Shown: positions 1-64,000 of the stretch, piece by piece
Layout: every line of letters begins with the position of its first letter
Position numbering within the stretch: the stretch's first letter is position 1
From: Bacteroidota bacterium
GTDB lineage: Bacteria; Bacteroidota; Bacteroidia; Chitinophagales; Chitinophagaceae
NCBI GenBank assembly: GCA_026391455.1
Contig: JAPLEH010000004.1
Location: 62,001 to 126,000 of the forward strand
Direction: 5' to 3'
Length of the DNA stretch: 64,000 nt
Program-made: the position numbers and the translations under genes
The notes under the pieces: generated by a model
The model's database searches: none
What the model was told of the DNA's origin: nothing
What the model saw: the letters and a program-made list of their open reading frames with translations, nothing else

Positions 1-831
1 CGCTTCGGGCAATACGATCCATAAAACCACATAAGCCAGAATGAATGTACCGGTAAGTGAACCTGCTACAATATTGGGAACAAACGAACCTTCTTGAAAG
101 AAAGGCCAGCTCAGCGCGCTGAAAATAATATTGAGTATCAGCGGAGCTGCAAAGATGAGGCGGATCGTATTAGAGCTTTTGCCAAAATAGGCAGCCAAAC
201 CACCAGCCACACCACTGATCATTTTATCATCGGGGTTACGGTATAGTCTTTTACCGGTAAACCCGTCGAGATCTTTGGGTGGCAACACAATCCAAAGAAT
301 AATATATGCCAGGAAACCAAGACCAAATCCGCCAAAACTGATAATGGCAAAAAGAATCCGTATGATAGCCGGATCAATTCCAAGGTAATTAGCAATACCC
401 GAACACACCCCCCCGATCAGTTTATCACCAGTATCCCGATAGAGCCGGGTTCTCTCTCTCTTATGTGAAGTATTGCTGCTTGCAGACGATGTGTTTTTTT
501 CCGAACCAGCATAGGAGGAGGAGGCAGAAGCTGCGGAGGCGGGCGAAGGGCCGGCATTCTCTTTTTCTTCCGCTTCAAAATCTTCTACTCTTCCCATGGA
601 GGTAATGATTTCTTCAATATCATTATCACCAATGGATTCGGCACCCTTACGTACTTTTTCATGCAGCAATTCTGCTATACGGCTTTCGATATCATTTATG
701 ATCTCATCACGGCCTTCTTCGTTAATAAAATAACGGCGGAGGCTTTCAATGTAGGCCTGCAGTTTTTCATATGCAGAGTCTTCAATCGGTATTACTCTTC
801 CGCTGAGATTTATGTTGATGATCTTTTTCAT
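1..831 (-). CDS. PspC-domain membrane protein (partial, 3' end outside window)
   Basis: The reverse strand is open from an ATG at 831 to the window edge (277 codons, no stop), so the C-terminus is missing. The protein starts MKKIININLSGRVIP, then has a charged region of about 70 residues that looks like a regulatory helix bundle. A Ser/Ala-rich linker follows, and then two PspC-like segments, each with the pattern RLYR(D/N)xxDKxIxGVxxG(L/I)AxY(L/F)G and a hydrophobic stretch ending in VLWIVLP. PspC proteins are inner-membrane proteins linked to envelope stress. It lies 34 bp downstream of padR on the same strand, so the two are probably one operon under PadR control. The family call is firm; the function in this phylum is inferred. 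Confidence 0.85.
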   Translation of the reverse strand, partial: MKKIININLSGRVIPIEDSAYEKLQAYIESLRRYFINEEGRDEIINDIESRIAELLHEKVRKGAESIGDNDIEEIITSMGRVEDFEAEEKENAGPSPASAASASSSYAGSEKNTSSASSNTSHKRERTRLYRDTGDKLIGGVCSGIANYLGIDPAIIRILFAIISFGGFGLGFLAYIILWIVLPPKDLDGFTGKRLYRNPDDKMISGVAGGLAAYFGKSSNTIRLIFAAPLILNIIFSALSWPFFQEGSFVPNIVAGSLTGTFILAYVVLWIVLPEA

Positions 832-865
832 ACAAAGGAATTTTTTGGTTGAAGTATGGTTGTAG

Positions 866-1219
866 TTACTGGTTGGTCAGAGGTTCATCTTGTTTTTTCC
901 GGGTAAGGCTGTTTACGCCATTCGATAGTTCATTCCAGGTTTGTTCGAGCTCTCCATAAAAATTTTCTCCTTTTTCGGTTAGAAGAAAATATTTGCGGGG
1001 CGGACCGGAATTGCTTTCCACCCAACGGTAGGTTAGCATTTCTGCATTTTTTAGCCGGGTGAGCAGGGGGTATAGTGTGCCTTCAAAAATCTGAAGGTTT
1101 ACGGATCGCATCTCTTCCACAATATCACTGGGGTAAGCTTCCCCCCGGCGGATGATGGAAAGAATACAAAACTCCAGTATCCCCTTGCGCATCTGACTCT
1201 GTGTGTTTTCAATATTCAT
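866..1219 (-). CDS. PadR-family transcriptional regulator
   Basis: The 117-residue product has the PadR winged helix: ILEFCILSIIRRGEAYPSDIVEEM, then GTLYPLLTRLKNAEML (recognition helix) and a wing with GPPRKYFLLTEKG. PadR proteins are usually repressors, often autoregulatory, that respond to small molecules or envelope signals. The length is typical of the short PadR subfamily 1. It is followed by the pspC gene, a pairing that is common in Bacteroidota, and is preceded by a promoter with an inverted repeat over the -33 box (1243-1286). Autoregulation and control of pspC are inferred from this layout. Confidence 0.93.
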   Translation of the reverse strand: MNIENTQSQMRKGILEFCILSIIRRGEAYPSDIVEEMRSVNLQIFEGTLYPLLTRLKNAEMLTYRWVESNSGPPRKYFLLTEKGENFYGELEQTWNELSNGVNSLTRKKQDEPLTNQ

Positions 1220-1242
1220 GGGATTCTATTTTCAGTTACAAT

Positions 1243-1286
1243 ACAAAGATAGGGCGATGTTTGGTACTATGCAAAACAAAGTACCA
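1243..1286 (-). promoter_or_regulatory. padR promoter with probable PadR operator
   Basis: On the reverse strand there is a TTTG box (plus-strand CAAA 1272-1275), exactly 21 bases, and TATCTTTG (plus-strand 1243-1250). This matches the Bacteroidota TTTG-N19-21-TAnnTTTG consensus. An inverted repeat TGGTACT (1262-1268) / AGTACCA (1280-1286) brackets the -33 box. A repressor bound there would block RNA polymerase, consistent with PadR autoregulation. The boxes are seen directly; operator function is inferred. Confidence 0.7.
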
Positions 1287-1455
1287 TGTTTTTTTAATGA
1301 TCGGAGCAACCACTTGACCATTTTTTGATTTAAATAACTAATTATCATTTACTTATAACGGATTTATTAAAAATAATGAAAAGCGGCTCTTTTGACCAGT
1401 GGTAAATAAAAAGGATAAAAGACCGCTTTTTTGTGGTTTTGGGTTACTTTGGTGT

Positions 1456-2484
1456 ATGCGTCTTTTCTACTTCTTTTTGTTGTCTGCGTTAGCAATTAAC
1501 CTTTTTTCCTGCAGTAATAAACATATAGCCAATCAGTCCCGTTACCAGTTTCATAGTAAGGATGGAAAGCCCGATTATGCTGATCTGAATTATTGGGCTG
1601 CACACCCTTCGATTTGGGATCCCTCCGATAGTGTGCCCCGGCCGCTGCAAAATGAATGGAGGGATACTTCGGTAGATGTTTTTTTTCTTCATCCAACCAT
1701 TTACATCGGTAATAAGCTTTTCGACGGACCCAATGCTGCCATTGATAATGCAAAACTGAATCGCAAAACAGATTATTCCACTATACTGTACCAGGCAAGT
1801 GTATTCAATCAGCAATGCCGGGTATTTGCACCCCGGTACCGGCAGGCGCATATCAGCACATTCTTTCTGACCAATAAAGAGAAGGCAGATGAAATTTTTG
1901 CGCTGGCATATGAAGACCTGAAGAATGCTTTTGAGTATTATTTAAAACATTGGAATAACGGCAGACCCATCATCATCGCATCCCACAGCCAGGGAAGCTT
2001 ACATGCAGAACGACTATTGAAAGAGTATTTTGAAAACAAACCATTAGCCAATAAGCTGGTAGCTGCATACATAATCGGGTGGCCCGTGCCAAAAGAGTAT
2101 ATTTCTTCGATTCCCATTTGTGCCGATTCACTGCAAACCGGGTGTATCTGCACCTGGCGTACGTTCCGAAAAAACTATGTACCCATCTGGCTTCGAAAAG
2201 AGAATGGTAATTCTTTTGTTACCAATCCGCTCAGTTGGAAAACCGATGGCGTGTTTATATCCCGTAACAGCAATAAGGGAAGCATACTCAAAAATTTCAA
2301 TAAGATCGTACCCTATACCACGGATGCGCAAATCAGTAACGGCTTGTTATATACCCGTAAGCCAAAATTTCCAGGTAGCTTTTTGTACCTGACGAAAAAT
2401 TATCATGTGGGAGATATCAATTTGTATTATGTAAATATGCGGGAGAATATCAGCCGCCGTATAGCGATGTACTGGAAAAAATAA
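1456..2484 (+). CDS. DUF3089 alpha/beta-hydrolase-like lipoprotein
   Basis: A 342-residue protein with a lipoprotein signal peptide ending LFSC (Cys19) and a serine-hydrolase nucleophile elbow SHSQG at residues 176-180, in the context IIIASHSQGSLHAERLL. Conserved stretches such as VDVFFLHPTIYIG and CRVFAPRYRQA fit the DUF3089 family, which has an alpha/beta-hydrolase fold and unknown substrates. An upstream in-frame GTG at 1399 would put 19 polar residues before the signal peptide, so the ATG at 1456 is preferred. It converges with the next gene, whose stop is 2 bp away. The reaction is unknown. Confidence 0.85.
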   Translation: MRLFYFFLLSALAINLFSCSNKHIANQSRYQFHSKDGKPDYADLNYWAAHPSIWDPSDSVPRPLQNEWRDTSVDVFFLHPTIYIGNKLFDGPNAAIDNAKLNRKTDYSTILYQASVFNQQCRVFAPRYRQAHISTFFLTNKEKADEIFALAYEDLKNAFEYYLKHWNNGRPIIIASHSQGSLHAERLLKEYFENKPLANKLVAAYIIGWPVPKEYISSIPICADSLQTGCICTWRTFRKNYVPIWLRKENGNSFVTNPLSWKTDGVFISRNSNKGSILKNFNKIVPYTTDAQISNGLLYTRKPKFPGSFLYLTKNYHVGDINLYYVNMRENISRRIAMYWKK

Positions 2485-2485
2485 A

Positions 2486-4111
2486 TCAGTATGTTTTTTT
2501 CAGTTGCCAGATCTGCAAACAATTATATCCGCTCAACGGCCCGGTGAGCCTGACAGAATCACCTGCCCATTTTTCCAGTGCCGGGAGCTTTCTTCCGATC
2601 AATAATACCCGTTTGTCATTTATGAGTGCGGCTTTGAGATCTTTTATTTGAAATTGCTCCAGCGTTTTGTAATACGTAAAAGTAATCAGCCTGTCTTTGT
2701 ATAACAAATTTGTAACCGGATAATCAGTCGGTGTGTCCCAGATATAAAAATAACCTAACGGAAATGAATCATCCGTGGCCACTAATAGTTTATCCTTTAA
2801 TTGCTTCACTTCACGCATGGCACAACGAAACTGCCGGTATTTTTCTTTGTTGCTTTTGTTCTCTTTGTTCAGCCGGACAGAAATCCAGGCCAATGAAAGT
2901 CCCATTAATAATAAAGAACCGTATGACATCACTCTTCTCTGTGTGAACAACCGGTCTTCTTTGGACAACTGAAAAAGCAATGCAAACAATAAGAATAGCA
3001 ATAACCCAAAGTGTAAAGGCAGCGTCATCTTCATATATACAAACAAGTAGCAATGTATGGCGATATAGGCCAGCAAGGCCAATAACCACCGCAAGAAAGC
3101 CCCTTTTTTGCCATTTGCCAGCAGCAATAATATAAACGTGCCTACGACCAACAGGTATACACGCATTTCCACAAAAAACCAGTACAGGCCCGCACGGTCA
3201 TCAGGATTAAATATACTTCGGGTACGCGTTATTTGCTTACTGATGGTGTTGATACGTGTTGTGGAGAATGCAGCAGTATCATATAGAAAAGCAGAGAAGA
3301 AAAACGCCTGCTCCGTACTGTCTCTGAATACACCCGGTGGTATTTCATTTACCAATTGCCTGTTATAGGAGTAAAAGAGTGACTGCCGGAATTGCTCCTG
3401 TTTTTCCCAACCTGAAATATGCCGCTTGTAATACTGAACCTGTTGTTTTTGAAAACCCCATAGTAAAACAACTAAAACCGCATTAACCGATATCCAATAA
3501 AGGAATTGCCTGCGGGGCAGGAGTGTAATGCTCACCGCACCCGATAATAAGATCACCAGCCAGGCTACCTGCATACGAAGCAGACCGGCAAGAATCAGCA
3601 AGACCGAACCGGCAATGATGTTCGCATACTTGCCGGGCCTGCTTTGCAACTGGTGTATCACAAGCGTTGCGCCACCCCAGGCGGCTGTAAAAGCGGCACC
3701 CGTAAAACCAAACGTTAACAGTAGCCTTGTTTCAATCAGTGCAAAGAGTAATGTATAAGTAAGCAGCGCCACCATCCACTTGCAGCGTTTGAGTAAGACA
3801 TACAAGAGAAAAGTACACCCCATAATATGAAAGACCAGCAACACAATAGAGTACCAATTTATGCCCGGATACGTGTTGAAGAGTTCACTTACCAAAGAGC
3901 CCAGTACAGGGTGCCAGCCAAAGTTGTAATGCAGGAGTGCGCTGGGTTTTTCCCCATAGCCACCGCTGAGGGTATACATCAGGTAGGCATCATCCCCGGA
4001 GTTGAGAAGCGGACAAGAAAGCAGCAAAAACAGTGCGAACAACACCACTGTTGTAATACCGGCAAATCGCCAGGGATATTTGGATGCCCATTTCTCTATT
4101 CGTATTTGCAT
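2486..4111 (-). CDS. Polytopic membrane protein, GT-C glycosyltransferase-like
   Basis: The 541-residue protein is mostly hydrophobic, with roughly ten or more membrane segments and a soluble C-terminal tail of about 110 residues. The first extracytoplasmic loop holds an acidic pair (NSGDDAYLMYTLSGG), as GT-C fold glycosyltransferases do, followed by a Trp/His-rich stretch (YNFGWHPVLG). It lies 10 bp downstream of another GT-C-like gene (4122-5633), so the pair are probably co-transcribed and act on lipid-linked sugars at the membrane. No specific family can be assigned; the glycosyltransferase role is inferred from topology and the DD motif. Confidence 0.6.
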   Translation of the reverse strand: MQIRIEKWASKYPWRFAGITTVVLFALFLLLSCPLLNSGDDAYLMYTLSGGYGEKPSALLHYNFGWHPVLGSLVSELFNTYPGINWYSIVLLVFHIMGCTFLLYVLLKRCKWMVALLTYTLLFALIETRLLLTFGFTGAAFTAAWGGATLVIHQLQSRPGKYANIIAGSVLLILAGLLRMQVAWLVILLSGAVSITLLPRRQFLYWISVNAVLVVLLWGFQKQQVQYYKRHISGWEKQEQFRQSLFYSYNRQLVNEIPPGVFRDSTEQAFFFSAFLYDTAAFSTTRINTISKQITRTRSIFNPDDRAGLYWFFVEMRVYLLVVGTFILLLLANGKKGAFLRWLLALLAYIAIHCYLFVYMKMTLPLHFGLLLFLLFALLFQLSKEDRLFTQRRVMSYGSLLLMGLSLAWISVRLNKENKSNKEKYRQFRCAMREVKQLKDKLLVATDDSFPLGYFYIWDTPTDYPVTNLLYKDRLITFTYYKTLEQFQIKDLKAALINDKRVLLIGRKLPALEKWAGDSVRLTGPLSGYNCLQIWQLKKTY

Positions 4112-4121
4112 GTGGGATGGT

Positions 4122-5633
4122 TCATGGTTGATACTGGTATAGATTTAATAATATGGTCGAGTCAACCAGTTCAAATTTATCAAGATTCAGGTTGAAAAAT
4201 TTTTTTTGCGGGCCAGTCTTGTACATTACAAGCCATTTGATCCTTCCATCATACAAGGAACGTTCAAAGTCAGCATAATCATATTTATGCATAGGGTAAC
4301 TCGACAAGATCACAATATCCATTTGTGGCAGTACCGTATGCCGGAATAAGATATTCGCCAGATAACTGTCTGGCGTATAAATATTCAGAAATACAACATA
4401 TTGATCCCCCGGGCTCAGCCCTTGCTTAATTTTTTCTGCAAACGCCTGCTGTTGCAAATAGTACTCCTTTGCCTGTGTTCTTGCCGCTGGAGATACAGCC
4501 TGCGATAAAGGGCCATAAGATGTAAATAGTTTTATCATTAATATTCCGCAAAGTAGTACATGAGGTATATAAAATGATCGGTAACGTACTGAGGTTTTTT
4601 GCTCTGTATAATAAAGGGAAACCAATATCACCAACGTCCACCATTCCGTAAGATAACCGAGATTAGCTCCATTTTTAAGCATCAGAATATTCAGCAACAG
4701 GAATAACAAAACGAGTAGTGTCAGCAAGAGTCGGGATAAAGGCCGGTGATCTTTTCTTAAATAATAAAGACACCCCAGAAACAGTAACAACAGTAGTGTT
4801 CCCTGTTTAAGGTAAAAAGGCCGAACGATCACAGAAAGAAACCAACCAGGACTGATACCATTGTTGATACCCAGCACTACGTTTTTATAAAATAGTTTAA
4901 TGTCAAGAAAAAGAAAAACTAACAGGAGCAGCACACCAACAGTGGCAATATATATGAAACCATACCGCAGAAGCTGAGCTATTTTCTTTTGACTCAGAAG
5001 CCAGGCACCTGCCAACAAAGGAATAACAATCGAAGTTTGTTTGGCAAAAAGGGCCAGCGCGGCCACCATGCTGCTGATAAACAGGAAATTTCGCGATCGC
5101 TTAATGTCGGAATCATACTTTACAGATTGCATCAAATAAAACAGCGAAAGCATAAAAAGAAAATGGTGCAAACTGTCTGGCCTACCATAGGAGGATATCT
5201 CCAGACAAACAAATGTGAGAGCAGCGGCAATAAAGGAATTTATCTTAGTCAGAGAAAGAACCCGCCGCGCAATACTGTATACCACGAAGAGAAAGGCCAG
5301 ATTAAAAAACAGCGATACGCATCTGTTAATAGCAAAAATGGTGAGCAGGTCATCCGGGCCGGTGGAGGTGATCCGGGCCACTGCAGTTACGATATAATAA
5401 TACCCCGGGGAATATTGTGCGATAGCATAAGGAGATTGCTCGGGGTCTGAATAAAGGGTTTGACCATCGAGCAGCCTTTGTATAAAATAAACAACATTCC
5501 CCTCAACCCCACCCACATCCTGCATGGGAAAATAAATAAGGGCTACCCGATAGACTAAAAATACCAGGAACACCAGTGCGGATACGATCCATGTAATCTT
5601 CCCGGCTGCTAATTTAGGGCTCATATCTTTCAT
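4122..5633 (-). CDS. Polytopic GT-C-type glycosyltransferase family protein
   Basis: A 503-residue protein with about eleven predicted membrane helices. After the first helix comes a loop with acidic residues (MQDVGGVEGNVVYFIQRLL) and an aromatic YSPGYYY motif, the arrangement seen in PMT/ArnT-like GT-C enzymes that move sugars from polyprenyl phosphate carriers. The C-terminal 100 residues are soluble. The gene is probably the first of a two-gene operon with 2486-4111. Donor and acceptor are unknown. Confidence 0.65.
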   Translation of the reverse strand: MKDMSPKLAAGKITWIVSALVFLVFLVYRVALIYFPMQDVGGVEGNVVYFIQRLLDGQTLYSDPEQSPYAIAQYSPGYYYIVTAVARITSTGPDDLLTIFAINRCVSLFFNLAFLFVVYSIARRVLSLTKINSFIAAALTFVCLEISSYGRPDSLHHFLFMLSLFYLMQSVKYDSDIKRSRNFLFISSMVAALALFAKQTSIVIPLLAGAWLLSQKKIAQLLRYGFIYIATVGVLLLLVFLFLDIKLFYKNVVLGINNGISPGWFLSVIVRPFYLKQGTLLLLLFLGCLYYLRKDHRPLSRLLLTLLVLLFLLLNILMLKNGANLGYLTEWWTLVILVSLYYTEQKTSVRYRSFYIPHVLLCGILMIKLFTSYGPLSQAVSPAARTQAKEYYLQQQAFAEKIKQGLSPGDQYVVFLNIYTPDSYLANILFRHTVLPQMDIVILSSYPMHKYDYADFERSLYDGRIKWLVMYKTGPQKKFFNLNLDKFELVDSTILLNLYQYQP

Positions 5634-5729
5634 TCTGATGCTGAAAGATAATTCAATTCCCTAAACAGATGTATTCGGTGAAACTATTCTGCGATCATAT
5701 TAATGCTGCATGACCTATTAAGGAAGTTG

Positions 5730-6275
5730 CTAATGTTGATGCACCCATTTTTCCTCTTCAGGACTTATTTTCAACACTGCAAATTTCTTCACGATATTGA
5801 TGGTTGCCTCATCCAGAATATCCACCATATTCTTATACGATGCGTTCTTATCAGGCTTAATCAGTAACATAAGCCCGTTCCTTTTTTCGGTGGTTTTAGG
5901 GTCATTGTCCAGTGCCAGTTGCTTTTGATGGATCACTTTCCGGATACTGTTTTCTCCGGCATAGTTGGCTGTATGGATCGAATTGGAGTTTACTGCATCC
6001 TGCCAGTTGCCAAAGTAATAATACAGACGGTTGTCGGCCGACGGAATGATGGTAAGTGCATACGAATTGCCAATGTCCATTCCGGGGCCATCGGCTGGCA
6101 TATTGAGGGGCATCGCAGCCGGCCGGCGCAGTTCAGTAGTGATCACAAAAAAACTGATCAGCAGAAAGCCCAGGTCTACCATGGGGGTCATATCTATGCT
6201 GCAATTTAATCTTACCGCGCGGCGCACACCGGCCCTTTTGCGGGAGGAGGCCCCGCCATTTTCAATGTTAGTCAT
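5730..6275 (-). CDS. ExbD/TolR-family biopolymer transport protein
   Basis: The 181-residue product has one N-terminal membrane helix with the ExbD signature IDMTPMVDLGFLLISFFVI, where the intramembrane Asp of the proton path is D in MVDL. A periplasmic domain with an aliphatic sheet pattern (LMLLIKPDKNASYKNMVDILDEA) follows. ExbD works with ExbB/TolQ and TonB to couple proton flow to outer-membrane transport. No exbB or tonB neighbour is present, so this is a stand-alone paralogue, which is common in Bacteroidota. Which energizing complex it serves cannot be told. Confidence 0.9.
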   Translation of the reverse strand: MTNIENGGASSRKRAGVRRAVRLNCSIDMTPMVDLGFLLISFFVITTELRRPAAMPLNMPADGPGMDIGNSYALTIIPSADNRLYYYFGNWQDAVNSNSIHTANYAGENSIRKVIHQKQLALDNDPKTTEKRNGLMLLIKPDKNASYKNMVDILDEATINIVKKFAVLKISPEEEKWVHQH

Positions 6276-6429
6276 GGCAATGTTTTTGATAATAAGATGC
6301 TGCAGCTCCTTTATTCCACATCAAATCAGCAGGTCTTCTGATATGAGTCATAATGGGGCTATGTATATCTGTTTAATTTTAGTTGCCATTCATGGATTGT
6401 GATTGGATCATTCACTAAAATTATAACAG

Positions 6430-7263
6430 ATGAAAACGATCATTATCCCCACCGACTTTTCTCCAACTGCCACCAATGCGATGCATTACGGAATAGAGAT
6501 GGCGAAAGCTGTTCAGGCCAGCATCGTACTTTTTCATGCGTACCAGGTGCCCGTCAGTTATGCTGATACACCCGTATTGCTGGTGTCTGTTGCTGACCTG
6601 CAAAAAAATGCAGAGGATCGGATGCAAATACTAAAAGCAGAAGTAGAGCATATCTGCTCTGGGTTGGTAAAAGTGTACAGTGAAACCCGTATGGGCAATA
6701 CAGTTGATGAACTGGAAGATTATTGCGTAAAGATCAACCCCTTTGCTGTAGTGATGGGAGCCAAAGGACATACCGGGTTGGAAAAAATACTGTTTGGCAG
6801 TACCGCCCTTACTGCCATACGTCACCTGAACTGGCCGGTGATATGTATACCTCCTGGTAAGCAATACGGAGAAGGCATACGAAGGATCGGATTTGCCTGT
6901 GATTTTAAGGAAGTGGTGAAGACCACACCGGCAGCCGGAATTAAAAATCTGGTGCAGGCATTAAAAGCGGAGCTGCATGTGCTGAATGTGGATTACCACG
7001 ATAAACATTTTACCCCTTCTACCCCGGAACAATCTGCATTACTACATACGTTGCTGGAGGAATGTAACCCGGTCTATCATTTTATTGAGCATAAGGATGT
7101 GGAAGTTGGCATCAACGATTTTGCAGAAAATAACAACCTGGACCTGATCATTGCCATACCCAAAAAACACAAACTGCTCGAAGGGTTATTCAAGCCCAGT
7201 TCCACCCGGCAACTGGTTTTTCAATCGCATGTGCCAGTGATTTGTATGCATGAGGATAAATAA
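6430..7263 (+). CDS. Universal stress protein, tandem UspA domains
   Basis: A 277-residue protein made of two Usp domains (about 1-140 and 145-277). The first has the hallmark IIPTDFSPTATNAMHYG start and the ATP-binding type GAKGHTGLEKILFGSTAL motif (G-2x-G-9x-G-S/T). The second is degenerate, with HKLLEGLFKPSSTRQLVFQSHVPVICMH at its end. Such proteins are cytoplasmic stress and starvation factors. A shared bidirectional terminator follows at 7330-7359. Confidence 0.93.
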   Translation: MKTIIIPTDFSPTATNAMHYGIEMAKAVQASIVLFHAYQVPVSYADTPVLLVSVADLQKNAEDRMQILKAEVEHICSGLVKVYSETRMGNTVDELEDYCVKINPFAVVMGAKGHTGLEKILFGSTALTAIRHLNWPVICIPPGKQYGEGIRRIGFACDFKEVVKTTPAAGIKNLVQALKAELHVLNVDYHDKHFTPSTPEQSALLHTLLEECNPVYHFIEHKDVEVGINDFAENNNLDLIIAIPKKHKLLEGLFKPSSTRQLVFQSHVPVICMHEDK

Positions 7264-7329
7264 TGTGACCGTTGCGGGGAGTATTGGCAAATTGAAATGA
7301 TTGCTTTAGTCAACGGACGCCGAATAAAA

Positions 7330-7359
7330 ATAAAAGGGCCAACATTCAGGCCCTTTTAT
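7330..7359. terminator. Bidirectional intrinsic terminator between usp and asnS
   Basis: A perfect 11-bp stem, ATAAAAGGGCC (7330-7340) / GGCCCTTTTAT (7349-7359), with an 8-base loop. The A/T-rich stem ends give a U-run on either strand. It lies between the convergent usp and asnS genes and can serve both. Confidence 0.8.
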
Positions 7360-7382
7360 CATGTACGTATATTCGAATCATA

Positions 7383-8828
7383 TTAGAATTCTGCACTGCC
7401 TGGTGTTCGCGGAAAGGCGATTACGTCACGGATATTGGTCATACCGGTTACAAACTGCACCATCCGTTCAAAGCCCAGGCCAAAGCCAGCATGAGGCACG
7501 GTACCGAATCGGCGTGTATCGAGATACCACCAGAGTTCTTCGGCGGGGATATGCATTTCTGCCATCCGTTGTTCGAGTTTATCAAGTCGTTCTTCCCGTT
7601 GTGAACCACCTACGATCTCCCCAATACCGGGAGCCAGAATATCCATAGCAGCTACTGTTTTTCCATCTTCATTCTGCCGCATATAGAAAGCCTTGATCTC
7701 TTTGGGATAGTTGGAAAGGATCACCGGTTTTTTAAAATGTTTCTCTACGAGGTAGCGTTCATGCTCACTCTGCAGGTCCATGCCCCACCCGGTGATCTCA
7801 TATTGAAATTTCTTTTTCTTGTTGTAATTGCTTTCGCGTAAGATATCAATTGCTTCGGTATAGGTAATGCGTTCGAAGTTATTGTTCAGTACAAATTCGA
7901 GTTTTTCAATCAGGCCGAGTTCGCTGCGTTTGTCCTGGGGTAATTGTTTTTCTTCATCAGCCAGCCGTTGTGCGAGAAATTCAAGGTCTTCGCGGTTGTG
8001 CTCCATGGCATGCCGTATGATGTATTTGATGAATTCTTCAGCAAGATTCATATTGTCTTCCAGGTCATAGAAAGCCATTTCAGGTTCGATCATCCAGAAT
8101 TCTGCGAGGTGACGGGCGGTATTACTGTTTTCTGCACGGAAGGTGGGGCCGAAGGTATAGATATCGCCAAAGGCGGTAGCACCCAATTCTCCTTCGAGCT
8201 GCCCGCTCACCGTAAGATTGGTAGTGCGTCCGAAGAAATCTTCTTTGAAGTTGATGGATCCATCTTCGTTTTTGGGCGCCGTGCCATCCAGGGGCAGGGT
8301 GGTAACCCGAAACGTTTCACCAGCACCTTCTGCATCACTGGCGGTAATGATGGGTGTATGCATGTACACAAATCCTTTTTCGTTGAAAAATTTATGTACG
8401 GCAAAAGCAAGGGCATGACGCACCCGGAATACGGAACCAAATGTGTTGGTGCGAAAACGCAGATGTGCTTTTTCCCGGAGATATTCGAGAGTAGGTCTGT
8501 TTTTAAGTTGCAACGGATATTTTTCAGCATCGCAATCACCCAATACTTCAATAGAAATGGCATTCAGGTCCATCTTCTGTCCTTTTCCGAGCGAAGCATC
8601 AACAGTGCCTGTTACTTTTAATGAAGCGGAAGTGGTAATTCGTTTGAGCAGTTCTTCTTCAAATTTTCCAAGCGAAGCCACCACCTGCAGATTATTATTG
8701 GTACTGCCGTCATTCAATGCAATGAATTGATTATTGCGGAAGCTGCGCACCCATCCCATTACCGTTACAGTTTGTCCCGCAGGTTCCTGTGCCAGCAGTT
8801 CTTTTATTTTAATCCGTTTGTTAAACAT
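7383..8828 (-). CDS. asnS: Asparaginyl-tRNA synthetase
   Basis: The 481-residue product charges tRNA-Asn. It has an N-terminal OB-fold anticodon-binding domain ([25 protein letters not shown]) and a class II catalytic core with [24 protein letters not shown] (motif 2 region) and the motif 3 stretch [12 protein letters not shown] near residue 450. A longer in-frame reading adds 28 residues upstream, but [12 protein letters not shown] at 8828 matches the normal family start. It is convergent with usp and divergent from rho. Confidence 0.97.
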
Positions 8829-9180
8829 AATGATTTGCTTAGGGCGGCAAAGATAGTTACTGGAGGGGGTTGTTGTGAATACATTCAGTGTGTTTCTGCA
8901 ATTGGCCGCCATCCCAAAAATTGCTGTTCTATGAAAAGTTTCTCTTTTTTGGTTTTAGTAGCTTTTGCTTAACTCCAAACAACTACAAGCCCCAAAACCC
9001 CAAAAATTTTTGATTTTCAGGATTTAACCGTATACTTGCATCGGAAATGGGCAGATAAGTATAGTGTTCTCCCGGACTTCAGTTCATCTTTACCCGCCGA
9101 TTTCATTCAAAATAAATTCAAATTTTTTTCAGATTTCAAGCTTTTTCACCACAGGTTGTGACTAACCTCCAATTTTTTTT
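8829..9180. promoter_or_regulatory. asnS-rho divergent intergenic region with rho promoter and leader
   Basis: The 352-bp gap holds no convincing gene. On the plus strand, TTTG (9009-9012), 18 bases and TATACTTG (9031-9038) form a near-consensus Bacteroidota promoter, leaving an untranslated leader of about 135 bases before rho. A long leader fits the known autoregulation of rho by attenuation in other bacteria, but no clear attenuator hairpin is visible. The asnS promoter must lie in the left part; its boxes are not obvious. Confidence 0.55.
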
Positions 9181-10830
9181 ATGTACGATATCTTACAACT
9201 GAACGACATGCTCGTTCCCGAATTGCTCGATATAGCAGAGCAACTTAAAATCCCTAATGCCAAGAAGTTGAGTAAACAAGACCTGGTTTTTAAAATACTT
9301 GATAATCAAGCTATTGCGGGTTCAAAAGGGGCAAAGCCCAATGAAGACGGTAAACGGAAGCGAATCATTAAAACCACTACCAGCAACAGCACGGAAGAAG
9401 CCATCGTGGAAGAGGATACCGATAAAAAGCCGGTAAAAAAACCAGTAGTCCAGGCTAAAAAAGAAGACAAAACACCGGTAAAAAAAGTCCGGAAGAAAAT
9501 AGAAGAAAAAGAACCCGAAGCCGAAGAAGTATCAGGTAATACTGCCGATGCCAACTCGGAGGAAATATCTCCGGAACTGGCGGCGCAAAACCTGCTGGCA
9601 CAGGCCATCTTAAACGAAACCTCCAATCAGCAAACTCCGGAAAACCCCGCCGGCACCGGCCAGAATAAATTTTACCCGCCGCGGCGCGAACAAAACCAGG
9701 TATTCAACGTTGAATTCGACGGTGTGATATTGGGAGAAGGCGTATTGGAAATGATGCCCGACGGATATGGTTTTCTCCGCTCTTCCGACTACAACTATTT
9801 ATCTTCTCCCGATGATGTATACGTTTCTCCCTCACAGATAAAATTATTCGGATTAAAGACCGGTGACACGGTACATGGAGCCGTTCGCCCTCCCAAAGAA
9901 GGTGAAAAATATTTTGCTTTATTGAAAGTGGATACGATCAATGGTAAAAGCCCCGAAGAAGTGCGTGACCGCGTACCATTTGATTATCTTACTCCGCTCT
10001 TCCCATATGAAAAATTAAATCTCTTCACCACTCCTTCCGATTATTCCACCCGTATCATGGATCTTTTTACTCCTATTGGTAAAGGCCAGCGCGGATTGAT
10101 TGTGGCACAACCGAAAACCGGTAAGACCATGTTATTGAAAGCGGTGGCGAATGCAATTGCTTCGAATCACCCTGAATGCTACCTGATGGTAGTACTGGTG
10201 GATGAACGTCCGGAAGAGGTAACCGATATGGAACGAAGCGTGAAAGCAGAAGTGATCGCTTCTACCTTTGATGAACCTGCAGAAAAACACGTAAAGGTTT
10301 CCACGATTGCCCTGCAAAAGGCAAAACGTTTGGTGGAATGCGGACATGATGTGATCATTCTTCTCGATTCTATTACACGTTTGGCCCGTGCACACAATAC
10401 CGTGGCACCATCCAGCGGTAAAGTATTATCGGGTGGTGTGGAAGCCAATGCGATGCAAAAGCCGAAGCAGTTTTTTGGTGCAGCCCGTAAAATTGAGAAC
10501 GGAGGTTCACTTACCATTCTGGCCACAGCCTTGATTGATACCGGAAGTAAAATGGATGAAGTGATCTTTGAAGAATTCAAAGGTACCGGCAACATGGAAT
10601 TGCAACTCGACCGCCGCCTGGCCAATAAGCGAATCTATCCTGCCATTGACCTTGTGGCTTCATCTACCCGCCGTGATGACCTGCTGCTGGAAAAAGATGT
10701 GCTGCAACGGATGAACCTACTGCGCGTATATCTCACTGATATGAACGCAGAAGAGGCCATGCGCGAATTGCAAAACAGGATGAAAGGAACAAAGAACAAC
10801 GAAGAGTTCCTGGCAAGTATGAACCGTTGA
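9181..10830 (+). CDS. rho: Transcription termination factor Rho
   Basis: A 549-residue hexameric RNA helicase that ends transcription. It begins with a Rho N-terminal helical domain ([30 protein letters not shown]). A charged, low-complexity insertion follows at about residues 45-165, typical of Bacteroidota Rho. Next come the cold-shock RNA-binding domain ([21 protein letters not shown]), Walker A ([11 protein letters not shown], about 310-320), Walker B ([16 protein letters not shown], about 390) and the Q/R loops ([29 protein letters not shown] in part). The insertion makes it longer than E. coli Rho (419). Confidence 0.97.
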
Positions 10831-10855
10831 TCTGTTCGCAGATAAACTCATTGAT

Positions 10856-10890
10856 AATGGCTGGGCATTTACACCAGCCATTTTTTATTT
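10856..10890 (+). terminator. Intrinsic terminator after rho
   Basis: The stem AATGGCTGG (10856-10864) / CCAGCCATT (10874-10882) has a 9-base loop and is followed by TTTTATTTTT. It is a strong Rho-independent terminator placed 26 bp after the rho stop codon, which makes sense for the rho gene itself. Confidence 0.85.
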
Positions 10891-10920
10891 TTGAACCAAT
10901 CAACAGTCCAACCAATCACC

Positions 10921-12045
10921 ATGGCAGCGGAGCGCACCGATATCGAATCATTTCTCCACCTTACCGGGCAATACCCGGTTATTGATGTACGCTCTCCCGG
11001 CGAGTACCAGCATGCGCATATACCCGGAGCTTATTCACTGCCTCTGTTTACCGACGAAGAAAGAAAAGTGGTGGGTACGGCCTATAAACAACAGAGCCGG
11101 GAAACCGCCATTAAAGAAGGCCTTGATTTTTTTGGCCCCAAAATGCGAAAAATGGTGGAAGAAGCAGAAGCGATCTGCAAGAACCATCACACACAAAATA
11201 GTCAGGCTGAAAACGGCACACACCCTGTTAACCGGGTATTAGTCTATTGCTGGAGAGGCGGTATGCGAAGCAGTGCCGTGGCCTGGCTATTGGATATTTA
11301 TGGTTTCAAAGTACATACACTCATTGGCGGGTATAAAAAATTCCGCAACCATGTGTTGGAAACGTTCCGTTTGCCACATCCTTTATATATTCTGGGCGGC
11401 TTTACCGGCTCAGGTAAAACGGAATTACTCAAAGGCCTTCAGCAAAAAGGGGAGACCGTTATTGATCTGGAAGCCATCGCTTCGCATAAAGGATCGGCCT
11501 TTGGCAATATCGGAATGCCCAAGCAACCCACCCAGGAGATGTTTGAAAACAAGCTGGCACTTCAATTACGAAAGGCAGTATCCAATAACGAATCGTCAGA
11601 AAAAGCAGAATCGTATTCACCCATCTGGCTGGAAGATGAATCGCAGCGTATCGGGCTGGTCAACATTCCCCATGAATTGTGGAAGACCATGCGCAATGCA
11701 CCGGTATGGTTTCTGGAGATTCCGTTTGAAGAGCGGCTCACGCATATCGTGCAGGAATATGGCGCCCTGGATCAGGAACGGTTGCGGGATGCGATCGGAC
11801 GCATCAGCCAGAAATTGGGCAGTCTCAATGCCAATACGGCTATTTCCATGCTGAATGAAGGGAATATCCGAGCCTGTTTTGAAATTTTACTAAGGTATTA
11901 TGACAAGTTTTATTTCCGCTCCTTACACAATCGGGAAGGCTTAAATTCGTTATTACATTCTATTGAATGTAAATCCGTAACCGTTGAAAATGCCGACCTC
12001 GTTATTCAGCAATCCCACGCTAAAAAGCAACGCATTCAGGCTTAG
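10921..12045 (+). CDS. mnmH: tRNA 2-selenouridine synthase
   Basis: The 374-residue enzyme (also SelU/YbbB) replaces sulfur by selenium at the tRNA wobble 2-thiouridine, using selenophosphate. An N-terminal rhodanese domain carries the catalytic Cys110 in VYCWRGGMRSSA. A P-loop domain follows with GGFTGSGKTE (about 159-168). A TTG at 10891 is in frame but overlaps the rho terminator's U-run, so the ATG at 10921 is chosen. The last 56 bases overlap the next gene. selD lies 2.5 kb downstream on the same strand, providing the selenium donor; together they form a selenouridine pathway. Confidence 0.93.
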   Translation: MAAERTDIESFLHLTGQYPVIDVRSPGEYQHAHIPGAYSLPLFTDEERKVVGTAYKQQSRETAIKEGLDFFGPKMRKMVEEAEAICKNHHTQNSQAENGTHPVNRVLVYCWRGGMRSSAVAWLLDIYGFKVHTLIGGYKKFRNHVLETFRLPHPLYILGGFTGSGKTELLKGLQQKGETVIDLEAIASHKGSAFGNIGMPKQPTQEMFENKLALQLRKAVSNNESSEKAESYSPIWLEDESQRIGLVNIPHELWKTMRNAPVWFLEIPFEERLTHIVQEYGALDQERLRDAIGRISQKLGSLNANTAISMLNEGNIRACFEILLRYYDKFYFRSLHNREGLNSLLHSIECKSVTVENADLVIQQSHAKKQRIQA

Positions 12046-13729
12046 CCTGTTGTTTCTTTTTTTCCCCCTGTTTTCCATTGGCCAAAGCCTTACCGGATTA
12101 TGGACCGGCGCCCTCCACAACGATAGCAATACCGTTCGCAAAGACCAGTCTTTTGAGATCGCTTTGACCGAATACAATGGCAAAGTATATGGCTATTCCC
12201 GCAGCGAATTCATTGTGGACGATACATTGTACTATATCCTGAAACGGGTAAAGGGTACCATTGAAGGAGATATCTGTGAAGTAAAAGATGAGGAGATCAT
12301 TTCTTATAATTTCAGAGGTCGCCTCGACAAGGGAATAAAAGTAACCAGCACCTTTCGCCGAAATGGTACCGACAGTACCTGGTACCTCGATGGTACCTGG
12401 AAGACCAATGCCACGAAGAAATATTATTCCGTCAGTGGCAAGGTCAATTTATCCAATGAAAAAGATCTTTCTGTTTCTAAAATATTCCCGCATCTCGAAG
12501 AACTCAAAATCGCTGATGAAGTTACCTTCTATAACGAACAAAAAAATAATACAATCGCAGGAATGCGCATTGCCAGGCCGGAGCGATTGCAGACAGGTTA
12601 TACCCCCAACAAAGAAATTTTATTGTCGCCCAATCCTGATCTCACCGTATCGGCACAACCGGCAGCGGCTATAGTAACAGAAATACCGGTAGTGGGCCTC
12701 CCATCAGTAAAAAAACAAGAAGAAGCGCTGGATAAAACAACTGTCAACGAAGTTTCGATACCGGCAACGAGTGTTACACCTTCAGCCAAAGCTGCTGCTG
12801 CAGTACCAGCACCTCAATTGGCAGTAAAATCAACGCCACCGTCAACGGAGCCTTCAACAACCCTTTCTCAAAAAGCTACACCGGGTACTATACCTGTTTC
12901 AGATACTAAGGCCAGTACAGACCCGGCTACGGGTGATATGATTGTAAATGAAAAAATCGCCGGCAATAATATCGCAAGTAACAATAGTAAAAATAATAAG
13001 GCCGCTAATGATAAAGTAACGGTAAATGCATCCGCTAAAAACCCTGTGGCTGGAACTAAAGCCAGTGCCAATCCCGTAACAGTCAAAGATGCCACGATAC
13101 CAAATAATAATACAAGCCCGACTGGCCAACCCATAACGGCCGTACGTGAAAAACAGGTTACAACACCACCCGTGGTGAAAGGTAATCCTGCACCGGTGAA
13201 TGAAAAAACAGAAACCCGTCAATCCGTGACAACCAAGGCATCGGTAAATCCGACTCCGGAACTTATCCCGCAATCATCCGTTCAGCCTGCAGCGCACGTG
13301 CAACAACCTGTAAGTACAGAGGCAGCGCTAAGAGAAAATAATACACCCCGTCCAGATATTACTATAAAGGCAGCAGTGATCGCAGGGAGGAAGTCTGAGT
13401 TTTCGCAGCTCGTCAATTTTAAATCGGACAGCCTGATCATTTCCCTTTATGATAATGGTGAAATAGATGGTGATACGGTCAGTGTATTTTTGAACGGGGA
13501 AGTATTACTTTCAAAACAGGGCCTTAAATCAAGTGCCATTAAAAAAACGATCTACATTAAGCAGGGTCAGGAAGAAGATTTTACATTGGTGATGTTTGCG
13601 GAAAGCTTAGGTAAATATCCGCCCAACACCGGACTTCTGGTGATCCGGGATGGGGATGATGTTTATAATCTCCGCTTCAGTTCGGATTTCCAAAAAAATG
13701 CGGGCATCGTATTCCGGAAAAAGAAATAG
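11990..13729 (+). CDS. Hypothetical secreted protein with long Ala/Pro/Thr/Asn-rich linker
   Basis: A 579-residue protein. A signal peptide (LSLLFLFFPLFSIGQS) is followed by a beta-rich domain of about 150 residues (LTGLWTGALHNDSN, IEGDICEVKDEEIISYNFRG). A low-complexity linker of about 230 residues rich in A, P, T, N, S and K comes next. A C-terminal beta domain of about 120 residues follows (LIISLYDNGEIDGDTVSVFLNGEVLLSKQGL). The C-terminal pattern resembles a domain common in secreted Bacteroidota proteins but I cannot name it confidently. It overlaps the 3' end of mnmH by 56 bp, so translation may be coupled, though no functional link is evident. Confidence 0.75.
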   Translation: MPTSLFSNPTLKSNAFRLSLLFLFFPLFSIGQSLTGLWTGALHNDSNTVRKDQSFEIALTEYNGKVYGYSRSEFIVDDTLYYILKRVKGTIEGDICEVKDEEIISYNFRGRLDKGIKVTSTFRRNGTDSTWYLDGTWKTNATKKYYSVSGKVNLSNEKDLSVSKIFPHLEELKIADEVTFYNEQKNNTIAGMRIARPERLQTGYTPNKEILLSPNPDLTVSAQPAAAIVTEIPVVGLPSVKKQEEALDKTTVNEVSIPATSVTPSAKAAAAVPAPQLAVKSTPPSTEPSTTLSQKATPGTIPVSDTKASTDPATGDMIVNEKIAGNNIASNNSKNNKAANDKVTVNASAKNPVAGTKASANPVTVKDATIPNNNTSPTGQPITAVREKQVTTPPVVKGNPAPVNEKTETRQSVTTKASVNPTPELIPQSSVQPAAHVQQPVSTEAALRENNTPRPDITIKAAVIAGRKSEFSQLVNFKSDSLIISLYDNGEIDGDTVSVFLNGEVLLSKQGLKSSAIKKTIYIKQGQEEDFTLVMFAESLGKYPPNTGLLVIRDGDDVYNLRFSSDFQKNAGIVFRKKK

Positions 13730-13794
13730 CTCCCTCGTCTGTATTTTAACAACATTGGCATGGCTTATTACAAATGGATGCCGATATTTAATCC

Positions 13795-14580
13795 ATGAAA
13801 TTTGCCATCCTGCTATTACTGCTGTTGCCGTCAGCAGTGTTTGCTCAAACCACCACCACCGATACGGTTTATTCTTCCCATACAAAAGATAAATATGTGA
13901 TCACCGTACGCAAGCCAGCCGGCTTTAGTGCTGCCAAAAAATACCATCATGTGTATATGACCGATGGTGGAATTGGTATCGGTGATTATGTACTTGGCCG
14001 AAGCAAATCCTGGGCGGCGGATATTCCTTCCAATTGTATTGTGATCGCCATCGGTCATATTGGTAATTATGATACCAAACGTCCACGTGATTTTATTCCT
14101 TCCGATATCACTAAAAATGAGGAGACCAATTTTGGAAAGGCACATCTCTTTTACCAGTTCCTGAAAAATGAACTGATTCCATCCATGGAAAAAAAGTTAC
14201 CGGCGAAAAAAAGCAGGGCCTTTATTGGCCATTCTTTTGGTGGATTGTTTTGCTTGTATATGTTATTCCGGGAGGATAAGTTGTTCGATCATCATTATGC
14301 CATCAGCCCTTCCTGCTGGGCCAATTATTATGAACTGGATAAAATAGAGGCCGCCTATTTTAAAACCCATAAAGAGCTGAAAGCGGAGGTGACCATTTAT
14401 GTGGGAGGACTCGAATTCTTAAATAAAGTATTATACTCCTCCCGCAGTTTTTATAACACCGTCATCAACCGGAGGTACAAAGGCCTTACGATAAATAAAG
14501 ATGAGATCGGCAATGCCAATCATTTCAGTATACGCAAACCTGCAGTGGACAGAGCATTTGCTCAACTGAAAGTATTATAA
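13795..14580 (+). CDS. Secreted alpha/beta-hydrolase esterase (esterase D-like)
   Basis: A 261-residue protein with a signal peptide (MKFAILLLLLLPSAVFAQ) and the serine nucleophile elbow GHSFGG in RAFIGHSFGGLFCLYMLF. The N-terminal YHHVYMTDGG and AISPSCWAN motifs fit the enterochelin-esterase/esterase D branch. The catalytic His is probably that in NANHFSI near the C-terminus. It is periplasmic or secreted; its substrate is unknown. It lies between the 11990 gene and selD. Confidence 0.85.
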   Translation: MKFAILLLLLLPSAVFAQTTTTDTVYSSHTKDKYVITVRKPAGFSAAKKYHHVYMTDGGIGIGDYVLGRSKSWAADIPSNCIVIAIGHIGNYDTKRPRDFIPSDITKNEETNFGKAHLFYQFLKNELIPSMEKKLPAKKSRAFIGHSFGGLFCLYMLFREDKLFDHHYAISPSCWANYYELDKIEAAYFKTHKELKAEVTIYVGGLEFLNKVLYSSRSFYNTVINRRYKGLTINKDEIGNANHFSIRKPAVDRAFAQLKVL

Positions 14581-14612
14581 GCGTGTATCTTTGTATTTCT
14601 CAAACAAACAAC

Positions 14613-15695
14613 ATGTCGGAAAATACTCAGGTAACAAATACTTCTGCTGAAATACGTCTTACCCAATACTCCCACGGTGCAGGCTGCGGATGTAAGATCG
14701 CACCCAAAGTATTGGGGGAAATATTGCAAACCGCACTGGTATTGCCGGATAATGATAAATTACTGGTTGGTAATCATAGCCGGGATGATGCCGCTGTGTA
14801 TGACCTGGGCAATGGAACCGCGCTGATATCCACTACGGATTTCTTTATGCCCATTGTGGATGATGCATTTGATTTTGGCCGGATAGCAGCAGCCAACTCG
14901 ATCAGTGATGTATACGCCATGGGCGGAAAGCCGCTGATGGCAATCGCGATTTTAGGATGGCCGGTGGAAAAACTGCCGGTTGAACTTGCGCAACGTCTTA
15001 TTGAAGGCGGGCGCTCCATTTGTGCTGAGGCCGGTATCCCATTAGCCGGCGGACACAGTATCGATTCCACCGAACCTATTTTTGGACTCGCTGTAACAGG
15101 TATAGTGCCTATCGTAAATTTGAAAAAGAACAATACAGCCAGCGAAGGGGATCAGCTCTTTCTCACCAAACCTTTGGGGGTGGGTATACTTTCCTCTGCG
15201 CAAAAAAGGGGATTACTTCATGAAGAACACCTGTTGCCCATGATCGAACAGATGGCTTCACTTAATAAAGCAGGTGAACAACTCGGCAGCATTGCAGGCG
15301 TAACCGCACTTACGGATATCACGGGGTTTGGTTTGCTGGGACATCTTACCGAAATGGCAGCAGGCAGCGGGCTGACCGCTGTGTTGGAATACAATAAAAT
15401 TCCTGTGGCTGCAGGTGTGCGGGATTATATCAGTCAACGCATATTTCCGGATGCCACCAGCCGCAACTGGAACAGTTATAGTGCCGGAGTGAAATTTGAA
15501 AAAGGAGTGAATGTGATGGAAGCGTTTACACTCCTTCCTGATCCGCAAACTAATGGAGGCCTGCTTATCAGTGTGCAGCCGGAAAGTGTACCGGATGTAC
15601 AGGACTGTTTAGCGGAATACGGTCTCTCCGCTTTTGCAACACCAATAGGCCATTTTGAAGCAGCTTCGGATAAGATCATCCGGGTAGCACCGTAA
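14613..15695 (+). CDS. selD: Selenide, water dikinase
   Basis: The 360-residue enzyme makes selenophosphate from selenide and ATP. It has the N-terminal HGAGCGCK motif (Cys25, Cys27), so the active-site residue is encoded as Cys, not as selenocysteine. It also has the family stretches STTDFFMPIVDD, GHSIDSTEPIFGLAVTG, LTDITGFGLLGHL and DPQTNGGLL. The start MSENTQV is chosen over a codon 30 bases upstream. A TATCTTTG box at 14586-14593 is a candidate -7 element of its own promoter. With mnmH nearby it probably supplies selenium for tRNA modification; no selA or selB is visible in the window. Confidence 0.95.
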   Translation: MSENTQVTNTSAEIRLTQYSHGAGCGCKIAPKVLGEILQTALVLPDNDKLLVGNHSRDDAAVYDLGNGTALISTTDFFMPIVDDAFDFGRIAAANSISDVYAMGGKPLMAIAILGWPVEKLPVELAQRLIEGGRSICAEAGIPLAGGHSIDSTEPIFGLAVTGIVPIVNLKKNNTASEGDQLFLTKPLGVGILSSAQKRGLLHEEHLLPMIEQMASLNKAGEQLGSIAGVTALTDITGFGLLGHLTEMAAGSGLTAVLEYNKIPVAAGVRDYISQRIFPDATSRNWNSYSAGVKFEKGVNVMEAFTLLPDPQTNGGLLISVQPESVPDVQDCLAEYGLSAFATPIGHFEAASDKIIRVAP

Positions 15696-15696
15696 T

Positions 15697-17415
15697 TTAT
15701 TTTCGTGAAATTTCCGCCAACACCATTTTACTGCATACCGAATCTCTGGTAGCCGGATCCAAAAACCGGATGCCAGGTTGAGAGATACGGTAAGATGGCA
15801 CTGCATATACCGGACGAAGCTGGAACCCTTCTGCTTCGATCTGCGACCGGAATTTCTCATCATAGAGCAGCCATATCTTTTTACCATTGAGTAATAATGA
15901 ATCATGAAACCGCCCGGTCAGGTGTGGTGTGTAAAAATTATAGGAAGAACTGTACTCGTCTTTCCAATTATACACATCAGCCGGATCCACTTTCCCCCGT
16001 GTAAGCGCAGCCAGTTCATTTCCTCCCTGGTAGCGAAGCATCCGGGGATATACCTGTGCATTAAGACAAAAGAATACCAATGCCATCACCGCAACAGACA
16101 TGGTCACTGCTTTTTGCAACGGAGACAGCATTTTTGTTTTAATAAAATAAAATATGACCGATAAAAACAATATTATACCGGTTACGATACCTGCGGATTG
16201 TACGGGAAACAACAAGGCAGCAAGCAGAAGGGTCAATGCCAGGAGTAATGAAACAAATAAAAATTGTATACGATAAACCCATTTAGCAAAAGCAAGATTG
16301 TCTTTATGATGTATAATAAACGAAGCAGTAAGCACAGCCGTTGCAGGAAAGATTACATTGAGATAATGCGGGAGCTTGAAACCGGAAAAAGTAAGTATCA
16401 GGAATAAGATGATAAAAGGTGTCAGACTAACCCAGGCGTATTTCATCATTGATTTGCGTCTGAAGTAATTGACAATGGACCAAATCGACAAAATGCTCCA
16501 TGGGGCAAATGCCCAAAGGAAAGTATGTATGAAAAAAAGGCGATCATTTCCATTTACACTTCCAAAATGCTCTCCGTTGAATCGTTCCGTACTTTGACCG
16601 AATAAAATAAACTGTATACCGTTGATATGATCCCGCCCACGAACTGTTATTTCCGGATGTAAATTGAATTGCTGGTAGTAGCAATACAGTTCCGGTATGA
16701 TCAATATGGCAAAGCTAAACAGCATCAACCACCAATAACGCGATAAGAAAATCTTCCAGGATCGGGTAGTGATGATGAACGCAATAGCAGCGACTCCGGG
16801 GATGATAATACCGATATGTCCCTTGGTGGAAAAGCCCATAGCCAGCCCCAATGCCGCACCTGCTGCATACATAACCGAAGGCCGATGTATCAATGCGATA
16901 AGTTGCCAGGTAGCGAATGCCACACAGGCGGTGAGTACCGCATCCATCCGCACATCATTATTGGCGAGTATAAAGGAAGCAGCAGCCGCCAGGATCAGTG
17001 CAGCCAGTCTTCCGGTTTCTGCATCATACAATAGTTTTCCCAGCCGGAATGTGGAGTAGATGCCACCGATTGTAAACAGCAATGAGGGGAATTTATACGC
17101 AAACGTGGATACACCAAACAGTTTATAGGAAAGGGCCACCAACCAGAAGTGAAAATGGGGTTTATCCAGATAGTCTTTGCCATTGTCGATGAGGGACACA
17201 TAATCACCGGTGAGATGCATATGCAATGCAATATTCGCGTGGTGAGCAGAATCGTTGTCCATCAATGGTACAAAAAGACCAATGAAATAGACCAGGCCCA
17301 GCAACGCAAACAGGAAATAGTAATGATATCGTGAAAGGAATGGGTTCAATGCAACAACTTTCGGCAAAGTACGTAAAGAATCAGGAGTTTGATAAGTGGA
17401 AATTAGTTGTGACAA
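15697..17415 (-). CDS. ArnT/PMT-family glycosyltransferase
   Basis: A 572-residue polytopic membrane protein. The first periplasmic loop MDNDSAHHANIALHMHLTGDYVSL and the downstream YLDKPHFHFWLVALSYKLFGVS are close to the ArnT pattern (an acidic residue, then DKPP-like). Next come about twelve helices and a soluble C-terminal domain (WLLYDEKFRSQIEAEGFQLRPVY). ArnT-like enzymes transfer sugars such as aminoarabinose from undecaprenyl phosphate to lipid A or proteins. The specific sugar is not determined here. The start overlaps the divergent gene at 17447 only through its promoter region. Confidence 0.85.
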   Translation of the reverse strand: MSQLISTYQTPDSLRTLPKVVALNPFLSRYHYYFLFALLGLVYFIGLFVPLMDNDSAHHANIALHMHLTGDYVSLIDNGKDYLDKPHFHFWLVALSYKLFGVSTFAYKFPSLLFTIGGIYSTFRLGKLLYDAETGRLAALILAAAASFILANNDVRMDAVLTACVAFATWQLIALIHRPSVMYAAGAALGLAMGFSTKGHIGIIIPGVAAIAFIITTRSWKIFLSRYWWLMLFSFAILIIPELYCYYQQFNLHPEITVRGRDHINGIQFILFGQSTERFNGEHFGSVNGNDRLFFIHTFLWAFAPWSILSIWSIVNYFRRKSMMKYAWVSLTPFIILFLILTFSGFKLPHYLNVIFPATAVLTASFIIHHKDNLAFAKWVYRIQFLFVSLLLALTLLLAALLFPVQSAGIVTGIILFLSVIFYFIKTKMLSPLQKAVTMSVAVMALVFFCLNAQVYPRMLRYQGGNELAALTRGKVDPADVYNWKDEYSSSYNFYTPHLTGRFHDSLLLNGKKIWLLYDEKFRSQIEAEGFQLRPVYAVPSYRISQPGIRFLDPATRDSVCSKMVLAEISRK

Positions 17416-17446
17416 AACAGTTGTAATTTTCCTTCAAAGTCATTCA

Positions 17447-17980
17447 ATGAAAAAAAATCTGCTCGTCCTGTTGATGATAGCGGCCTTTCAGCCGGTCAAA
17501 GCAACCAACGCCATTTATGACAGTATTCCGGTAAACCAGGCGGATGTGGAATCGGTCAATGCAATTATTGCTTCTCTGTATCAGGTGATCTCGGGTCCTG
17601 CGGGTGAGAAACGAAATTGGGAACGCATGCGTACGCTGTTCATTCCGGAGGCCAAAATGATGGCAACCGGAAAGCGACCGGATGGTACCATGGGCAAACG
17701 GGTAATGAGTGTGGAAGATTATATCAATCTGGCAGGGCCTTCACTCGAAAAAGATGGTTTTTTTGAACAGGAGATTGCCAAAAAAATGGAACAATACGGA
17801 AGTGTGGTACACGTATTCAGCACCTATGAATCGCGCAGAAAGGCGGATGATGTGAAGCCGTTCATGCGTGGTATCAACAGTATTCAGTTGTGGTATGATG
17901 GCAAACGCTGGTGGATAGTATCCATATTCTGGCAGGGCGAAACACCCGACAACCCCATACCGGATCAATACCTGCACTGA
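17447..17980 (+). CDS. Secreted SnoaL/NTF2-like hypothetical protein
   Basis: The 177-residue product has a signal peptide (KKNLLVLLMIAAFQPVKA), then a cone-fold-like pattern: VESVNAIIASLYQVISG, WERMRTLFIPEAKMMATG, SVEDYINLAGPSLEKDGFFEQEI and LWYDGKRWWIVSIFWQGETPDNPIP. This resembles NTF2-like proteins of unknown ligand. The start at 17447 is chosen because MKKN begins the signal peptide; a longer frame adds 17 poorly fitting residues. It converges with the arsenic operon end 0 bp away. Confidence 0.75.
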   Translation: MKKNLLVLLMIAAFQPVKATNAIYDSIPVNQADVESVNAIIASLYQVISGPAGEKRNWERMRTLFIPEAKMMATGKRPDGTMGKRVMSVEDYINLAGPSLEKDGFFEQEIAKKMEQYGSVVHVFSTYESRRKADDVKPFMRGINSIQLWYDGKRWWIVSIFWQGETPDNPIPDQYLH

Positions 17981-18814
17981 TTATAATTTAGCAATCAGTG
18001 CGGTAACTTTTTCTTTGATCAGGTCGCGTACTTTACGGAACTCCTCTTCATTCATATTGCGGGGATCGGGAATTTGCCAGTCAATGAATTGTTTGGCAGG
18101 CATCCAGGGGCAGGCATCTCCGCATCCCATGGTCACCACCGCATCGAAAGGCGCATATTGTTCTACCTCCTGCAGGGATTTACTGTCATGCGTGCTAAGG
18201 TCATAGCCGAGCTCTTTCATCGCGGCAATCGCTTTGGGGTTTACGATACCCGATGGTTTGGAACCGGCACTATATGCTTCTACGGCGTCTCCGCCCACGA
18301 TGCTGGCAAATGCCTGACTCATCTGGCTGCGGTTGCTGTTTTCCACGCATACAAATAATAATTTCTTAGGTTGGGTCAGCGATTTTTTCATGAGTATGGC
18401 GGTTGAGGGACATAAATGACTGAATTCGGCCGAGGATTGAATGGCTGCAGGAGCCTGATCTCTGCTGATTTTATGATAACCCTTTTTATTAAAATATTGT
18501 TCAGCTGTTTCGGTTAACAAATAGATATCTTTCAATTTTTGCTCCTTCGCATATGCTTCAAGTGTATGGACAAGAAAAGCGGCCACACCCTGATTGCGAA
18601 ATGCAGTGGCGGTGGCCATGCTGCGAAGCAGGCCATACCCTCCCGATTGCTCAAGACCAATAACCCCTGCCGGTGTAGTATCTTTTTTTGCTATCCAAAA
18701 TTGAATAGAGGATGATGCAATATCAGCCACGGGCAGTTTATTTTCCTGCAAAAGACGGGATATTGCTTCTTCACCGGCAGGGGTTACAGCATGAACAGAA
18801 AATTGATGTTGCAT
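17981..18814 (-). CDS. ArsN2-like acetyltransferase / arsenate reductase fusion
   Basis: A 277-residue two-domain protein. Residues 1-145 are a GNAT domain (GLLRSMATATAFRNQGVAAFLVHTLEAYA is the acetyl-CoA loop; LTETAEQYFNKKGYHKI), matching the ArsN2 type found in arsenic clusters. Residues 150-277 are a low-molecular-weight phosphatase-type ArsC with the P-loop CVENSNRS (Cys156) and the redox pair Cys231/Cys235 in GCGDACPW, i.e. a thioredoxin-coupled arsenate reductase. It is the last gene of an arsR-arsM-fusion operon. The fusion would couple As(V) reduction with a GNAT reaction, perhaps on an organoarsenical; the acetyl acceptor is inferred only. Confidence 0.9.
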   Translation of the reverse strand: MQHQFSVHAVTPAGEEAISRLLQENKLPVADIASSSIQFWIAKKDTTPAGVIGLEQSGGYGLLRSMATATAFRNQGVAAFLVHTLEAYAKEQKLKDIYLLTETAEQYFNKKGYHKISRDQAPAAIQSSAEFSHLCPSTAILMKKSLTQPKKLLFVCVENSNRSQMSQAFASIVGGDAVEAYSAGSKPSGIVNPKAIAAMKELGYDLSTHDSKSLQEVEQYAPFDAVVTMGCGDACPWMPAKQFIDWQIPDPRNMNEEEFRKVRDLIKEKVTALIAKL

Positions 18815-18863
18815 AATATCTGCAAATGGTTATTTGTTTCAATAATGAAGTGAAAGCAAATGC

Positions 18864-19715
18864 TTAGCAGCATCCACTTCCGGGTTCACAGCAATTCCGG
18901 TCATCTTTGGCGGGCTTTTCCGCATATACGGTAATACTGCTGATCCGCACAGTTCCTTTTTTATATTCTGCGATTTCTTCGGCAGACAAATAATCAGCCA
19001 GTATTTCATCGGGGATATGGATGGTCTTGTCTTTTTGTAAGGTGATATTGGTGAATCCGGCTTCTTCAATAATACCGAGATACTCACTTTTTTGAATAGC
19101 ACCGGATACACAACCCGCATATAATTCAGCCACTTCTTTCCATTTGGAAGGCAGCTCTCCTTCGAGTACAATGTCGGAGATGGAGAAATGACCACCGGGT
19201 TTCAGCACCCGATAGACCTCACTGAATACTTTATGTTTGTTGGGTACCAGATTGAGTACGCAATTGCTTACTATTACATCGGCTTTGTTGGCAGTAACCG
19301 GCATATCTTCAATATCACCCTGGCGAAATTCAACGTTGTTCAAACCGAGCTTCTCTGCATTTTCACGGGCCCGTTGAATCATGGGTTCAGTAAAATCAAT
19401 ACCGATGACTTTACCGCTTTCGCCGGTCAGTTTCCGGGCAACAAAGGCATCGTTTCCGGCGCCGCTTCCAAGGTCGATCACGATATCGCCATTTTTAATC
19501 TTTGCAAATTCGGTGGGCAAACCGCAACCAAGGCCCAGATCGGCATCCGGATTATAACCTTCCAGTTGGGTGTAGTCATCGGCCATAATATTATACACCC
19601 CGGTGCTGTCGCAACAACCCGTGGCACCGCAGCAGGAGCTTTGGTTTTGATCTTTGGGTTGATTGGCAATGGCCGCATATTTTTCGCGTACCATGTTTTT
19701 TATATCCTCACTCAT
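18864..19715 (-). CDS. arsM: Arsenite S-adenosylmethionine methyltransferase
   Basis: A 283-residue cytoplasmic enzyme that methylates As(III). SAM-binding motif VIDLGSGAGNDAFVA, motif DFTEPMIQRARENAEKLG, and the conserved arsenic-binding cysteines in VSNCVLNLVPNK and YAGCVSGA. It also has Cys-rich ends (SSCCGATGCC near the start and NCCEPGSGCC at the C-terminus), which may bind metalloid. It sits 33 bp after arsR and 49 bp before the ArsN2/ArsC fusion on the same strand, so one operon. With no efflux pump beside it, methylation may be the main exit route for arsenic here. Confidence 0.95.
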   Translation of the reverse strand: MSEDIKNMVREKYAAIANQPKDQNQSSCCGATGCCDSTGVYNIMADDYTQLEGYNPDADLGLGCGLPTEFAKIKNGDIVIDLGSGAGNDAFVARKLTGESGKVIGIDFTEPMIQRARENAEKLGLNNVEFRQGDIEDMPVTANKADVIVSNCVLNLVPNKHKVFSEVYRVLKPGGHFSISDIVLEGELPSKWKEVAELYAGCVSGAIQKSEYLGIIEEAGFTNITLQKDKTIHIPDEILADYLSAEEIAEYKKGTVRISSITVYAEKPAKDDRNCCEPGSGCC

Positions 19716-19748
19716 AATAATAGATTTTTTTAAAATGATTATAATAGA

Positions 19749-20084
19749 TTAACAACAGGCTTTTTCGTTTTGTGTTTTCAGTTTATTGAACAGGAAACTG
19801 AACTCACTCATGAATTTTTCGAAGGCTTTCCAGTTGATACAATAGCAACTGCGGGGTCCATCAATGGTACCGGAGATAAGGCCGGCATTTTTCAACTCTT
19901 TGAGGTGTTGTGATACGGTACTTTGTGCAAGGGGCAGCAATTCCACAATTTCACCGCAGATACACTCATTGCGTTGTGCCAGTACTTTCAATATGGCAAT
20001 ACGGGCCGGGTGGGCCATTGCTTTGGCAAAAGCTGCCAGATCCTGTTCTTTTTGAGAAAACTCTTCTTTTTTGTTTGTGGCCAT
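19749..20084 (-). CDS. arsR: ArsR/SmtB-family repressor of the arsenic operon
   Basis: The 111-residue winged-helix protein has the ArsR DNA-recognition helix [19 protein letters not shown], the preceding [10 protein letters not shown] with a cysteine pair (ECICG), and a further SCYC pair near residue 85-90 that could bind As(III). A CC pair closes the protein. It is first in the arsR-arsM-fusion operon and its promoter carries a palindrome over the -7 box (20098-20113), consistent with autorepression that is relieved by arsenite. Confidence 0.93.
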
Positions 20085-20097
20085 TTTAAAATCTTAT

Positions 20098-20134
20098 ATC
20101 GCAAATATACGATTAAGCATTTCAAACCACCAAA
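20098..20134 (-). promoter_or_regulatory. arsR promoter with operator over the -7 box
   Basis: On the reverse strand, TTTG (plus-strand CAAA 20131-20134), 21 bases and TATATTTG (plus-strand 20102-20109) give a perfect Bacteroidota promoter. The -7 box is exactly flanked by ATCG (20098-20101) and CGAT (20110-20113), with the symmetry continuing weakly outward. Start of translation is only 14 bp further on. ArsR bound to the palindrome would mask the -7 element. The boxes are seen; binding is inferred. Confidence 0.7.
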
Positions 20135-20152
20135 TTTATTGGTAAATTTTTT

Positions 20153-21055
20153 TTAACGGGTTGATGTATTGCGTTTTACGAGGGAGATAATTACGCCGCT
20201 TCCGATAATACAGCAAATACCCAGGGCCGACATCCAGTCGGGAAAAGCATCACCCAGGGCCATACCAATAAATACAGAGAAGATGATATTGGCATACCCG
20301 ATCGCAGATACGATACCGGCTTTATCTGCACCATACGCTTTTGTTACAAAATACTGACCGAAGAGAGCCGCCAGACCGAGCCAGGCAATATAAAACCACT
20401 CTATGCCAACCGGCCATTTCCAGCGTATAAAGAACACATCATCTGCCGGTAAATGTGCAAGTGTACCGGTGATCATAAAGATGGTGGGAATGAGTACACC
20501 GGTGCCGATAAATGCCAGCACAATGATGCGCGAATCATAATACCCCGCCAGCCTGTTTACCGTAATATAAGCCAGTGCGGATGTAATACCTGAAATAAGC
20601 CCGGCCAGGTGATAATACCAGGGGAAATGCATAGCCGGTTTATAAATGAGTAACATGCCGGTAAAGCCAAGCAGTACGGCAAACAATACGACCCTTCCAT
20701 GATATTCCCGGAATAATAAAAAAGAAAACACCGCAATGAAAAGGGCAGACGTAAGATTATAGGTCATGGCCGTACCCAAAGGAATATGCAGGATACAGTA
20801 GAGCAACGTGTACAAAGCGGTAGTGCCCATTATACCCCGGAAAAGCAGCAGATGAATTTTGCCACCTTTGTTTTCCGGCGGTTTGATGAGAAACCCCGCA
20901 ATAAGCACTACCAGCCCCACTGCATTGCGCCAGAATACCAATTGGCCGGCACCAAAGCTTCCCTTGAGTAATTTGGCAGCACCACCCATAAGTGAAAAAC
21001 CCATAGCGGCCAGCACCATATAGAAAATTCCTTTATACCGGGAGTCGATGGACAT
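20153..21055 (-). CDS. EamA/DMT-family transporter
   Basis: The 300-residue protein has ten predicted membrane helices in two EamA repeats (about 8-140 and 150-295), with typical stretches such as WRNAVGLVVLIAGFL, GTAMTYNLTSALFIAVFSFLLFREY and AIGYANIIFSVFIGMALGD. These are exporters of metabolites or drugs in the inner membrane. It lies upstream of the arsenic operon on the same strand but is separated by the arsR promoter, so it is probably not part of it. The substrate is unknown. Confidence 0.9.
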   Translation of the reverse strand: MSIDSRYKGIFYMVLAAMGFSLMGGAAKLLKGSFGAGQLVFWRNAVGLVVLIAGFLIKPPENKGGKIHLLLFRGIMGTTALYTLLYCILHIPLGTAMTYNLTSALFIAVFSFLLFREYHGRVVLFAVLLGFTGMLLIYKPAMHFPWYYHLAGLISGITSALAYITVNRLAGYYDSRIIVLAFIGTGVLIPTIFMITGTLAHLPADDVFFIRWKWPVGIEWFYIAWLGLAALFGQYFVTKAYGADKAGIVSAIGYANIIFSVFIGMALGDAFPDWMSALGICCIIGSGVIISLVKRNTSTR

Positions 21056-21088
21056 GCGATAAAGGTAATTTATTAATTTAGAGCTGTA

Positions 21089-21646
21089 ATGCCGACAATG
21101 TATATAATAGCAGGGCCAAATGGAGCGGGTAAAACAACCGCCTCAAACACTTTGTTACCCGAATTTTTTGGAGTCAATCAATTTGTCAACGCTGATGAAA
21201 TTGCTAAGGGCTTATCCCCCTTTGCACCTGAATCCGTTTCTATAGAGTCCGCCAGAATAATGCTTACAAGAATTAGTACTCTAATAAAACAAGGGGAAAG
21301 CTTTGGATTTGAAACAACGTTGACAACGCTTACTTATAAAAATTATATTCAGAAAGCTAAAGAAAAAGAATACACGGTTAAACTACTTTTTCTATGGCTA
21401 AGTGACCCCGAAATTGCTATGGAGCGGGTAAAAAAGAGGGTTTCTGATGGAGGTCATAATATCCCTCCCGATGTAATAGTACGCAGGTACAAAAAGGGAT
21501 TAAAGAATTTGCCATTGTTTCTCAAAATGGTGGATGAATGGCTGATTTTTGATAATTCATCCGGGGATTATTCAATTATTGCAAAAAATGAGGGTCTTGA
21601 ACAAAAAATTTATAATTTAGCTATATGGAAGGAAATAAATCCATAA
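21089..21646 (+). CDS. Zeta-toxin-like P-loop kinase
   Basis: A 185-residue protein with a Walker A GPNGAGKTT (residues 9-17), the zeta-type NADEIAKGLSPF motif after beta-strand 2, SFGFETTLTT, and a lid with RVKKRVSDGGHNIPPDVIVRRYKKGL. Zeta toxins phosphorylate UDP-N-acetylglucosamine; related AAA/zeta-like kinases in chromosomes have uncertain targets. No epsilon antitoxin precedes it. Instead a 54-codon ORF overlaps its 3' end by 22 bp and may be a partner. It sits alone between a divergent transporter and a convergent aminotransferase. Confidence 0.85.
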   Translation: MPTMYIIAGPNGAGKTTASNTLLPEFFGVNQFVNADEIAKGLSPFAPESVSIESARIMLTRISTLIKQGESFGFETTLTTLTYKNYIQKAKEKEYTVKLLFLWLSDPEIAMERVKKRVSDGGHNIPPDVIVRRYKKGLKNLPLFLKMVDEWLIFDNSSGDYSIIAKNEGLEQKIYNLAIWKEINP

Positions 21647-21789
21647 AAAAATCTTTTCTTGAACTAACTAACCAAGGATTAGCGCTGGTTAAAAAAAGAT
21701 TGATTGAAAAGGAAAAAAAGAATAACGGTTATCTTGTCATCGCCGATAAAAATGGGGTGATAAAAAAGATACCAGCGAGCGAATTATAA
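21625..21789 (+). CDS. Small hypothetical protein overlapping the zeta-like kinase
   Basis: An ATG at 21625 opens 54 codons, MEGNKSIKKSFLELTNQG through VIKKIPASEL, overlapping the kinase stop by 22 bp. The overlap suggests translational coupling. The protein is basic and has a helical N-terminal half and a beta-hairpin-like C-terminal half (NNGYLVIADKNGVIKKIP). It is too short for many gene finders. A downstream antitoxin or accessory role is inferred from the layout only. I do not recognise a family. Confidence 0.55.
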   Translation: MEGNKSIKKSFLELTNQGLALVKKRLIEKEKKNNGYLVIADKNGVIKKIPASEL

Positions 21790-21791
21790 CC

Positions 21792-22940
21792 CTATACTTT
21801 CATCAGTCGTTCTACCGCCAGTTCCAGGGTTTCCTTGTTTTTGGAAAAACAAAACCGCACCACTTTATCATCTTTCCCGAATTGATAGAATGCCGATACC
21901 GGTATGGTGGCCACTCCTGCTTCTTTCGTCAGGCGAACTGCAAAATCCTTATCGGGTTCATCACTGATCCGCTCATAAGTGCCACAGATGAAATAACTGC
22001 CAAATGATTCCTGCAGTGTAAATCGGGTGGACTGCATCAGTTGCTTGAAATAATCCCTCTTTTCCTGTATAAAAGCAGCCAGTGATAAATAAGCATCTTT
22101 ATTCTCCAGAAATTGAGCCAACCCCACCTGTACCGGTGTATTGCAGGCAAAGCAATTGAACTGGTGAATCTTTCTGAATTCTTTCGTGAGCTCAGCAGGT
22201 GCAATACAATATCCGATCTTCCAGCCGGTACAACTATAGGTTTTGCCAAATGAAAAACAAACAAAACTCCGCTCCAGTAAATCCGGATAGCGCAGCATAC
22301 TCTGGTGAGGGATATCATCAAAGATCAGGTGTTCATATACTTCATCACTGATGATAAAAATATTGGTTCCTGCTGTTACTTTACGCAGCTCTTCAATATC
22401 GGAAGTACCAATCACGCTGCCGGTAGGATTGTGAGGGGAATTGATAATGATGGCTTTTGTTCGCGGATTGATGGCCTGTTTCACCGCATCCCAGTCTATA
22501 TGATAATCGGGAAATACGAGCGGAATAGTAATGGCCCGGGCGCCGTTCACTTCTATATTGGGAATATAACTGTCATAAGCGGGTTCAAATACGATCACTT
22601 CATCACCGGGTTGCAGTATGGCGGTGAGGGCTGTATAGATGGCATAGGTGCCTCCGGGCGTAATCGTGATCTCGTGGGCAGGATCGACCTCAGCTCCGTA
22701 TAAATAGTGGGCTTTTGCAGCGATCGCTTCGCGTAATGGCATCCATCCCGGCATGGGTGAATATTGGTTGAAATTATTTTTCATGGCCGCAGCCACCAGC
22801 CCGGATAATTCTTCGTTCATGGGAAAATCGGGAAAGCCCTGACCCAGGTTTACGGCATGGTGTTCGGTGGCTAAGGCACTCATTACAGTGAAAATGGTGG
22901 TGCCGGCATTCGGTAGTTTGGATTGTATAGTCAAGCGCAA
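21792..22940 (-). CDS. PLP-dependent methionine/kynurenine-type aminotransferase
   Basis: A 382-residue fold-type I aminotransferase close to the YbdL/kynurenine aminotransferase group: VNLGQGFPDFPMNEELS, NSPHNPTGSVIG, ISDEVYEHLIFD and the PLP lysine in SFGKTYSCTGWKIGYCIAP. YbdL-like enzymes transaminate methionine and related 2-oxo acids, possibly in methionine salvage. No ATG fits the full-length N-terminus; the start is a TTG at 22940 (or TTG at 22934), because the next ATG, near residue 20, would cut into the conserved SKLPNAGTTIF region. Confidence 0.88.
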   Translation of the reverse strand: MRLTIQSKLPNAGTTIFTVMSALATEHHAVNLGQGFPDFPMNEELSGLVAAAMKNNFNQYSPMPGWMPLREAIAAKAHYLYGAEVDPAHEITITPGGTYAIYTALTAILQPGDEVIVFEPAYDSYIPNIEVNGARAITIPLVFPDYHIDWDAVKQAINPRTKAIIINSPHNPTGSVIGTSDIEELRKVTAGTNIFIISDEVYEHLIFDDIPHQSMLRYPDLLERSFVCFSFGKTYSCTGWKIGYCIAPAELTKEFRKIHQFNCFACNTPVQVGLAQFLENKDAYLSLAAFIQEKRDYFKQLMQSTRFTLQESFGSYFICGTYERISDEPDKDFAVRLTKEAGVATIPVSAFYQFGKDDKVVRFCFSKNKETLELAVERLMKV

Positions 22941-23009
22941 ATGATTTAAAAGTAAAATTATATGGAAATATGATCATTCAGCCCGGTAAAGGGCATAAAT
23001 TGAGGATCG

Positions 23010-23978
23010 ATGTTCAACAAATTACATGCATTTTTCAATCCTGAGCAGTATCATGGCTGGGGCAAGCGGAGGAATTATTTTGAAGGCTGGTATTTCAAAG
23101 TTATTTCTGCGGATGAGCAGGATGCGTATGCCTTTATTCCTGGTATCGCTATGGACGCAGCGGGACATCAGCATTCCTTTATACAGGTATTGGATGGAAA
23201 GAAGAAAACGGCCAATTATCACCGCTTCGATAGCACGAGCTTTAAACCGGCCCCTAAAAAATTTGAAATTTCCATCGAAGAGAATTTTTTCTCCTCATCT
23301 ATTTTGAAACTCGATCTGCCCGGTATATCCGGCACCCTGCATTTTACCGGACAAGTGGGTTGGCCGAAACCCTGGTATTCTCCCGGTATTATGGGGCCTT
23401 TCTCCTTTGTACCCTTTATGGAATGTTATCACGGCATTGTGAGCATGGACCATACCATTAGCGGGAAATTGAATATAGAAGGAAAGGAGATCGATTTTAC
23501 CAATGGTCGGGGATATATGGAAAAAGACTGGGGTCATTCTTTTCCTTCGGCCTATTTCTGGATGCAATCGAATCATTTCAGCACACCGGGTATTTCTTTA
23601 AAATGTTCCGTGGCAAAAATACCCTGGATGCGAAGTTCCTTTGTGGGCTTTATTGCGGGAGTATGGTTGGGTGACCGGCTGATCCGTTTCACCACGTACA
23701 ATCGTACAACACTAAAGAAGAGTTTTGCGGATGAAAAGCAGGTATTGATCGTGCTGGAAAATAAAAAACACTTACTCGAGATCACTGCACATAGGGATGC
23801 ATCAACCGAACTGGCTTCACCCATACGTGGTTTCATGGAAGGAAGAATAGAAGAGAGTATGACGGCTGTGCTGGAAGTGAAGCTGACGGATAAGAAAAGA
23901 AAAACAATTCTCCTGCACGATAAGGGAAGGAATGCGGGCTTAGAAGTGGCGGGCAATATTCAGGAGATTATTGTTTAG
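23010..23978 (+). CDS. Tocopherol-cyclase-like protein
   Basis: The 322-residue protein starts FNPEQYHGWGKRRNYFEGWYFKV and carries PWYSPGIMGPFSFVPFMECYHG and GRGYMEKDWGHSFPSAYFWMQ, all hallmarks of the tocopherol cyclase (VTE1) family. Plant and cyanobacterial members close the chromanol ring of vitamin E. Bacteroidota homologues occur without the rest of the tocopherol pathway, so the substrate here is uncertain; related folds bind other lipids. It has no obvious signal peptide. It is divergent from the aminotransferase with a 69-bp gap. Confidence 0.85.
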   Translation: MFNKLHAFFNPEQYHGWGKRRNYFEGWYFKVISADEQDAYAFIPGIAMDAAGHQHSFIQVLDGKKKTANYHRFDSTSFKPAPKKFEISIEENFFSSSILKLDLPGISGTLHFTGQVGWPKPWYSPGIMGPFSFVPFMECYHGIVSMDHTISGKLNIEGKEIDFTNGRGYMEKDWGHSFPSAYFWMQSNHFSTPGISLKCSVAKIPWMRSSFVGFIAGVWLGDRLIRFTTYNRTTLKKSFADEKQVLIVLENKKHLLEITAHRDASTELASPIRGFMEGRIEESMTAVLEVKLTDKKRKTILLHDKGRNAGLEVAGNIQEIIV

Positions 23979-24037
23979 AAGCCGGAGCTTTCACACTTAC
24001 TGGAAAATTGGTACCTTTAAACAGAAGTATACTAGCA

Positions 24038-24520
24038 ATGAAAAATTTACTACCACTTTTCTTATTATTCCTGTTCGCATCCTGCCAAAAAGATAAGGAA
24101 ACCTGCTGGCAGGTATATGACGCCCTCGGCAATGAACTCACACAGGTATGCGATAAATCAGAGTCTGAAATTAATGCCCAATATGGCGCTTATTACGACA
24201 GAAGTGATGCAGCTAAATATTGCTGGAGAATCGAATCGCCGGCCGGTAATTTCAGTTACCCGGAAAATCTCACCGAAAAATTAGTTGCCGTTTATTATCC
24301 CGGAGTGATTAACAAACAAAAGATCACATGCGGGTATTGTCAGCGTTGGGCTACCCGCGAAAAAGGAATAGGCAGCCTCACAGGCAATTATGCCTACAAA
24401 CCTGTTGAGGTACAAACCTATTGCGGCGATACCTGCAACACATTATATCCGGGCCGTATTGTGATGGTAAGGAAAACACCGGATTCGCTGATAACTGTAG
24501 AGTTTTTGCAGCGATACTGA
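24038..24520 (+). CDS. Hypothetical cysteine-rich lipoprotein
   Basis: A 160-residue protein with a lipoprotein signal (LLPLFLLFLFASC, Cys16). It contains several cysteines, including a CGYC pair and CGDTC, suggesting disulfides or metal binding: ETCWQVYDALGNELTQVCDKSE, YCWRI, ITCGYCQRW, TYCGDTCNTLYPG. The start at 24038 is preferred to a codon 30 bases upstream because it begins the signal peptide. I do not recognise a family. It converges with 24526-26253. Confidence 0.75.
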   Translation: MKNLLPLFLLFLFASCQKDKETCWQVYDALGNELTQVCDKSESEINAQYGAYYDRSDAAKYCWRIESPAGNFSYPENLTEKLVAVYYPGVINKQKITCGYCQRWATREKGIGSLTGNYAYKPVEVQTYCGDTCNTLYPGRIVMVRKTPDSLITVEFLQRY

Positions 24521-24525
24521 TTGTT

Positions 24526-26253
24526 TTACTTAACTGTAATCTTCGCAAACTTCAATTCTGTCTTCGCCATTAAATGCTGTCGCCAGGAAGGTACAAACAA
24601 TTCATTGTTCACCACATAGCCATGTCGGGGCATTAATATCGTTTCTTCATTATTGGATGAAATGATCTTACGTGTCATTTTACCGGTAGAAAGATCTACG
24701 GTAATGCCATAGGTATTGCTGCGCTTCCGGAAATTGGATACTGTTTTTACCCGGTCTCCGTATTCTGGATTTACATTATTGCTGGTATGATCGTTCATGA
24801 TCAGCACCAGACTATTATTACTGATCAGGCTTTTATAAGAAGAATAAAAAGGCATGCCACCACTTTGTGCAAAATAGCTGCTCCGGTCATAGCTGTAGCC
24901 CCATCCGCCATAGCTGTTATTGGTGGTGCGCACTTCCTCCCATTGTGATTTTGGCAACGCATTCACCCATTTGATATTGCCGCTCTGATCGGCATTGATC
25001 AGCAAAATATCCTGGTTGGTAAACCGGTGTACATGTGTAGTGGTATAGGTCCAGGTACGGGTATTGGCATTGTACTGAGAGGATGTATAGGTATAATAGG
25101 AGTATTTGGACACTTCACTGGTGATGATGATCGAGTTATCGGACGGGTTGATGTCCACCGATTTGATCACAAAACTATTAGGAAACTCATCTTCCTCATC
25201 ATCGTCTTTTGCTTTTTTCGCCCGCTTCCTGCTTTCTTTTTGCTCATCATCCTCATCTCCCGCATCTTCATAGCCCCTGCCCAGCATACCTGCATTGATC
25301 TCTTTGAAAGAGCTGAGCAGCAATTCGCCTTTTACCGGGTCTACTTTATTGATGAAGAAACCGTTCAGGTCTTCTTTGCGGGCGCCATTACTGTAAAAAC
25401 CGGCCAGCAGGAGATCGCCATTTTTTTGTTCGATCAGTTTGCCGCTGATGATATAACGATCATCTGCATTGAGGGCGATATCTTTTTCTTTTGCCCCTTT
25501 ATTACTATAGATCGCCATTGCATATTGGGTAAAGATCAGCCGCTTTCTTTTCTTTTTGCCGATCTGCGTTTCTTCAAACTGTTTGCCCAACAATACGATC
25601 TTATTGTCTTTGGTATACTGTACATCTGCCAGTTGATACAGGTTGGGATCAAATGAAAGATTGATCACCGTGTTTTCCAACTCTTTCAGATTTTTATCCA
25701 GCACCGTAACGCCAATCGATACCCGATCTTTGGCAGAAATATTACTGACCAGTAAAAAAGCATTCCCATTTCGGATAGAAGATACTTTCAGATCGTAATC
25801 ATCCCTTTTGCTTTCCAATTCATACTGGCCCAGTTCACTGAAATCGCCTACGAGATCACCACTGTTCTTATCTACTTTAGCGCCGTATATTTTAAAGAGT
25901 CGTTCTTTCCGTATATAATCGGTGGCGAAAAGGTAGAGGTCATTGCCCATGGACTGAAAGCTCTGGAATTCGAGGCCACGCAATTCCTTTTTATATTCTT
26001 TGTCAAACACTTCGCCAAAATTCTTATCCATCTTGTACAGTTTGTACACAGACGGTCCCGATCCGCCAAACATGCTGCGGTTGATACGTTGTTCGGTAAA
26101 ATATAATCCGGTATTATCGGCAGCAATGATATCGAGATCGGCGGTCCCTTTGCGCAGTTTCATCTCTTCGCCCCAGGTAATTTTATAATTTGCTTGTGAA
26201 AAGGAAAGAAGTGAGATGCAAAGCGCTGTGAGTACCAGGGTAATGTTTTTCAT
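24526..26253 (-). CDS. Hypothetical secreted protein, beta-propeller-like
   Basis: A 575-residue protein with a signal peptide (LVLTALCISLLSFSQA). The rest is a long series of short beta-strand-like segments with repeated patterns such as DLYLFATDYI, NAFLLVSNIS, NKIVLLGKQ and GDLLLAGFYSNG, which suggests a propeller fold. A highly acidic and basic stretch (DAGDEDDEQKESRKRAKKAKDDDEEDE) lies about residues 325-350. No catalytic motif is seen and no named family is recognised. Confidence 0.75.
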   Translation of the reverse strand: MKNITLVLTALCISLLSFSQANYKITWGEEMKLRKGTADLDIIAADNTGLYFTEQRINRSMFGGSGPSVYKLYKMDKNFGEVFDKEYKKELRGLEFQSFQSMGNDLYLFATDYIRKERLFKIYGAKVDKNSGDLVGDFSELGQYELESKRDDYDLKVSSIRNGNAFLLVSNISAKDRVSIGVTVLDKNLKELENTVINLSFDPNLYQLADVQYTKDNKIVLLGKQFEETQIGKKKRKRLIFTQYAMAIYSNKGAKEKDIALNADDRYIISGKLIEQKNGDLLLAGFYSNGARKEDLNGFFINKVDPVKGELLLSSFKEINAGMLGRGYEDAGDEDDEQKESRKRAKKAKDDDEEDEFPNSFVIKSVDINPSDNSIIITSEVSKYSYYTYTSSQYNANTRTWTYTTTHVHRFTNQDILLINADQSGNIKWVNALPKSQWEEVRTTNNSYGGWGYSYDRSSYFAQSGGMPFYSSYKSLISNNSLVLIMNDHTSNNVNPEYGDRVKTVSNFRKRSNTYGITVDLSTGKMTRKIISSNNEETILMPRHGYVVNNELFVPSWRQHLMAKTELKFAKITVK

Positions 26254-26341
26254 TGACCAGAATTGTTTGTGGTGCTAAAATAGATGAATTTACCCCTTGC
26301 GGCAAGTAAGGCAGGGCCAAAATAATCTTAAATAACGGGAG

Positions 26342-26677
26342 TTATGGTTTCTTCTTTTTACTGGCAGTTACGAGTTCATAAGAATGGTCGATCCATTCCT
26401 TCAGCAACTTTGACGGAACGGAACCATCCACTATGATGGTGTTCCAGTGTTTTTTGTTCATGTGGTAGCCGGGCAGCACACAGGGATATTCTTCCCGCAA
26501 TTCCAGGGCCCGCTCCGGATCACATTTTACATTGAAACGGAGTTCTTCACTGTCGAGCCCGGTGAGTAAAAAGGCTTTCCCGCCAACTTTGAATACCAGT
26601 GTATCCGGACCAAAAGGCAAAGTCTCTTCGGCACCGGGTTTGGAGAGGCAATATTCGCGCAGCGTTTCAATGTTCAT
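26342..26677 (-). CDS. MmcQ/YjbR-family DNA-binding-like protein
   Basis: The 111-residue product matches the MmcQ/YjbR (CyaY-like fold) family: MNIETLREYCLSKPGAEETLPFGPDTLVFKVGGK in pieces, LRFNVKCDPERALELREEYP, GYHMNKKHWNTIIVDGSVP. Family members are small and widespread with unsettled function. Its start overlaps the stop of the upstream lipoprotein gene by 11 bp, so the two are translationally coupled. Confidence 0.88.
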   Translation of the reverse strand: MNIETLREYCLSKPGAEETLPFGPDTLVFKVGGKAFLLTGLDSEELRFNVKCDPERALELREEYPCVLPGYHMNKKHWNTIIVDGSVPSKLLKEWIDHSYELVTASKKKKP

Positions 26678-27326
26678 CGGGGTAAAAACTAAGGGATAGA
26701 TAATATACTTTTATCCGGTCGAGGGAGCGCTTTACGGCCGGTACATCCGTATCCAGCGTGACATCGCCCATCAGCGAATCGGCATCACTCCATTTGCTAT
26801 CCCATTCTCCCGAATCGAGTCGAAAACCAATATTTGATTTTTCCAGCTTTCCATTACCATAGCCCTGAATAAAACCGCCGTAATCCCATCCAAAACCTGT
26901 AAACGTGATTTTGCTTCCGTTCAGCGAAAGCAACTCTTTTAATGTGCTGCCGCAACGAATTCCTGCTGCAGTATGGTAGGGGCTGGCTGAATCCCATGCT
27001 TCAATAAAACCAATTTTTTTGTGATACGCACTATCCTGCCAGTGAATCCTGATCTGACGGGATGTTTCTGGGTATATGAATGTAATATCTATAGAGTCCA
27101 CACATTCGGGGCCGCATACCCGCTCATCTTTTACATTTTCTGCGCCAAAATGCTTTTGCAGAGCTGTTATATCATCTGTGGCGGTAATAGGACCCCAGGT
27201 ACTGTCTGTTACCAGTGTGGAATCGGTGATTGCTTCGGGCTTACCGGTTGGTTTTCCATCACCGGATTTGTTCTTGCAGGCATACAGTATAAAGATGATA
27301 CCCGATATAAATAGTAGTTTTTTCAT
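26667..27326 (-). CDS. Hypothetical lipoprotein
   Basis: A 219-residue protein with a lipoprotein signal (LLFISGIIFILYAC, Cys16) followed by a polar linker and a globular domain: ITALQKHFGAENVKDERVCGPECVDSI, TFIYPETSRQIRIHW, IRCGSTLKELLSLNG, FTGFGWDYGGFIQGYGNGKL. The architecture resembles periplasmic proteins that sense or bind ligands, but no family is recognised. It is probably co-transcribed with the MmcQ-like gene, whose start it overlaps. Confidence 0.7.
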   Translation of the reverse strand: MKKLLFISGIIFILYACKNKSGDGKPTGKPEAITDSTLVTDSTWGPITATDDITALQKHFGAENVKDERVCGPECVDSIDITFIYPETSRQIRIHWQDSAYHKKIGFIEAWDSASPYHTAAGIRCGSTLKELLSLNGSKITFTGFGWDYGGFIQGYGNGKLEKSNIGFRLDSGEWDSKWSDADSLMGDVTLDTDVPAVKRSLDRIKVYYLSLSFYPDEH

Positions 27327-27392
27327 TTTTGTTAGGTATGTAGTTATAGTAGTATAATGGTGTTACAAAAAATTAAATTTATCTGCGCTGAT

Positions 27393-27779
27393 TTATGAAA
27401 TAATCGCAGTCGCTTCTATTTCGATCAGGTATTCCGAGGCTATCAGTCCTTTTACTTCTATCATGGATGTACAGGGCTTAATGGTAGCAAAATACTCGCC
27501 ATGTGCTTTTCCATATTCTTCCCAGCGGGAAATATCCGTAACGAACATACGGGTCCTTACCACATCGCTGAGTGAGGCACCGGCACGTTGCAATACCTGT
27601 TCTATTTTGCCGATGATAAATTTCGTTTGTTCATAGGCGTTATCTTTTCCTACGAGTTCATTGTCCTCATTCACGGCTACGGTACCGGTTACTTCCACCA
27701 CATTGCCCACTTTTACTGCCCGGCTGTAGCCCACGATGTCTTCCCATTTGGCACCACTTGCATAATTGGTTCGTTCCAT
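27393..27779 (-). CDS. RidA-family protein
   Basis: A 128-residue YjgF/RidA-type protein: GYSRAVKVGNVVEVTGTVAVNED, FIIGKIEQVLQRAGASLSDVVRTRMFVTDI, with the conserved Arg in VRTRMFVTD, and PCTSMIEVKGLIASEYLIEIEATAII. RidA hydrolyses reactive enamines or imines made by PLP enzymes; some subgroups lack this activity. It lies 3 bp after the exonuclease stop codon, so is in an operon with it. Confidence 0.92.
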   Translation of the reverse strand: MERTNYASGAKWEDIVGYSRAVKVGNVVEVTGTVAVNEDNELVGKDNAYEQTKFIIGKIEQVLQRAGASLSDVVRTRMFVTDISRWEEYGKAHGEYFATIKPCTSMIEVKGLIASEYLIEIEATAIIS

Positions 27780-27782
27780 GGT

Positions 27783-28505
27783 TTATTTTTTTATTTCCAC
27801 AGCGGATGAGCTCAGTAATGGCTCACCATTCATCCGCAGAAGAATTTGTGCTACCGTTATCACATCTTTCTGACAATAGGTAACGATGCGTTCAATATTT
27901 TTTTCTTTCCAATATACCTCCCATACCATACTGCCATCAATATCATCTTTAGGAGTGGGAATGCCCAGCGAAAGGGCCAGCAGATTGAGGGAGGTAAAAT
28001 TTTTAAAATCGCCAAACTTCCAGAGTTCCATCGTATCCAGGTGATTGATCTCCCAGGGTTTTTTGCCGGTGGCATTGAGAATGGCGGGTATGGGCAATCC
28101 GTTGATGACCATCCGCCGGCACAGGTAAGGGAAATCAAATTCCTTTCCATTGTGTGCACAAAGGGATTTGGGCTCGCCGGCCGCCCATTTGTTCAGCATA
28201 TCGCTGAATTGTGCCAGTACTACCGCTTCATTATCGCCATAAAAACTTTTGAGAACGATTTTGCGCTGATCACCCGACCCTTGCAGCACACCGCAACTGA
28301 TACAGATGATCTTTCCAAACTCAGCATAGATTCCTGCCCGGGGATAGAGCGTTTCATGGTCCTGCCCTTCATGGTAGCGCGACAGGGAAGCAGCTTTACC
28401 ATCCCAGAGTTTTCTCCAGTCATCAGGTAGTTCAATATAGGAAGCGTATTGCGGAACCGTTTCAATATCCAGAAAAAGAACATTCGTGTAGGACAAGGAG
28501 GCCAT
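27783..28505 (-). CDS. Predicted 3'-5' exonuclease (DNA polymerase B exonuclease-like)
   Basis: A 240-residue DEDD-type nuclease. The first acidic motif is FLDIETVP near residue 12, the second is LCAHNGKEFDFPYLCRRM around residue 115-135, and the third is VTYCQKDVITVAQILLRM near 210-227, giving the D-E-D-D set. It resembles the predicted polymerase B-like exonuclease (RNase H fold) of Bacteroidota. It is the first gene of an operon with ridA. Its physiological substrate is not known. Confidence 0.85.
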   Translation of the reverse strand: MASLSYTNVLFLDIETVPQYASYIELPDDWRKLWDGKAASLSRYHEGQDHETLYPRAGIYAEFGKIICISCGVLQGSGDQRKIVLKSFYGDNEAVVLAQFSDMLNKWAAGEPKSLCAHNGKEFDFPYLCRRMVINGLPIPAILNATGKKPWEINHLDTMELWKFGDFKNFTSLNLLALSLGIPTPKDDIDGSMVWEVYWKEKNIERIVTYCQKDVITVAQILLRMNGEPLLSSSAVEIKK

Positions 28506-28585
28506 AAGATTATTTAAGCCTTAAAAGTAAACAATGAAACTTTTTATTAATACGAAATGCCAAAAAATAAAATCACGTATTCCGG

Positions 28586-28933
28586 TTAAGCGCCTTCGAT
28601 AAAACCAATATGATTGCCAAAAGGATCAGCTACAACGGCTACCTGAACGGAGCCACCCACATTGGTTACATCCTCTACGACTACAGCACCCAATGAAGTA
28701 AACTTTTCAAGGGCGGCTTTTGCATTTTCAACTGCCCAGTAGGATACAGTATGATTGCCGGGCAACACATTTTCCATGGAGGGGTGGAGACCCAATTCAA
28801 AACCGTTGATATCAAACCCTATATAAAAAGGCTCATCAAAATAGGGTTGTATGCCCGTAGCCTTACTATACCATTCTTTTGCCACCTGCAGATCAGGCAC
28901 ATGATAAATTACTGTGCGGAGTTTTTTAAGCAT
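28586..28933 (-). CDS. VOC/glyoxalase-family protein
   Basis: A 115-residue single-domain vicinal-oxygen-chelate protein: LRTVIYHVPDLQVAKEWYSKATGIQPYF, FELGLHPSME, VSYWAVENAKAALEKFTSLGAVVVEDVTNVGG, VADPFGNHIGFIE. The H, E and conserved DPFGN elements fit glyoxalase/bleomycin-resistance proteins. Metal binding is likely; the substrate is unknown. It follows the mannose-1-phosphate guanylyltransferase gene by 9 bp on the same strand. Confidence 0.88.
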   Translation of the reverse strand: MLKKLRTVIYHVPDLQVAKEWYSKATGIQPYFDEPFYIGFDINGFELGLHPSMENVLPGNHTVSYWAVENAKAALEKFTSLGAVVVEDVTNVGGSVQVAVVADPFGNHIGFIEGA

Positions 28934-28942
28934 GCTATTTCT

Positions 28943-30025
28943 TTACAGGTATTTATCGCCTTTATTCCGTTTTACTTCTGCTACATATTCCTTTATCTCC
29001 TGTTCTTTCTCCCGTTTGCAGATCATCAATACATCTTTGGTGTCTACAATGATATAGTCTTTTAACCCCTGCAGCATCACCAGTTTATTGTCGGGTACAT
29101 GCACCATACAATTGTTGGCGTCCACCACCATTACATTCTTTCCCACCACGGCATTGCCAAAATAATCTTTCTCTTTGTTTTCCCAGGCACTGTTCCAGGT
29201 ACCCAGATCACTCCATTCAAAGGAAGCAGGAATAACATATACATTATCTGCTTTTTCCATGATGGCAAAGTCGACCGAAATATTCGTACACAGGGGATAA
29301 ATGGCTTCGATAGCAGCCGCTTCTTCCTCTGTATTGAATTTATCTTTTTCCGCCGCAAAGAGTTCATACAACTCCGGCAGGTATTTTTCAAAGGCAGCTA
29401 CTACATTTTTTACTTTCCAGGTAAAAATGCCGGCATTCCATAAAAAATCACCACTGGCTATAAAAGTTTTCGCCAGTTCCAGATTCGGCTTTTCGGTAAA
29501 GGTTTTCACCTTGTACACATCCGGTACGGCTTCGGTGGTCTCATGCTGTATATATCCATACCCGGTATTGGGATAAGTGGGTTTGATGCCGATTGTGACC
29601 AGGGCATTGATATCGTTTACAAAACCAAAAGCTTTTTTAGCCGTATTTATGAATTCACCCGTATCCAGTATGAGGTTGTCGGCGGGGGCGGCGATCATTA
29701 GTGCTTTGGGATCTTTCTTCAGCAGTTTAAACCCGATATAGGCAATACAGGGCGCCGTGTTTTTTCGAGAAGGTTCGGCTAATATATTTTCAACAGGTAT
29801 TTCGGGCACTTGTTTTTTTACAATCTCCACATATTCCTGTGCGGTAATAATATAAATATTTTCCTTAGGTACCAGTTTGCAATACCGTTCAAAGGTTTGC
29901 TGGATCAGGGTTTTGCCCGTTCCCAGTATATCGAGAAATTGTTTGGGAAAATCGGTACGGCTCATGGGCCAGAAACGGCTGCCAATGCCTCCTGCCATAA
30001 TAGCCACATAGTGATGTTTGTTCAT
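28943..30025 (-). CDS. manC: Mannose-1-phosphate guanylyltransferase
   Basis: A 360-residue enzyme making GDP-mannose from mannose-1-phosphate and GTP. The nucleotidyltransferase signature IMAGGIGSRFWPMSRTDFPKQFL is at residues 9-31. VENILAEPSRKNTAPCIAYIG, IGIKPTYPNTGYGYIQ and FTEKPNLELAKTFIASGDFLWNAGIF are typical. The length fits the type II ManC without a fused isomerase domain. The product feeds LPS or exopolysaccharide synthesis. Confidence 0.93.
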   Translation of the reverse strand: MNKHHYVAIMAGGIGSRFWPMSRTDFPKQFLDILGTGKTLIQQTFERYCKLVPKENIYIITAQEYVEIVKKQVPEIPVENILAEPSRKNTAPCIAYIGFKLLKKDPKALMIAAPADNLILDTGEFINTAKKAFGFVNDINALVTIGIKPTYPNTGYGYIQHETTEAVPDVYKVKTFTEKPNLELAKTFIASGDFLWNAGIFTWKVKNVVAAFEKYLPELYELFAAEKDKFNTEEEAAAIEAIYPLCTNISVDFAIMEKADNVYVIPASFEWSDLGTWNSAWENKEKDYFGNAVVGKNVMVVDANNCMVHVPDNKLVMLQGLKDYIIVDTKDVLMICKREKEQEIKEYVAEVKRNKGDKYL

Positions 30026-30059
30026 TCTGCTGGTATCAGTTGTTCTTTAAAAATCAAAG

Positions 30060-31529
30060 TTATCTATTCTTAGAGAGTAAGCTGTCGATAATAAATTTTA
30101 TTTGTAAATCTTCATTTTCAGAAAAGGATTCATCGCTGTCCGGCTTTACATAATCCGGCAATACGCCACGCCCCCGGCCCGACCTGTCTGAATGGTATTG
30201 GAGGCGTGCATAGGGAAACCGTATTCGGATGAAGGTTTGCGGAAGCTGGTATTTAAGCATATGAAAACCATTACTGTTGTACGTACCGCCGCTTGTTTCC
30301 ACACCCACTACTTTGGCATCGCTATAGGTTTGGGCCATCCACGTAAAATAGGAGGCCGCAGATGATACAGCATGATTAGTAATGATATACACCCGCCCGG
30401 TGAAACGGTATTTGTCTGGTGCCCACTTTTTTATCAGCGAATCAGGTATGCGATATCCATTGGAGGTACGGGCCAGAAATTCTTCTTCCAGCGACTCCCT
30501 GATCTCAGCCGTATCGTAGGTGCCAGTCGTTTCTACCAGATAACTTTTATAGGGGATGGTGGATATCCGGGTGGTTACATCCTGGTATTCATCAAATGGT
30601 TTGGGAGATAGATAGGAGTTCAGTAAAAAACAATTGTACAGCCAGCCGCCGGTATTTTCCCGGAGGTCGATGATAAGGTCTTTCACATCTTTGCGGAAAG
30701 AGAGCAACTGGAAATTATTTTTCAGAAAATGTTCAAAAGCTGCTTCACTGTTGTCGGAGCCTAAATTGAAATCAGCTATCCGTAGCACGGCATATTTTTT
30801 TTCTTCATTGATACGAAAATGATAGGTTACGTCCTCCGCATCAAAATAGTAGCGTGCATCAAACCGTTCGTTCCATTCGCGCAGGGTGACCGGTTCAAAA
30901 ATATGTGTTTCGGCTTTTCCGTCCTTTTCCCGCGTTACGAGTTCAAATTTATCCGGACATCCGAAGCGCATATAATACTCATAGGCAAAATCAGCGGCTG
31001 CAGCTTCTTTCTGAGTTTGGCGATGAAAGCCATCCACAGAATTGTAGAGCGCCAGTGAATCCAGCAGGGAGGTGGCGCTTCGCCCATTTACCGTCAGTAT
31101 CTGGGTTCCGTGATCCAGGGTCTGATCTGAATTAATATAGAGTTTATTTTCTATCAGAATGGTGGGAAATGGGAAAAACAATTTACGGTTGAACAACGTA
31201 TCATCAATGGAAGCAGGCAGTTGGGTGGTGGTATGTGAGCAGCCTATTTCATTGGTGATAAAGGTCAGTTTATGAAAAAGCTCCCGCAATGGCAGTTTAT
31301 CCGGTACGGAAGCCATGATGCTGTCGAAGATCGTATTCAACCGTTGGGTGGAGATATATTCATGCAGTGAGGGGTGTGCATCGTCCAGCAATTCACGAAA
31401 AAATTTGATGTCATAGATCGCATCCTGCCGGTCGATCTTTTCTGCAAGCGGATCCGGAGATAACTGCTGTTGCCTGCAGCCAAGTAAAAAAGCAAGCACT
31501 CCAATTAAAAAAAATCGTGCAAGGTTCAT
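30060..31529 (-). CDS. S41-family peptidase lipoprotein
   Basis: A 489-residue protein with a lipoprotein signal (FFLIGVLAFLLGC, Cys18). The C-terminal half has the S41/tail-specific protease fold: KDLIIDLRENTGGWLYNCFLLNSYL, then GRVYIITNHAVSSAASYFTWMAQ, where the Ser of SSAAS is the probable nucleophile, and VVGVETSGGTYNSNG. The N-terminal helical region resembles other Bacteroidota S41 proteins. It is a periplasmic or surface protease with unknown target. Its start overlaps the stop of the upstream isomerase gene (ATGA, 4 bp), so translation is coupled. Confidence 0.88.
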   Translation of the reverse strand: MNLARFFLIGVLAFLLGCRQQQLSPDPLAEKIDRQDAIYDIKFFRELLDDAHPSLHEYISTQRLNTIFDSIMASVPDKLPLRELFHKLTFITNEIGCSHTTTQLPASIDDTLFNRKLFFPFPTILIENKLYINSDQTLDHGTQILTVNGRSATSLLDSLALYNSVDGFHRQTQKEAAAADFAYEYYMRFGCPDKFELVTREKDGKAETHIFEPVTLREWNERFDARYYFDAEDVTYHFRINEEKKYAVLRIADFNLGSDNSEAAFEHFLKNNFQLLSFRKDVKDLIIDLRENTGGWLYNCFLLNSYLSPKPFDEYQDVTTRISTIPYKSYLVETTGTYDTAEIRESLEEEFLARTSNGYRIPDSLIKKWAPDKYRFTGRVYIITNHAVSSAASYFTWMAQTYSDAKVVGVETSGGTYNSNGFHMLKYQLPQTFIRIRFPYARLQYHSDRSGRGRGVLPDYVKPDSDESFSENEDLQIKFIIDSLLSKNR

Positions 31530-32488
31530 ATCAGGCCTTCTCTTATCAGGTCATGTATATGCAGGATACCGAGGTAGATACCGTTGTTAGTAACGGCCAG
31601 TTGTGAAATTTCTTTTTTGCGCAGCATGTCCAGTGCATTCACCGCCAATTCATCGGGTTGGATGGTGACGGGGTTTTGGGTCATGATTTCTCCGGCGGTA
31701 ACACTGTTGATAGCTGTGGTATTTTCAAGCATCCGCCGCAGGTCTCCGTCGGTAATAATACCGAGCAGTTGTTGATTATCATCCACCACAGCGGTAATAC
31801 CCAGTCGTTTTCCGGTCATTTCCACGATCACTTCTTTGAGGGACTGATCTTTTTTTACAGCGGGCTTTTCATTGCCGGTATAGAGGTCGGATACACGGAG
31901 ATATAATTTTTTGCCCAGCATACCACCGGGATGAAATTTGGCAAAATCTTCCGATTGAAACCCTTTCATTTCCATGAGGCAGATTGCGATGGCATCACCC
32001 ATCACCAATTGTGCGGTAGTACTGGTGGTGGGGGCCAGGTTATTGGGGCATGCTTCCTGTTCTACCGTGGTATTGATGAGCAGGGATGCATTTTTGGCAA
32101 GAAAAGAAGTGGTATTCCCTACCATGGCAATTAGGGTATTACCAAAATTTCGGATCAGGGGTACCAGTACTTTTATTTCAGGGCTTTCGCCGCTTTTGCT
32201 GATTACCATTACCACATCTTCCTGTTGTACCATGCCCAGGTCGCCATGTATGGCATCGGCGGCATGCATAAATACGGCGGGTGTGCCGGTGGAATTGAAA
32301 GTGGCCACCATTTTCTGCGCGATCACGGCGCTTTTTCCAATACCACTTACCACCACACGGCCCCGGCAGGCGGCGATGGCCTGTACGGCTTTTTCAAAAT
32401 CTGAGTCGATAAATGCGGCCAGCCCCTTTACGGACTGCGCTTCTAACTCAATGGTTCTGAGGGCGGCTTGGCGAATAGATGAAGACAT
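31526..32488 (-). CDS. kdsD: KpsF/GutQ-type arabinose-5-phosphate isomerase
   Basis: A 320-residue protein with a SIS domain (GRVVVSGIGKSAVIAQKMVATFNSTGTPAVFMHAADAIHGDLGMV; ISKSGESPEI) followed by two CBS domains (about 200-320). KdsD converts ribulose-5-phosphate to arabinose-5-phosphate, the first committed step to Kdo for lipopolysaccharide. The TTG two codons upstream is less likely than the ATG at 32488. It is co-transcribed with the S41 protease. The symbol is assigned by family resemblance. Confidence 0.9.
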   Translation of the reverse strand: MSSSIRQAALRTIELEAQSVKGLAAFIDSDFEKAVQAIAACRGRVVVSGIGKSAVIAQKMVATFNSTGTPAVFMHAADAIHGDLGMVQQEDVVMVISKSGESPEIKVLVPLIRNFGNTLIAMVGNTTSFLAKNASLLINTTVEQEACPNNLAPTTSTTAQLVMGDAIAICLMEMKGFQSEDFAKFHPGGMLGKKLYLRVSDLYTGNEKPAVKKDQSLKEVIVEMTGKRLGITAVVDDNQQLLGIITDGDLRRMLENTTAINSVTAGEIMTQNPVTIQPDELAVNALDMLRKKEISQLAVTNNGIYLGILHIHDLIREGLI

Positions 32489-32655
32489 AAACAAATTTGT
32501 TCCGACAGACTGGATTTACCCTTAAAAACGTAAAACGACTGTTCTGATAATGCTCGCAAAATTAGCCTTTTTGCCATGAACTCCCCGTTATGCAAACGTT
32601 GCAACTGAATTTTAACGCTTTACCCTTTTAAAACCCGTAAATCGGTTGTAAATTC

Positions 32656-32834
32656 GCGTCCCCGGTTTTAAAAGATACCGCACCGGCGAAAGGTTAAGAT
32701 TCTGTGTAAAAGGACGCTCCGTATTGGCCTGGTTCAGGCCCGCCCGGTTTAGTTATCACAATTCACCGAACCACTGCTTGCCAGGTTTCGCCTTTTGAGG
32801 GTGAACATGCTTCTTATTAAGCTACCTTAATAAG
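32656..32834. ncRNA. Candidate structured non-coding RNA, unassigned, strand uncertain
   Basis: The 483-bp gap between the divergent kdsD and recQ genes has no credible ORF but dense pairing potential. GCGTCC (32656-32661) pairs with GGACGC (32712-32717). GGCGAAA (32685-32691) pairs with TTTCGCC (32786-32792). GGCCTG/CAGGCC (32726-32731 / 32735-32740) forms a tight hairpin. A perfect 9-bp A/T hairpin lies at 32813-32834. I looked for tmRNA, RNase P and SRP signatures and found none. A 6S-like long hairpin is possible but not shown. It could equally be a leader of either gene. Confidence 0.4.
32813..32834. terminator. A/T-rich perfect hairpin, possible terminator
   Basis: CTTATTAAG (32813-32821), loop CTAC, CTTAATAAG (32826-32834), followed on the plus strand by TGTTTATTA. 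The stem is perfect but A/T-rich and the U-run is weak, so it is a terminator candidate for the structured region rather than a certain one. Confidence 0.4.
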
Positions 32835-32971
32835 TGTTTATTACACAAATACGTAGTTGGCGCAACGTATGTGCAAAAAATAAAGGAGGCAGGGGGTTAA
32901 AATCGGCCAAAAAAGAGTAATTTAATGAACTCTGAACTGTAACACACAAGCGCCATAGAAATTAATGCGTA

Positions 32972-35281
32972 ATGGGAACACCAACAATTAAAAAGCCTGC
33001 GGCCAAAAAAGCGGCAGCATCCAAATCCACGCCTGTAAAAAACGGAAAAGCGGTTAAGGAAAAAGAAACAGCGGCTAACGGAAAGGCCGGCCGTTTCGAC
33101 CTTCATAAAGCTCTGCAGGAATATTTCGGATTCGATAAATTCAAAGGCACTCAGGAAAAGGCGATCGAGTCATTACTGGCCGGTCATGATACCTTTGTGA
33201 TCATGCCTACGGGCGGGGGTAAAAGCCTATGCTATCAGTTGCCGGCACTCGTGAGCGAGGGGGTGGCCATCATTGTATCGCCCCTCATTGCCCTCATGAA
33301 GAACCAGGTAGATCTGGTGCGTGGGTACAGTAGTAATGATGAGGTAGCACATTTTCTCAACTCCACCCTTACCAAAAAAGAAATAAAGGAAGTACATGAT
33401 GATCTGCTGGGCGGCAAAACCAAAATGCTGTATGTAGCCCCGGAAACCCTGACCAAGCAGGAAAACCTGGAATTCTTTTCCGATCTCACCATATCTTTCT
33501 TTGCAGTAGATGAAGCACACTGTATCTCCGAGTGGGGACACGATTTCCGGCCCGAGTACAGAAGGCTCCGTGAGATGATGATCCAGATAAACCCGGATGC
33601 ACCGGTAATCGCGCTTACGGCTACGGCCACACCCAAAGTGCAGAGCGATATCGTGAAGAACCTGGACCTGCGCGAACCGAATATCTTTATCTCTTCGTTC
33701 AACAGGGCCAATCTCTATTACGAAGTATTACCAAAAATCAAGAAGGCACAAACCGATGAGAATATCGTCCGCTTCATCAAATCGATGAAAAATAAAAGCG
33801 GGATCATTTATACACTAAACCGCAAGACCACCGAAGAACTGGCAGATATTCTGAATGCAAACGGAATTAAGGCAGTAGCCTATCATGCCGGACTCGACAG
33901 CAAACTGCGTGCAGAGCGGCAGGATCTTTTCCTCGGAGAAGATGTGCAGGTGATCTGTGCCACGATCGCTTTCGGTATGGGTATCGATAAACCGGATATC
34001 CGTTTTGTGATTCACTATAATATTCCCAAATCCATTGAGAATTATTATCAGGAAACAGGCCGTGCCGGCCGGGATGGACTGGAAGGGAAATGTGTATTGT
34101 ATTATTCACATAAAGATGTAAGCAAACTGGAGCACCTGATGCGGGATAAACCGCTCAGTGAACGCGAAGTAGGCGCACAACTGATCAACGAAACAGTGGC
34201 TTTTGCGGAAACAGGTGTATGCCGCCGGAAGATACTCATGAGTTATTTTGGCGAGGAGTACGAGCAGGAAAACTGCGGCCAATGTGATAACTGTAAGCAT
34301 CCGAAAGAACGGATCGAAGCAAAAGATGAAGCGGTGATCGTATTGAAGGCGATAAAAGAACTGGATGAGCGGTTTGCTACGGATTATGTGGTGCAGATCA
34401 TCAGCGGAAAACTGACGCCGCAGATACAAATGTTCCGTCACGATTCGCTCAATGCTTTTGCGAGTGGCAACGACCGCGATAATCATTTCTGGAATTCACT
34501 GATCCGGCAAATGATACTGGAGGGTTTGCTTACGAAGGATATTGAAGAATATGGCGTGTTGAAGTTTACGAAAAAAGCGGAGGCCTTCCTGAAGAAACCG
34601 AAGTCATTCCAGATCGTATTGAATAAGCTCTACGATGATGCGAATGCGGATGATGAAGAGACCACCGAACAAACCGGTGGTGCTGCAGCCGATGAAAAGC
34701 TGATGGCTATGCTGCTGGAGCTTCGTCAGAAAGAAGCCAAGAAGAAGGGGTTACCCCCTTTTGTGATCTTCCTGGAGTCATCGCTGCAGGATATGGCAAC
34801 GTTCTACCCCATTTCGATGGAGGGTTTGGAAAAATGCCAGGGCGTGAGTAAGGGAAAGGCGCTGAAATATGGTAAGCCATTTGTGGAGTTGATCACCCGG
34901 TTTGTGGAAGAGAACAATGTGGAGCGACCCGATGATTTTGTGATGAAGAGTGTGGTGAACAAAAGCGGAAGCAAAGTATATATTATTCAGAATACGGATA
35001 AAAAAGTCTCGCTCGAGACCATTGCCAAAAACAAGGGCTGGCGTATGGATGAAATGCTGGAGGAAATGGAAACCATTGCGGCCAGCGGCACCAAGCTCAA
35101 TCTGGATTATGCCATTGATGAAATGCTGGATGAGAATGACCAGGATGAGATCATGGAGTATTTCAAGGGTTGTGAAACATCATCATTGCAGGTGGCGCAG
35201 GAAGAGCTGTCAGAATATAATTTCAATTGGGAACAACTGAAGATCATGCGGATCAAGTTTTTGAGTGAATACGGAATGTGA
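32972..35281 (+). CDS. recQ: ATP-dependent DNA helicase RecQ
   Basis: A 769-residue 3'-5' helicase for recombinational repair. It has a Lys/Ala-rich N-terminal extension, motif 0/I ([30 protein letters not shown], about 75-88), the DEAH box ([18 protein letters not shown]), motif III (ALTATATP), motif V/VI ([32 protein letters not shown]). A Cys-type zinc site follows ([11 protein letters not shown]...CGQCDNC, about 417-441), then a winged helix. An HRDC-like domain ([20 protein letters not shown]) is next, and then a further C-terminal helix-turn-helix-like tail. All core residues are present. Confidence 0.96.
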
Positions 35282-35326
35282 TAAAAAGTAAAAAGGGAAA
35301 AATCAAAAGTCAAAATAGTTGCCTTT

Positions 35327-36127
35327 ATGCTAAAGCGCTGGCCTGTAGCCTTGTTGCTATTTTTTTTCGCCTGTACATCGAAGCCCCGCACGCACGCTCT
35401 ATCGGGTGAAATTAACTGGATCGACCTGACCTATGCGTACGACAGTACAACGTTGTACTGGCCCAATAATACCAAACCCTTTGTGCATACTACAGAGGCG
35501 GAGGGCATTACAGCCGGAGGTTATTATTATTCCTCTTATTCTATTTGCACGCCCGAGCATGGGGGTACGCACCTGGATGCACCTATACACTTTGCAGCCG
35601 GAAAATATACGGTGGACCAGATCCCGCTCAGCAGTTTAACGGGGAATGCGGTGGTGATCGATGTATCGGCGAAAGCCCTGCCCAACCGGGATTATCGTGT
35701 AAGCAAGGACGATATATTGCAATGGGAGAAGGAAAACGGAGCGATTGGTGAGCAAACTATTGTATTGTTCCGTACCGGATACGGCCAATATTACCCCAAC
35801 CGGGAAAAGTATTTTGGATCGGCCAAAACGGGTCCGGAAGCCTTGCCGGAACTGCATTTTCCGGGTATTGACCCGGCAGCGGCGGACTGGCTGGTGAAGG
35901 AGCGGAAGGTGAAGGCGGTGGGTTTGGATACTCCGAGTCTGGATTATGGGCAATCGACTGATTTTAAAACCCACCAGGTATTGATGGGAGCCAATGTGCC
36001 GGGTTTTGAGAACCTGGCCAACCTGAATTTATTACCCGCAAAGGGATTGTATGTGGTGGCTTTGCCAATGAAGATTGGTAAGGGGAGTGGGGGGCCATTG
36101 CGGATTATTGCGGCGAAAACGGAATAA
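35327..36127 (+). CDS. Cyclase-family (kynurenine-formamidase-like) lipoprotein
   Basis: A 266-residue protein with a lipoprotein signal (LLLFFFAC, Cys16) and the cyclase/formamidase motifs INWIDLTYAYDSTTLYWP, the metal-binding HGGTHLDAPIHFA (HxGTHxDxPxHF), and VKAVGLDTPSLDYGQSTDFKTHQVLM. Family members are metal-dependent amide or ester hydrolases such as kynurenine formamidase; the exported form here suggests a different substrate. It ends 168 bp before tRNA-Phe. Confidence 0.9.
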   Translation: MLKRWPVALLLFFFACTSKPRTHALSGEINWIDLTYAYDSTTLYWPNNTKPFVHTTEAEGITAGGYYYSSYSICTPEHGGTHLDAPIHFAAGKYTVDQIPLSSLTGNAVVIDVSAKALPNRDYRVSKDDILQWEKENGAIGEQTIVLFRTGYGQYYPNREKYFGSAKTGPEALPELHFPGIDPAAADWLVKERKVKAVGLDTPSLDYGQSTDFKTHQVLMGANVPGFENLANLNLLPAKGLYVVALPMKIGKGSGGPLRIIAAKTE

Positions 36128-36196
36128 AGGTGCTTTTGTGGGCTGTATTATTTGATTAAAATCACTGTTTTTCCCTGATTTATCCCCAAACCTCTT

Positions 36197-36204
36197 TATA
36201 TTTG
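36197..36204 (+). promoter_or_regulatory. Probable tRNA-Phe promoter -7 box
   Basis: TATATTTG matches the Bacteroidota -7 consensus TAnnTTTG and lies 92 bp before the tRNA. A T-rich stretch (36166-36172) sits where the -33 element is expected, without a clean TTTG. The transcript would carry a leader that includes the hairpin at 36266-36291, removed by RNase P. Confidence 0.5.
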
Positions 36205-36265
36205 CAGCCCCGAAGCACAAAACGATGTAAGGCTTCCACTTTTCGGAGTGATGTGTTTCAGGAAT

Positions 36266-36291
36266 CCAGCCTTCGCTAAGGCTACGGCTGG
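36266..36291. repeat. REP-like palindrome before tRNA-Phe
   Basis: CCAGCC (36266-36271) / GGCTGG (36286-36291) encloses a second option, AGCCTT (36268-36273) / AAGGCT (36278-36283). The six-frame peptide of this type (AFAKATAGK) recurs in spurious Bacteroidota translations, so I believe this is a dispersed REP-like palindrome. That recollection needs a genome search. Confidence 0.45.
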
Positions 36292-36295
36292 TAAA

Positions 36296-36368
36296 GGTGC
36301 GGTAGCTCAGTCGGTAGAGCAAAGGACTGAAAATCCTTGTGTCGGCGGTTCGATCCCGCCCCACACCA
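36296..36368 (+). tRNA. tRNA-Phe (anticodon GAA)
   Basis: A 73-base cloverleaf. Acceptor GGTGCGG / CCACACC, D arm GCTC...GAGC, anticodon arm AAGGA-CTGAAAA-TCCTT with anticodon GAA, variable GTGTC, T arm GGCGG-TTCGATC-CCGCC, discriminator A. CCA is not fully encoded. The acceptor has one mismatch, C5 opposite A68. Its 3' 46 bases belong to the 47-bp attL repeat, so after integration the 3' half is supplied by the mobile element and the gene remains intact. Its original terminator appears to be at 63774-63801. Confidence 0.95.
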
Positions 36369-36369
36369 C
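36323..36369 (+). repeat. attL: 47-bp direct repeat inside tRNA-Phe
   Basis: Bases 36323-36369, from the 3' side of the anticodon stem's 5' strand (AGGACTGAAAATCC...) to one base past the tRNA (...CCACACCAC), recur exactly at 63725-63771. Flanking bases differ on both sides (CAA versus ATC before; G versus A after). This is the pattern left by tyrosine-integrase insertion into a tRNA 3' half, with the element restoring the gene. Confidence 0.93.
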
Positions 36370-36380
36370 GAAGACAATCA

Positions 36381-36415
36381 AGCGATTATGTAGTAAAATG
36401 CATAGTCGCTTTTTT
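36381..36415 (+). terminator. Element-supplied terminator downstream of tRNA-Phe
   Basis: AGCGATTATG (36381-36390) / CATAGTCGCT (36401-36410) forms a 10-bp stem with one G-T pair and a 10-base loop, followed by TTTTT. It lies 12 bp past attL, inside the element, and replaces the native tRNA terminator that was moved to the far side of attR. Confidence 0.75.
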
Positions 36416-36416
36416 C

Positions 36417-36439
36417 TTTGGTACAACATAGGTACAACA
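36417..36439 (+). repeat. Left integrase arm-site repeat (tandem GGTACAACA)
   Basis: A 23-bp sequence with two tandem GGTACAACA units (TTTGGTACAACATAGG then TACAACA) is found here and, identically, at 63601-63623. Each copy lies 48-100 bp from its att core. Tandem direct repeats near both ends of an integrated element are the usual form of tyrosine-integrase arm-type sites. Confidence 0.75.
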
Positions 36440-36508
36440 ACCCCCGATTCCCCTCAATTCAATTTCCTTGGTTCCTGATTTTTTCAAACTGTATTCGTAA
36501 ATTATTGT

Positions 36509-37360
36509 ATGAAAAGAAAAGGAGACTTAATTGAACTGGACAACGCTTATTTATCGAATTGGGATTCGCTGAATCAGCCGGTTCATCCACTAAAGAAGAC
36601 TATTTTAAAAGATTGGAAAGACCTTCTTGCAGCCGATTTAAAAGAAGAGGCCTATCATAAGTTTCTGTCAGAACACGCTGGTTTCTTCTTTAAACAAGAC
36701 TATCCCGATAACATCGTAATTTCAAAAATGAAGTTTGGTGCTGATTTTGTGTCGGACTTTGTGATTTGCTATGATAAAGGAAGTGATGGATTCGAATATG
36801 AGCTTATCGAGCTTGAAACACCGGCAAGCGCATTGTTTACCAAATATGATAAAATTGCAGCCCGTCTGAACAGTGCGATCCAACAAATCCAAAGCTGGAG
36901 AGCCTGGCTCCTCAAGCATTCCGGATCTATAAAAAATATCTTCCCTTCGAACAGGTATGATATCGACGGTTATCTTAACTTAAAATACACAATCATTATC
37001 GGCAAACGGGAGGCGATGAGTGATTATCAAATTAAAAGCCGAAATCTTTTAAGTGTTAATCTCGGAATCTCCATTCGCTCTTTTGATTATCTTAGTAACC
37101 TGCTGCAAAAAGGATATTTCAGAAACGAGTTCGAATTTATAAATGACATGGACAATGAAGCAGCACCATACGCCAGAGATTTCGCCAATCCGTTTTACAA
37201 GGCATATAGCGACCAGCAATGGCGGCAAATGATCAAAACGAAGGGTTTCAGTGGGGCCAATATGATTGCAAGCAATGTTAAACAGCTCATGGAATTTCGG
37301 GAGTATAATACTATCAGGTTAAACCAATTTCGGGACTATCAAAAGAAGCTACTCAAATAA
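36509..37360 (+). CDS. Shedu-like (DUF4263) anti-phage nuclease
   Basis: A 283-residue protein with the DUF4263/SduA layout. HKFLSEHAGFFF is followed by FGADFVSDFVI and YELIELETPASALFT, which gives the D...ExE/ELxxP core of a PD-(D/E)XK nuclease. Next come LNSAIQQIQSWRAWL (the conserved Q-W helix) and a beta stretch YTIIIGKREAMSD. Shedu proteins protect against phages by nuclease action; this is a single-gene system with variable N-termini. It is the first cargo gene after attL and runs 2 bp ahead of a small HTH gene. The family call is by motif, not by alignment. Confidence 0.72.
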   Translation: MKRKGDLIELDNAYLSNWDSLNQPVHPLKKTILKDWKDLLAADLKEEAYHKFLSEHAGFFFKQDYPDNIVISKMKFGADFVSDFVICYDKGSDGFEYELIELETPASALFTKYDKIAARLNSAIQQIQSWRAWLLKHSGSIKNIFPSNRYDIDGYLNLKYTIIIGKREAMSDYQIKSRNLLSVNLGISIRSFDYLSNLLQKGYFRNEFEFINDMDNEAAPYARDFANPFYKAYSDQQWRQMIKTKGFSGANMIASNVKQLMEFREYNTIRLNQFRDYQKKLLK

Positions 37361-37362
37361 AT

Positions 37363-37632
37363 ATGGAAGTCATTTGTTTGGAAGATAACGCCTTTTTTAA
37401 TCTGATTGATCGTGTGGTTGACCACATTAAAAACACGACGGCGAGTAAGCAAGATAAATGGCTGTCAACCGATCAGGCCATGGAACGGCTTCGTATCAAA
37501 AGCAAAACCACCCTACAAAAACTTCGCGACGAGGGACACGTCCGGTTTTCTCAGCCTGAAAAGAAATGGATCGTGTATGATGCTGAATCAATTGATGAGT
37601 ATTTGGAAAAGCATTCAAAGGATACTTTTTGA
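37363..37632 (+). CDS. Small helix-turn-helix protein (excisionase-like)
   Basis: An 89-residue protein with a MerR/excisionase-type HTH (WLSTDQAMERLRIKSKTTLQKLRDEGHVRFSQPEKKWIVYDAESIDEYL in pieces, residues about 28-80). The 2-bp spacing to the Shedu-like gene makes a bicistron. It could be an excisionase for one of the integrases or a regulator of the nuclease. In Bacteroidota mobile elements such HTH proteins often accompany integrases. Confidence 0.75.
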   Translation: MEVICLEDNAFFNLIDRVVDHIKNTTASKQDKWLSTDQAMERLRIKSKTTLQKLRDEGHVRFSQPEKKWIVYDAESIDEYLEKHSKDTF

Positions 37633-37742
37633 AATCGCATTGGTAGTTTAGAAAAATCGCAATCTAAGTACTCACAGTACTTAAAACCTATACTTTTTAA
37701 ACCGTTGCGAGCCCATGTGAAGATTATGCCATTTATAAGACA

Positions 37743-38690
37743 CTATAACCTGGTTATAAATTCCTGAATCTTATTCAAGATATTTTCAAAAGAAGGCTGT
37801 CCTTTGTAGTAAAGTGCCGAAGTTTGCTTATATCTTTCTGCAAATTCATTTCGAATGTTTATATCAGATAATAGCAGGGCTTGATTTTCAGAAATGGGAA
37901 CTTCTGCATCCTTGCCTTTTATACGTAATTTCTTGTGCTCTTCATATTCTTTTGTGCCAATAAATTCCAGCACTCTTTGATTATCAAGCAGGCATGAAAC
38001 GTCATAGTATTGACGCATAAAATTCGCATTCTTTTCACCGCTTTCCTGCTCGACACGGAATTTGCGAATGATAGTCTGCAGTTTTTCAATAAGAGAATAA
38101 CCGGGGTGATAGCAACTTATATCAATTCCTCTGTTATCAATCACCTCAACTTTCGAGGTGATTGCTTTATCATACGCCCAGGAACTAATTGTCAAATTTT
38201 CAAATGGGGTTACCGTGTCAAAGCCGGCTTCCAACAAAATACCTTCCTTCACCCCTGCTAATGGAGAGGTAAAACTTTCGTAGTTCAATCTTATGCCACC
38301 ACTGCGATAATATCTTTTATCATCAAACTCGTGGTCCCGCACTACTGAAATGATCCCGGGAATTTTTATTTCTGCTGCTAACTGATCATAATAAAGTTTT
38401 CTTTTTTCGACGTGCTTCGCAGATTGACTTGATTCATTTAGCTCAAGTTTTTTATCAGGCCGGATATAGATATCAATGTCCTCAGAAAAGCGATTAATTA
38501 TCCGATATCCTTTTGAAAGAGAGGTCCCACCTTTCAAATTAAAGTCATACCCCTGTTTTTTTAGGCCATACAATACATGCATGAGCCAATAGTCCTTTTC
38601 GACCAGATAAGCAGAAATCCCCGTTTCTTCTTCAATAATTCGAAGAAGATCGGGGAAGTCTTTACGCTCATGCAAATATATTTCGGCCAT
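37743..38690 (-). CDS. AbiEii/AbiGii-family nucleotidyltransferase toxin
   Basis: A 315-residue protein with the type IV toxin signature LKGGTSLSKGYRIINRFSEDIDIYI (GGTS...FSEDIDI, the G-S and D-x-D nucleotidyltransferase motifs, about residues 55-80). It also has TISSWAYDKAITSKVEVIDNRG and a helical C-terminus. AbiEii transfers nucleotides to tRNA and halts growth, giving phage resistance. It starts exactly at the stop codon of the upstream antitoxin gene (TAATG), so the pair is translationally coupled. Confidence 0.9.
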   Translation of the reverse strand: MAEIYLHERKDFPDLLRIIEEETGISAYLVEKDYWLMHVLYGLKKQGYDFNLKGGTSLSKGYRIINRFSEDIDIYIRPDKKLELNESSQSAKHVEKRKLYYDQLAAEIKIPGIISVVRDHEFDDKRYYRSGGIRLNYESFTSPLAGVKEGILLEAGFDTVTPFENLTISSWAYDKAITSKVEVIDNRGIDISCYHPGYSLIEKLQTIIRKFRVEQESGEKNANFMRQYYDVSCLLDNQRVLEFIGTKEYEEHKKLRIKGKDAEVPISENQALLLSDINIRNEFAERYKQTSALYYKGQPSFENILNKIQEFITRL

Positions 38691-39277
38691 TATGCGTGAT
38701 TTACTTGTGCTAATACCGGAGAAAGCAACTTTTTAGCTCTTTCACTGCCATACTCTAAAAGGCTTTTTCTCACTTTTTGAGTATCGAGCTGTTTTACCTT
38801 TTCAGTTACACGTTTTAATACCGCAGTTTTTTCCTCTGCAAGATTATCGAGATTATTCACCAGATCAATTAACAAAAATTCCTGCGTCAGCTTCTTAGGG
38901 AAGTGCGGCTTTACTTTAAATGAGAAAGTACGGTTGCCTAATTTGAAATCTCCATGTCGTTTGTGATTATATACAACCCATTTGTTGTAGAGTTGCGTCG
39001 TGCCCACTCCCAAACTGTTATAAAGGTTTGGCGTTGTTAAAAGGAACCTGTCATCTTTAAGAAATGTACGAACCAAAGAGGTTTCATCGGCAGGGGCTAG
39101 TCCAAAATCAGTCCGCTTTGGATAATAGTATACTCCTGGGGACACCTTCTTAAGAGTGCCTTCATTCAAAAGCTCTTTTAAATGCCGATCAACCGCTTTG
39201 GTCCAATGAACCAAATCGCCTCTACGATAGACATTCCCTCGCTTCAGGTGGCTTTTTAATGTTTCTAACTTGTTCAT
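38690..39277 (-). CDS. AbiEi-like (DUF6088-type) antitoxin
   Basis: A 195-residue protein with an N-terminal winged helix (NKLETLKSHLKRGNVYRRGDLVHW; HLKELLNEGTLKKVSPGVYYYPK). A C-terminal domain follows (TTPNLYNSLGVGTTQLYNKWVVYN) as in AbiEi antitoxins, which repress their own promoter and counter the AbiEii toxin. The ATG at 39277 is chosen because it begins the winged helix; a longer frame adds 23 odd residues. It overlaps the toxin start by one base. Confidence 0.85.
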   Translation of the reverse strand: MNKLETLKSHLKRGNVYRRGDLVHWTKAVDRHLKELLNEGTLKKVSPGVYYYPKRTDFGLAPADETSLVRTFLKDDRFLLTTPNLYNSLGVGTTQLYNKWVVYNHKRHGDFKLGNRTFSFKVKPHFPKKLTQEFLLIDLVNNLDNLAEEKTAVLKRVTEKVKQLDTQKVRKSLLEYGSERAKKLLSPVLAQVNHA

Positions 39278-39436
39278 AAAATCCCTCTGTTCTAATGTAT
39301 CACAAATGTAGTTATTTGCAAGTAAATTTATTGAAAATTCATGCAAAAACTGAACCCCTAAACGTCTATCGCATACTCGCCAAACTGTATAAACTGCTGA
39401 AAAACAACAAACTAATAGATAGGGGTGTTTCTTACG

Positions 39437-40669
39437 CTAAAAGCCTTCTTTGAAATTATTTGTTAGAACACGCGATTTTTGACTTGTAGGCCAGCAAAGT
39501 TTCTCTATGTAGTCGGCATACTTCTGCATCATACCAATCCGCTGAGGCAAAAACTGCGCACGGTCATAAGCCCTATCTACACTACTTTTTGGAGCGTGGG
39601 CTAATTGACGGTCGGCAACCTCATGCGAATAGCCTAGTCTTTCTTTCAGTACTCCCAATGCAAGGGAACGGAAACCGTGACCGGTCATTCTTCGTTCGTA
39701 TCCCATTCGCCGTAGAGCCATTAAAATCGTACCCTTACTCATTGGCTTTCGGGGGTAGGGTAAACTTGGAAAGATAAACTCCCGGCCACTGGAATTCAAT
39801 TTTTGCTCCTCAAGAATTTTAATTGCTTGGATCGATAAAGGAATCACATGATCCCGTTTCATTTTCATTCTTTCCGCAGGTATGACCCATTGGGTTTTAT
39901 CAAAATCTATCTCCTGCCATTTCGCTTCAACCAATTCCCGGGTACGGACAAAGGTTAATAACATCAATCTGATTGCCAGGAATGTTTGCCGAGAAAATTT
40001 ATGTTGCGAATTGTAAAGCCGTTCGAGGAATGCCGGTAATTCATCCACTTCGATGGATGCAAAATGACCCTTACGGTATTTTTTAAGAGCAGCATCAAGA
40101 CCATATGTAGGGTCATTTGACACCTGGTCCGTGGCAATACCATACTGGAATATTTTAGAACAGTACTGCTTTACCCTCCTGGTCATTTCCGGAGCTGTGA
40201 CCTCAATTTTCCGCAAACAATTTAGCATCGAAACCGGTTTTATGGATGTTACCGGAGAGTGCTGCAGATCAGGAAAAATATATTTCTCCAACCGATACAT
40301 GATTGTTTTAGCATGACGGGGACTCCAGTTGGCAAAGTTCTTCTCATGCCATTCTTTTGCCAAATCTTCGAAACTCAATTCTGCGATAAGATTTTCCGTT
40401 TTGACTCCATTGTTTTTTTCAGGTGCCGGGTCAATCCCCTTTTTAATACCCAGCCTGAGTTCAGAACGAATAAGACGGGCCTGTGATAGGGATACTGAGG
40501 GATATATCCCAATTGTGTAACTCTTGTCATTTCCTTTGATTCTATACTTCAACCGCCAGAATTTTGTTCCTGACGGCCTTACATCAAGATAAAGGCCTTC
40601 TGAATCGTATATCTTATAAGCCTTGGCCTTTTGCTTTGCCGAGCGGCACTTCAAGTCATTCAAAGGCAT
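39437..40669 (-). CDS. P4-type tyrosine integrase (DUF4102)
   Basis: A 410-residue integrase. The N-terminal DUF4102 arm-binding domain is clear (LYLDVRPSGTKFWRLKYRIKGNDKSYTIGIYPSVSL). A core-binding domain follows (FEDLAKEWHEKNFANWSPRHAKTIMYRLEKYIFP). The catalytic domain has Arg in FVRTRELVEAKW, HGFR, LAHAPKSS and Tyr in DRAYDRAQF. P4-type integrases use tRNA genes. Here it lies 3 kb inside the left end rather than next to it, and tandem GTTACCC repeats upstream (40707-40977) look like its own arm sites. It may mark an older or nested element. Confidence 0.93.
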   Translation of the reverse strand: MPLNDLKCRSAKQKAKAYKIYDSEGLYLDVRPSGTKFWRLKYRIKGNDKSYTIGIYPSVSLSQARLIRSELRLGIKKGIDPAPEKNNGVKTENLIAELSFEDLAKEWHEKNFANWSPRHAKTIMYRLEKYIFPDLQHSPVTSIKPVSMLNCLRKIEVTAPEMTRRVKQYCSKIFQYGIATDQVSNDPTYGLDAALKKYRKGHFASIEVDELPAFLERLYNSQHKFSRQTFLAIRLMLLTFVRTRELVEAKWQEIDFDKTQWVIPAERMKMKRDHVIPLSIQAIKILEEQKLNSSGREFIFPSLPYPRKPMSKGTILMALRRMGYERRMTGHGFRSLALGVLKERLGYSHEVADRQLAHAPKSSVDRAYDRAQFLPQRIGMMQKYADYIEKLCWPTSQKSRVLTNNFKEGF

Positions 40670-41263
40670 GTCTTTTTTCTCCCTTTCTTAAGTTACGTAA
40701 ACTAAAGTTGGGTAACGCTTTCATAATCGGTCTGCCGTTACCCAAATGTTACCCAACTTTGCCGTAAATGGCCGTTAAATTGGGTATATGTTCCTAGAAG
40801 AAAAATAGCCGAAAACAGATCAAAGCATTTGAATTTGCTTGATAAATTAAGAACTGATAATATCGGGTAATTTGGTGCTTGGCTCCCTGGGCAGGACATC
40901 ATTTATTCTCCTAGTGACTTGATAATTCTTCATTTCGATTTCTTTTTAAGGACGTCGTTACCCCAACGTTACCCCAATTTTGTTATCTGTTGCAAATTTT
41001 TTAGCACAATTGACCTCGATTATCAAGCCTTATCCTACTTGCAAAAACTTCATGAAAAATTTTGCAGTTTTCGGGTAATCATCCTGCACTTGAGTTCAAA
41101 AACCTGACCCAATTTTTATCACATACATTGCAAATCATGTGAAGTAGCATTTTACAAAGGCAGATATTATTCGCTCTTATTGTAACAATCCGTTGCAGCA
41201 TATTCCTGTTGCTCAATGTTCATTAACTGCGTTTTTCGGATTGAAGATTTGAGAAAGGTTGCT
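40670..41263. other. Non-coding region upstream of the P4-type integrase
   Basis: No supported gene lies between the integrase start and the structured element at 41264. The left part carries the GTTACCC repeats (40707-40977). The right part (40980-41260) is A/T-rich with no clear signal. The att site and promoter of the left integrase may lie here but no core duplication was found. Confidence 0.6.
40707..40977. repeat. GTTACCC tandem repeats upstream of the left integrase
   Basis: Two tandem pairs are seen: GTTACCCAAAT-GTTACCCAA at 40737-40756 and GTTACCCCAAC-GTTACCCCAA at 40957-40977. An inverted copy, GTTGGGTAAC, is at 40707-40716. The units are 11 bp apart in both pairs. Their position next to the integrase start suggests arm-type binding sites and autoregulation. 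Confidence 0.65.
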
Positions 41264-41390
41264 GGTGAGTGTGCCACAATCGCTCCCTTGTTTCCAACAA
41301 TTATTTTCGCCGCCCCGTTTCACTGGTGGCTCCCCGCCCAACCAAAATAATTGCCGGATGGTCGCTTGGCTTGTGGCGTTTTCACTCCCC
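41264..41390 (+). promoter_or_regulatory. Nested-stem element, copy 1, upstream of DUF2958
   Basis: Three nested stems: GGTGAGTG (41264-41271) / CACTCCCC (41383-41390), 7 of 8 paired; GCCACAA (41273-41279) / TTGTGGC (41371-41377); CAATTATTTT (41298-41307) / AAAATAATTG (41344-41353). The loop holds CGCCGCCCCGTTTCACTGG. The element ends 33 bp before the DUF2958 start. A second copy upstream of ardC keeps the loops but changes the stems with compensation. A single-stranded-DNA promoter or structured leader RNA is inferred. Confidence 0.75.
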
Positions 41391-41423
41391 GCACTTCTCA
41401 ACCTCAACCGAAAGGAACACATC

Positions 41424-41819
41424 ATGAAACTTTTTACTAAACAACAGGAACAAAAACTGCTGGAAAACGGTTCGCCTGAACAATCAGGGCTGGATCATAT
41501 TCCGGTGGTTAAACTTTTCCTGCCCGGATCGGGATGCACTTGGTTACTGACTGAGCTTGACCCGGAATGTCCTGATATCGCATTTGGTTTATGCGATCTC
41601 GGGATGGGTTTTCCTGAACTTGGCAATGTCAGCCTTTCAGAAATCACCTCCGTGAAGAACAAGTTCGGTCTAAGCGTTGAACGTGATTTGTATTTCGAGG
41701 CAAAATATCCGATCAGCGTTTATGCTCGTGCTGCACGGGTGTATAGCAGCATCGTTGAAAGCCCTTCGGTGCTGATCACCTATGTGCCGAAGAAACGAGA
41801 CACACATCGCTTGGATTAA
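41424..41819 (+). CDS. DUF2958 protein
   Basis: A 131-residue protein that closely fits DUF2958: MKLFTKQQEQKLLENG, VVKLFLPGSGCTWLLTELDPECPDIAFGLCDLGMGFPELG (in pieces) and LSVERDLYFEAKYPISVYARAARV. The family is typical of proteobacterial plasmids and conjugative elements, near ardC and radC, with no known reaction. The start follows AAAGGA (41411-41416). A long frame from 41259 runs through the hairpin element and is not the start. A 14-bp hairpin terminator follows. Confidence 0.9.
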   Translation: MKLFTKQQEQKLLENGSPEQSGLDHIPVVKLFLPGSGCTWLLTELDPECPDIAFGLCDLGMGFPELGNVSLSEITSVKNKFGLSVERDLYFEAKYPISVYARAARVYSSIVESPSVLITYVPKKRDTHRLD

Positions 41820-41825
41820 ATCCTA

Positions 41826-41855
41826 AGAGTGCTGTTTCAGTTGAAACAGCACTCT
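41826..41855 (+). terminator. Hairpin terminator after DUF2958
   Basis: AGAGTGCTGTTTCA (41826-41839) / TGAAACAGCACTCT (41842-41855) is a perfect 14-bp inverted repeat with a 2-base spacer, followed by TTCCC. The stem is strong; the U-run is short. Confidence 0.65.
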
Positions 41856-42035
41856 TTCCCTCCAAAAGATAGTTCAATTAAACATAGATTAGACAAAAAG
41901 GTTAGGAATGATGATATAAAATCGTTTGTCGGTTGAAAATAAAAATACCATGTTTTAGGTATTTTATTTTCTGATATATACAGCAAATTGCGATGTAGTT
42001 TATTCCTACATTTTAGTACACATTCAAAACTAGTT

Positions 42036-42233
42036 ATGACCCCAAGTACAAAAATTCTACTAAAGATTTTAATCGGTAGTGCTGCTTTAGCTGCAGTTTT
42101 CGGTGTTATAGTTTGGCTCACTAATGATCATGATTTTTCAGGAGTAATAGCTGGTATCGCTGCAGCAATTGCAGGGGTTACTTTTATTGCTTTTTTGATT
42201 GCTTTGATTGTTAGTGCAGGAAAGGGAAAGTGA
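42036..42233 (+). CDS. Small two-helix membrane protein
   Basis: A 65-residue protein: STKILLKILIGSAALAAVFGVIVWL, a short polar turn (TNDHDFSG), then VIAGIAAAIAGVTFIAFLIALIVSAGKGK. Two membrane helices are clear. The ATG at 42036 is preferred to an upstream TTG. No family is recognised. A holin-like or small regulatory membrane protein is possible. Confidence 0.6.
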   Translation: MTPSTKILLKILIGSAALAAVFGVIVWLTNDHDFSGVIAGIAAAIAGVTFIAFLIALIVSAGKGK

Positions 42234-42385
42234 TTTTGATTGAAACTGTTCACTTTCAACACTACCGTATGATTTACCGTACTATGTAAATTCTATTCTG
42301 GACTTTCAGTTTAATAGAAGTTATTTATTATTTACGTAACGTGAATTATCGCCGTTCACCGGCATGATTCACCTACAACCCCCAC

Positions 42386-42434
42386 TCACCGCAAAGGCCC
42401 GCCGGTTTATCCGGTCCTTTGTCACACACGGTGA
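42386..42434 (+). promoter_or_regulatory. Bulged stem-loop upstream of the HTH gene
   Basis: TCACCG-CAAAGG (42386-42397) pairs with CCTTTG (42416-42421) and, after a 7-base bulge, CGGTGA (42429-42434). The apical part holds CCGG...CCGG. It ends 30 bp before the 42465 start, the same setting as the two nested-stem elements, though the sequence is not similar. Confidence 0.5.
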
Positions 42435-42464
42435 TCAGAACAATAATAACTAACCGGAGGTTAA

Positions 42465-42662
42465 ATGAACACACATGACTCATCCCTTGAACCCCTGCTG
42501 GACCGCAAAACGGCTGCTAAATACCTCAGCATCTCTCCTGGCACACTTGCCGTATGGGATTGCACCAAACGCTATGATCTGAGCCCGCTCAAAGTGGGTC
42601 GCTCGGTACGCTATCGCAAATCTGACCTTGATCGTTTTCTCAAACGACAATTCACCCGATAG
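42465..42662 (+). CDS. Excisionase-family HTH protein
   Basis: A 65-residue HTH protein: LLDRKTAAKYLSISPGTLAVWDCTKRYDLSPLKVGRSVRYRKSDLDRFLKRQ in pieces, the HTH_17/Xis pattern. A strong Shine-Dalgarno (CCGGAGG, 42454-42460) precedes it, unlike most host genes. It heads the primase-radC-ardC group and may act as excisionase or regulator of the transfer genes. Confidence 0.8.
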   Translation: MNTHDSSLEPLLDRKTAAKYLSISPGTLAVWDCTKRYDLSPLKVGRSVRYRKSDLDRFLKRQFTR

Positions 42663-42723
42663 CTGAATACCGTTTAAGACACACCCCGACACTTCACAAA
42701 TAAAATCACGATAGGAGTCTTCG

Positions 42724-43644
42724 ATGAACATCGAACAGGCTAAGGCCATTCCCTTGTCCATAATTCTGGAAAAAATGGGGGTCAACCCTCATACCACCAC
42801 ACCCAAACGCATCCGGTATTTATCGCCTTACCGCCCGGAGAAGACCCCGAGCTTCTTTGTCTATGCGGGTGACAATCGCTGGTATGATTACGGTGATGCG
42901 CGTGGCGGCGATGTCATTGACCTGGTGCAATGTTACCTTGAAAGCCAACAAGTAGGAGCAACAGTATCCGACGCGCTGCGCTGGCTTAAAAACATGATCG
43001 CCTATCAGCCGATCACACCAGTGTCCGTACCCGATGCCTATCCAGCCTGCGCAGGAAAAGACCAAACACTTGTATTTAAAAATGCCGAACCGCTCAAGCA
43101 TACCGGCCTGATCCGTTATGGCGAGAGCAGGGGTATCCCACCTTCAATCCTTAAACAGTATTTGGAGCAAGTCAGTTTCCTGAACCGTAATTCCGGCAAG
43201 ACACTGATTGCGCTCGGGATGCGCAACGAAAGCAAGGGTTATGATGTGCGCAACCCCAACTTCAAAGGCTGTATCCGCACCAAGGATATCAGCTTTATCC
43301 GGGGCACTATACCCAAGCCACCCGGTATTCATGTTTTCGAAGGCTTTATGGATTTTCTGAGCGTGATCACCCAGCGCAACGGCAAACCATTCGATGATGA
43401 TGCGCTGATCCTGCATTCCCTCAATTGCATGCAAAAGGGCACGGCGTATTTGCGTCACTATGGTTATGAGCAATGTTTCACCTGGTTCGATAATGACGAG
43501 CCGGGGCGCAAGGCTATCGCCGTCTGGGATGAATTCTGCAGCAATGAACCCGGCCTCAAACATATCCCGCAAAACCTGCATTACGCCCCGTATAAAGACG
43601 TCAATGCCGCGCATATGGCCAAACTTGAACTGAAAGGCTGGTAA
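42724..43644 (+). CDS. Mobile-element primase-like protein (degenerate CHC2 + TOPRIM)
   Basis: A 306-residue protein. The N-terminal part (IRYLSPYRPEKTPSFFVYAGDNRWYDYGDARGGDVIDLV) has the CHC2 primase shape but the zinc ligands are replaced. A TOPRIM domain follows, with FEGFMDFLSVI (the glutamate) and CFTWFDNDEPGRKAIAVWDE (the DxD). Such proteins in Bacteroidota elements prime replication or complementary-strand synthesis after transfer. It sits 2 bp before radC. Confidence 0.85.
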   Translation: MNIEQAKAIPLSIILEKMGVNPHTTTPKRIRYLSPYRPEKTPSFFVYAGDNRWYDYGDARGGDVIDLVQCYLESQQVGATVSDALRWLKNMIAYQPITPVSVPDAYPACAGKDQTLVFKNAEPLKHTGLIRYGESRGIPPSILKQYLEQVSFLNRNSGKTLIALGMRNESKGYDVRNPNFKGCIRTKDISFIRGTIPKPPGIHVFEGFMDFLSVITQRNGKPFDDDALILHSLNCMQKGTAYLRHYGYEQCFTWFDNDEPGRKAIAVWDEFCSNEPGLKHIPQNLHYAPYKDVNAAHMAKLELKGW

Positions 43645-43646
43645 CA

Positions 43647-44108
43647 ATGACGGCACTTAAATCACTATTCAATGTCGCGGAAATCGAACTGACCTATAAA
43701 AGCAAGGTCAAGCCCGCCGACAGGCCGAAAGTCAATTCCGTAGCCAGTGCGTATGATCTGCTGATGTCGGTCTGGGATATGAACAAGATCGAGCTCGTCG
43801 AACAATTTTATATTCTGCTGCTGGATCGGGGATCGACCTGTCTCGGTGTGTCAGAAATCTCCCGGGGTGGCGTATCGGCCTGTTTTGTCGATACCAAGAT
43901 CCTCTTTGGCACGGCCATCAAAGCAAAAGCCTCGGGGATCATCCTCGCGCATAACCACCCCAGCGGGAACCTCAAGCCCAGCCGTTTGGATGAAGCCCTG
44001 ACGCTTAAAATCATCGAAGGCGGCAAGCTGCTGGATATCGATGTGCAGGATCATTTGATCGTGACCCCGCAGAGTTATTACTCCTTCGCAGAGTATGGAT
44101 TGATGTGA
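43647..44108 (+). CDS. RadC-family JAB-domain protein
   Basis: A 153-residue RadC-like protein with the JAMM motif HNHPSGNLKPSRLD (H-x-H...S..D) and ISRGGVSACFVDTKILFGTAIKAKASGIILAHNH in pieces. The N-terminal HhH region of chromosomal RadC is absent, as is usual for the element-borne short form. Its exact role is unknown; it recurs in plasmids and genomic islands next to ardC. It starts 2 bp after the primase stop. Confidence 0.93.
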   Translation: MTALKSLFNVAEIELTYKSKVKPADRPKVNSVASAYDLLMSVWDMNKIELVEQFYILLLDRGSTCLGVSEISRGGVSACFVDTKILFGTAIKAKASGIILAHNHPSGNLKPSRLDEALTLKIIEGGKLLDIDVQDHLIVTPQSYYSFAEYGLM

Positions 44109-44186
44109 GGTCCAACCCCTGGCGGCGGGGCAGATGTGGACAGGTTTTCAAAGATCATGTGTCCGTTCAGGGGATATGTGAATCTT

Positions 44187-44320
44187 CCTGTCAGTGTTTG
44201 CCCCGGTCGCTCCCTTGCTTCCAACAAGAATTTTCGCCGCCCCGTTTCACTGGGGGCTCCCCGCCCATCCAAAATTCTTGCCGGACGGTCGCAATCCCGT
44301 GGCCGTTTCACCCTGACAGG
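44187..44320 (+). promoter_or_regulatory. Nested-stem element, copy 2, upstream of ardC
   Basis: Stems: CCTGTCAG (44187-44194) / CTGACAGG (44313-44320), all 8 paired; GCCCCGG (44200-44206) / CCGTGGC (44297-44303), 6 of 7 paired; CAAGAATTTT (44225-44234) / AAAATTCTTG (44271-44280). The loop CGCCGCCCCGTTTCACTGG matches copy 1. Downstream GAAAGGA and the ATG also align with copy 1. Two of two inner-stem changes and two of three middle-stem changes are compensated. Confidence 0.78.
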
Positions 44321-44344
44321 TTCACCTACCCGAAAGGACATCCC

Positions 44345-45241
44345 ATGACCGAAAACACCATCACTCAACCAACCGCCAATACAGTTCGTAAGGACATCCA
44401 TCAACAAATCACCGATACCATCCTGAAACAACTTGAAGCGGGTACCGTTCCCTGGCAACAGGGTTGGACAACAAAATCCACGGCGCATTGCCTGCCGCAA
44501 AATGCCATCACGGGCAAGCACTACCGGGGCATCAATATCGTATTGCTGTGGTGCGCCAGTAATGAGCATAAATTCACTTCGCATCAATGGGCCAGTTTCA
44601 AACAATGGTCGTCAGTCGGCCAATCCATCCGCAAAGGCGAGAAGGGAAATATGATTGTCTTCACCGATACCTTCGAAAAAGAGGTCGATGGTGAAATCAA
44701 GAAAATTCCGTTCCTCAAATATTCCGTTGTGTTCAACCGGTCGCAATTGGCAAAACCCGATTCCGAAGAAATCCAACCACCCGAATCAAAGGTGTTTCAG
44801 ATTGATGCCGTAGAGCGGTTTGTCAGCAATACTAATGCATTGATCAAACACCATGACGGGGACGCCTATTATCGTATTACGGAAGACACCATCTATCTGC
44901 CGCATCGTGAAAACTTTATTGATGCCGGTAAGTGTAGTGCCACCGAAAACTATTATTCCACCCTCATGCATGAGCTGACTCATTGGACGGGCCATGAATC
45001 ACGCCTGAACCGTAAAATCAAAAACAAATTCGGAAGTGCTGCCTATGCCGAAGAAGAACTGATCGCCGAACTTGGTGCTGCTTTCCTTACAGCAGAGTTT
45101 GGCATCACCATGCCTGAAAAATCAAATTCCGCGGACTATATCGCTAATTGGATTAAAGTGCTGAAAGAAAATAAGCAGTTTGTTGTGTCGGCAGCGAATG
45201 AGGCGGGTGAGGTAGTGAAATATTTGGACAATAAGAAATAA
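44345..45241 (+). CDS. ardC: ArdC-family antirestriction protein
   Basis: A 298-residue protein. The N-terminal ssDNA-binding domain has ITDTILKQLEAGTVPWQQGW, ITGKHYRGINIVLLW and SVGQSIRKGEKGNMIVF. The C-terminal zincin-like metallopeptidase has the motif HELTHWTGHESR with AEEELIAELGAAFL. ArdC proteins protect incoming conjugative DNA against host restriction. The ATG at 44345 follows GAAAGGA; the frame extends 80 codons further upstream but runs through the nested-stem element and is rejected. Confidence 0.92.
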   Translation: MTENTITQPTANTVRKDIHQQITDTILKQLEAGTVPWQQGWTTKSTAHCLPQNAITGKHYRGINIVLLWCASNEHKFTSHQWASFKQWSSVGQSIRKGEKGNMIVFTDTFEKEVDGEIKKIPFLKYSVVFNRSQLAKPDSEEIQPPESKVFQIDAVERFVSNTNALIKHHDGDAYYRITEDTIYLPHRENFIDAGKCSATENYYSTLMHELTHWTGHESRLNRKIKNKFGSAAYAEEELIAELGAAFLTAEFGITMPEKSNSADYIANWIKVLKENKQFVVSAANEAGEVVKYLDNKK

Positions 45242-45339
45242 TGGTTTACACCTAAAAAATACTTACTACAAAATACCATTTTATTGGTATTGCGCTAATA
45301 ATAATAATAAATGATTTTTAATCAAACGTTGAAAGTAAT

Positions 45340-46365
45340 ATGATTTCTTCAAAAAATAAAAAAGATTTGCCAAATCAGTCAAAAGAGGAAAAGGAACAGC
45401 GGAATATTCCACGTAGGATACAAACCATTCTAATTATCTTTTTCGTATGGCTAATAATAAGCCTACTTTATTACTTTGTTTTTATTAAGAACTGGGCTAC
45501 AACTAAAACAAGTTTAGATCATATTGACTCTGGGTTCGCAGTTTCTTTTTCAGCATCTTTGATGGATGATCTAATAATGTTTTTATTACTTACGCCTTTG
45601 GTGATTTACTTAACTACTAAACCATTATGGGATTACAGTTTTAGTGAAAAAGTGAATGCCCTTATTAATAGTAAACATGCTAAGAATAGAGACTCACTAA
45701 CTACATATGTACACAAAAGTATTTCGTCGCTTATGGCATATAACAAACAGATATTTTTTAAAATATCTGTAAGGGATTATGATGCAACTACTCATGCATA
45801 TAGTCTTTATATTGAAACCAAAATCAAAGCTTCGAATATGTGCCGAGACAAAGACTTTGTTCTGAATAAGGACTACTCGTTCTATGTAATGCCTTCTGAC
45901 GTTATTCCAGGGAAAGAGGCTGGCTTTGTAACCAGTTTAATTAAAACAAATATTGAAGAAAAAAATGGAATTACTACATATATAGATAGCAATAATATAT
46001 TTAAACTTGACAGAAAATTTGAACAGAAAATTAATTTTGTAATAGCAAAAAATGGGGAAATTGAAATTTCTTTAAAATACAATACATGGTCAATCACTGG
46101 CGATAAACTTGATTTAAACGACTTGTCAATATGGAATTTCCTTCAAATTGACCGGTATTCAAATGATGTTAACGTATTGGTTAGAAACGACTTAAACAGG
46201 GCGTTAAAGTTCGATGTTTATGTTGCAAAACATCAAAATGATGACGAAAAAACTGTAACTTTGGATCATAATATGGTACTATCGGCAGGGCAGGAGGATT
46301 CTCATAAAGTAACAAGAGAACTCTTGCCTAAGGAAGATGTACGCATCTTTTTTCACAAACCCTAA
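45340..46365 (+). CDS. Hypothetical two-helix membrane protein
   Basis: A 341-residue protein with a basic N-terminus, a first helix (TILIIFFVWLIISLLYYFVF) and a second (LIMFLLLTPLVIYLTT), then a beta-rich soluble domain of about 230 residues. No motif is recognised. It is clearly more A/T-rich than the neighbouring ardC and radC, which suggests separate acquisition as cargo. An inverted repeat AATACC/GGTATT lies at 45272-45291. A defence or sensing role is possible but unproven. Confidence 0.65.
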   Translation: MISSKNKKDLPNQSKEEKEQRNIPRRIQTILIIFFVWLIISLLYYFVFIKNWATTKTSLDHIDSGFAVSFSASLMDDLIMFLLLTPLVIYLTTKPLWDYSFSEKVNALINSKHAKNRDSLTTYVHKSISSLMAYNKQIFFKISVRDYDATTHAYSLYIETKIKASNMCRDKDFVLNKDYSFYVMPSDVIPGKEAGFVTSLIKTNIEEKNGITTYIDSNNIFKLDRKFEQKINFVIAKNGEIEISLKYNTWSITGDKLDLNDLSIWNFLQIDRYSNDVNVLVRNDLNRALKFDVYVAKHQNDDEKTVTLDHNMVLSAGQEDSHKVTRELLPKEDVRIFFHKP

Positions 46366-46664
46366 AATGGAAATCAAAATGAAAACGCATGTTAATGGAA
46401 CAGGTTCAGGTGGTTAATACGTAAGTATAAACTAACTAACCCGATTGAGGGTTCGGTAATTTAAGCTGAACCCTCTCTTAGTCAAGTATGGTTACTGTAC
46501 TTGATTTTATTTTTGATTTTCGCTTTCGACTTTTCCTTGAGATCAGACATGAGTAAGTCAAAAACGCCTACGGCTTGGCCTTCGACACAAGAAATTTCTC
46601 CTGACCCACCAGCGCGGGGTTCATAAGGATAGTTCAACTTTCCGAGGGATTTTCAATCTTCGGT
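46366..46664. terminator. Intergenic region with two hairpins between convergent genes
   Basis: GAGGGTTC (46447-46454) / GAACCCTC (46468-46475) and TCAAGTA (46482-46488) / TACTTGA (46498-46504). The second is followed by TTTTATTTTT, a good terminator for the plus strand. No gene is seen from 46510 to 46664. Confidence 0.55.
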
Positions 46665-47057
46665 TTACTCACTTATTTTCTCAAGCCTCACTTTGTTAAC
46701 TACGGAAGAATCGTTAATGAGGCCGTTGTAGCGGCTATCTTTAGCCACGAGCTGTTTTACTTCGTGATCCATAATTTGGTAATACAGTTTTTCCAGCTTG
46801 ATGCCTTCCATTGTTACCTCATGTGTTGTGAAAGCCAGAATGATTTTGTTTTCATCTGGCAGGTATTCGCCAGAGATCAGGTATGAGTAGTTCAAAAACA
46901 CCCATCTGGTATTATCAATCACAAAACAAATATTCCGGGCCTGTTCATCCGGTTCATAGAGGATGATGGATTGATCGATGGTGTCTCCATCTGGCTGGCT
47001 GGTTGTCGGATCATTCTCTTTCATCTGATCGTATTTGAGATTAAAACCCCGGTTCAT
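46665..47057 (-). CDS. Hypothetical protein downstream of the relaxase
   Basis: A 130-residue acidic protein overlapping the relaxase stop by 17 bp if the ATG at 47057 is used; a second ATG at 47024 (MKENDPTT) would avoid overlap. The chain (SIILYEPDEQARNICFVIDNTRWVFLNYSYLISGEYLPDENKIILAF in pieces) looks like a small beta-rich domain. It is last in the transfer operon. No family is recognised. Confidence 0.6.
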   Translation of the reverse strand: MNRGFNLKYDQMKENDPTTSQPDGDTIDQSIILYEPDEQARNICFVIDNTRWVFLNYSYLISGEYLPDENKIILAFTTHEVTMEGIKLEKLYYQIMDHEVKQLVAKDSRYNGLINDSSVVNKVRLEKISE

Positions 47058-49788
47058 AGTCAATGTCTTTTTGTTTGTGGGATGGATTGATTTGCTTGTG
47101 TGGTTTTGGCCCGGTTTCTTTTAGCTGGCCTGATCTTATCCTGTCTTCAACCGCTTTTTCATGTGCTGATTGTTGTGATACAAGTTCGAGGGCCGACATT
47201 CGGTTGCCAAGCTGCGAGGACTGTTCCATCAGGGCCTCTTTGTCATCGGTATAGATATTCACCGCTTCGCGGCCCCGTGATACCGATACATAAAATTGTT
47301 TCAGGTTCGTTGCCCCGAACGTGGCGGCAGGCTGCATCACAAATACCTCATCCACTGTTTTCCCCTGCGAGGCATGGCTGGTGATGCAATAGGCATGATC
47401 GATATGCCCGAATTCCGCATCAAGCCTATATCGCGCCTTGCTTTGCGGGTTGTGCAGGATAACACCGTCTTTTTTGCTCACCTTTGCCACCTGCAGCAGC
47501 ATACCGTTATTCAGCCGCTTTTCTTTTTTGTCGGTGGCATTGCGCGTGATTCGAACCATATCCCCTTTTGACAGGCCGAACCGCTTCTGGTCAAACACAT
47601 CAAAATCCCCGCTTCGTGACCGTGGAAGAATGACTTGTTTTTGCTGCTCATCCGTGAGGATCACATTCGCCCCTTCGATGCGATCCACACGCCAGCGGCT
47701 TGCCCGTTTGATGCCTTTCATGTTTTGGTTGAACTGAATGACATTCCCATGTTCATAACTACGCCAATCGCTTTTTTCAGCCTCTGTCAGGTTGCGGTTT
47801 TGGAGGCGGCATGCATCCAGTTCGCGCCGCCCGATCTTCTTTGCTTTCTTCAACCGGTCCCGTAAACGATCCGTTACCGCGCGCCCCTGATTATGGGTAG
47901 GAGAAATCACCAGGACCGATTTACGACGCTTTACCGCATCCATATAATCATCCACCAATGCGTCGGCAGGGTTGAGCGGGTCTATTGATTTGATGGAACC
48001 GAGAGATTGCAGTTTGGCGAAAGCCGATTCAACCTGACCCTTTGATAGATCACTTACCAGCTCGCGATAGCTTTCCGTTTTCTGCCTGCGGATCATAGTC
48101 ACTTCCGCCGCACGGATACCGCCCACAGTGTTGATGATCCGCAAGGCATCACCGCGCACCACACTGGAATGTTGCCTTGTATCCCCGCCCAGTATCAGCC
48201 TTGCGTTTTTCTGTGTGACGAGGGCAAGCAGGGCAGTCATGTCTTTGGTGCCAAGCAGCCCGGCTTCATCCACCCATAAAACCTGGTTCTCCAGTTTGCC
48301 TTGAAGCTCTTTATCACTAAGCAGTTTGGCCACAGTTTCCGCATCATTAAACCCATCCTGCCGCAACACACCACGCGCCGCCTGGGCTGTCGGGGCAACG
48401 GCGATCACTGTTTTTCCGGCCTGCTCCATCCAATGAGCCGCTTCTCGCATTAAAGTGGTTTTGCCCGTTCCCGCCGCACCCATTACAATCGACACCCGGT
48501 TTGATGTGGTCAGCACATGGGACACCACATCCGCCTGCTGGCCTTTTAACTCCAAAAAATCAGGGGCTGCATGATAAAGTGGAGCCATCGCCCCGATCCC
48601 TTTTTTGGCGAGGTCAACCATGTGCTTTTCTTCGGCAAGGGCTTCGCGGGTTGTACACAGGACAAGGCTGCCTCGGTTGAACCGGAGCAAGCGGTCATCG
48701 TTATGGATGGCCTCATTTACCTGCTCGATTGTTATATGGGATTGCCCAAGCGAGAACCGATAAGCGGCCTGCAGGACATCATTGACCGCCACCACCGATG
48801 CACGTTCAAAGCAATGCGACACGGCATTACTGATACATTTGTCAAGGGTGAGAGAAGGGCCCGGTTTCTCTTTTTTATGCCGGATGGGCTGATCGGTGAT
48901 TTTGTCACTGATCGGACCCGAGAGTTCTTTTAACTGCTGTCGCCACTCATGGCGAAGCTCATCCATGGAAAAACCCTTTTGTTTGCGTGAGCGTGTCTTT
49001 GCCCCCAACGCATCCAACGCTTTTGCATCCGTGATTCCCTTTTCCTTGGCCGCTTTTCCGATCTCATCGGTACGCTTTGAAAAATGCTTAATGATCCCGA
49101 CAGGAACACCTTCGATCTCAAACGAGTTATCCGTCGGTCTGATCTTGTACCCGAGATCGTTTAGACGATCCGCCAGGCGTTTATGAAACTGCTTTTGAAA
49201 ATAAGGCATCTGCCGTTTGATCTCGCGGAATTTCGCGGCCTTGAACCGTTGCTCCTGTTCGTCATATGTGGCATTGAACACAAAGCAATGCGCATGCAAA
49301 TGCGGATCGGGAAGGCTGGCCGCCACAGGCCTTGCCGTCTGGTGGGTAAAGGCCGCCCAGGCCAGTTCTCCCGTCGCCCGGTCGTCATACACGCCTTTTT
49401 GCCGGATACGCGCCATGGCCAGTTTTTCAATCCCGCCCATGGTGTCCTGAACCGAGGCTTCAAAGGCTTTTAGAATATGATCATCATTGGTGAGAGCATG
49501 AATGACCGAGACGGATTTGGGGCAGTGGAAATTGATATCGTATCCTGTGATACGGTTATCCTTGATACGCGGGGTCAGGGTGTCGCCGGTAAGGGGGTGA
49601 CGGTTTTCAACCAGTGCAAAAAACTGATCCTTGGTGGCGGGACCGGTGATCCCGAGCCGTGCGGCCAACCGGCCTTCGAAACGACCCTGCAATTCCTGGT
49701 CGCTGATATAATAATCGGACTTGACCAGCGCATCACTGAAATACGCTTTAGCCTGTTTTGCCGAATTGCTTTGGATCATCCTGATCAT
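47041..49788 (-). CDS. MOBF-family conjugative relaxase-helicase (TrwC/TraI-like)
   Basis: A 915-residue protein. The relaxase domain has candidate catalytic tyrosines near the start (AKAYFSDAL, SDYYISD), FHCPKSVSVIHAL, and the three-His metal site HLHAHCFVFN (about 160-170). The helicase part has Walker A GAAGTGKTTL (about 436-444), VDEAGLLGT, GDTRQHSSV and SHASQGKTVDEV. It nicks oriT, stays bound to the strand, and unwinds it. The ATG at 49788 (or 49779) fits the family start. MOBF is unusual in Bacteroidota. It lies last but one in a minus-strand transfer cluster. Confidence 0.93.
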   Translation of the reverse strand: MIRMIQSNSAKQAKAYFSDALVKSDYYISDQELQGRFEGRLAARLGITGPATKDQFFALVENRHPLTGDTLTPRIKDNRITGYDINFHCPKSVSVIHALTNDDHILKAFEASVQDTMGGIEKLAMARIRQKGVYDDRATGELAWAAFTHQTARPVAASLPDPHLHAHCFVFNATYDEQEQRFKAAKFREIKRQMPYFQKQFHKRLADRLNDLGYKIRPTDNSFEIEGVPVGIIKHFSKRTDEIGKAAKEKGITDAKALDALGAKTRSRKQKGFSMDELRHEWRQQLKELSGPISDKITDQPIRHKKEKPGPSLTLDKCISNAVSHCFERASVVAVNDVLQAAYRFSLGQSHITIEQVNEAIHNDDRLLRFNRGSLVLCTTREALAEEKHMVDLAKKGIGAMAPLYHAAPDFLELKGQQADVVSHVLTTSNRVSIVMGAAGTGKTTLMREAAHWMEQAGKTVIAVAPTAQAARGVLRQDGFNDAETVAKLLSDKELQGKLENQVLWVDEAGLLGTKDMTALLALVTQKNARLILGGDTRQHSSVVRGDALRIINTVGGIRAAEVTMIRRQKTESYRELVSDLSKGQVESAFAKLQSLGSIKSIDPLNPADALVDDYMDAVKRRKSVLVISPTHNQGRAVTDRLRDRLKKAKKIGRRELDACRLQNRNLTEAEKSDWRSYEHGNVIQFNQNMKGIKRASRWRVDRIEGANVILTDEQQKQVILPRSRSGDFDVFDQKRFGLSKGDMVRITRNATDKKEKRLNNGMLLQVAKVSKKDGVILHNPQSKARYRLDAEFGHIDHAYCITSHASQGKTVDEVFVMQPAATFGATNLKQFYVSVSRGREAVNIYTDDKEALMEQSSQLGNRMSALELVSQQSAHEKAVEDRIRSGQLKETGPKPHKQINPSHKQKDIDYEPGF

Positions 49789-49880
49789 GGGAAGAAGGAT
49801 AAAGCCGCTCCGGTGTTTGCCGCTGCACTTTCCGCTGCGGTTAACAACAAATAAGTGAAGCAAACTGCCGGAGCTGGCAC

Positions 49881-49958
49881 CTGAGCAGTGCTCAGAAAGT
49901 GATTAAACACCATTAAATAAAACGCATCAGACATCTGCCCTAACACTGTGTGTTAGGG
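49881..49958. other. Candidate oriT region: two perfect inverted repeats
   Basis: CTGAGCA-G-TGCTCAG (49881-49895) and CCCTAACAC-TGT-GTGTTAGGG (49938-49958) lie in the 215-bp gap between the relaxase start and the membrane protein stop. Neither is followed by a U-run, so they are not terminators. MOBF relaxases recognise a hairpin close to nic, and oriT is commonly next to the relaxase gene. No nic site can be named from sequence alone. Confidence 0.4.
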
Positions 49959-50003
49959 GGTTGGGAAGCCGGTTTCTGTGATTTTTAAATAGAAATAAAA
50001 GCT

Positions 50004-50807
50004 TTATCCAGCCACAGAAACATCATCTTCGTTACCCTCAGTAAAAGAACCTGCTACCCGCCGGCGCAATTCTTCTGATGTTGGCTTGCGGGAATAAAAC
50101 CGAACGCCGCGGGTCTGATCAGTTGGTGCGTCCCCGATAAAGGCCGTTTCCATTTCTTCATTCAGGATCATTTCATCGATCTTGTCCATAATGAAATTAT
50201 CCCCCGCTTTGTACGCCCCGTAATAACTCAGGCTATAACAGAGTGCTGCGACAACAAACAACAGGCCGAGGCTTTGTCCCGCCATATAGAGAAACAGTCC
50301 GCCCACAAAAAACCCAACTGGCTCCCAGAAGGTTTCTATCGCCCGGATGCTGGGCTTCTTATCATTAACCGTGAGGTTATAGAAAAAAGGGTGCAAGTCT
50401 CCGGTGTGCAAACTAAATCGTTTAAAGTCGAACACAGACGGGTTGCGTCTAATCTCCTTCCAGCGGATAAAAGAAAACACAAGAAAAACAACAGTAAACG
50501 CATACCAGGGCCAATAGAGGATAAATGCCGATGACCGAAACCGCTCCATTCCGGCAAATCCGGTTTCACTGTCAAACGTGAAATTGAGCATGGCGAGCCG
50601 CTTTAAAAAAATCGGGGTAATCATTAAAAACCCTGCAACCGTAAAACAGGTCGCCAGCGAAAAATACCGTTCTCCAAAATTCTTTCGTATAAAAACTTCA
50701 ATCAGCACACGCGGATAAGAAGCGATAAAAAGGAAGAAGGCGAAGATTCTTTCTTTTATCAGATTAGCCCGCCTGAATACGGTTCGGTAGTAAAGGTTTT
50801 TTGTCAT
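50004..50807 (-). CDS. Membrane protein beside the coupling protein
   Basis: A 267-residue protein with about four to five membrane segments (ATCFTVAGFLMITPIFL; AFILYWPWYAFTVVFLVFSFI; PVGFFVGGLFLYMAGQ; LGLLFVVAALCYSLSYYG) and a charged cytoplasmic C-terminus (about 60 residues). It lies 12 bp downstream of the coupling protein gene and is clearly co-transcribed. Since that protein lacks a membrane anchor, this one may provide it. No named family is recognised. Confidence 0.7.
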   Translation of the reverse strand: MTKNLYYRTVFRRANLIKERIFAFFLFIASYPRVLIEVFIRKNFGERYFSLATCFTVAGFLMITPIFLKRLAMLNFTFDSETGFAGMERFRSSAFILYWPWYAFTVVFLVFSFIRWKEIRRNPSVFDFKRFSLHTGDLHPFFYNLTVNDKKPSIRAIETFWEPVGFFVGGLFLYMAGQSLGLLFVVAALCYSLSYYGAYKAGDNFIMDKIDEMILNEEMETAFIGDAPTDQTRGVRFYSRKPTSEELRRRVAGSFTEGNEDDVSVAG

Positions 50808-50819
50808 GATGGTGGTGTT

Positions 50820-52319
50820 TTAGTTTTGTTTGAATGATACCTTTTTATGGTTTTGCTTGTTTTCAAAAACTTTTCCCTGCAGATGCATGATGGCTTCGGT
50901 CACATTGTTATTTAATGGGCCGCCGGTTTTGAGTTCATTAAACTCTCGTGGCTGTATCATCTTTTGCAACTCAAACGAGATGGTTTCCCCGGAGCTGAAC
51001 TCACCGGCAAGAGTGCGGGATCGCTGAACGCTTTCAGCATAGGCCTCGCCGATCAAGTCCGAGGCATAGGTATTCGTCTCCACATCAGCATTGGCGTGAA
51101 AGATCTTTGTCGCGAGTGTTCCAAGAAAACTCTTGACCCTGTATTCGGATTTGTGGCCACCCATATTGGCATAGTAGTTCGGAATATTTTGCGAGATATA
51201 GACGGTCGCAATGCGACTGCTACGGGCCGTGGCCTGGTACTCCGCATCGTACTCATGCAAAAAGTTTTGCGCCTCATCGGCCCACAGAAAAACTGGCCGA
51301 GCATTATCGTTGTTCTGTCTTCGTTCCATCGCCCGTTGCCAAACATATTTGAATAATATCTGGCTGTCGCGTCCCACCTTATGATACAGTTTGACCGGGA
51401 GGTTCAGCAGTATAATTTTGCCATCCAGCGAATCTTCAGGGATAACGGTAGATGCCCCATGACAGAACAGGGAATAAATCGGCTCCTTCAGCAGACGAAA
51501 TAAAAAACCTGCAAAGGAAAACTCGATGATGGACCGGGTTTTTTCGCTGAGGTTGCGGTAATGTTCAATAAAAAACTGATCAATCAGTTTTAAAAGTTTG
51601 GCGTCGGGCAGGGACTCTGTAATCACCAGCTCATACAGATTGGCGTCTTCTTTGCAAGAAGCCATTTGTTCCGGGCTGAGTCCCGCAAACAGATCATTAA
51701 TCTGTGTATTGACTTTTTGCTGACAAAGCCGGTAGGCATGATCGAAGCTGCCCGGACGTGATTTTTTTTCAGAGGGCTTGTCTTTTTGCGGTGCTGTTTG
51801 AACGATATCATACATGGCTTCTACGGAAACTTCCCCATAGGCCAGAAGGCAAAGATCAATAACATTGAACATCAGCATATCGAGCGCGGATTCCCAAAAT
51901 GGATCATCGCTTTTACCGCCGGATTTTTCTTCACTTGACCGGATAACGGTTTTAAGCACCTGAACGATGTTTTCCGTATAAGACACACCGCCATGGCGAC
52001 CGGAGGATTCATATTCCAGAAAATTAAACCGGTGTTCACCACCCGGTTCAATCACGATCAGATCATCAATTCGGTTCGTGGATGTGCAGTACGCTGTCCA
52101 CAACTCTTTTTCATCAGGCTTTGCCGTCAGCACAAGGCCGCCAAATCCTTTTTGCAAATAGCTTAATGCCAGTTTGCGCCCCGAGCCCGATGTCTTACCC
52201 GAGCCTATGCCGCCGAAGATTTGAACACCTTCCACCGCATCGCGTATTGTCCAGTCTGTTTTGCCTTTGTCTGATGTAAACGGTATCAGTGTTTCATCCA
52301 GTTCAAATGATTCAATCAT
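50820..52319 (-). CDS. Type IV coupling protein (TraD/TraG-like), lacking membrane anchor
   Basis: A 499-residue ATPase. Walker A is GGIGSGKTS (residues 36-44), with GFGGLVLTAKPDEKELW after it; Walker B is PVFLWADEAQNFLHEYDAEYQATARSSRIATVYISQN in pieces. The order and the alpha-helical insert fit VirD4/TraD coupling proteins that bring the relaxosome to the secretion channel. Usual members have two N-terminal membrane helices; here the protein starts about 35 residues before Walker A with none. The neighbouring membrane protein may compensate. Confidence 0.87.
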   Translation of the reverse strand: MIESFELDETLIPFTSDKGKTDWTIRDAVEGVQIFGGIGSGKTSGSGRKLALSYLQKGFGGLVLTAKPDEKELWTAYCTSTNRIDDLIVIEPGGEHRFNFLEYESSGRHGGVSYTENIVQVLKTVIRSSEEKSGGKSDDPFWESALDMLMFNVIDLCLLAYGEVSVEAMYDIVQTAPQKDKPSEKKSRPGSFDHAYRLCQQKVNTQINDLFAGLSPEQMASCKEDANLYELVITESLPDAKLLKLIDQFFIEHYRNLSEKTRSIIEFSFAGFLFRLLKEPIYSLFCHGASTVIPEDSLDGKIILLNLPVKLYHKVGRDSQILFKYVWQRAMERRQNNDNARPVFLWADEAQNFLHEYDAEYQATARSSRIATVYISQNIPNYYANMGGHKSEYRVKSFLGTLATKIFHANADVETNTYASDLIGEAYAESVQRSRTLAGEFSSGETISFELQKMIQPREFNELKTGGPLNNNVTEAIMHLQGKVFENKQNHKKVSFKQN

Positions 52320-52386
52320 ATCCTGTCATTGTACCTTTCAGCACAATATAAGCGAGAATTAAAATCAGAAATCACCGATAAGAGTA

Positions 52387-52422
52387 AGACTATTTGATGA
52401 CTAAGTAAAAAACTTATAGTCT
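52387..52422. promoter_or_regulatory. Bulged stem-loop upstream of the coupling protein gene
   Basis: AGACTA (52387-52392), a 9-base bulge, TAAGT (52402-52406), loop AAAAA, ACTTA (52412-52416), TAGTCT (52417-52422). It is in the 155-bp gap before the coupling protein start and could be a regulator-binding or relaxosome accessory site. Confidence 0.35.
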
Positions 52423-52474
52423 AATAAACTTTGTTCAAGTTTGCTTTAAACAAAATGCAGGTCCGATAAACAAA

Positions 52475-53251
52475 TTAATCATCCATACTTTGTTTACGGA
52501 GGCTCAGGATGAATGCAAACAACTCCTGGCTTTCATTGGCGGATTCAGGCCCTTCATACCAATAGCGTTCCCGGTAACGGGTTATCGTTGCTGCCTTAAA
52601 ATCAGCAGCATGAAAATCTTCTCCGACAGGTGGTTCATGATCTTTGGGAACAAATAATTCCCGGATGAGTAATTCGCCGGGAATGGAGCAGATCAGATCG
52701 GGTTCCGATTGCAGCATTCGGCAGTGACGTTCCCTTGCAGCATCTTTGTACTGTACCAGATATGTCTCATATTGGTTGAACAAAGCCTCTCTCTCGAAAT
52801 TATCATCCAGCCAACCGTTGCGGATCATATCCCTGTTTTTGATTTGTGTGACCTGAATAATAATTTCATCAATGAATGTACCGCCATCAATCAAATCGTT
52901 TTGATACTGGTGAATCAGGGCCTGCATAAAAGGCATATTAGGTTGGCAAATCGTCGTCATCGGGATATAGCCCATAAGCCTGGATATCCATGACCTCGCT
53001 TCTGTTTCGCATTCAGGATGCACGGATGCAGAAAGAGCAACATCATTCCATGATAATGGCCCGGTATTAATATCCCATTGGTTTAGCGGGTTTTCAATGC
53101 TGGCATTCCGCCAGGCCACAAACCGGTCTGGCATAAGATCGACCGTGTTCGATTTATTCACGGGCTTTTGTTCATCAGGAGCGAACAAGTCTTTCCAATG
53201 AACCGCTTCATCTAAAGAAAGACCATTGACCGGAGTATCTTTTTTATCCAT
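52475..53251 (-). CDS. Hypothetical protein heading the transfer cluster
   Basis: A 258-residue soluble acidic protein: GLSLDEAVHWKDLFAPDEQK, VDLMPDRFVAWRNASIENPLNQWDINTG, helical middle and C-terminal regions. It precedes the coupling protein on the same strand by 155 bp. A relaxosome accessory role is conceivable by position, as with TrwA-type genes, but no DNA-binding motif is visible and its size is larger. No family is recognised. Confidence 0.6.
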   Translation of the reverse strand: MDKKDTPVNGLSLDEAVHWKDLFAPDEQKPVNKSNTVDLMPDRFVAWRNASIENPLNQWDINTGPLSWNDVALSASVHPECETEARSWISRLMGYIPMTTICQPNMPFMQALIHQYQNDLIDGGTFIDEIIIQVTQIKNRDMIRNGWLDDNFEREALFNQYETYLVQYKDAARERHCRMLQSEPDLICSIPGELLIRELFVPKDHEPPVGEDFHAADFKAATITRYRERYWYEGPESANESQELFAFILSLRKQSMDD

Positions 53252-53301
53252 GTGGCCAAGTCTAGCATAATCTGTAAATTAGTGCAAGAAAAAATTGGTT
53301 T

Positions 53302-53892
53302 ATGGGAGAGGAAAAAGAACTCAGTTTTGAACAAGTAAAAAAGATCATGGCAGACGCAGCTAAACGTGTTGATGACATCAATAAATTAATTGATCAGGTA
53401 CCACAGGATACGCCAAGCCCTTCTCTAAAACCTCCAGGTACCCCTCCCGGAAACAAAGCACCCGGTTCAAGGGCCCAGCGTATAAGTTTCTTAAACGAGC
53501 AAAAAACAATCGTAATCACTACCGCAAGAGAAGCGGTTGATAGTAATTCAGAAAAGTTCTCGCAAGTGCAGAAACAAGAACTCACAGAGATAGTGACGAT
53601 GCTAACAAACCCGGATGCGAAAAGATATGACGCAATGATTACAGATGCGCAGCACCGGGCTATCAGCAAAATAAAAGACTACCGGAAACATCAGGATTCA
53701 AAAACCTACAGTCATCAGGAGTATAAAGAACAAGAGAATATTCCTGAGTTAACAGGGATGGGATCAAAATTTATTGAAAGTCTGTCGTACTCATCGCTCA
53801 AAAGCGCGGAACAAAAACAGCCAACGAAAGAAAAAAAGGAAATCCAATCAACTTTTGCGGAAAATAAAAAAGACTTGTTTGAAGAGCGGTAA
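53302..53892 (+). CDS. Hypothetical charged helical protein
   Basis: A 196-residue protein, mostly charged helix: EEKELSFEQVKKIMADAAKRVDDINKLIDQV, a Pro/Gly-rich linker (PSPSLKPPGTPPGNKAPG), then ISFLNEQKTIVITTAREAVDSNSEKFSQVQKQELTEIV in pieces and a Lys/Glu-rich tail. It is divergent from the transfer cluster (50-bp gap). The function is unknown. Confidence 0.6.
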   Translation: MGEEKELSFEQVKKIMADAAKRVDDINKLIDQVPQDTPSPSLKPPGTPPGNKAPGSRAQRISFLNEQKTIVITTAREAVDSNSEKFSQVQKQELTEIVTMLTNPDAKRYDAMITDAQHRAISKIKDYRKHQDSKTYSHQEYKEQENIPELTGMGSKFIESLSYSSLKSAEQKQPTKEKKEIQSTFAENKKDLFEER

Positions 53893-53899
53893 GATCACG

Positions 53900-54163
53900 T
53901 TAATCTTTCACCTTATCCTCTTTATCTTTTGAAGGGCCGGAATCAAGGTCTTTCAGCCTGTCAGGATTGAGCCATTTCGGTACATCCGATTTTGACTTCT
54001 CCAACTCGAATTGCTCAATGCCGTGCTTCATCCCGACAAAGCGATCACTTGCACCAGTGGCTGTTGAGAGTTGCTTCGCCAGATCAGGAACGTGTTCGGC
54101 AATCATATAGCCGTAATTGAATCCCTTTAAATAATCGGGGGATGGGGTTTCTTCCGAATTCAT
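53900..54163 (-). CDS. Small hypothetical protein
   Basis: An 87-residue protein: LKGFNYGYMIAEHVPDLAKQLSTATGASDRFVGMKHGIEQFELEK with an acidic/lysine tail. The central pattern (FNYGYMIAEH...F..G...G..Q) is compact and may be a small helical domain; it is typical of orphan proteins of Bacteroidota mobile elements. It converges with 53302-53892, 7 bp away. Confidence 0.55.
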   Translation of the reverse strand: MNSEETPSPDYLKGFNYGYMIAEHVPDLAKQLSTATGASDRFVGMKHGIEQFELEKSKSDVPKWLNPDRLKDLDSGPSKDKEDKVKD

Positions 54164-54288
54164 TTTTAAACCTTTGATTTGTGAAATCTAAATAAAGATA
54201 AAAGTGTTCAATTATTTAAATAAACTTTATTCGACTTAGCAATATCAAAAAAATCAGGAAATAGCCATGAACTTTGCCAATATTAATC

Positions 54289-54963
54289 TCAGTTTTTAGG
54301 ACTCATATTCAAGGAATCTATTCTCTTTCTTTTCTTGTTGTTTCCTAACATTAATTTGTCCAGATATTCAATTTCCTTTTCTAGATCAGCAATTTCCTTT
54401 TCTCGATCTCGAAGATATGATTTATACTCTGCTATCTCTTTTTCTCTTTCCATGATTTTTAATACTCTTTTTAAGCTATCCGCCTCATTTTTACTTGTAA
54501 CAAATCGCCTATTAGTAAATGCCAAACGTTCATCTTTAGTTGTAAGCTGGTAAAACAAAGTGTCCTGAAATGATTTTAAGACATTCACCGTCGAGTCAAG
54601 TAGTTTTCTTTCGTAGCTAAGGTTCGTAACATATTTGGAAAGAGAATCTGACAGGTGTCGTAATTGAATGATAGAGTCATTTATTGCTTGTTTTCGCTGA
54701 TTAAAACTTTCCTCTTGAATCTTATTCAGTGTTGATTGATTTTGTAAAAGACCAGTAGCAAAGGCAATGATTACGGTAAGAACTCCTAGGAAAATTGGTG
54801 ATAATGCAGCAATCCATTGGGGTTTTTTATACCATTTTCTTTTCAACTCAATATCAAGACCAGCTATTTCTTTATTTATCTTGTCAATTTCAAGTTGTTT
54901 TTTAACGGCATCGTAGTCCGGTGGCGGCGGCGGAACAGCGATTTGTTTTTCATCTGTATCCAT
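54289..54963 (-). CDS. Hypothetical membrane-anchored coiled-coil protein
   Basis: A 224-residue protein. A Pro-rich start (AVPPPPPDYDA) is followed by a helix, one membrane segment (WIAALSPIFLGVLTVIIAFATGLL, about 50-73) and a coiled coil of more than 120 residues with heptads (SYLRDREKEIADLEKEIEYLDKL). It is A/T-rich compared with the transfer genes. No family is recognised. Confidence 0.6.
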   Translation of the reverse strand: MDTDEKQIAVPPPPPDYDAVKKQLEIDKINKEIAGLDIELKRKWYKKPQWIAALSPIFLGVLTVIIAFATGLLQNQSTLNKIQEESFNQRKQAINDSIIQLRHLSDSLSKYVTNLSYERKLLDSTVNVLKSFQDTLFYQLTTKDERLAFTNRRFVTSKNEADSLKRVLKIMEREKEIAEYKSYLRDREKEIADLEKEIEYLDKLMLGNNKKRKRIDSLNMSPKN

Positions 54964-54996
54964 TGAACGGGTTTTATCGATAAATCTAATAAAATT

Positions 54997-55179
54997 TGTT
55001 CACATGCAAACGGACGTACAGGTGTGAACATTTGTCCCCCGATTTCAAAGAGCTTATCGTGTTGAAAGCTGTGCCAGGAACTTCTTTTCCAAAGAGAATC
55101 CTGGTTCTTGCTTTATACAACAACCGGTATAAAATCATCTCTTCCGTTCAAAGTTAACCCTCCGTTTACCTGTGAACGG
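54997..55179. repeat. Two inverted repeats upstream of the serine recombinase
   Basis: TGTTCACA (54997-55004) / TGTGAACA (55023-55030) and CCGTTCA (55144-55150) / TGAACGG (55173-55179) share a GTTCA/TGAAC core. They lie in the 267-bp gap before the recombinase gene and could be resolvase-type sites or operators. Nothing else is seen in the gap. Confidence 0.45.
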
Positions 55180-55230
55180 TTTTGTTGAATATAGCGTTCG
55201 TTCACTCCATCGTGGATTCAAATACCGGTA

Positions 55231-55887
55231 ATGAAGAAAGCAGTTCCGTATTACCGTGTGTCCACAGAACGACAAGGCGTCAGCGGCCTGGGTCTTGAAG
55301 CGCAGCAAAAAGCCGTGCAGGAATACGCCAATGCAAAAGGGTATAAGCTGATTGGCGAGTTTATCGAAGTTGAATCCGGCAGGAATAACAAACGCCCGAT
55401 TTTGCATGAGGCGTTGACGGAATGCAAAAATCAAAAGGCTACTTTACTGATCGCTAAACTTGATCGCCTCGGGCGCAATGTCGCCTTTATCTCGGCCCTG
55501 ATGGAATCCGAAGTTGATTTCATCGCCGTGGATAATCCGCAGGCCAATAAACTCATTGTTCATATTATGGCGGCCTTTGCCGAATACGAACGGGACCAGA
55601 TCAGCACCCGCACCAAGGAGGCCCTCTACATGGCCAAGAAGCGGGGGGTGAAATTGGGCCAGTATGGAAAGAATGTATTGGCAAAGAAGAACAAAAGCGA
55701 TTCCCTGGCTTTTGCCAAACGCATGACCAAAACAATTACCAAACTGAATAAAGAAGGCTTTGAGACAATCCGGGAAATCCGCGACAAGCTGAATGAACGA
55801 AACATTCCAACCTATACAGGCAGCGGCCACTGGCATGTGAACACCGTCCACCGGTTACTAATGCAGATAAAATCATTGAAGAAATAA
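55231..55887 (+). CDS. Serine recombinase (resolvase/invertase family)
   Basis: A 218-residue protein. The catalytic domain has YYRVSTERQGVSGLGLEAQQKAV (nucleophile Ser in RVST), IAKLDRLGRNVAFISALM, and FAEYERDQISTRTKEAL. A short C-terminal DNA-binding part follows (GFETIREIRDKLNERNIPTYTGSGHWHVNTVHRLL). It is a small serine recombinase, e.g. a resolvase for element multimers or an invertase. Inverted repeats upstream may be its sites. It adds a third recombinase to the element. Confidence 0.92.
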   Translation: MKKAVPYYRVSTERQGVSGLGLEAQQKAVQEYANAKGYKLIGEFIEVESGRNNKRPILHEALTECKNQKATLLIAKLDRLGRNVAFISALMESEVDFIAVDNPQANKLIVHIMAAFAEYERDQISTRTKEALYMAKKRGVKLGQYGKNVLAKKNKSDSLAFAKRMTKTITKLNKEGFETIREIRDKLNERNIPTYTGSGHWHVNTVHRLLMQIKSLKK

Positions 55888-55915
55888 AAATTATAAACTT
55901 TTAAATCGATCTACC

Positions 55916-56476
55916 ATGAAACGAACATTCATCTTATCACTGATGATCTTTTTCATCACTGGTATTGCCCATGCGCAAACCAAAACACCGCCGACACCCG
56001 CCACACTCAACGAAGTCAGCTATTACAACAAAGGTGGCAACAGTCTTGTGGCTTTAGAAAAAGGTAAAGCGGAATTCGTAACAAAAGTCAAAGGGTTTGG
56101 GCTCGGCGGGGCCACCACTAACTATGAACTACAGGGTGATAAATCATCCGTCCGTATTGCCGCCAGTGATTCACTATCCTTTATCGTTTCCATGGCCGAC
56201 GGTACGGGTGACCCAAGCACCTGGTACATGCTATTCAAAACCGATGTGAAAAAGAATAAGCGTATCGCCAATTATGTGAACACGAAAGTCTATGGCGGTA
56301 AATCGGGTTCAGGCGATGGCATCATCCCTTATAGTGTGCGATCCCTCGGTAATCATGCGTTTGAAATCATCCCGTCCACCAAATTGGAAAAGGGCGAGTA
56401 TTTCTTTGTTAATCAGGGAACATCCCTCAGCTATGGCGGGAAGGGCGTCACCTCATTTGCTTTCGGCATTGATTAA
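55916..56476 (+). CDS. Hypothetical secreted protein
   Basis: A 186-residue protein with a signal peptide (FILSLMIFFITGIAHAQ) and a beta-rich body: VSYYNKGGNSLVALEKGKAEFVTKVKG, TTNYELQGDKSSVRIAASDSLSFIVSM, STWYMLFKTDV, HAFEIIPSTKLEKGEYFFVNQG. This resembles small periplasmic proteins of Bacteroidota of unknown role. It is followed 29 bp later by a membrane protein gene on the same strand. Confidence 0.65.
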   Translation: MKRTFILSLMIFFITGIAHAQTKTPPTPATLNEVSYYNKGGNSLVALEKGKAEFVTKVKGFGLGGATTNYELQGDKSSVRIAASDSLSFIVSMADGTGDPSTWYMLFKTDVKKNKRIANYVNTKVYGGKSGSGDGIIPYSVRSLGNHAFEIIPSTKLEKGEYFFVNQGTSLSYGGKGVTSFAFGID

Positions 56477-56505
56477 TAAAACTCAAAACAAAAAAAGATA
56501 GTCTT

Positions 56506-56871
56506 ATGAACGAAATTATTATCGGCCTCGTGATCCTGGCCGCTTTCGCAGCGTACACAGTGTATAGGCGATTCAAGGCCGGAACATTTATCGCCAATGA
56601 TACCATGTTCTCACAGGCGGGTGTTGTTGTATATTTTAAGAAAGGCATTATTCAGGTCAAGGGGAAAGAATTCAACATCAACGTCGTGACCAATATCTTC
56701 ACCGAGCCGCCGCCACGCAATCAGTCCATGGCGTATGATTGTGTGTTAAGCCTCAATGATTTTATCCTGCCGGAACATCGTATTCGTTTTGTGAATGAAA
56801 AAAATGCAAACCAGTTTATGCAGCGGCTTTGTACCGCTATTGAAAAAGCGGGAGGTCCTGTGTTCAGATAA
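56506..56871 (+). CDS. Small membrane-anchored hypothetical protein
   Basis: A 121-residue protein with one N-terminal membrane helix (IIIGLVILAAFAAYTVY) and a cytoplasmic domain: FFKKGIIQVKGKEFNINVVTNIFTEPPPRNQSMAYD in part, then LNDFILPEHRIRFVNEKNANQFMQRL. No family is recognised. Probably co-transcribed with 55916-56476. Confidence 0.6.
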   Translation: MNEIIIGLVILAAFAAYTVYRRFKAGTFIANDTMFSQAGVVVYFKKGIIQVKGKEFNINVVTNIFTEPPPRNQSMAYDCVLSLNDFILPEHRIRFVNEKNANQFMQRLCTAIEKAGGPVFR

Positions 56872-57215
56872 TTTTGAAAGAGCATAAAATACATTAAGGG
56901 TTAACCCCTAACGAGAAATATATTTTCTTTTTCCCTTTGATTCTGAACTTTAGTTCTTTTAACTTTACTGCCAACGATATGAAGTGATACACATTTCATA
57001 TCCAACTACACTTCCGGCATAACCGGCGCATTCAGGCGGTTATGACTTCCTTTGAGCATGAAACTTTGTGTGTGTATTTGTTGCCTGAATCAACTGCAAC
57101 AATTCACTCGATAATGAGAATGTAACATTCCATCCCCAACGGGTGTACGTTTTAATGCGGCCAGTTTGTGGATGCAACTTTTATATTGTTTTAAATATCT
57201 TAAACTTAACTGTGT
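56872..57215. other. Intergenic region before the JAMM lipoprotein
   Basis: The 344-bp gap has no gene. It holds the palindrome GGGTTAACCC near 56900 and an inverted repeat CATAACC / GGTTATG around 57010-57050. The promoter of the lipoprotein gene is probably in the A/T-rich stretch just before 57216, but no clean TAnnTTTG is present. Confidence 0.5.
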
Positions 57216-58769
57216 ATGAGTAAACTACGATTTCGACTATTAATTAGCTTATTATTGCTAAGCGCGGTTTATGTTGCCTGCCGGAAGACGGATATTCCGG
57301 TCGACAAATACGATTCCAAAGAGGTGGATCAGTTTTTCAGGGGGCATTCAACATCAAACCCTGTTGTTGCGGGAGCACAAAGATTCCTGGCATCCCAAAA
57401 TGCAAAGACCGGCTTTATTCAAAACCTGTTGGCAAAAAACGGATATGCGTTCTGGGATAAATCAATGGTTTTTGAAGATACACGCCTGACACCGACCCTT
57501 AACTCGCTCGGTAATGATTCTGCCGACATTGTTTATGTTCCGCTTGTAAGGCCGACAGAACAATTTGTGAACGCATCCATTATCGTAAAAATGACCGAAG
57601 AGGATACCACATATAGAATCCTTGCAGACTGGCAATATTCGAGCTTCAGCTTTGATACCACGAATACATCAACGTGGAATGCAAAGGACATTTTCAATAT
57701 TTTTTCGTCACTTGACAGGTCCGTATTCGGTTATACCAAGTTTAAAATAACCGATGGGCGGATTTTTGGCGACAGCCAACAGAATCAGAAAAAAGTCACG
57801 ATCAATACGACATCAGGGGTGAGTGGAGCGGGGACGGGGCGTGATAACCTTTTATCAATGGTGACTCTTTGCAACTCATGGACGGTTTGTATTATTGCTG
57901 AATCACCAACCCCTCTGCACAGAACCGGAGAAAGCACACCGGGCGGGGTTTGCCACTCTTATATATATTGCTCAACAATTTGGGTTGAAACAGGAACTTC
58001 CGGTGGAGGCGGTGGTGGAACAGGCGGTACGGGAGGAACTGGCGGTACAGGTGGAACTGGTGGTGGTACAGGCGGCGGAACTGGTGGCACAGGAGGGACT
58101 GGCGGTACGGGTGGAGGTACAGGCGGCGGTACAGGCGGTGGCTCAGGCGGCGGTGGATGGGTACCTCTTGGAGATGATAATACGACACAATCACCATCGG
58201 CCTTTTTAGCCACATACTCAAGAGCCATAAAGACGCGCAAAGATTCTCTTTTGACAAAGTCATTACAATTTAATCGGGAATACTCGATGATAATCGTAAA
58301 AAGGGGGGATTCAATCTATTTAAAAAATGAACAGACAAGTAATGATTCATTAAGCACTTCTGTCAATTTTTCTTTAGACTCAAACGAAGTTATCTTAGGT
58401 TACATTCACACCCATCCATCTGCATCTCTTAATATCTTTGATCGCTCTGCTCCATCGGGATCTGATTTGATGTTTTTGAAATCGCGTTTAAAGAAGGATT
58501 TTGTCGGCATGGCCGAGTGTGGTAATGCTTCGTATGCATTGGTCATAGAAGATTCTGCAAAAGCCAAAAGTTTTCTTGATTCATTATCGAGGTTTAATGT
58601 CGATCAACGTGTCAGGGATAGTGCTTTGCAGGTAACTGGCTGGTTCTCAAATTGGCAAAATGCCACCCAAATTGCATTGACAAATTTGTTGGGCTCAGCC
58701 TCAGTTCACGGAATTGGATTCTATAAGTCAACTGACCCAATAAGAGAAAGCTGGATTAAATTAAATTAA
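57216..58769 (+). CDS. Lipoprotein with Gly/Thr linker and C-terminal JAMM-like domain
   Basis: A 517-residue protein. It has a lipoprotein signal (LLISLLLLSAVYVAC, Cys22), an N-terminal domain of about 230 residues and a Gly/Thr-rich linker at about 262-315. The C-terminal domain has GYIHTHPSASLNIFDR followed by SAPSGSDLMFL (H-x-H-P...S-x-x-D, about 394-418), a JAB/MPN metallopeptidase-like signature. Anchored at the surface, such a domain might cleave isopeptide or peptide bonds outside the cell. It is followed by a small secreted protein that could be its partner or immunity protein. The function is inferred. Confidence 0.7.
   Translation: MSKLRFRLLISLLLLSAVYVACRKTDIPVDKYDSKEVDQFFRGHSTSNPVVAGAQRFLASQNAKTGFIQNLLAKNGYAFWDKSMVFEDTRLTPTLNSLGNDSADIVYVPLVRPTEQFVNASIIVKMTEEDTTYRILADWQYSSFSFDTTNTSTWNAKDIFNIFSSLDRSVFGYTKFKITDGRIFGDSQQNQKKVTINTTSGVSGAGTGRDNLLSMVTLCNSWTVCIIAESPTPLHRTGESTPGGVCHSYIYCSTIWVETGTSGGGGGGTGGTGGTGGTGGTGGGTGGGTGGTGGTGGTGGGTGGGTGGGSGGGGWVPLGDDNTTQSPSAFLATYSRAIKTRKDSLLTKSLQFNREYSMIIVKRGDSIYLKNEQTSNDSLSTSVNFSLDSNEVILGYIHTHPSASLNIFDRSAPSGSDLMFLKSRLKKDFVGMAECGNASYALVIEDSAKAKSFLDSLSRFNVDQRVRDSALQVTGWFSNWQNATQIALTNLLGSASVHGIGFYKSTDPIRESWIKLN
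58000..58160 (+). repeat. Gly/Thr-coding minisatellite in the JAMM lipoprotein gene
   Basis: A stretch of about 160 bases built from GGCGGTACA/GGAACTGGT-like 9-base units encodes (GGT)n with GG interruptions. The units vary at third positions, so the repeat is not a recent perfect expansion but could still vary in length by slippage or recombination. Confidence 0.8.
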
Positions 58770-58789
58770 TTTTCCTAAATTTATATACA

Positions 58790-59245
58790 ATGAAAAGGTG
58801 TTTATTACTATTTGCCCTATACTTTATTTCGATCCTAATTTGTGAGCCTATTTATGCAGGGTCGATTTCTAATACACAGTACAAACATGTCTCAACCGAT
58901 CAAACTGACACAGTCATTACGCAGCTGACCAACCTTAATTTCGCTCAGTTTAATGGGCAACCTGTAGATAGCCTATTGGCTCATTTACCCGGAGGATATA
59001 CGACAATGAAAATTGGTGGTTGGCGCTCGCAACGATTGGCCGAGGTTTTGTACATTCTTTATCCAAATAATGTTTCAGTCGGAATACATGTACGGAACTT
59101 CCAATTCATGAACCCCCATTTAGTCAATACACCAAATCCAACGGAAAATTGGAATATTACTCTCTTTAAAAAAGAGACGATCACCTTTACAATTGCATTC
59201 AATGGCCCTAATTGCATCAATGGTTGTGAGAATGTAAATAAATAG
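58790..59245 (+). CDS. Small secreted hypothetical protein
   Basis: A 151-residue protein with a signal peptide (LLLFALYFISILICEPIYAG) and a compact domain: VITQLTNLNFAQFNGQPVDSLLAHLPGGYTTMKIGGW in part, AEVLYILYPNNVSVGIHVRNF, ending with CINGCENVNK. It begins 20 bp after the JAMM lipoprotein and is in the same transcription unit. The Q-F-x-G-x-P-V-D-S-L-L pattern recurs in Bacteroidota secreted orphans. The function is unknown; partner or immunity function is a guess. Confidence 0.6.
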   Translation: MKRCLLLFALYFISILICEPIYAGSISNTQYKHVSTDQTDTVITQLTNLNFAQFNGQPVDSLLAHLPGGYTTMKIGGWRSQRLAEVLYILYPNNVSVGIHVRNFQFMNPHLVNTPNPTENWNITLFKKETITFTIAFNGPNCINGCENVNK

Positions 59246-59371
59246 CTTGATTATCAAATGCTTGATATAGGTTTTGGTGTTATCTGTATAGCTTGTTAAT
59301 GATATGTGTACGTTTTATTTATATTATTCGCGACCATCATAAAAAAAGCTATTTTTATTAAATCTTAGGCG

Positions 59372-59403
59372 AAACTTCTCATGGTTTTCATGAGAAGTTT
59401 TTT
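59372..59403 (+). terminator. Intrinsic terminator after the secreted-protein pair
   Basis: AAACTTCTCATG (59372-59383), loop GTTTT, CATGAGAAGTTT (59389-59400), then TTT. A perfect 12-bp stem with U-run, 12 bp before the M28 peptidase start, so the peptidase gene must be transcribed from a promoter inside or after it, or by read-through. Confidence 0.85.
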
Positions 59404-59414
59404 ATAGTTTAGAA

Positions 59415-60386
59415 ATGATAAACCGAATTTTGATTTCGATCTCATTGCTTTTGTCCTTAGCAATATCCGCACAGATTAAAGTTGACTCGTTTAGCCAGGC
59501 AGATGCCAAAAAGTATCTTAATTACTTAGCTTCTGATAAGATGGAGGGGAGAGTAAATTTTACAAAGAAACAACTGCAGGTGGCCGGCTATCTAAGTAAC
59601 GAATTTCGATCATTCGGCCTCACCCCATTCCCGCAATACAGCAATTACTTTCAGCCCTTTTACACAAAAGAGAAAGAAAAACTATCCCCATATCTGACAA
59701 CAGATACGGTGCATATGGACACGCTCTATAATATTGTGGGGATCATCCCTGGAAAGAACAAGCCAGATGAAGCTATCATCTTTTCAGCCCATTATGATCA
59801 TGTCGATATAAACCTTGGCTTTACCAAAACCGGAGAGGTCTTCAATGGTGCTAATGATAACGCCTCCGGTACTACTGCTGTATTGATGTTAGCGAAATAC
59901 TTTTCACTTCGAAAGGACAATGAAAGGACGCTTGTCTTTTGTCTGTTTGCAGGTGAGGAAATGGGTTTGCTAGGCTCTGAGGCTTTCTCCCGACAGGTAG
60001 AAGCCGATAAAGTAAGTGCCGTAATCAATATCGAAATGATTGGACGGTATAATCGTTCCGGGAAAGGCAAATTCTTCATTACTGGCTCTAAGAAATCCAC
60101 TCTCGAATATGTTTTTAAATCGAACCTGATCAATAGTACAGTTTCTATTGAACCCGAAGGAGATGATATCACTAATTTATTTAAGCGGTCTGATAACTTT
60201 TCTTTTGCTAAAAAAGGCATTGTGTCGCATAGCATCATGTGCAGCGATGATTACGAGGACTGCTATCATAACCCATGTGATGACGTGAATAGAATAGATC
60301 TCAACCACATGACGAAAGTTATCCGTGGGATAGCCCAGGCCTGCAAAACACTGATTGATGGAAGTGACACACCAGAATGGAAGTAG
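59415..60386 (+). CDS. Secreted M28-family metallopeptidase
   Basis: A 323-residue protein with a signal peptide (LISISLLLSLAISAQ). The M28 zinc ligands are visible: FSAHYDHVD (His, Asp), NGANDNASGTTAVL (Asp), CLFAGEEMGLLGS (Glu-Glu, catalytic base), INIEMIGRY and a late His in CYHNPCDD. These are di-zinc aminopeptidases of the periplasm or exterior. It is cargo of the mobile element, and its start follows a strong terminator by 12 bp. Confidence 0.9.
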   Translation: MINRILISISLLLSLAISAQIKVDSFSQADAKKYLNYLASDKMEGRVNFTKKQLQVAGYLSNEFRSFGLTPFPQYSNYFQPFYTKEKEKLSPYLTTDTVHMDTLYNIVGIIPGKNKPDEAIIFSAHYDHVDINLGFTKTGEVFNGANDNASGTTAVLMLAKYFSLRKDNERTLVFCLFAGEEMGLLGSEAFSRQVEADKVSAVINIEMIGRYNRSGKGKFFITGSKKSTLEYVFKSNLINSTVSIEPEGDDITNLFKRSDNFSFAKKGIVSHSIMCSDDYEDCYHNPCDDVNRIDLNHMTKVIRGIAQACKTLIDGSDTPEWK

Positions 60387-60509
60387 TGAAAAAATCAAAT
60401 TTATTTCTCAGATCAACTCTTTTACCAACGTTCAGATCATTGGGCATCGTCTCTTGCGACGCTCCGTTCATGGTTCGGTTCAACACTCGGCAAGAGAGCA
60501 ACCATGTCT

Positions 60510-61943
60510 TTAATTTTCCGCACTTGGTTTCAAGAGCTCATTTCTTAATCGATGGACTTCACCTTTATAATGTTGCAATAAATAATTCTTTTTGAGCATC
60601 AATGTCAAAAGCGGTTTTTCAACACCAAGTAATGACAGAAAGTTACACTCGAAAACCATTTTCAACATCGCGTTGAAATACCCATATTGCTCAATGTTGA
60701 TCACTGACCTGTTATTCTGGCTGTGATCATGTGCCAAAAAGTTTCGGTGTTGTGTAACTCTTTTACAAAAATCATCAATATCATAGATAAACTCATTACA
60801 CAGGTCAATGTTACTCTCAATCATTTCCTTCAACCTCGCCTTAAACGAAAGGGTATTAAAGTGAGCCATGCACTCCAGGGCTTTGGGCCGAAATTCTTCA
60901 TCCAGCTTTTGAATTGCTTCTTTTTTCTGTTTCTTGAATTCAGTGTATTTTTCTACAGCAAACTGGGAGTGATCAAAATAAGTGTTGTGGAGTGTTTCAA
61001 GTGCAAAAACCGTGTTCAGAAATTGTTGTATCGGAGTTGGCAGCTTAAGTTGTTTTGTCTGCAAATAGAGGAGTAACCCACTTTGAAGTACAGTCTCGTT
61101 ATTTATCCATTTCTGAAAACAATTTTGAAAGACTGGGGCTATTTCCGTATATTTTATCAACACATCATATCCTTCCATTTGCCTTTTTGAGCTTTGTGCC
61201 GGATCGGAAAAAAGCAAGTCAAAATCGACCTGATCATTCTTCTCATCTTTCGTAAACACCGAAGCGGCATTAAAGGAAATCTTTTGGAATGAGAAGAAAG
61301 TAAAGAAATCTCTGTAAAAGTTTAGTTTTCGGATTATATCACCGGTTCCGAAGGGTTCGTCAAAAAAGATATTCAAATAAACTTTTTCCTGTATCGATAT
61401 CGTGTCAAAAATTGAGCTTAGTCCTTTAACCTGATAACTGAATTTAAAATAGACATGCACCTCACTATCAATAACATCTATCGGGGGTGCCTCGGTATAA
61501 GAAATTCGACCACCTGTTTCAGTGTGCTCAAGGTGTGGAACAGGTCTGAAGAATTGAAAAAAGGCAGCAAAGAAATTCGTGTTGAAGTTAATCCCAAAAA
61601 CCGGCATATCCTGAGTTGCAAAATAACCTTTAGAATTCAACAGGGCAAATTCAGCCGAAACGTTTGTTGTTATCCAACTATCCTGGCCAAATTCATTTAC
61701 TTCAAGATAGTATAAAGCAACGTTTTGGCCATCATTAAGGACCCCACACAAGTAATCAACCTTTAAGTAATTAACGGCCCTCAAGATACTAGTTGTCCCA
61801 TAAAAGCTACCCTCAATTGACAGTTGGATTCCTTTATCGGGGGAATAAGTCATATCTCCATACAAACCTTCTTTCTCAGTTTTTCCAAGTGCTGGGATCC
61901 ACCATCGTCCTTTAATCGAGAACTCGTTTAAAAAGTCAAGCAT
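60510..61943 (-). CDS. ApeA-like HEPN anti-phage protein
   Basis: A 477-residue protein. The N-terminal half matches the ApeA N-terminal domain (FSIKGRWWIPALGKTEKEG, LYGDMTYSPDKGIQLSIEGSFYG). The C-terminal half is an Apea-like HEPN domain with the ribonuclease motif RNFLAH (R-N-x3-H, residues about 399-404) and flanking helices. ApeA is a single-gene HEPN system that blocks phage growth, presumably by RNA cleavage. The ATG at 61943 is used; a TTG two codons earlier is less likely. Its start overlaps the end of the upstream broken ORF, suggesting an original two-gene operon. Confidence 0.75.
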   Translation of the reverse strand: MLDFLNEFSIKGRWWIPALGKTEKEGLYGDMTYSPDKGIQLSIEGSFYGTTSILRAVNYLKVDYLCGVLNDGQNVALYYLEVNEFGQDSWITTNVSAEFALLNSKGYFATQDMPVFGINFNTNFFAAFFQFFRPVPHLEHTETGGRISYTEAPPIDVIDSEVHVYFKFSYQVKGLSSIFDTISIQEKVYLNIFFDEPFGTGDIIRKLNFYRDFFTFFSFQKISFNAASVFTKDEKNDQVDFDLLFSDPAQSSKRQMEGYDVLIKYTEIAPVFQNCFQKWINNETVLQSGLLLYLQTKQLKLPTPIQQFLNTVFALETLHNTYFDHSQFAVEKYTEFKKQKKEAIQKLDEEFRPKALECMAHFNTLSFKARLKEMIESNIDLCNEFIYDIDDFCKRVTQHRNFLAHDHSQNNRSVINIEQYGYFNAMLKMVFECNFLSLLGVEKPLLTLMLKKNYLLQHYKGEVHRLRNELLKPSAEN

Positions 61944-62136
61944 TGTCAAGTTTTTGTTGGCTATTTGATTTTTTAGTTATCACCCTGGCAATTACACTAT
62001 ATCCTCCAATTGCATTGCTTGCATATGATTTCCCAATAAGTGCAGTATCCTCATTGGAGGACTCTTTAATCTCAATATACTTTTTCCTTTTTTGTAACGG
62101 TATTTGTAAAAATGTTTCAAGGATTTCGTCGTCAGA
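61936..62136 (-). pseudogene. In-frame continuation of the 62137-62367 gene after a TAA stop
   Basis: Directly after the TAA at 62139-62137, the same frame stays open for 66 codons, from SDDEILETFLQI through SVIARVITKKSNSQ to a TGA at 61938-61936. It has no ATG, GTG or TTG before its final part and reads like real protein. Its end overlaps the apeA start by 8 bp. Best explanation: one gene of about 142 codons, interrupted by a nonsense mutation; read-through or a non-canonical start are alternatives. Confidence 0.55.
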
Positions 62137-62367
62137 TTAAGCATACTTTGCCATCAGTGTTTCAATGAACTGCTTTACATTCTTGTCAGACATACTAGAT
62201 AGTTTTACTTTTTTAGAAAACACCTTCTTCATCTGATTAATTAAGTCGATTTCCCAATATCTTTCAGTTGCAACAATCCCTTTACCTGGTTTTCTTTTAG
62301 TTATCCTATTCATATCGATTTTATGTTTACGATTTGATGAAAGTGCCCGATAATCGAATATACTCAT
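62137..62367 (-). CDS. Small hypothetical protein upstream of apeA (probably truncated)
   Basis: A 76-residue basic protein: FDYRALSSNRKHKIDMNRITKRKPGKGIV and FSKKVKLSSMSDKNVKQFIETLMAKYA. It is followed in frame by a further open stretch (see 61936-62136). It starts 7 bp after the integrase stop codon on the same strand. The basic N-terminus suggests nucleic-acid binding. No family is recognised. Confidence 0.55.
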   Translation of the reverse strand: MSIFDYRALSSNRKHKIDMNRITKRKPGKGIVATERYWEIDLINQMKKVFSKKVKLSSMSDKNVKQFIETLMAKYA

Positions 62368-62374
62368 TACTTGA

Positions 62375-63586
62375 CTAACTGAGATTCAGCACAGCCTCCA
62401 GCGCATCATCGGCATCTTTGTGGATGAAGTTTTGTTGATAGCCGATTGTGGTCGTGATGGATGAATGGCGGTAGAGCTTCTGCAGCATTTGGATCGGAAT
62501 CTTATCCCCTGAAATATTCCCAAACGTATGCCGGGCAATATGCATGGTCAGTTTCTTGTCAATACCAGCCTCGGGAGCTACATGAAGCCTTAGACATTTA
62601 TCAGTTGCGCTAGTCCTGAAGGCAATCGTTCTTTGAGTTTTAAACGCATTATCAAAGTCACAGCCCTTCAGGTCAGGAAAGATCAGATCGTCTTTGTTTT
62701 CCCGAAACTGTTTGTATTGTTCAAGAATAGCAAGGGCCTTGGCCGGTATCTTGAGTGAGCCGCCTTTATTGTTCTTTCCCATGGAATAATGCAGCCGGTC
62801 ATTCTGTAAATCGGACCAGCGCAGGCGAAATACATCAGAAACCCTCATGCCAGCAAAATAAAAAGAAGTAAGCCACAGATTACGTGCATGGTTGTGTGTA
62901 GGGTCGGGCAGGGCGACGTCTTCCAGTTTCTTTACCTCTTCAGATGATAACCCGACTTTCACACTATCCGGGAATTTGATTTTCATCTTGCCTTTGCCAA
63001 ACGGGTAATACTTGGCATCGATCATATTATCCTTGATCGCATGGCTAAAGACCGACCGCACCATCACGATGGCGTTGACCGCACTCCGTTCGCTCAGGTT
63101 GCGGGTTGATTTGATATAGGCCTTGAACCGTTCCAGCATCACCGGCGTAATGTCCTGGAAGGCAATATCGTGACCGATAAATTCTTTGAAGTGTTTTACG
63201 CGCGGCTTGTCGGAAGTATATTGATTGTACTTTCCCGCCTGCTTTAGTTTTTCCAGATAGGCATCAGCCTGTGCAAAGAAGGTCTGACCAGAAGAAGGCT
63301 TGATTTTATTTTTTACCAATTTTGCATTGACATGAGCCTTATTTGTTTCAAGCTCCAGTGTGCTATCTGTGGCTTCAGATAATTTTTTTATCAGAAAGTT
63401 ATTCAGCCTGACGTGGTTCGGAAAAGACCTTTTTACACGTTGAGCTCTGGAATCCCAATCCCCCGGCTTTAGTGCATAGCCAAGATGTATGAAACTTGTT
63501 TTTCTATCTTTGGTAATCCTAAGACAAAGGGGAAGGGTTCCGTCTTTATTCGGCTTTTGACGAAGCACTGCTTTGATCGTTGACAT
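62375..63586 (-). CDS. Tyrosine integrase of the element
   Basis: A 403-residue phage-type integrase of the Bacteroidota form. It has an N-terminal arm-binding region (KAVLRQKPNKDGTLPLCLRITKDRKTSFIHLGY in part) and a SAM-like core-binding domain (DAYLEKLKQAG; FKEFIGHDIAFQDITPVMLERFKAYIKS). The catalytic residues are Arg in FAGMRVSDVFRL, HIARHTF (H-x-x-R), LYRHSSITTT (H) and Tyr in TIGYQ. It lies 139 bp from the attR core with a tandem arm repeat between, matching one next to attL, so it is the enzyme that inserted the element. The ATG at 63586 is used. Confidence 0.95.
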   Translation of the reverse strand: MSTIKAVLRQKPNKDGTLPLCLRITKDRKTSFIHLGYALKPGDWDSRAQRVKRSFPNHVRLNNFLIKKLSEATDSTLELETNKAHVNAKLVKNKIKPSSGQTFFAQADAYLEKLKQAGKYNQYTSDKPRVKHFKEFIGHDIAFQDITPVMLERFKAYIKSTRNLSERSAVNAIVMVRSVFSHAIKDNMIDAKYYPFGKGKMKIKFPDSVKVGLSSEEVKKLEDVALPDPTHNHARNLWLTSFYFAGMRVSDVFRLRWSDLQNDRLHYSMGKNNKGGSLKIPAKALAILEQYKQFRENKDDLIFPDLKGCDFDNAFKTQRTIAFRTSATDKCLRLHVAPEAGIDKKLTMHIARHTFGNISGDKIPIQMLQKLYRHSSITTTIGYQQNFIHKDADDALEAVLNLS

Positions 63587-63600
63587 GTTGTACCTCTCGA

Positions 63601-63623
63601 TTTGGTACAACATAGGTACAACA
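63601..63623 (+). repeat. Right integrase arm-site repeat
   Basis: Identical to 36417-36439, with the tandem GGTACAACA units. An inverted TGTTGTACC lies at 63585-63593, overlapping the integrase start codon, so Int binding here would also repress its own gene. Nothing else recognisable lies between this repeat and attR. Confidence 0.75.
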
Positions 63624-63724
63624 TTTTGTGGTTTTTCTTGTCGCTTTATGGATTTATTTAAGGAAGATAATGATGAATATCAATGGTTTGTATCCATATG
63701 GTTCCATATGAATTCACCGGTATC

Positions 63725-63771
63725 AGGACTGAAAATCCTTGTGTCGGCGGTTCGATCCCGCCCCACACCAC
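63725..63771 (+). repeat. attR: 47-bp copy of the tRNA-Phe 3' part
   Basis: Exact copy of 36323-36369. It contains the anticodon loop, T arm and acceptor 3' strand of tRNA-Phe but no 5' half, so it is not a functional tRNA. The original tRNA terminator follows at 63774-63801. Confidence 0.93.
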
Positions 63772-63773
63772 AG

Positions 63774-63801
63774 AACCTCAGCAGAAATGCTGAGGTTTTT
63801 T
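63774..63801 (+). terminator. Displaced native tRNA-Phe terminator
   Basis: AACCTCAGCA (63774-63783), loop GAAA, TGCTGAGGTT (63788-63797), then TTTT. A perfect 10-bp stem just 3 bp after the attR repeat, where it would directly follow tRNA-Phe in an empty site. In the occupied site it has no upstream gene. Confidence 0.85.
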
Positions 63802-63903
63802 AATTTATACATAACCCTTGTTCCGCGGGTCCCTGTCTTTATCAGACTCATCTGGATTTTTAGTGTATTGATATTCAACAACAAAGACTATTAGCGAACA
63901 GTG
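63802..63903. other. Short chromosomal gap right of the element
   Basis: About 100 bases between the displaced terminator and the palindromes at 63904; no gene or named signal is seen in it. Confidence 0.5.
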
Positions 63904-63978
63904 AATGAGCCGAATAAATCTTTTATTCGGCTCATTTTTATTCTTATATTTGAGCCGAATAAATTCTTTAATTGGCTC
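63904..63978 (+). promoter_or_regulatory. Two related palindromes before a probable Fic gene
   Basis: The first palindrome has 15-base arms AATGAGCCGAATAAA (63904-63918) / TTTATTCGGCTCATT (63922-63936) with a 3-base spacer. The second has GAGCCGAATAAA (63952-63963) / TTTAATTGGCTC (63967-63978) with two mismatches and ends at the ATG. Two similar palindromes upstream of a start suggest an operator bound by a dimeric regulator, perhaps the encoded protein. The first could also terminate upstream transcription. Confidence 0.55.
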
Positions 63979-64000
63979 ATGTCAAAATATAACTGGCAAC
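63979..64000 (+). CDS. Start of a probable Fic-family gene (partial)
   Basis: Only MSKYNWQ is inside the window. A start with YNWQ resembles the DUF4172-Fic proteins of Bacteroidota (YxWQxxDWP). Seven residues are far too few to be sure. The preceding palindromes would suit autoregulation. Confidence 0.3.

Follow-up and report, generated by a model that had tools for sequence, protein, structure and literature searches.

Structured elements upstream of ardC and DUF2958 genes as probable Frpo-like expression elements of conjugative and mobilizable elements

The 64,000-nucleotide stretch of a Bacteroidota genome analysed here (the window) raises the question of how early expression of leading-region genes may be achieved in elements other than F-like and ColIb-like plasmids. 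In F and ColIb-P9, the Frpo/ssi sequences form a hairpin in the T-strand, which serves as the template, and copies of them stand before leading-region and anti-defence genes (described in the relevant part of PMC11541004). For RP4, zygotic induction has been reported, with single-stranded promoters not identified in the portion of that report drawn on here (PMC7314908). A first-pass annotation of the window had described two nested-stem elements, one before a DUF2958 gene and one before ardC, and had proposed the role of Frpo for them.

Two copies in a mobile-element gene block

The plus-strand gene block encodes a DUF2958 protein (PF11171, 131 aa; 41424..41819), an HTH_17 protein (42465..42662), a toprim/CHC2-type primase-like protein (42724..43644), a RadC-like JAB protein (43647..44108), and ArdC, which combines ArdcN with a zincin metallopeptidase (298 aa; 44345..45241). 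The minus strand carries a MobF (TrwC/TraI-type) relaxase-helicase (47041..49863) and a TraD/TraG-type coupling protein (50820..52319). Element copy 1 (41258..41400) is situated upstream of the DUF2958 gene and copy 2 (44187..44326) upstream of ardC, the minus strand being the folded strand in both. A 97-nt ungapped repeat with 88% identity (41269-41365 versus 44196-44292) bears out the two elements at the annotated positions, and covariance model R1 found no further copies in the window's own genome. The core hairpins, on the minus strand, span 41293..41358 in copy 1 (arms 41293-41307 and 41344-41358) and 44220..44285 in copy 2 (arms 44220-44234 and 44271-44285). Both elements do precede the genes named in the annotation, with 23 nt between the element end and the ATG of DUF2958 and 18 nt before that of ardC, and the GAAAGGA context lies within this interval in both copies.

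The stems largely agreed with the earlier description: the inner-stem differences between the copies are compensated, and the middle stem has two compensated changes and, in copy 2, one mismatched position. The outer stem, annotated as paired in both copies, is clear in copy 2 (CCTGTCAG/CTGACAGG; 4 of 100 shuffles equally good) and weak in copy 1 in an ungapped test (57 of 100); summed over 16 relatives, it showed an excess (136 versus 106.3 in shuffles). With RNA parameters, dinucleotide shuffles folded equally well in 5/200 (copy 1) and 0/200 (copy 2) cases for the plus strand, and in 0/200 and 1/200 for the minus strand. The excess was smaller and modest with DNA parameters, where 5, 9, 8, and 2 of 200 shuffles were equally good across both copies and strands. 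The minus strand of the window copies folds much better than the plus strand (-59.2 versus -45.1 and -57.9 versus -47.9 kcal/mol, RNA parameters), because CCGGC/GTTGG gives G-U pairs there.

A covarying family and the strand that folds

BLAST of copy 2 against plasmids gave no match, exact patterns found nothing in viral contigs or genome contigs, and a DNA search of 296 phylum genomes returned only the window's own genome and one short match at locus L004 (E 7.6e-4), which lies inside a 550-aa ORF and was taken for chance. Bacteroidota relatives were obtained only by means of a relaxase search and a covariance model. R1 was applied to 59 loci (L022-L080), consisting of 54 of the 80 relaxase-search loci and five further stretches, and R2 to 72 sources, including 59 of the 80; the examined stretch contained no element in 45 of the 59 loci from L022 to L080. 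The covariance-model search of plasmids and mobile elements, a check suggested with the annotation, found relatives across several phyla: members occur in mobile elements from Bacteroidota and from Pseudomonadota (plasmids of alpha-, beta-, and gamma-proteobacteria) and on one Acidobacteriota contig. Within an Ensifer family, at least 105 of the 247 genomes carried the element. Weak R2 matches in two phylum genomes, G094 and G111 (E 0.004-0.006), were left uncounted. When applied to seven Bacteroidota-type sources, model R3 recovered two (L034, E 7e-4; L024, E 0.001) and missed the window, L022, L023, L036, and L112; L069 was matched at E 0.026. In R388, R3 gave a weak match (E 0.0072) on the wrong strand for the model, and this match was not accepted as a member; it nevertheless remains among the 39 rows of alignment A8 and so enters the covariation, strand, and hexamer counts. 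The conserved core of the element, ATTTTG..GCGNGAGGA..GGGGAAAAT, is to our knowledge not known from Frpo.

Covariation at homologous sites, on whose presence the annotation had let its reading depend, was strong. In the 16 Bacteroidota-type sequences, 92.3% of the cells were paired, compared with 71.9% for shuffles and no more than 49.9% when slid, and both sides had changed in 22 of 31 pairs. The 39 R3-type sequences, mostly rhizobial, showed 88.1% pairing versus 66.2% in shuffles and at most 58.6% when slid, and in A8 (39 rows) both sides had changed in 17 of 22 pairs, a value reached by 5 of 500 shuffles. The proposed selection for a fold is therefore supported in both sets by covariation. 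Inverted repeats that precede genes often serve as operators, and a protein-binding site in double-stranded DNA, or plain inverted repeats, would suit this position; however, the stem sequences vary while the pairing is kept, and we give this explanation practically no credence.

The annotation had drawn the fold on the coding strand, whereas the evidence favours the template strand. The template strand of the downstream gene folded better than its complement in all 16 Bacteroidota-type sequences, with RNA and DNA parameters alike, and was lower in energy in 38 of 39 R3-type sequences with RNA parameters and in 37 of 39 with DNA parameters. Models R1-R3 represent the minus strand by choice, and in the alignments fitted to those models (A5 and A8 were so fitted) the template strand held 40 G-T versus 6 A-C pairs and 128 versus 9. 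A sequence-only alignment of the 16, whose rows had been gathered using the models, gave an alifold value of -23.2 with 58 G-T and 4 A-C pairs in the template reading, versus -9.4 with 4 G-T and 7 A-C in the coding reading; the minus-strand advantage of the two window copies was seen before any model existed. G-U pairs on the minus strand make up 20 of the 32 cells at two inner-stem positions of the 16 sequences; read on the plus strand, these cells would be A-C mismatches. One position of the 39-sequence set is a G-U pair in 35.

These results bear on two explanations at the RNA level. A plus-strand structured mRNA leader of ardC or DUF2958 (riboswitch, thermometer, or attenuator) would fit the location of the element directly upstream of the SD, and the plus strand does fold to some extent, but it is the worse strand in 16/16 and, with RNA parameters, 38/39 sequences and would carry A-C mismatches in the inner-stem cells mentioned above, making such a leader very improbable. 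Alternatively, the minus strand could be transcribed in established cells as a structured antisense RNA repressing the ardC, DUF736, or DUF2958 message. This would agree with the minus strand being the structured one and with the conserved G-U pairs, a feature common in RNAs. Nevertheless, a sense-strand A-run of four or more is absent in 68/68 elements from the 31 nt at the folded strand's 3' end, so that there is no intrinsic-terminator tail at that place, and Rfam 15 had no listed match over any element in the window, L010, or nine further loci. An antisense RNA would also leave the agreement with the nic strand, described below, unexplained, and we regard it as quite improbable.

Downstream genes and the transferred strand

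Regarding the genes that follow, 62 of 68 elements were succeeded by an SD-ATG ORF for which the folded strand is the template, and in the Bacteroidota group the gap was 15-24 nt in 13 of 14 cases. Five gene clusters, identified by Pfam on representatives, took in 56 of the 62 ORFs, and the clusters included DUF736-type proteins (27), ArdC (11), a 57-aa peptide (10), and DUF2958 (5); at least three downstream ORFs (L119_4856, L170_1501, L144_376) look out of frame. The HTH_17 protein of the window block had a tblastn match in 10 of 13 Bacteroidota-type loci having an element. ArdC of R388 is reported to be required in the recipient and not in the donor (PMC7213743). Purely through guilt by association, DUF2958 is a candidate anti-defence protein.

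The orientation of the elements was compared with that of the transfer origins. Among the matches listed, the nearest element lay on the nic strand, which we take to be the nicked one, 3.5-10.4 kb downstream, at each of the 14 MOBQ-like nic sequences having an element within 40 kb; these 14, judged out of 32 nic matches, are not independent, as the replicons are related. The element and nic strands also agreed in p1METDI and pSmeSM11b, and among the matches listed opposite strands were found in 1 of 16 element-nic pairs (G546) and in 3 of 22 neighbouring element pairs. For MobF elements, an oriT search by BLAST conservation was unsuccessful, and the motif was derived from shared 9-mers. An oriT-like motif was predicted in 13 of the 15 MobF loci with an element that made up the test (L112, L010, and the plasmid loci were left out), with none found at L039 and L069; L024 and L063 were matched only with three mismatches, and for L063, where the motif occurs at two places, the one beside the relaxase was used. 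In those loci, 15/15 elements were on the same strand and 2.7-13.5 kb downstream of the predicted oriT, an agreement that persists with an inverted relaxase gene (L036) or a divergent ardC (L038). The candidate oriT of the window (49920..49958, minus strand) consists of the hairpin CCCTAACACACAGTGTTAGGG followed by CAGATGTCT and GATG, with the nic predicted between the latter two at 49929/49928 on the minus strand. By analogy with R388 and F, where the hairpin and the nic follow in the same order, we infer the nick strand in MobF elements and, for the window, the nick point as well. The sequence evidence thus predicts that the folded strand is the transferred strand and lies downstream of oriT.

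A single-strand initiation site (ssi) would account for the T-strand folding, the leading-region position, and the lack of sigma70 hexamers: the T-strand hairpin would load a primase, a primosome, or an RNA polymerase that makes no more than a primer, complementary-strand synthesis would begin from there, and the adjoining genes would be incidental. A primase-like gene is located in the same window block, and Frpo itself reportedly serves both roles, ssi/priming and promoter, going by a 1997 title of Masai and Arai. Such an origin, however, would need neither several copies per element nor an SD-ATG next door, nor would it call for a near-constant gap or for five gene clusters, and we consider it unlikely.

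Relation to known systems and proposed mechanism

The elements are probably Frpo-like single-stranded-DNA expression elements of conjugative or mobilizable elements, and the interpretation given in the annotation is partly supported overall. Its Frpo-like role stood as far as the folded strand is the template and the predicted T-strand downstream of oriT; membership of the Frpo sequence family did not. Like Frpo/ssi, the elements have their secondary structure in the predicted transferred strand, which would be the template of the gene after the element. Unlike Frpo, they occur mainly before DUF736-type, ardC, and DUF2958 genes, in Bacteroidota, proteobacterial plasmids, and one Acidobacteriota contig, and contain no sigma70-type hexamers above chance: -35/-10-like hexamers (TTGACA/TATAAT) in the non-template arm gave 119 versus 117.4 in shuffles for the 16 sequences and 221 versus 244.1 for the 39. 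A canonical promoter inside the hairpin (TTGG-N16/17-TAnnnT), seen by eye in some copies, was dropped after the null shuffle test. Moreover, the models do not match the leading region of F, since the best R2 match in F 45000-72000 (E 0.91) lies at oriT and R3 found nothing in the leading region at E 0.01.

In the proposed mechanism, the element hairpin would be absent from double-stranded DNA. As the T-strand comes into the recipient with its 5' end leading, the element would form a long, imperfect hairpin, positioned on the T-strand immediately 3' of the complement of the start region of ardC, DUF2958, or DUF736. This duplex would be recognised, most simply by the host RNA polymerase, which would exit at the hairpin base and use the single strand as its template. 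The protective gene would thereby be expressed ahead of second-strand synthesis, which would in turn remove the hairpin and switch expression off. We infer the recognition by RNA polymerase, the transcription from a single strand, and the shut-off. More tentatively, and with somewhat less than even confidence, the elements could represent a cross-phylum class of single-strand-activated expression elements that do not use a sigma70-type -35/-10 pair, in which the polymerase is drawn by the hairpin shape, the conserved internal loop (GCGNGAGGA / GGGG), and a nearly invariant AT stem. Such a class would serve non-enterobacterial conjugative elements as a general programme on entry, and the genes under its control would be those for DUF736-type proteins, ArdC, DUF2958, and the 57-aa peptide.

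An element defined by covariance provides a handle on the first-acting recipient genes across several phyla, suggests for DUF736, DUF2958, and the 57-aa peptide a function in establishment or anti-defence that can be tested, and predicts the T-strand polarity as well as an oriT motif in one group of MobF elements. Frpo' and Frpo*, sought like the present elements as T-strand promoters before leading-region genes, were obtained from BLAST and a -35/-10/UP consensus by Samuel et al. 2024, the main text of which has no occurrence of DUF2958 or ardC; that approach would be expected to miss the present family. EGeRS1 of the Bacillus pLS20 plasmid family is 400-600 bp long, conserved, rich in inverted repeats, and repeated before establishment genes including ardC, and its transferred strand is the non-template, one reason why its authors judged an ssDNA-promoter role highly unlikely (PMC8708921). 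The present elements resemble EGeRS1 as a repeated structured region upstream of ardC and differ from it in measuring approximately 130 nt and in having the predicted transferred strand as the template.

Element copies and their relatives

The element occurs twice in the window, at 41258-41400 before the DUF2958 gene and at 44187-44326 before ardC, with the minus strand as the folded strand in both, and the copies share a 97-nt core repeat that is 88% identical. The first-pass annotation had described compensated stem differences between them, which a comparison of both sequences bore out. Under RNA parameters, both copies folded better than dinucleotide shuffles, and the minus-strand fold was clearly better than the plus-strand fold; under DNA parameters, the excess was modest, with 2 to 9 of 200 shuffles folding as well as the copies. 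Rfam gave no match over either window element.

A covariance model built on the two copies (R1) found only these two in their own genome. The relaxase search revealed five relatives at E<=1e-50 in 395 genomes, including the genome itself, and 80 loci in named genomes. In three of these relatives, R1 located an element before ardC (E 5e-9, 7.5e-8, and 3e-5), and it gave no match in the Runella plasmid L015; in locus L023, a 75-aa ORF sits between the element and ardC. R1, a model of both copies as proposed in that annotation, also matched records of Runella, Spirosoma, Dyadobacter, Niastella, Flavihumibacter, Flavipsychrobacter, and further Bacteroidota. A 16-sequence model (R2; E<=0.001) matched 16 of the 72 sources searched, namely the window, 13 loci, a locus of a Bryobacteraceae MAG (L069), and one of a Variovorax plasmid (L010); 45 of the 59 loci L022-L080 had no R2 match within the stretch examined. 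Strong R2 matches were present in four of the 395 phylum genomes, the element's own genome among them. On the Variovorax plasmid, four consecutive DUF2958 genes occupy positions 3995-6790 of L010, with small HTH genes in two of the gaps.

BLAST with the Variovorax element returned 42 plasmid records, its own included, and with an Ensifer-family copy 154. R2, built from Bacteroidota-type sequences, matched all nine plasmid loci chosen from the Variovorax list (L113-L121), each time on the template strand; E was <=0.001 for five of them and 0.003-0.035 for the other four. A model from 11 proteobacterial sequences (R3) recovered two of the seven Bacteroidota-type sources given to it (E 7e-4 and 0.001) and matched L069 at E 0.026. 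We take the two groups to be homologous. G450 is the genome with the Ensifer adhaerens locus L086; in its family, 105 of 247 genomes had R3 matches. Some plasmids carry several copies, each set on a single strand (four in pAoF64/95, three in p1METDI); one query against phages gave no match.

Covariation and the folded strand

Homologous sites covary in both groups, as expected from the proposal of a selected fold. In the 16 Bacteroidota-type sequences, 92.3% of 441 cells were paired, compared with 71.9% in shuffles and at most 49.9% when slid, with both-side changes at 22 of 31 pairs and a covariation score of 0.458 vs. 0.148. The R3-type alignment, 39 sequences from 36 sources including a doubtful R388 match as one row, had 88.1% of 822 cells paired (66.2% in shuffles, at most 58.6% when slid), a score of 0.532 vs. 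0.201, and both-side changes at 17 of 22 pairs, a number reached by 5 of 500 shuffles. Both alignments were fitted to covariance models; on a sequence-only alignment of 11 sequences (A7), RNAalifold predicted 22 pairs, 12 with both-side changes. The common core of the folded strand reads, in order, AGCGNA, ATTTTG (or AATTTG), GCGNGAGGA or GGGCGGGGA, a small variable hairpin, and GNGAAAAT.

On the template strand, G-T pairs outnumbered A-C pairs by 40 to 6 in the Bacteroidota-type group and by 128 to 9 in the R3-type group, especially at two adjacent inner-stem pairs where the 3' arm has a constant T and the 5' arm G or A. The template strand also had the lower minimum energy in 16/16 Bacteroidota-type sequences under RNA and DNA parameters, and in 38/39 (RNA) and 37/39 (DNA) R3-type sequences.

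Orientation relative to predicted transfer origins

Both p1METDI and pSmeSM11b have a MOBQ-like nic sequence on the minus strand, between traC and traA; their elements lie on the nic strand, and the transferred strand (T-strand) would run from nic towards them. The cut position and T-strand polarity are taken to be those general to MOBQ systems. The MOBQ-like nic pattern TAAKTGCGCCCTTG, called by sequence alone, gave 32 matches in 28 of the 247 genomes. Among the element matches listed, 14 of these 32 had an element on their own contig at a distance of up to 40 kb, the nearest being on the nic strand and downstream by 3.5-10.4 kb in 14/14; the replicons are related, so these cases are not independent events. 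Over the listed element-nic pairs within 40 kb, the strands agreed in 15/16 and the element was downstream in 16/16. PMC3832669 gives the oriT consensus for MOBQ, and PMC6856555 assigns the pTi and rhizobial relaxases to MOBQ2.

For the MobF loci, 9-mers common to the non-coding DNA of 19 loci converged on one site adjoining the relaxase, a hairpin followed by GGGAAGATGTCTGATG. This candidate oriT lies at 49958-49920 (minus strand) in the window, with one mismatch. The same hairpin-then-nic order is seen in R388 (GGTGCG-TATTGTCT/ATAG) and F (TTTTTGC-GTGGGGTGT/GG), the slashes marking what we take to be the cut points. The motif was present in 13 of 15 element-bearing MobF loci examined (11 with at most two mismatches, two with three). 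These 13 loci carry 15 elements, every one of them on the motif strand and downstream by 2.7-13.5 kb. This relation is unchanged in L036, which has an inverted relaxase gene, and in L038, whose ardC is directed away from the relaxase gene; the orientation of the element is therefore tied to the oriT-like motif and not to the relaxase gene. At up to two mismatches, 25 of the 59 loci L022-L080 contain the motif, and it is also present in records whose titles name members of the Planctomycetota and Verrucomicrobiota.

Downstream genes and possible role

Downstream of 62 of 68 elements, the strand templated by the folded strand carries an SD-ATG ORF of 45 aa or more, and three of the six elements lacking one (L028, L031, L032) precede ardC according to tblastn. 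The gap to the ORF was 15-24 nt in 13/14 cases of the Bacteroidota group and 52-60 nt in 29 of the other 48. Downstream products clustered as DUF736-type (27), ArdC (11), a 57-aa family (10), DUF2958 (5), six singletons, and a further cluster of three, one member of which matches a SLOG family with a score below Pfam's cut-off. The 57-aa family (L144, 1684-1854, plus strand, and relatives) has no Pfam match, and one member in pSmeSM11b is near the traG-traD-traC genes.

Expression from the entering single strand, similar to Frpo, fits best with these patterns, because the predicted T-strand is structured and is the template, and the copies are located in the leading region before genes useful on entry. 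The entering strand would serve as template, and the downstream gene would be expressed from it. R388 ArdC, for example, is described in PMC7213743 as required in the recipient and not in the donor. The Frpo-like role suggested earlier is partly supported, by a fold in the predicted T-strand and by its place as template. The elements differ from a plain Frpo in showing no enrichment of -35/-10 hexamers, and neither R2 nor R3 matches the leading region of F. The main rival is a priming site (ssi) on the same strand. An antisense RNA is less likely, since a terminator-like tail is absent in 68/68 elements and the agreement with the nic strand would be left unexplained.

PMC11541004 (Nature 2024, on the leading region) reports Frpo found by BLAST or promoter consensus, and PMC12826799 (2026) by BLAST; DUF2958 and ArdC are absent from the main texts of both. 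Within the main texts searched, few of them from subscription journals, DUF2958 is mentioned in two papers, and none united at least three of DUF736, DUF2958, inverted repeat, and single-stranded DNA; given this scope, the family may have been described earlier.

In the window, the plus-strand block encodes DUF2958, HTH_17, a toprim/CHC2 primase-like protein, RadC, and ArdC (Pfam). The genes facing this block, on the minus strand, include those for a MobF relaxase and for a TraD/TraG-type coupling protein. The latter was the only type IV secretion gene seen among 20 window ORFs put to Pfam, so the whole may be a mobilizable element. A perfect, terminator-like 15-bp inverted repeat (41825-41856) directly follows the DUF2958 stop, and a small ORF (46665-47063, minus strand) overlaps the relaxase 3' end; similar-sized ORFs take this position in L022, L023, and L024. 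The minus strand encodes two tyrosine integrases that differ in their domains, with Arm-DNA-bind_3 at 39437-40669 and Arm-DNA-bind_5 at 62375-63613. A Shedu-like SduA_C protein (36509-37360, plus strand) and an ApeA NTD1 and HEPN protein (60510-61949, minus strand) are encoded close to the mobile element and may act in defence.
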